Positions 1 through 8,521 of a stretch of DNA of 8,521 nt are shown piece after piece. The stretch comes from DRGV01 sp018903055 [NCBI: bacterium] (GTDB lineage: Bacteria; UBP18; UBA7526), in NCBI GenBank assembly GCA_018903055.1, contig JAHIPW010000031.1, positions 1 to 8,521 on the forward strand, written 5' to 3'. The notes under the pieces are model-generated. The model was not told the origin of the DNA. It saw nothing but the letters and a program-made list of their open reading frames with translations, and did no database searches. The translations under genes and the position numbers were made by a program. The first letter of the stretch is position 1. Every line of letters begins with the position of its first letter.

Positions 1-1
1 G

Positions 2-1357
<1,356 letters not shown>

Positions 1358-1367
1358 GTGTACAGTA

Positions 1368-1482
1368 ACCAGCGAACAGTAACCAGTGAGATAGGGTTTA
1401 CGGTTAACGGTGTACGGTTTACGGTGAAAAAACGGTAAACTGTAAACAGCGAGGCCAAAGGCCGAGCGGGTAAACTGTAAAC
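1368..1482. repeat. Heptamer arrays with nested hairpin, gltD-gdhA gap
   Basis: The 150-base gap is almost wholly repeats. Near 1368-1390 a 14-base unit (two heptamers, ACAGTAA and CCAGCGA) occurs twice. Bases 1395-1426 hold four heptamers of GGTTTAC type. The complementary orientation follows as the 14-mer GGTAAACTGTAAAC at 1434-1447 and again, identically, at 1469-1482. Between these two copies is a 21-base palindromic element. The opposed GGTTTAC and GTAAACT arrays could also pair (1410-1422 with 1435-1447, 11 of 13 positions). Confidence 0.8.
1449..1467. other. Small palindrome, GA/GA type
   Basis: The palindrome reads GC, GA, GGCC, AAA, GGCC, GA, GC. The GGCC arms pair across an AAA loop, the GA dinucleotides face each other as tandem G-A mismatches, and the outer GC arms pair again. 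It sits exactly between two identical 14-base direct repeats. I see no T-run after it, so it is not an intrinsic terminator. Confidence 0.55.
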
Positions 1483-1507
1483 TATATTTTGAATGAGGAG
1501 GAATGCG

Positions 1508-2791
1508 ATGACCAGAGATTACCGGAAGGGAATGCAATTTCTAGCTGATGCTCGGGAGCGTTTGGATATGGTGGCCAAGAAGTTAAAACTGGATTCAGGA
1601 CTGGTGGATAAACTCAAGTTTCCTAAGCGGGCCTTGATCGTCTCCGTCCCGGTCAAGATGGATAATGGGCGTTTAAAAGTATTCACTGGCTATCGGGTGC
1701 AGCATAACCTGGATCGGGGTCCAGGAAAGGGCGGAATAAGGTATCATCCTGAGGTTACCTTGGAAGAAGTTACTACCTTAGCCATGCTCATGACCTGGAA
1801 GTGCGCCGTAGTGAATATTCCCTTTGGAGGAGCAAAAGGGGGAATATACTGTAACCCCAGGGAGATGTCTTTAAAAGAACTGGAGGGCTTGACTAGAAGG
1901 TTTACCTATGAGATTATGATGATGATCGGTCCGGAGAAGGATATTCCGGCTCCCGATGTCTATACCAATCCCCAGACCATGTCCTGGATGATGGATACTT
2001 ATAGTATGCATCAGGGGTTTTCTGTTCCCGGGGTGGTTACGGGAAAGCCCGTTGACCTGGGAGGTTCTAAAGGGAGGCTTGATGCTACGGGAAGAGGGGT
2101 AATGTTTGCTACTCGCGAGGGGTTAAAACACCTTGGCCTTTCCTTGAAAGGAGCAACGGTCGCTATCCAGGGATTCGGAAATGTAGGAAGCGCCAGCGCC
2201 AGGTTGTTGCGCGAGGCAGGAGCAAAGATTATAGCGGTCAGTGATATCAGTGGTGGCCTGTTCGATCCGGAAGGGATAGATATTCCTTCCCTGATAGCCT
2301 ATATTAAGAAAAGTAAGGATAAACTCCTCAAAGGATTTAAAGGACCCAAGTTCGTTAGCAATCCTAAGAGAGCGAATGAGAAACTATTTAGTCTAAAGGT
2401 CGATGTTCTCATTCCCGCTGCCTTAGAGAACCAGATCACCAGTGAGAATGCCCATCGCATAAGAGCAAGAATGATTACTGAGGCCGCCAATGGCCCTATT
2501 ACTCCCAGAGCAGATAAGATATTAGCCAAGAAGAAAGTCTTCGTCATTCCTGATATCCTGGCCAATGCCGGTGGAGTGGTGGTATCCTACTTCGAATGGG
2601 TCCAGGACACCCAGGCCCTCTTCTGGAAGGAGAAGGAGGTCAATACCAAGTTAGAGGAGATCATGACCGAGGCCTTCTATGATGTATTGCGCACTTCAAA
2701 GAAACATAGAGTAGATATGAGGATGGCCGCCTATATGCTTGCCGTCTCAAGGGTGGCAGAGGCTACAAGACTACGAGGAATCTATCCTTAA
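1508..2791 (+). CDS. gdhA: Glutamate dehydrogenase (Glu/Leu/Phe/Val family)
   Basis: This 427-residue enzyme interconverts glutamate with 2-oxoglutarate and ammonia using NAD(P)H in the cytoplasm. I chose ATG 1508 because AGGAGG at 1496-1501 lies six bases before it; the in-frame ATG at 1493 overlaps that site. The substrate and catalytic residues are present: K74 (in GKGG), K98, K110 (in GGAKGG) and D150 (in PAPD). These keep the spacing of K89, K113, K125 and D165 in the Clostridium symbiosum enzyme. TGRGV at 194-198 and the dinucleotide-binding GFGNVG at 222-227 follow. Length and order are normal for the hexameric bacterial and archaeal enzymes. The preceding gene also makes or serves glutamate metabolism, and dapL downstream consumes glutamate. 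Cofactor choice cannot be read safely from the sequence. Confidence 0.96.
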   Translation: MTRDYRKGMQFLADARERLDMVAKKLKLDSGLVDKLKFPKRALIVSVPVKMDNGRLKVFTGYRVQHNLDRGPGKGGIRYHPEVTLEEVTTLAMLMTWKCAVVNIPFGGAKGGIYCNPREMSLKELEGLTRRFTYEIMMMIGPEKDIPAPDVYTNPQTMSWMMDTYSMHQGFSVPGVVTGKPVDLGGSKGRLDATGRGVMFATREGLKHLGLSLKGATVAIQGFGNVGSASARLLREAGAKIIAVSDISGGLFDPEGIDIPSLIAYIKKSKDKLLKGFKGPKFVSNPKRANEKLFSLKVDVLIPAALENQITSENAHRIRARMITEAANGPITPRADKILAKKKVFVIPDILANAGGVVVSYFEWVQDTQALFWKEKEVNTKLEEIMTEAFYDVLRTSKKHRVDMRMAAYMLAVSRVAEATRLRGIYP

Positions 2792-2877
2792 CACGGATTA
2801 CCCAATGCGCTTCGCTTGCATTGGAGAGAGCATAAATATTAAGCATTGGCACGGATTGATTACGGATTCACACAGAT
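2792..2877 (-). repeat. Interspersed hairpin repeat, copy A (inverted)
   Basis: This segment matches the reverse complement of 5315-5404 over nearly its whole length with small gaps. Its core is a 7-bp stem, CCAATGC at 2802-2808 with GCATTGG at 2818-2824. The loop between them contains GCTTCGC, the reverse complement of the GCGAAGC mini-hairpin. CACGGATT-type decamers flank the core. Confidence 0.8.
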
Positions 2878-2879
2878 TT

Positions 2880-2921
2880 ATCCGTGCTCATCCGTGTTGT
2901 AATCTGTGCTAATCTGTGCAT
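2880..2921 (+). repeat. ATCTGTG/ATCCGTG decamer array before dapF
   Basis: Four units start with ATCCGTG or ATCTGTG at 2880, 2890, 2902 and 2912, spaced 10, 12 and 10 bases. The last unit ends 24 bases before the dapF start. The same kind of array precedes the DUF5674 gene, dapL and the transketolase N gene. Just upstream (2850-2877) the units run in the opposite direction, so the two halves face each other. Confidence 0.75.
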
Positions 2922-2945
2922 AAAGAGATTTACAAAGAGAAAGAG

Positions 2946-3863
2946 ATGATTAAGTTTACTAAAATGTCTGCCAGCGGGAATGACTTTGTTGTGATAGATA
3001 ATCGGGAAAAGCAGATCCTGGATACTGGATCCTGGATGCTGGATTTTGTGAGAAAAGTTTGCAAGCGAAAGATGGGTATAGGGGCGGATGGGGTGCTTTT
3101 AATAGAAAGTTCTTCTAAGGCCGATTTCAAGATGAGGGTCTTCAATCCCGATGGGGGAGAGGTCGAGATGTGTGGTAATGGAGCAAGATGTGTAGCATTG
3201 TATGAGTCCAAAGTCTCCCTCGGGGATCTCGAGTCCCCTCGGGACGAGAGGCAAGGTCCCCCGAAGGACAAGCCTACGGGGCAGGCAAAGTCCAAAGTCC
3301 AAGGTCGAAACCCGAAACCCGAAACCCGAAACCCGAAACTCAAAATCGAAACCAGGGCGGGGATTTTGGAAGCAGAGGTTGCCTCTGGTGATAGAGTAAA
3401 AATAAAAATGGGTGAACCCACCGACACCAGATTGAATTTTAATCTTTTAGTAGACAATAAAGAATATAAGGTCCATAGTATCAACACCGGTGTTCCCCAT
3501 GTTGTTCTCTTTACAGAGGATTTAGAAAAAGCAAAAGTAAAAGAAATAGGAAAAAAGATCAGGTATCACCAGAAATTTGCCCCTGCGGGAACGAATGTCA
3601 ATTTTATAAAAGTAAGGGATAAGGATTCCCTTGATATCAGGACCTATGAGAGGGGGGTAGAGGATGAGACCTTAGCCTGTGGGACAGGGGCCTGCGCCAG
3701 TGCCATCGTCTCCCATCTATTGGGCAGAACAAAATCTCCCACTAAGATGTATACCAAAAGCGGTTCTATCCTGACAATATACTTTGATTCCTCTGATGCC
3801 AAGATTACCAATCTTTATTTGGAGGGGGATGCGGAAATTATCTATCAAGGAGAGCTAGTTTAG
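2946..3863 (+). CDS. dapF: Diaminopimelate epimerase with repeat-derived insertions
   Basis: DapF converts LL-diaminopimelate to the meso form, used for lysine and peptidoglycan, without a cofactor and with two cysteines. Both are here: C76 in MCGNGARC and C245 in ACGTGAC. GNDFVVID at 11-18, GIGADG at 44-49 and the substrate-binding ER at 235-236 are also present. I chose ATG 2946 because the protein then begins like other DapF proteins (MIKFTKM); a purine-rich GAGAAAGAG precedes it, a weak ribosome site. The in-frame GTG at 2916 lies in repeat DNA. At 305 residues it is longer than the usual 270-285. About 34 extra residues lie between the NGARC motif and the KIETRAG strand (residues 88-131), encoded by repeat DNA. 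A second repeat encodes residues 24-33. All catalytic motifs are intact, so it is probably active. Confidence 0.95.
   Translation: MIKFTKMSASGNDFVVIDNREKQILDTGSWMLDFVRKVCKRKMGIGADGVLLIESSSKADFKMRVFNPDGGEVEMCGNGARCVALYESKVSLGDLESPRDERQGPPKDKPTGQAKSKVQGRNPKPETRNPKLKIETRAGILEAEVASGDRVKIKMGEPTDTRLNFNLLVDNKEYKVHSINTGVPHVVLFTEDLEKAKVKEIGKKIRYHQKFAPAGTNVNFIKVRDKDSLDIRTYERGVEDETLACGTGACASAIVSHLLGRTKSPTKMYTKSGSILTIYFDSSDAKITNLYLEGDAEIIYQGELV
3017..3044 (+). repeat. Four CTGGAT heptamers inside dapF
   Basis: Four heptamers (CCTGGAT, ACTGGAT, CCTGGAT, GCTGGAT) follow one another without gaps. They encode about nine residues between the N-terminal strand and the helix before GIGADG. The region is only about four residues longer than in E. 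coli DapF, so the repeat seems to have largely replaced ordinary sequence. Confidence 0.8.
3205..3351 (+). repeat. Heptamer array with nested GC-rich element inside dapF
   Basis: From 3289 to 3351 nine heptamers run in one register: two AGTCCAA, one GGTCGAA, four ACCCGAA, then ACTCAAA and ATCGAAA. One further AGTCCAA plus a partial unit is at 3205-3215. A GC-rich piece of about 72 bases (3216-3287) separates the two parts. It contains three small palindromes: GTCCC/GGGAC (3233-3245), GTCC/GGAC (3256-3269) and GCCT/AGGC (3272-3286). The whole stretch keeps the dapF frame open and encodes the 44-residue region at 88-131. Confidence 0.8.
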
Positions 3864-3897
3864 CGTAACAAGATGTAAAAAGGGGAAAGCTAGACTT

Positions 3898-4028
3898 AAT
3901 TTCCAATTCCCAATTTCTAATTTCCAATGAAATTTTCAATGCCAGAATGTCAAAAATTTTTAGAAATTAGACATTAAAACATTAGACATTTTGTTAGAAA
4001 TTGGATATTAGGTATTAGAAATTTTGGG
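3898..4028. repeat. Opposed AT-rich heptamer arrays after dapF
   Basis: Bases 3898-3932 hold five heptamers of AATTTCC type. Bases 3994-4028 hold heptamers of TTAGAAA type, the same family in the opposite orientation. An 11-bp perfect inverted repeat (CCAATTTCTAA at 3910-3920, TTAGAAATTGG at 3994-4004) joins them. No gene is visible between dapF and 4226. Confidence 0.7.
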
Positions 4029-4057
4029 TATTTTCATTTTCCTACTTGCTCCAGGGA

Positions 4058-4090
4058 GCCTATCTTATTAGTACAGATAAACCTATGTTA
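4058..4090 (+). repeat. 33-bp dispersed repeat, copy 1
   Basis: The segment matches 4524-4556 at 31 of 33 positions. Both copies end in CCTATGTTA and then diverge completely. A palindrome follows here: TTATATGA at 4088-4095 pairs with TCATATAA at 4106-4113 around a 10-base AT loop. Confidence 0.75.
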
Positions 4091-4124
4091 TATGAAAAAA
4101 TAAAATCATATAAAAAAGCAACCT

Positions 4125-4182
4125 AGCTGATCTTGTTCTGCCGTTAAAGCGGCTCCACAAGGCAGCTGATTCTAGCCGTTAA
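4125..4182. repeat. Imperfect direct repeat upstream of small basic gene
   Basis: AGCTGATC...TGCCGTTAA at 4125-4147 recurs as AGCTGATT...AGCCGTTAA at 4164-4182 with a four-base gap. CTGCC (4138-4142) can pair with GGCAG (4161-4165). The repeat lies just before a good -10 sequence, so it could be an operator; no regulator is identifiable. Confidence 0.4.
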
Positions 4183-4193
4183 GTTTTTATAAT
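4165..4193 (+). promoter_or_regulatory. Putative promoter of the 30-residue basic protein
   Basis: A perfect TATAAT -10 element stands at 4188-4193. No good -35 hexamer is found 16-18 bases upstream; the best windows read GCTGAT or CTGATT. The expected start of transcription near 4200 would leave a leader of about 25 bases with a strong ribosome site. Confidence 0.4.
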
Positions 4194-4225
4194 TTCAAAC
4201 TTTTCGAAAGGGAGGTGAAGAAGTT

Positions 4226-4318
4226 ATGGGAGATAAAGGTAAGAAGGATAGGGATAAGCAATCAAGACAAACACAAGCAAAAAAGGACGCAAAAAAGAAA
4301 AAACAAGAAAGACGATAG
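4226..4318 (+). CDS. Small lysine-rich basic protein, 30 residues
   Basis: The frame encodes MGDKGKKDRDK and continues with lysine, glutamine and arginine to a TAG at 4316-4318. More than half of the residues are charged, and no membrane segment or cysteine is present. GGAGGTG at 4211-4217 lies eight bases before the ATG, one of the strongest ribosome sites in the window, and a TATAAT lies 32 bases upstream of the ATG. I recall similar very short MGDKGKKDK-type basic proteins annotated as hypothetical in other bacteria, but cannot confirm this here. The composition would suit nucleic-acid or ribosome contact; that is only a guess. The low-complexity A-rich sequence is the main reason for doubt. 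Confidence 0.6.
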   Translation: MGDKGKKDRDKQSRQTQAKKDAKKKKQERR

Positions 4319-4331
4319 CTCGAAAATCAGT

Positions 4332-4424
4332 TTGACAGTGTGACAGTTAGGCAGTGGGACAGTTGCAGGCTACAGGCTGCAAGATACAAGAAACAAGATA
4401 CAAGTTACAGGTTGTAAGATACAT
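4332..4424 (+). repeat. Octamer then heptamer arrays
   Basis: Four octamers ending in CAGT run from 4332 to 4363. They pass directly into nine degenerate heptamers from 4362 to 4424, of types GTTGCAG, GCTACAG, GATACAA and GAAACAA. No gene is visible in 4319-4610. Confidence 0.75.
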
Positions 4425-4461
4425 GCTTGTGACAATAATACAGTAGAGTGTGAATAGCTTT

Positions 4462-4531
4462 ATCTGTGCTAATCCGTGTCATTTAATCCGTGCTAATCTG
4501 TGAATATTGCCGAACAAAGTGAGGCCTATCT
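4462..4531 (+). repeat. Decamer array plus duplicated dapL leader, left copy
   Basis: Units starting ATCTGTG or ATCCGTG lie at 4462, 4472, 4486 and 4496, spaced 10, 14 and 10 bases. The first 31 bases (4462-4492) are identical to 5315-5345. Bases 4495-4531 match 5397-5433, the dapL leader with its ribosome site, at 35 of 37 positions. Here no gene start follows the ribosome-site-like GTGAGG. The palindrome GCCGAACAAAGTGAGGC is at 4509-4525. Confidence 0.85.
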
Positions 4532-4556
4532 TATCAGGACAGATAAACCTATGTTA
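4524..4556 (+). repeat. 33-bp dispersed repeat, copy 2
   Basis: This is the second copy of 4058-4090, with two mismatches. Identity ends at GTTA, inside the GTTAGGC that begins the two-gene cassette. TTATC (4531-4535) and GATAA (4542-4546) form a small inverted repeat. Confidence 0.75.
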
Positions 4557-4610
4557 GGCACGTTCAATGAGAAATATGCACCGTAAATCAATGTTGAGGT
4601 AACAAATAGA

Positions 4611-4946
4611 ATGATTCACATTATACGCACTCGGGCTACCAAAGAACAACTGGACGAAATGCTCCAGACTCTTTGCGCCTATGTCAAATTGGCAGTGGAT
4701 ATTCAGCGTGGTATCCTCGCAGGCGGCGGCCCGCTTCATGCGGACTGTGAATCTGCCCTGCTTGAAGATGGCAGTAAACAGGAAGATATTTGGGGAGCAG
4801 ATTGGAATCCACAAACCCAACAGGTGACTTATGAAGCGCTCATTAATATCCGTCCGCGTCAGAACAATCGGTCAATGGATATTCTTGATCCAACCGTTCG
4901 AGAGCGCGTTACTCAAATTACTCAGCAGTTGTTAGAGGGCGTATGA
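4611..4946 (+). CDS. DUF5674-like protein, first gene of cassette
   Basis: This 111-residue protein resembles the uncharacterised DUF5674 family as I remember it, found in cyanobacteria and candidate phyla. The matching features are VDIQRGILAGGG at 29-40, HAD at 43-45, LEDGSKQEDIWG at 51-62 and INIRPRQNNRSM at 79-89. It has no signal peptide or membrane segment, so it is likely cytoplasmic. The conserved His, Asp, Glu and Arg residues hint at a catalytic or ligand-binding site, but no activity is known to me. TGAGGT at 4595-4600 lies ten bases before the ATG. Its TGA overlaps the next ATG as ATGA, implying translational coupling. All eight arginines use CGN codons, unlike neighbouring genes, which suggests transfer from another genome. 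Confidence 0.8.
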   Translation: MIHIIRTRATKEQLDEMLQTLCAYVKLAVDIQRGILAGGGPLHADCESALLEDGSKQEDIWGADWNPQTQQVTYEALINIRPRQNNRSMDILDPTVRERVTQITQQLLEGV

Positions 4947-5290
4947 GAGATTGGACTCTTATCCGAGAACGATATTTACGCGACGAGCTCCCGATTCGTC
5001 TGGGCGGGTTGGCGGCGAATTTGGCTCGTATCAAGTCCTTTTCGACCCATGCTGCGAATTATGAAGTGGTCGAAAGCCTGTTGGACGAAAGCAAGTTTTT
5101 CATTGAGTGGACAGCTATTGACGCGGACCTGAACACGGCGGCGGAGTTGGTTGAGTTACAAATTCAGTTGGCTCGCTGGCAACGCACCTGGGCAAGCATT
5201 TGGGCAGACCCCGCACAACGACTGAAGATCGTTGAAGAGTCACGTCTCTGGTCAGAACGTGTCCTGGACATGTCAGGTCTGTTGCGCTAA
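4943..5290 (+). CDS. Hypothetical tryptophan-rich partner of DUF5674
   Basis: This 115-residue protein starts inside the stop of the preceding gene (ATGA overlap), with AGAGGG at 4934-4939 as a possible ribosome site. I recognise no named domain. It has six tryptophans (4, 56, 79, 84, 87, 103), a conserved-looking LPIRLGGLAANLARI at 16-30 and LLDESKFFIEWT at 46-57. The rest, 61-115, looks helical and amphipathic (AELVELQIQLARWQ, then SERVLDMSGLL). I have an unverified memory of similar proteins in cyanobacterial genomes. No transmembrane segment or signal is evident. The coupling suggests that it works with the DUF5674 protein, perhaps in a complex; a toxin-antitoxin-like role is possible but nothing in the sequence shows it. 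Confidence 0.75.
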   Translation: MRDWTLIRERYLRDELPIRLGGLAANLARIKSFSTHAANYEVVESLLDESKFFIEWTAIDADLNTAAELVELQIQLARWQRTWASIWADPAQRLKIVEESRLWSERVLDMSGLLR

Positions 5291-5314
5291 CGCTATGTGC
5301 CTAACAACTCAATT

Positions 5315-5433
5315 ATCTGTGCTAATCCGTGTCATTTAATCCGTGTCAATGCTTAATCATTTATGCTCTCTAGAATGCCAGCGAAGCGCATTCTGTAATC
5401 TGTGAAGATTGCCGAACAAAGTGAGGCTTATCT
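5315..5433 (+). repeat. Decamer array, hairpin repeat copy B and dapL leader, right copy
   Basis: Bases 5315-5345 repeat 4462-4492 exactly, and 5397-5433 repeat 4495-4531 at 35 of 37. Between them lie about 51 extra bases with the hairpin AGAATGC (5372-5378) / GCATTCT (5388-5394). Its loop contains GCGAAGC at 5381-5387. The whole of 5315-5404 matches 2792-2877 on the other strand. The palindrome GCCGAACAAAGTGAGGC at 5411-5427 holds the dapL ribosome site. Confidence 0.85.
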
Positions 5434-6597
5434 ATGATTAAAAAAGCAGAAAGAATAGAAAAACTACCCGTTTATCTCTTTGCTCAGATTGATAGGGCGA
5501 AGAGGGAAGCCATTGCCAAAGGTGTAGATATTATTGACTTTGGAGTGGGAGATCCAGACCTGCCTACCCCTAATCATATCATTGAGGCATTATCCAGAGC
5601 AGCCAAGGACCCTAAGAATCATAGATACCCTTCCTATGAAGGGATGCTTAAATTCCGTGAAGCGGCTGCCTCCTGGTATAAGAAGAGATTTCAGGTAGAA
5701 TTGGATCCGGAGAGAGAGGTCCTCACTCTAATCGGAGCCAAGGAAGGGATAGGTCATATTCCTTTGGCCTTTATAAATGAAGGAGATATTGCTCTCATTC
5801 CCGATCCGGGCTATCCGGTATATCGGGCAGGTGTGACCCTTGCTGGTGGAATTCCCCATTCCATACCGTTATTGAAAGAGAATAATTTTCTACCGGATTT
5901 GGGAGCCATCGATCGAAAGATTGCCAAGAAAGTAAAATTAATCTTTCTGAATTATCCCAATAATCCCACCTCTGCTGTAGCAGGTAAGGACTTTTTCAAG
6001 AAAGTGGTTGCATTTGCTAAAGAAAATGATGTTATTGTCTGTCATGACGCTACTTATTCCGAGCTGGGTTATGATGGATATAAACCCCCCAGTTTTCTGG
6101 AAGTAGAGGGCGCTAAAGAGGTGGGAATAGAGTTCCACTCCCTATCCAAAACCTATAATATGACTGGTTGGAGGATAGGCTTTGCCGTAGGAAATAGTGA
6201 TATCCTGGCTGGATTGGGGAGCATAAAGACCAATGTCGATTCCGGTGTCTTCCAGGCCATTCAGTATGCAGGCATTGAGGCCTTAGCTGGTCCGCAGGAG
6301 TGCATTGCTCAAAATGTCGCCACCTATAAAGAAAGAAGGGATATCTTAGTAGAAGGATTGAATAGGCTTGGCTGGGGTGTTTCCCTGCCAAAGGTGGCCT
6401 TCTATGCCTGGATTCCGGTGCCCCAAAGATATACTTCAGCGAAGCTCTGCGAGGTCTTACTGGAGAAGTGTGGAATCGTCATGACCCCGGGGAATGGCTT
6501 TGGTAAATCTGGCGAAGGTTATATCCGGGCGGCTTTAACAGTCGATAAGTCAAGAATAGAAGAAGCAGTAAGAAGAATAGAGAATTTAAAACTTTAA
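5434..6597 (+). CDS. dapL: LL-diaminopimelate aminotransferase
   Basis: DapL is a PLP enzyme that makes LL-diaminopimelate from tetrahydrodipicolinate with glutamate as amino donor, bypassing the acylated lysine branches. The 387 residues have the normal fold-type I aminotransferase layout: GVGDPDLPTP at 37-46, NYPNNPT at 173-179, the PLP-contacting D205 and Y208 (in HDATY), the Schiff-base lysine K239 in SLSKTYNMTGWR, and the carboxylate-binding R365 near the C terminus. The ATG has GTGAGG at 5421-5426 seven bases upstream, within a repeat palindrome. The product is the substrate of DapF, encoded 1.57 kb upstream beyond the accessory stretch, and glutamate comes from the upstream enzymes. 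A related aminotransferase specificity (aspartate or alanine) cannot be fully excluded, but the dapF context supports DapL. Confidence 0.9.
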   Translation: MIKKAERIEKLPVYLFAQIDRAKREAIAKGVDIIDFGVGDPDLPTPNHIIEALSRAAKDPKNHRYPSYEGMLKFREAAASWYKKRFQVELDPEREVLTLIGAKEGIGHIPLAFINEGDIALIPDPGYPVYRAGVTLAGGIPHSIPLLKENNFLPDLGAIDRKIAKKVKLIFLNYPNNPTSAVAGKDFFKKVVAFAKENDVIVCHDATYSELGYDGYKPPSFLEVEGAKEVGIEFHSLSKTYNMTGWRIGFAVGNSDILAGLGSIKTNVDSGVFQAIQYAGIEALAGPQECIAQNVATYKERRDILVEGLNRLGWGVSLPKVAFYAWIPVPQRYTSAKLCEVLLEKCGIVMTPGNGFGKSGEGYIRAALTVDKSRIEEAVRRIENLKL

Positions 6598-6599
6598 AA

Positions 6600-6682
6600 C
6601 GCAGATGACCGCAGATCAAAACGCAGATGATCGCAGATATCTGTGCCAATCTGTATCTTTTAATCTGTGTTAATCTGTGTGC
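6600..6682 (+). repeat. Two decamer arrays between dapL and transketolase
   Basis: CGCAGAT units start at 6600, 6610, 6622 and 6632 (spacing 10, 12, 10). ATCTGTG-type units follow at 6639, 6649, 6663 and 6673 (spacing 10, 14, 10). The second array has the same spacing as the array at 4462. CGCAGAT is close to the reverse complement of ATCTGTG, so the two halves oppose each other. Confidence 0.75.
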
Positions 6683-6702
6683 CGACTAAAAGGAGGCTTG
6701 AA

Positions 6703-7566
6703 ATGGAGAAGGGGAAACCGAATATTAAGAAACTAGAAAAAGAAGCGACAGAGATCAGGAAGGACATTATCAAGATGCTGGGTGAAGCAGGAAGCGGCCA
6801 TCCCGGCGGTTCTTTATCATCTGTTGAGATCCTGACCGGACTTTATTATTATAAAATGCGTCATAACCCCAAGAAGCCAGATTGGCCGGATAGGGACAGG
6901 TTCATCCTTTCCAAAGGGCATATCTGCCCCGCTCTATATACCGTTATGGCCAGATGTGGCTATTTTCCGAAAGAGGAATTAATGACATTGAGGAAGTTAC
7001 ATTCCCGGTTGCAGGGACATCCCCATATGCTTTATCTTCCTGGATTAGAGACCTCCTGCGGTTCATTGGGTCAAGGATTATCTGTCGCCAACGGCATCGC
7101 CCTGGGGGCTAGGTTGGACAAGAAGGATTATCGGACCTACTGTCTCTTAGGAGATGGGGAGACGGATGAGGGTCAGGTCTGGGAGGCGGCCATGACCGCC
7201 AGTCATTATAAGTTGGATAACCTCTGTGCCATCATCGATAGAAATAGACTCCAGATCGATGGCTTTACCGAGGATGTCATGAAGTTAGAGTCGGTAAGAG
7301 ATAAGTGGGCGGCCTTTGGCTGGCATGTCATCGAGATAGATGGCCATAGTATAAAGGAAGTAATGGATGCCTATGATGAGGCGGAAGAGTCGAAGGGAAA
7401 GCCCACTATGATTGTTGCCCATACTATAAAAGGGAAAGGGGTCTCTTTCATGGAGGATAAGGCAGAATGGCATGGCGTGGCACCCAAGGGAGAACAGATA
7501 GAACTGGCCTTAAAGGAATTGAATATGAAACCAACTAAAGAACAATTAGAAGAAGCGGAGGGATAG
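6703..7566 (+). CDS. tkt: Transketolase, N-terminal (ThDP-binding) subunit
   Basis: Transketolase moves two-carbon units between sugar phosphates in the non-oxidative pentose phosphate pathway. This 287-residue half binds the diphosphate of thiamine diphosphate: HPGGSLS at 33-39, SKGH at 70-73, and the GDGE...N motif with GDG at 150-152 and N181. I chose ATG 6703 because AGGAGG at 6691-6696 lies six bases before it; the in-frame GTG at 6667 is in repeat DNA. The gene ends where the N-terminal domain of a single-chain transketolase would end, and the other half is encoded next, so the enzyme is of the two-subunit type known from many anaerobes and archaea. All motifs are intact. Confidence 0.95.
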   Translation: MEKGKPNIKKLEKEATEIRKDIIKMLGEAGSGHPGGSLSSVEILTGLYYYKMRHNPKKPDWPDRDRFILSKGHICPALYTVMARCGYFPKEELMTLRKLHSRLQGHPHMLYLPGLETSCGSLGQGLSVANGIALGARLDKKDYRTYCLLGDGETDEGQVWEAAMTASHYKLDNLCAIIDRNRLQIDGFTEDVMKLESVRDKWAAFGWHVIEIDGHSIKEVMDAYDEAEESKGKPTMIVAHTIKGKGVSFMEDKAEWHGVAPKGEQIELALKELNMKPTKEQLEEAEG

Positions 7567-7589
7567 GACGCAGATGCCAAGAATGTTGA

Positions 7590-7665
7590 AACGGGGACAC
7601 GGGGAAACGGAGAAAGGGAGATATAGAAACAATCACCGATTCCCCGCTTCTCCGATTCACCGCTT
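7590..7665. repeat. Opposed octamer arrays between transketolase halves
   Basis: Four octamers of AACGGGGA type run from 7590 to 7621. Four of CACCGATT/CCCCGCTT type run from 7634 to 7665 and belong to the same family on the other strand. Confidence 0.75.
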
Positions 7666-7673
7666 CGTTTTTT
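7600..7673 (+). terminator. Possible hairpin with T-run between transketolase halves
   Basis: Bases 7600-7614 can pair with 7648-7662 at 13 of 15 positions, with CGGAGAA/TTCTCCG as a perfect core. Six thymines follow at 7668-7673. The 33-base loop is long for an intrinsic terminator, and termination between two subunits of one enzyme would be odd. It may be only a by-product of the opposed repeats, or a partial attenuator. Confidence 0.25.
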
Positions 7674-7704
7674 CTGTGAATATCCGTGCATAAGGAGGTT
7701 TAGA

Positions 7705-8521
7705 GTGAGATTCGAGATGAAAGCCACGAGGGATGGTTACGGGGAAGCATTGGTTGAGTTGGGAAAGACGAATCCAAAAGTGGTTGTCTTAGGTGCGGAC
7801 TTAACCGATTCTACCAGAACATTATGGTTTGCAGAGAAGTTTCCCGATCGTTTTTTCCAGATCGGGATTGCTGAGCAGGATATGCTCAATACTGCGGCTG
7901 GATTAAGTTTAACAGGGAAGATACCATTTGTTTCGACCTATGGGGTCTTTGTTGCCGGAAGGGCCTGGGACCAGATAAGGACTACTATTTGTTATGCCAA
8001 TTTGAATGTCAAGATTGGGGGCGCCCACGGAGGGGTGAGCGTTGGCCCGGATGGAGCCACCCATCAGGCCCTAGAAGAGATTACACTCATGAGGGTTCTG
8101 CCCAACATGAAGGTCATCGTTCCCTGCGATGCTATCGAGACCTATAAGGCGACCATGAAGGCCGCAGAAATAGAAGGGCCGGTCTATATCCGATTTGGAA
8201 GGGAGAAGATAGCATTAGTTACTAAGAAGGATACTCCTTTCCAATTAGGAAAAGCAGTTACTTTCAGAGAAGGAAAAGATGTCTCTTTAATCGCCTGTGG
8301 CTACATGGTCTATGAAGCGTTGAAGGCGGCAGATGAGTTAGAAAAAAAGAAGATAAGTGCTAAGGTCATTAATTTACATACGGTCAAACCCATAGATGAA
8401 GAAGCAATTATCGACGCCGCCAAGGAGACGGGAGCCATTGTTGCCTGTGAGGAGCATCAGATTATGGGAGGGTTCGGGAGTGCTGTGGCAGAGGTAGTAG
8501 TTGAAAACTATCCCGTTCCCA
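7705..8521 (+). CDS. tkt: Transketolase, C-terminal subunit, 3' partial
   Basis: The frame begins at GTG 7705 and runs off the right edge without a stop. AAGGAGG at 7692-7698 lies six bases before this GTG, which supports it over the ATG at 7717. The 272 visible residues cover the pyrimidine-binding domain, with the catalytic glutamate E57 in GIAEQDM and the GGAHGGVSVGPDGATHQ loop, and most of the C-terminal domain (LIACGYMVYEAL, then CEEHQIMGGFG). Only some 40 residues should be missing. It forms the active site together with the product of the preceding gene, 138 bases upstream. The 1-deoxyxylulose-5-phosphate synthase family shares this fold, but the split arrangement and motif spacing favour transketolase. 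Confidence 0.93.
   Translation, partial: MRFEMKATRDGYGEALVELGKTNPKVVVLGADLTDSTRTLWFAEKFPDRFFQIGIAEQDMLNTAAGLSLTGKIPFVSTYGVFVAGRAWDQIRTTICYANLNVKIGGAHGGVSVGPDGATHQALEEITLMRVLPNMKVIVPCDAIETYKATMKAAEIEGPVYIRFGREKIALVTKKDTPFQLGKAVTFREGKDVSLIACGYMVYEALKAADELEKKKISAKVINLHTVKPIDEEAIIDAAKETGAIVACEEHQIMGGFGSAVAEVVVENYPVP

Follow-up and report, generated by a model that had tools for sequence, protein, structure and literature searches.

Among the described systems that bear comparison with the locus considered here is the CALIN, defined in the accessible text of PMC9668308 as at least two attC sites less than 4 kb apart without intI, and said there to outnumber integrase-bearing integrons in bacteria. 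Likewise relevant are unusual cassettes in which attC is truncated or replaced by attI sequence. The consulted parts of PMC12901181, citing Partridge 2009 for these classes, count 96 and 14 such cassettes in 1,685 class 1 and 57 class 2 integrons, respectively, that is, a minority and in mobile integrons, and also describe the extrahelical bases, core consensus and crossover point of attC. In a literature search, conducted on titles and mostly without subscription papers, none of the titles listed concerns repeated attI-like sites in an array that lacks an integrase.

The window, by which we mean the whole analysed stretch of 8,521 nucleotides, derives from an assembly (G000) of 1,085,295 bases in 191 contigs, 85% complete. 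It was compared with five relatives from the same family (G001–G005), of which G001 belongs to the genus of G000 and G003, G004 and G005 to another; the six family assemblies are 53–93% complete, and among the 60 genomes used the relatedness classes pass from 'own', 'same genus' and 'same family' directly to 'same domain'. The part of interest lies between dapF, encoding diaminopimelate epimerase (2946–3863, plus strand; PF01678, E 9e-53; start and stop verified), and an aminotransferase gene (5434–6597, plus strand; PF00155) which we, like the initial annotation, take to be dapL, the name being given without a family search. We consider it very probable that the two-gene unit in this gap (about 4554–5313) is an integron-type cassette whose attC has been cut after its first arm, and which sits at an attI-like site that the family carries in several copies. 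The best reading of the locus as a whole is that it represents the worn end of an integrase-less, CALIN-like cassette array with this attI-like site in several copies.

The unit is enclosed by a perfect 10-bp inverted repeat, TGTTAGGCAC at 4552–4561 and GTGCCTAACA at 5297–5306, 735 nt apart. The initial annotation had proposed both this repeat around two coupled genes, with coordinates and reading frames that we could verify, and its agreement with the integron core consensus, which holds for both ends, GTTAGGC fitting GTTRRRY and GCCTAAC fitting RYYYAAC. The 5' end of the cassette lies at the G^TT of the core GTTAGGC (4553–4559, plus strand), within the left copy of the repeat, and its 3' RYYYAAC end is complementary to its own 5' end (GTGCCTAAC versus TTAGGCAC). 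The 10-mer of the repeat is found at these two places only in the entire assembly, and since its backward control likewise yields two matches, the genome count is by itself little informative. Similarly, when 4300–5600 was shuffled 300 times with dinucleotide composition preserved, an inverted pair of 10 bp with a spacing of 300 nt or more arose in 34% of the shuffles, whereas a pair containing GTTRRRY arose in 1 of 300, so that taken by itself the repeat says little and the weight lies on its match to the core.

On the right, only the first arm of an attC is left, as had been claimed: the arm GTGCCTAACAACTCAAT (5297–5313, plus strand; R'' = GCCTAAC, 5299–5305) lacks its second arm and is followed directly by a dispersed repeat of the host, which extends on the plus strand from about 5314 to 5433, up to the start of dapL. 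Another copy of the dispersed repeat (...GCCGAACAAAGTGAGGCCTATCT; 4460–4531, plus strand) lies on the left of the unit. Queries covering 5280–5434 and 4440–4560 found at least 36 and at least 33 matches in the genome, themselves included, among the best 40 of 57 and of 46 candidates scored, respectively. The repeat, TAATCCGTGCTAATCTGTG...GCCGAACAAAGTGAGGCTTATCT, is also present at 2792–2922 of the window, and some of its copies seem to end near gene starts. The stretch CTAACAACTCAAT of the remaining arm is common to an attC-like site of G003, and the first 16 bases of the arm, GTGCCTAACAACTCAA, occur at three places in IMG/VR contigs, one within an attC-like site of the contig L197 and two in other sequence. 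Read along the open reading frames of L197 the match is the reverse complement, that is, the opposite arm, and the best stem of that site does not favour an extra base on the 5' side (5 versus 6). A lone arm running into host repeat, and the recurrence of its sequence in other attC-like sites, suggest that the attC was cut after R'' plus about eight bases. No complete attC (R''-L''...L'-R' with extrahelical bases) was found in the window, and we therefore class the unit as a truncated cassette by descent and not as an intact member. As a separate observation, positions 940–1460 of L197 hold consecutive cassette-like units bounded by GTTAGGCAC and GCACCTAAC cores.

On the left, the cassette is preceded by CAGATAAACCTATG^TT, a sequence present a second time in the window. 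The leader copy adjoining the cassette (4525–4553, plus strand) ends at the crossover G (4553), has its start overlapped by the left-hand dispersed repeat, and contains CAGATAAACCTATGTT exactly at 4540–4555; these 16 bases, which run into the core, recur at 4074–4089, a repetition that escaped the first reading, as part of another leader copy (...TTATTAGTACAGATAAACCTATG; 4059–4087, plus strand). The latter is followed by TTATATGAAAAAAT, as is found in the segment of G005 that follows its first cassette, and is possibly an emptied site. Between the two leaders lies a degenerate remnant (4088–4445, plus strand), in which no attC passed our scanner and whose one open reading frame, of 30 amino acids (4226–4318), has no Pfam match. 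Within the family CAGATAAACCTATGTT occurs exactly in ten copies (two in G000, two in G003, four plus one in G004, one in G005) and in none of the four non-family genomes searched; with up to two mismatches, forward and backward patterns alike give chance matches. All but one of these ten copies are located between dapF and dapL; the exception, on contig 34 of G004, precedes a small gene. Inexact copies add one in G005, with one mismatch and right after the dapF stop, and two in G004, of which one follows the dapF stop and has an additional base and the other differs by a single mismatch. Behind each leader stands GTT (GGT in the mismatched copy of G005), beyond which the sequences differ. One genome has at least five attI-like sites between dapF and dapL, and such sites are present in two genera. 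The leader 16-mer matched 48 viral contigs, in none with RRRY next, which we take as chance. An attI has its G^TT crossover beside an intI gene and is bound by the integrase; a GTT junction is present here, but since no intI exceeded the cut-off in the family assemblies we term the site only 'attI-like'.

The gap between the two dap genes measures 1,570 bp in the window, 2,540 bp in G003, 7,125 bp in G004 and 2,298 bp in G005. Its left neighbour is dapF in G002–G005 also, and the product of the dapL-like gene is 91%, 89% and 89% identical to its homologues in G003, G004 and G005, respectively. In these three relatives the gap is filled with genes other than the pair found in the window, in G002 the two dap genes are only 56 bp apart with no cassette between them, and G001, the 53% complete assembly, has no close match to either dap gene and falls outside this comparison. 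The dapF gene itself contains an in-frame, low-complexity repeat-like stretch (CCCGAAACCCGAAA..., 3195–3345), as does a GltD-like gene of the window (CGCAGGTCGCAGGTCG..., about 310–385); visual comparison places another short repeat-like stretch, of different sequence, at this position of dapF in G003, G004 and G005, and an N-run in G002, an apparent hotspot of in-frame repeat insertion.

One and the same site is followed by different cassettes in G003, G004 and G005. The cargo directly behind the leader includes TIR (E 1e-15) and CBS (2e-34) proteins in G004 and, in G003, a nucleotidyltransferase with a PF08780 partner (3.5e-14 and 2e-27), a pair encoded on the reverse strand of L106 at 3613–4336 which presumably resembles a known type of toxin–antitoxin system; a RES-domain protein is found one cassette further on, and 11 of the 18 reading frames scanned in the relatives have no family at E 0.001. 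In G004 four of the six leaders are followed by a single cassette or by as many as three in a row, closed by a trailer, TTATCTGMCATTTTACA... (in one case TTATCTAC...), and behind the remaining two the next leader follows without a trailer between. With variants, the trailer is also the last sequence before dapL in G003, G004 and G005; in G000 it was not found at up to three mismatches. The simplest reconstruction is that one ancestral leader^trailer site was duplicated with the intervening host repeat, a duplication that could have proceeded via attI by attI recombination, reportedly described by Hansson in 1997, or via homologous recombination between the repeats. A second place for cassettes was noticed on contig 34 of G004 (L133, oriented 2326–3937), with a leader and TTAGCCAG/CTGGCTAA ends, between neighbours that we take to be recO-like and glycyl-tRNA-synthetase-like; it has an attC-like hairpin by eye, which the final scanner did not report.

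If these units are cassettes, each is expected to open, directly behind G^TT, with a reverse-complemented version of the R'' in its own attC. This expectation was examined for 13 leader-defined starts (six in the G004 gap, two each in G003, G005 and the window, one on contig 34 of G004). Seven of the 13, the TTAGGCAC/GTGCCTAA pair of the window among them, recur reverse-complemented over 7–9 bases in their own cassette, as against 11 of 156 swapped pairings (at least 7 bases), and the summed score of 85 compares with 62.3 (sd 4.5) on permutation, none of 20,000 permutations reaching it; the other six starts, including that of a cassette common to G003 and G004, have no 7-bp partner.

These data bear directly on the view, put forward in the initial annotation, of a lone cassette captured at a secondary site and then trimmed. 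The integron-type nature of the unit, its horizontal acquisition and the trimming of attC to the first arm are supported; the lone capture and the secondary site are not. A single insertion at a chance, attG-like chromosomal site, of the kind that PMC12901181 describes in the portion consulted, would account for the one intact two-gene cassette of the window and for an assembly with no integrase over the cut-off, but we regard it as unlikely, as the window has the leader twice and, in three relatives from another genus, this leader stands in the corresponding gap before cassettes of other content, which is the pattern of a repeatedly used, lineage-specific site.

If the units in the relatives are cassettes of an integron-type array, their ends should be attC-like, and candidates for attC are indeed present in the gaps of the relatives. 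A generic attC covariance model was attempted from 16 sites (59–143 nt) in 20 integrase regions, several of which lie close to a contig end; these sites aligned too raggedly, and a home-made scanner, which looks for R'' and R' together with a stem of L'' and L' whose 5' arm carries one additional base, was used in its place. A first version was too strict and a second found little beyond a single locus. Many family sites had been seen by eye before the rules of the final version were fixed, so its results are not blind. In the four gaps it reports ten matches on the cassette strand (nine in G004, one in G005, none in G003 or the window) and one on the opposite strand; 40 dinucleotide shuffles gave 1.2 on average and 4 at most, and 20,229 bases of flanking sequence gave none. 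Control loci gave mixed results (plus versus minus strand: L177 12/6, L182 3/0, L189 0/1, L185 2/3). Examples of attC-like sites in G004 are at 6873, 7515, 8112, 8793, 9792 and 10394; the scanner matches at 4531 and 9872 are away from cassette ends and look like chance, and that at 4969 is a junction with leader sequence. Among 13 candidates picked by eye for stem comparison, 11 have a best stem in which the 5' arm carries the extra base and one has it on the 3' arm, an asymmetry shared by sites that lie close to integron integrases in other genomes; the stems of three by-eye candidates, at 9161 and 11370 in G004 and 3813 in G003, are weak. Two of the G004 sites had no match in plasmids. Going by this home-made scanner, the G004 gap would come under the cluster definition of a CALIN, and the gaps of the window and G003 would not.

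One question then is which enzyme could have served these sites. The search for an IntI tyrosine recombinase suggested with the initial annotation was made in 290 genomes with the profile TIGR02249 (cut-off 265 bits), which was exceeded in 38 of them and in none of the six family genomes (assemblies 53–93% complete), so that no complete integron, which includes such an intI, was found in these six assemblies. The tyrosine recombinases of the family comprise open frames of 271–353 codons and one short fragment, score at most 89.7 bits in one piece, and are presumably XerC and XerD; the same loose integrase search also gave matches in each of 14 control genomes, none of them exceeding the cut-off. 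Attachment sites resembling attC, with no integrase over the cut-off, make the array CALIN-like. It is conceivable that XerC/XerD or a related tyrosine recombinase loads the cassettes instead, for which the low scores of the family's enzymes against the integron-integrase cut-off would speak, as would the uninterrupted site formed by leader and trailer, CAGATAA-ACCTATG-TTATCTG, a 7-bp inverted repeat around the crossover that we take to be somewhat like a dif site; however, the cassette-specific complementarity of R' and R'' and the asymmetric attC-like hairpins are marks of integrons, and we give this possibility little credence.

The cargo of the window itself consists of a DUF5674 gene (111 amino acids; 4611–4946, plus strand; PF18924, E 5e-43) and a partner gene (115 amino acids; 4943–5290, plus strand) that share four bases (4943–4946). 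The partner is predicted to be all-helical and has no family in Pfam, NCBIfam or PADLOC, nothing beyond chance being found against Pfam. The mean pLDDT of the AlphaFold2 models is 87.6 for the DUF5674 protein and 95.9 for the partner; against the PDB, Foldseek gave no match to either at E <= 0.001, and sequence search gave none for one protein and three chance-level matches for the other, the best a designed bundle (E 0.04). The literature search found no paper with the word DUF5674. Relatives of the partner gene occupy 64 loci scattered across many phyla (best-segment identity 34–75%), in 41 of which it adjoins a DUF5674 gene, and 17 of 31 intact pairs have the 4-bp overlap. The partner gene is also found in 41 of 72,556 plasmid records, 17 of the 41 conjugative, the plasmids being all cyanobacterial among the 20 of 41 matches listed; there is none in phage records. 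A toxin–antitoxin role is a guess, prompted by the small size and coupling of the two genes and by their occurrence on plasmids.

A recount of arginine codons gives the very figures claimed at the outset, CGN in 8 + 11 = 19 of 20 in the pair versus 4 of 19 in dapL, with 16/36, 12/30, 5/17, 3/12 and 2/10 in the other five resident genes. The partner gene is absent from the other 59 genomes searched, and this, together with the other cassettes of G003–G005 and the empty gap of G002, speaks against vertical inheritance of the pair at this position, an inheritance that the initial annotation had named as contrary to its proposal. The other contrary outcome, absence of the repeat from homologous loci, did occur in part: an inverted repeat of at least 8 bp within about 150 bp of the pair is found in 0 of the 64 partner-gene loci, which by itself is no argument against the window copy. 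The scanner made 57 matches in the 554,793 bases of these loci, with a match near the pair in two of 64, both weak. The pair thus reached a cassette here, and these counts suggest that DUF5674–partner genes are not usually cassette-borne. In L005 an attC was suspected by eye downstream of the pair, but the scanner did not bear this out. In L008, a deltaproteobacterial MAG, a possible attC lies directly upstream of a DUF5674 pair (about 4591–4641), and L009 has a stretch similar to it. That no site-specific recombination took place, and that a transferred gene pair merely lies among dispersed repeats within a chance inverted repeat, would be compatible with the 34% of shuffles, the dispersed repeats on both sides and the plasmid records, but is very improbable given the single core-bearing repeat in 300 shuffles and relatives with a shared leader and cassette-specific repeats.

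We therefore return to the truncated cassette at an attI-like site of the family. Comparison of the genomes shows, at the level of sequence, a shared leader with differing genes behind it, R'/R'' complementarity, attC-like hairpins in one relative above all, and no integrase over the cut-off; from this we infer the action of an integrase, the order of events and the immobility of the cassette. Some integrase, whether lost, unassembled or from outside, would have joined a circular cassette at the G^TT of the attI-like CAGATAAACCTATG^TT; later, the attC would have been cut after R'' and about eight bases and fused to the dispersed repeat beside dapL, by which the cassette was probably fixed in place. 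A more tentative proposal, which we put forward as possible though rather speculative, is that of a lineage-specific platform without an integrase of its own, in which tandem attI-like sites between dapF and dapL would each be loaded separately by outside or lost integrases, such that sites and cassettes alternate and do not form one array behind one attI.

The locus places integron-type cassettes in an isolated uncultured lineage, and displays an alternating layout of sites and cassettes of which mobile integrons are reported to have only an unusual minority. Through the loss of half its attC a cassette has here probably become fixed next to conserved biosynthesis genes, and the locus makes testable now the notion that hosts without an integrase serve as lasting docks for cassettes. 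The DUF5674 (PF18924) gene and its helical partner are found elsewhere in the same order (41 of 64 loci, many phyla, cyanobacterial plasmids), there mostly without attC marks, unlike the window copy. In its fixed chromosomal place and diverse cassettes the array resembles a sedentary chromosomal integron, from which it differs in that no intI was found, the cassettes are few and the attC sites heterogeneous. The window keeps only R'' and a few bases, as do the truncated-attC cassettes among the Partridge 2009 classes, and junctions in G004 (4969) and G003 (about 2966) are akin to delta-attI cassettes, an R''-like stretch being followed by leader sequence; the minimum delta-attI2 motif AATAAAATGTTRRRY, as given in the part of PMC12901181 consulted, resembles GATAAACCTATGTTRRRY, a likeness spotted after the fact. 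Unlike in those classes, the leaders recur here within the gap in all four genomes with an array, and the setting is chromosomal and without integrase. Finally, the G004 gap, with several attC-like sites, different genes and no integrase over the cut-off, resembles a CALIN, but here an attI-like leader has been kept and is repeated before most groups of cassettes, and the part represented by the window is without a complete attC.
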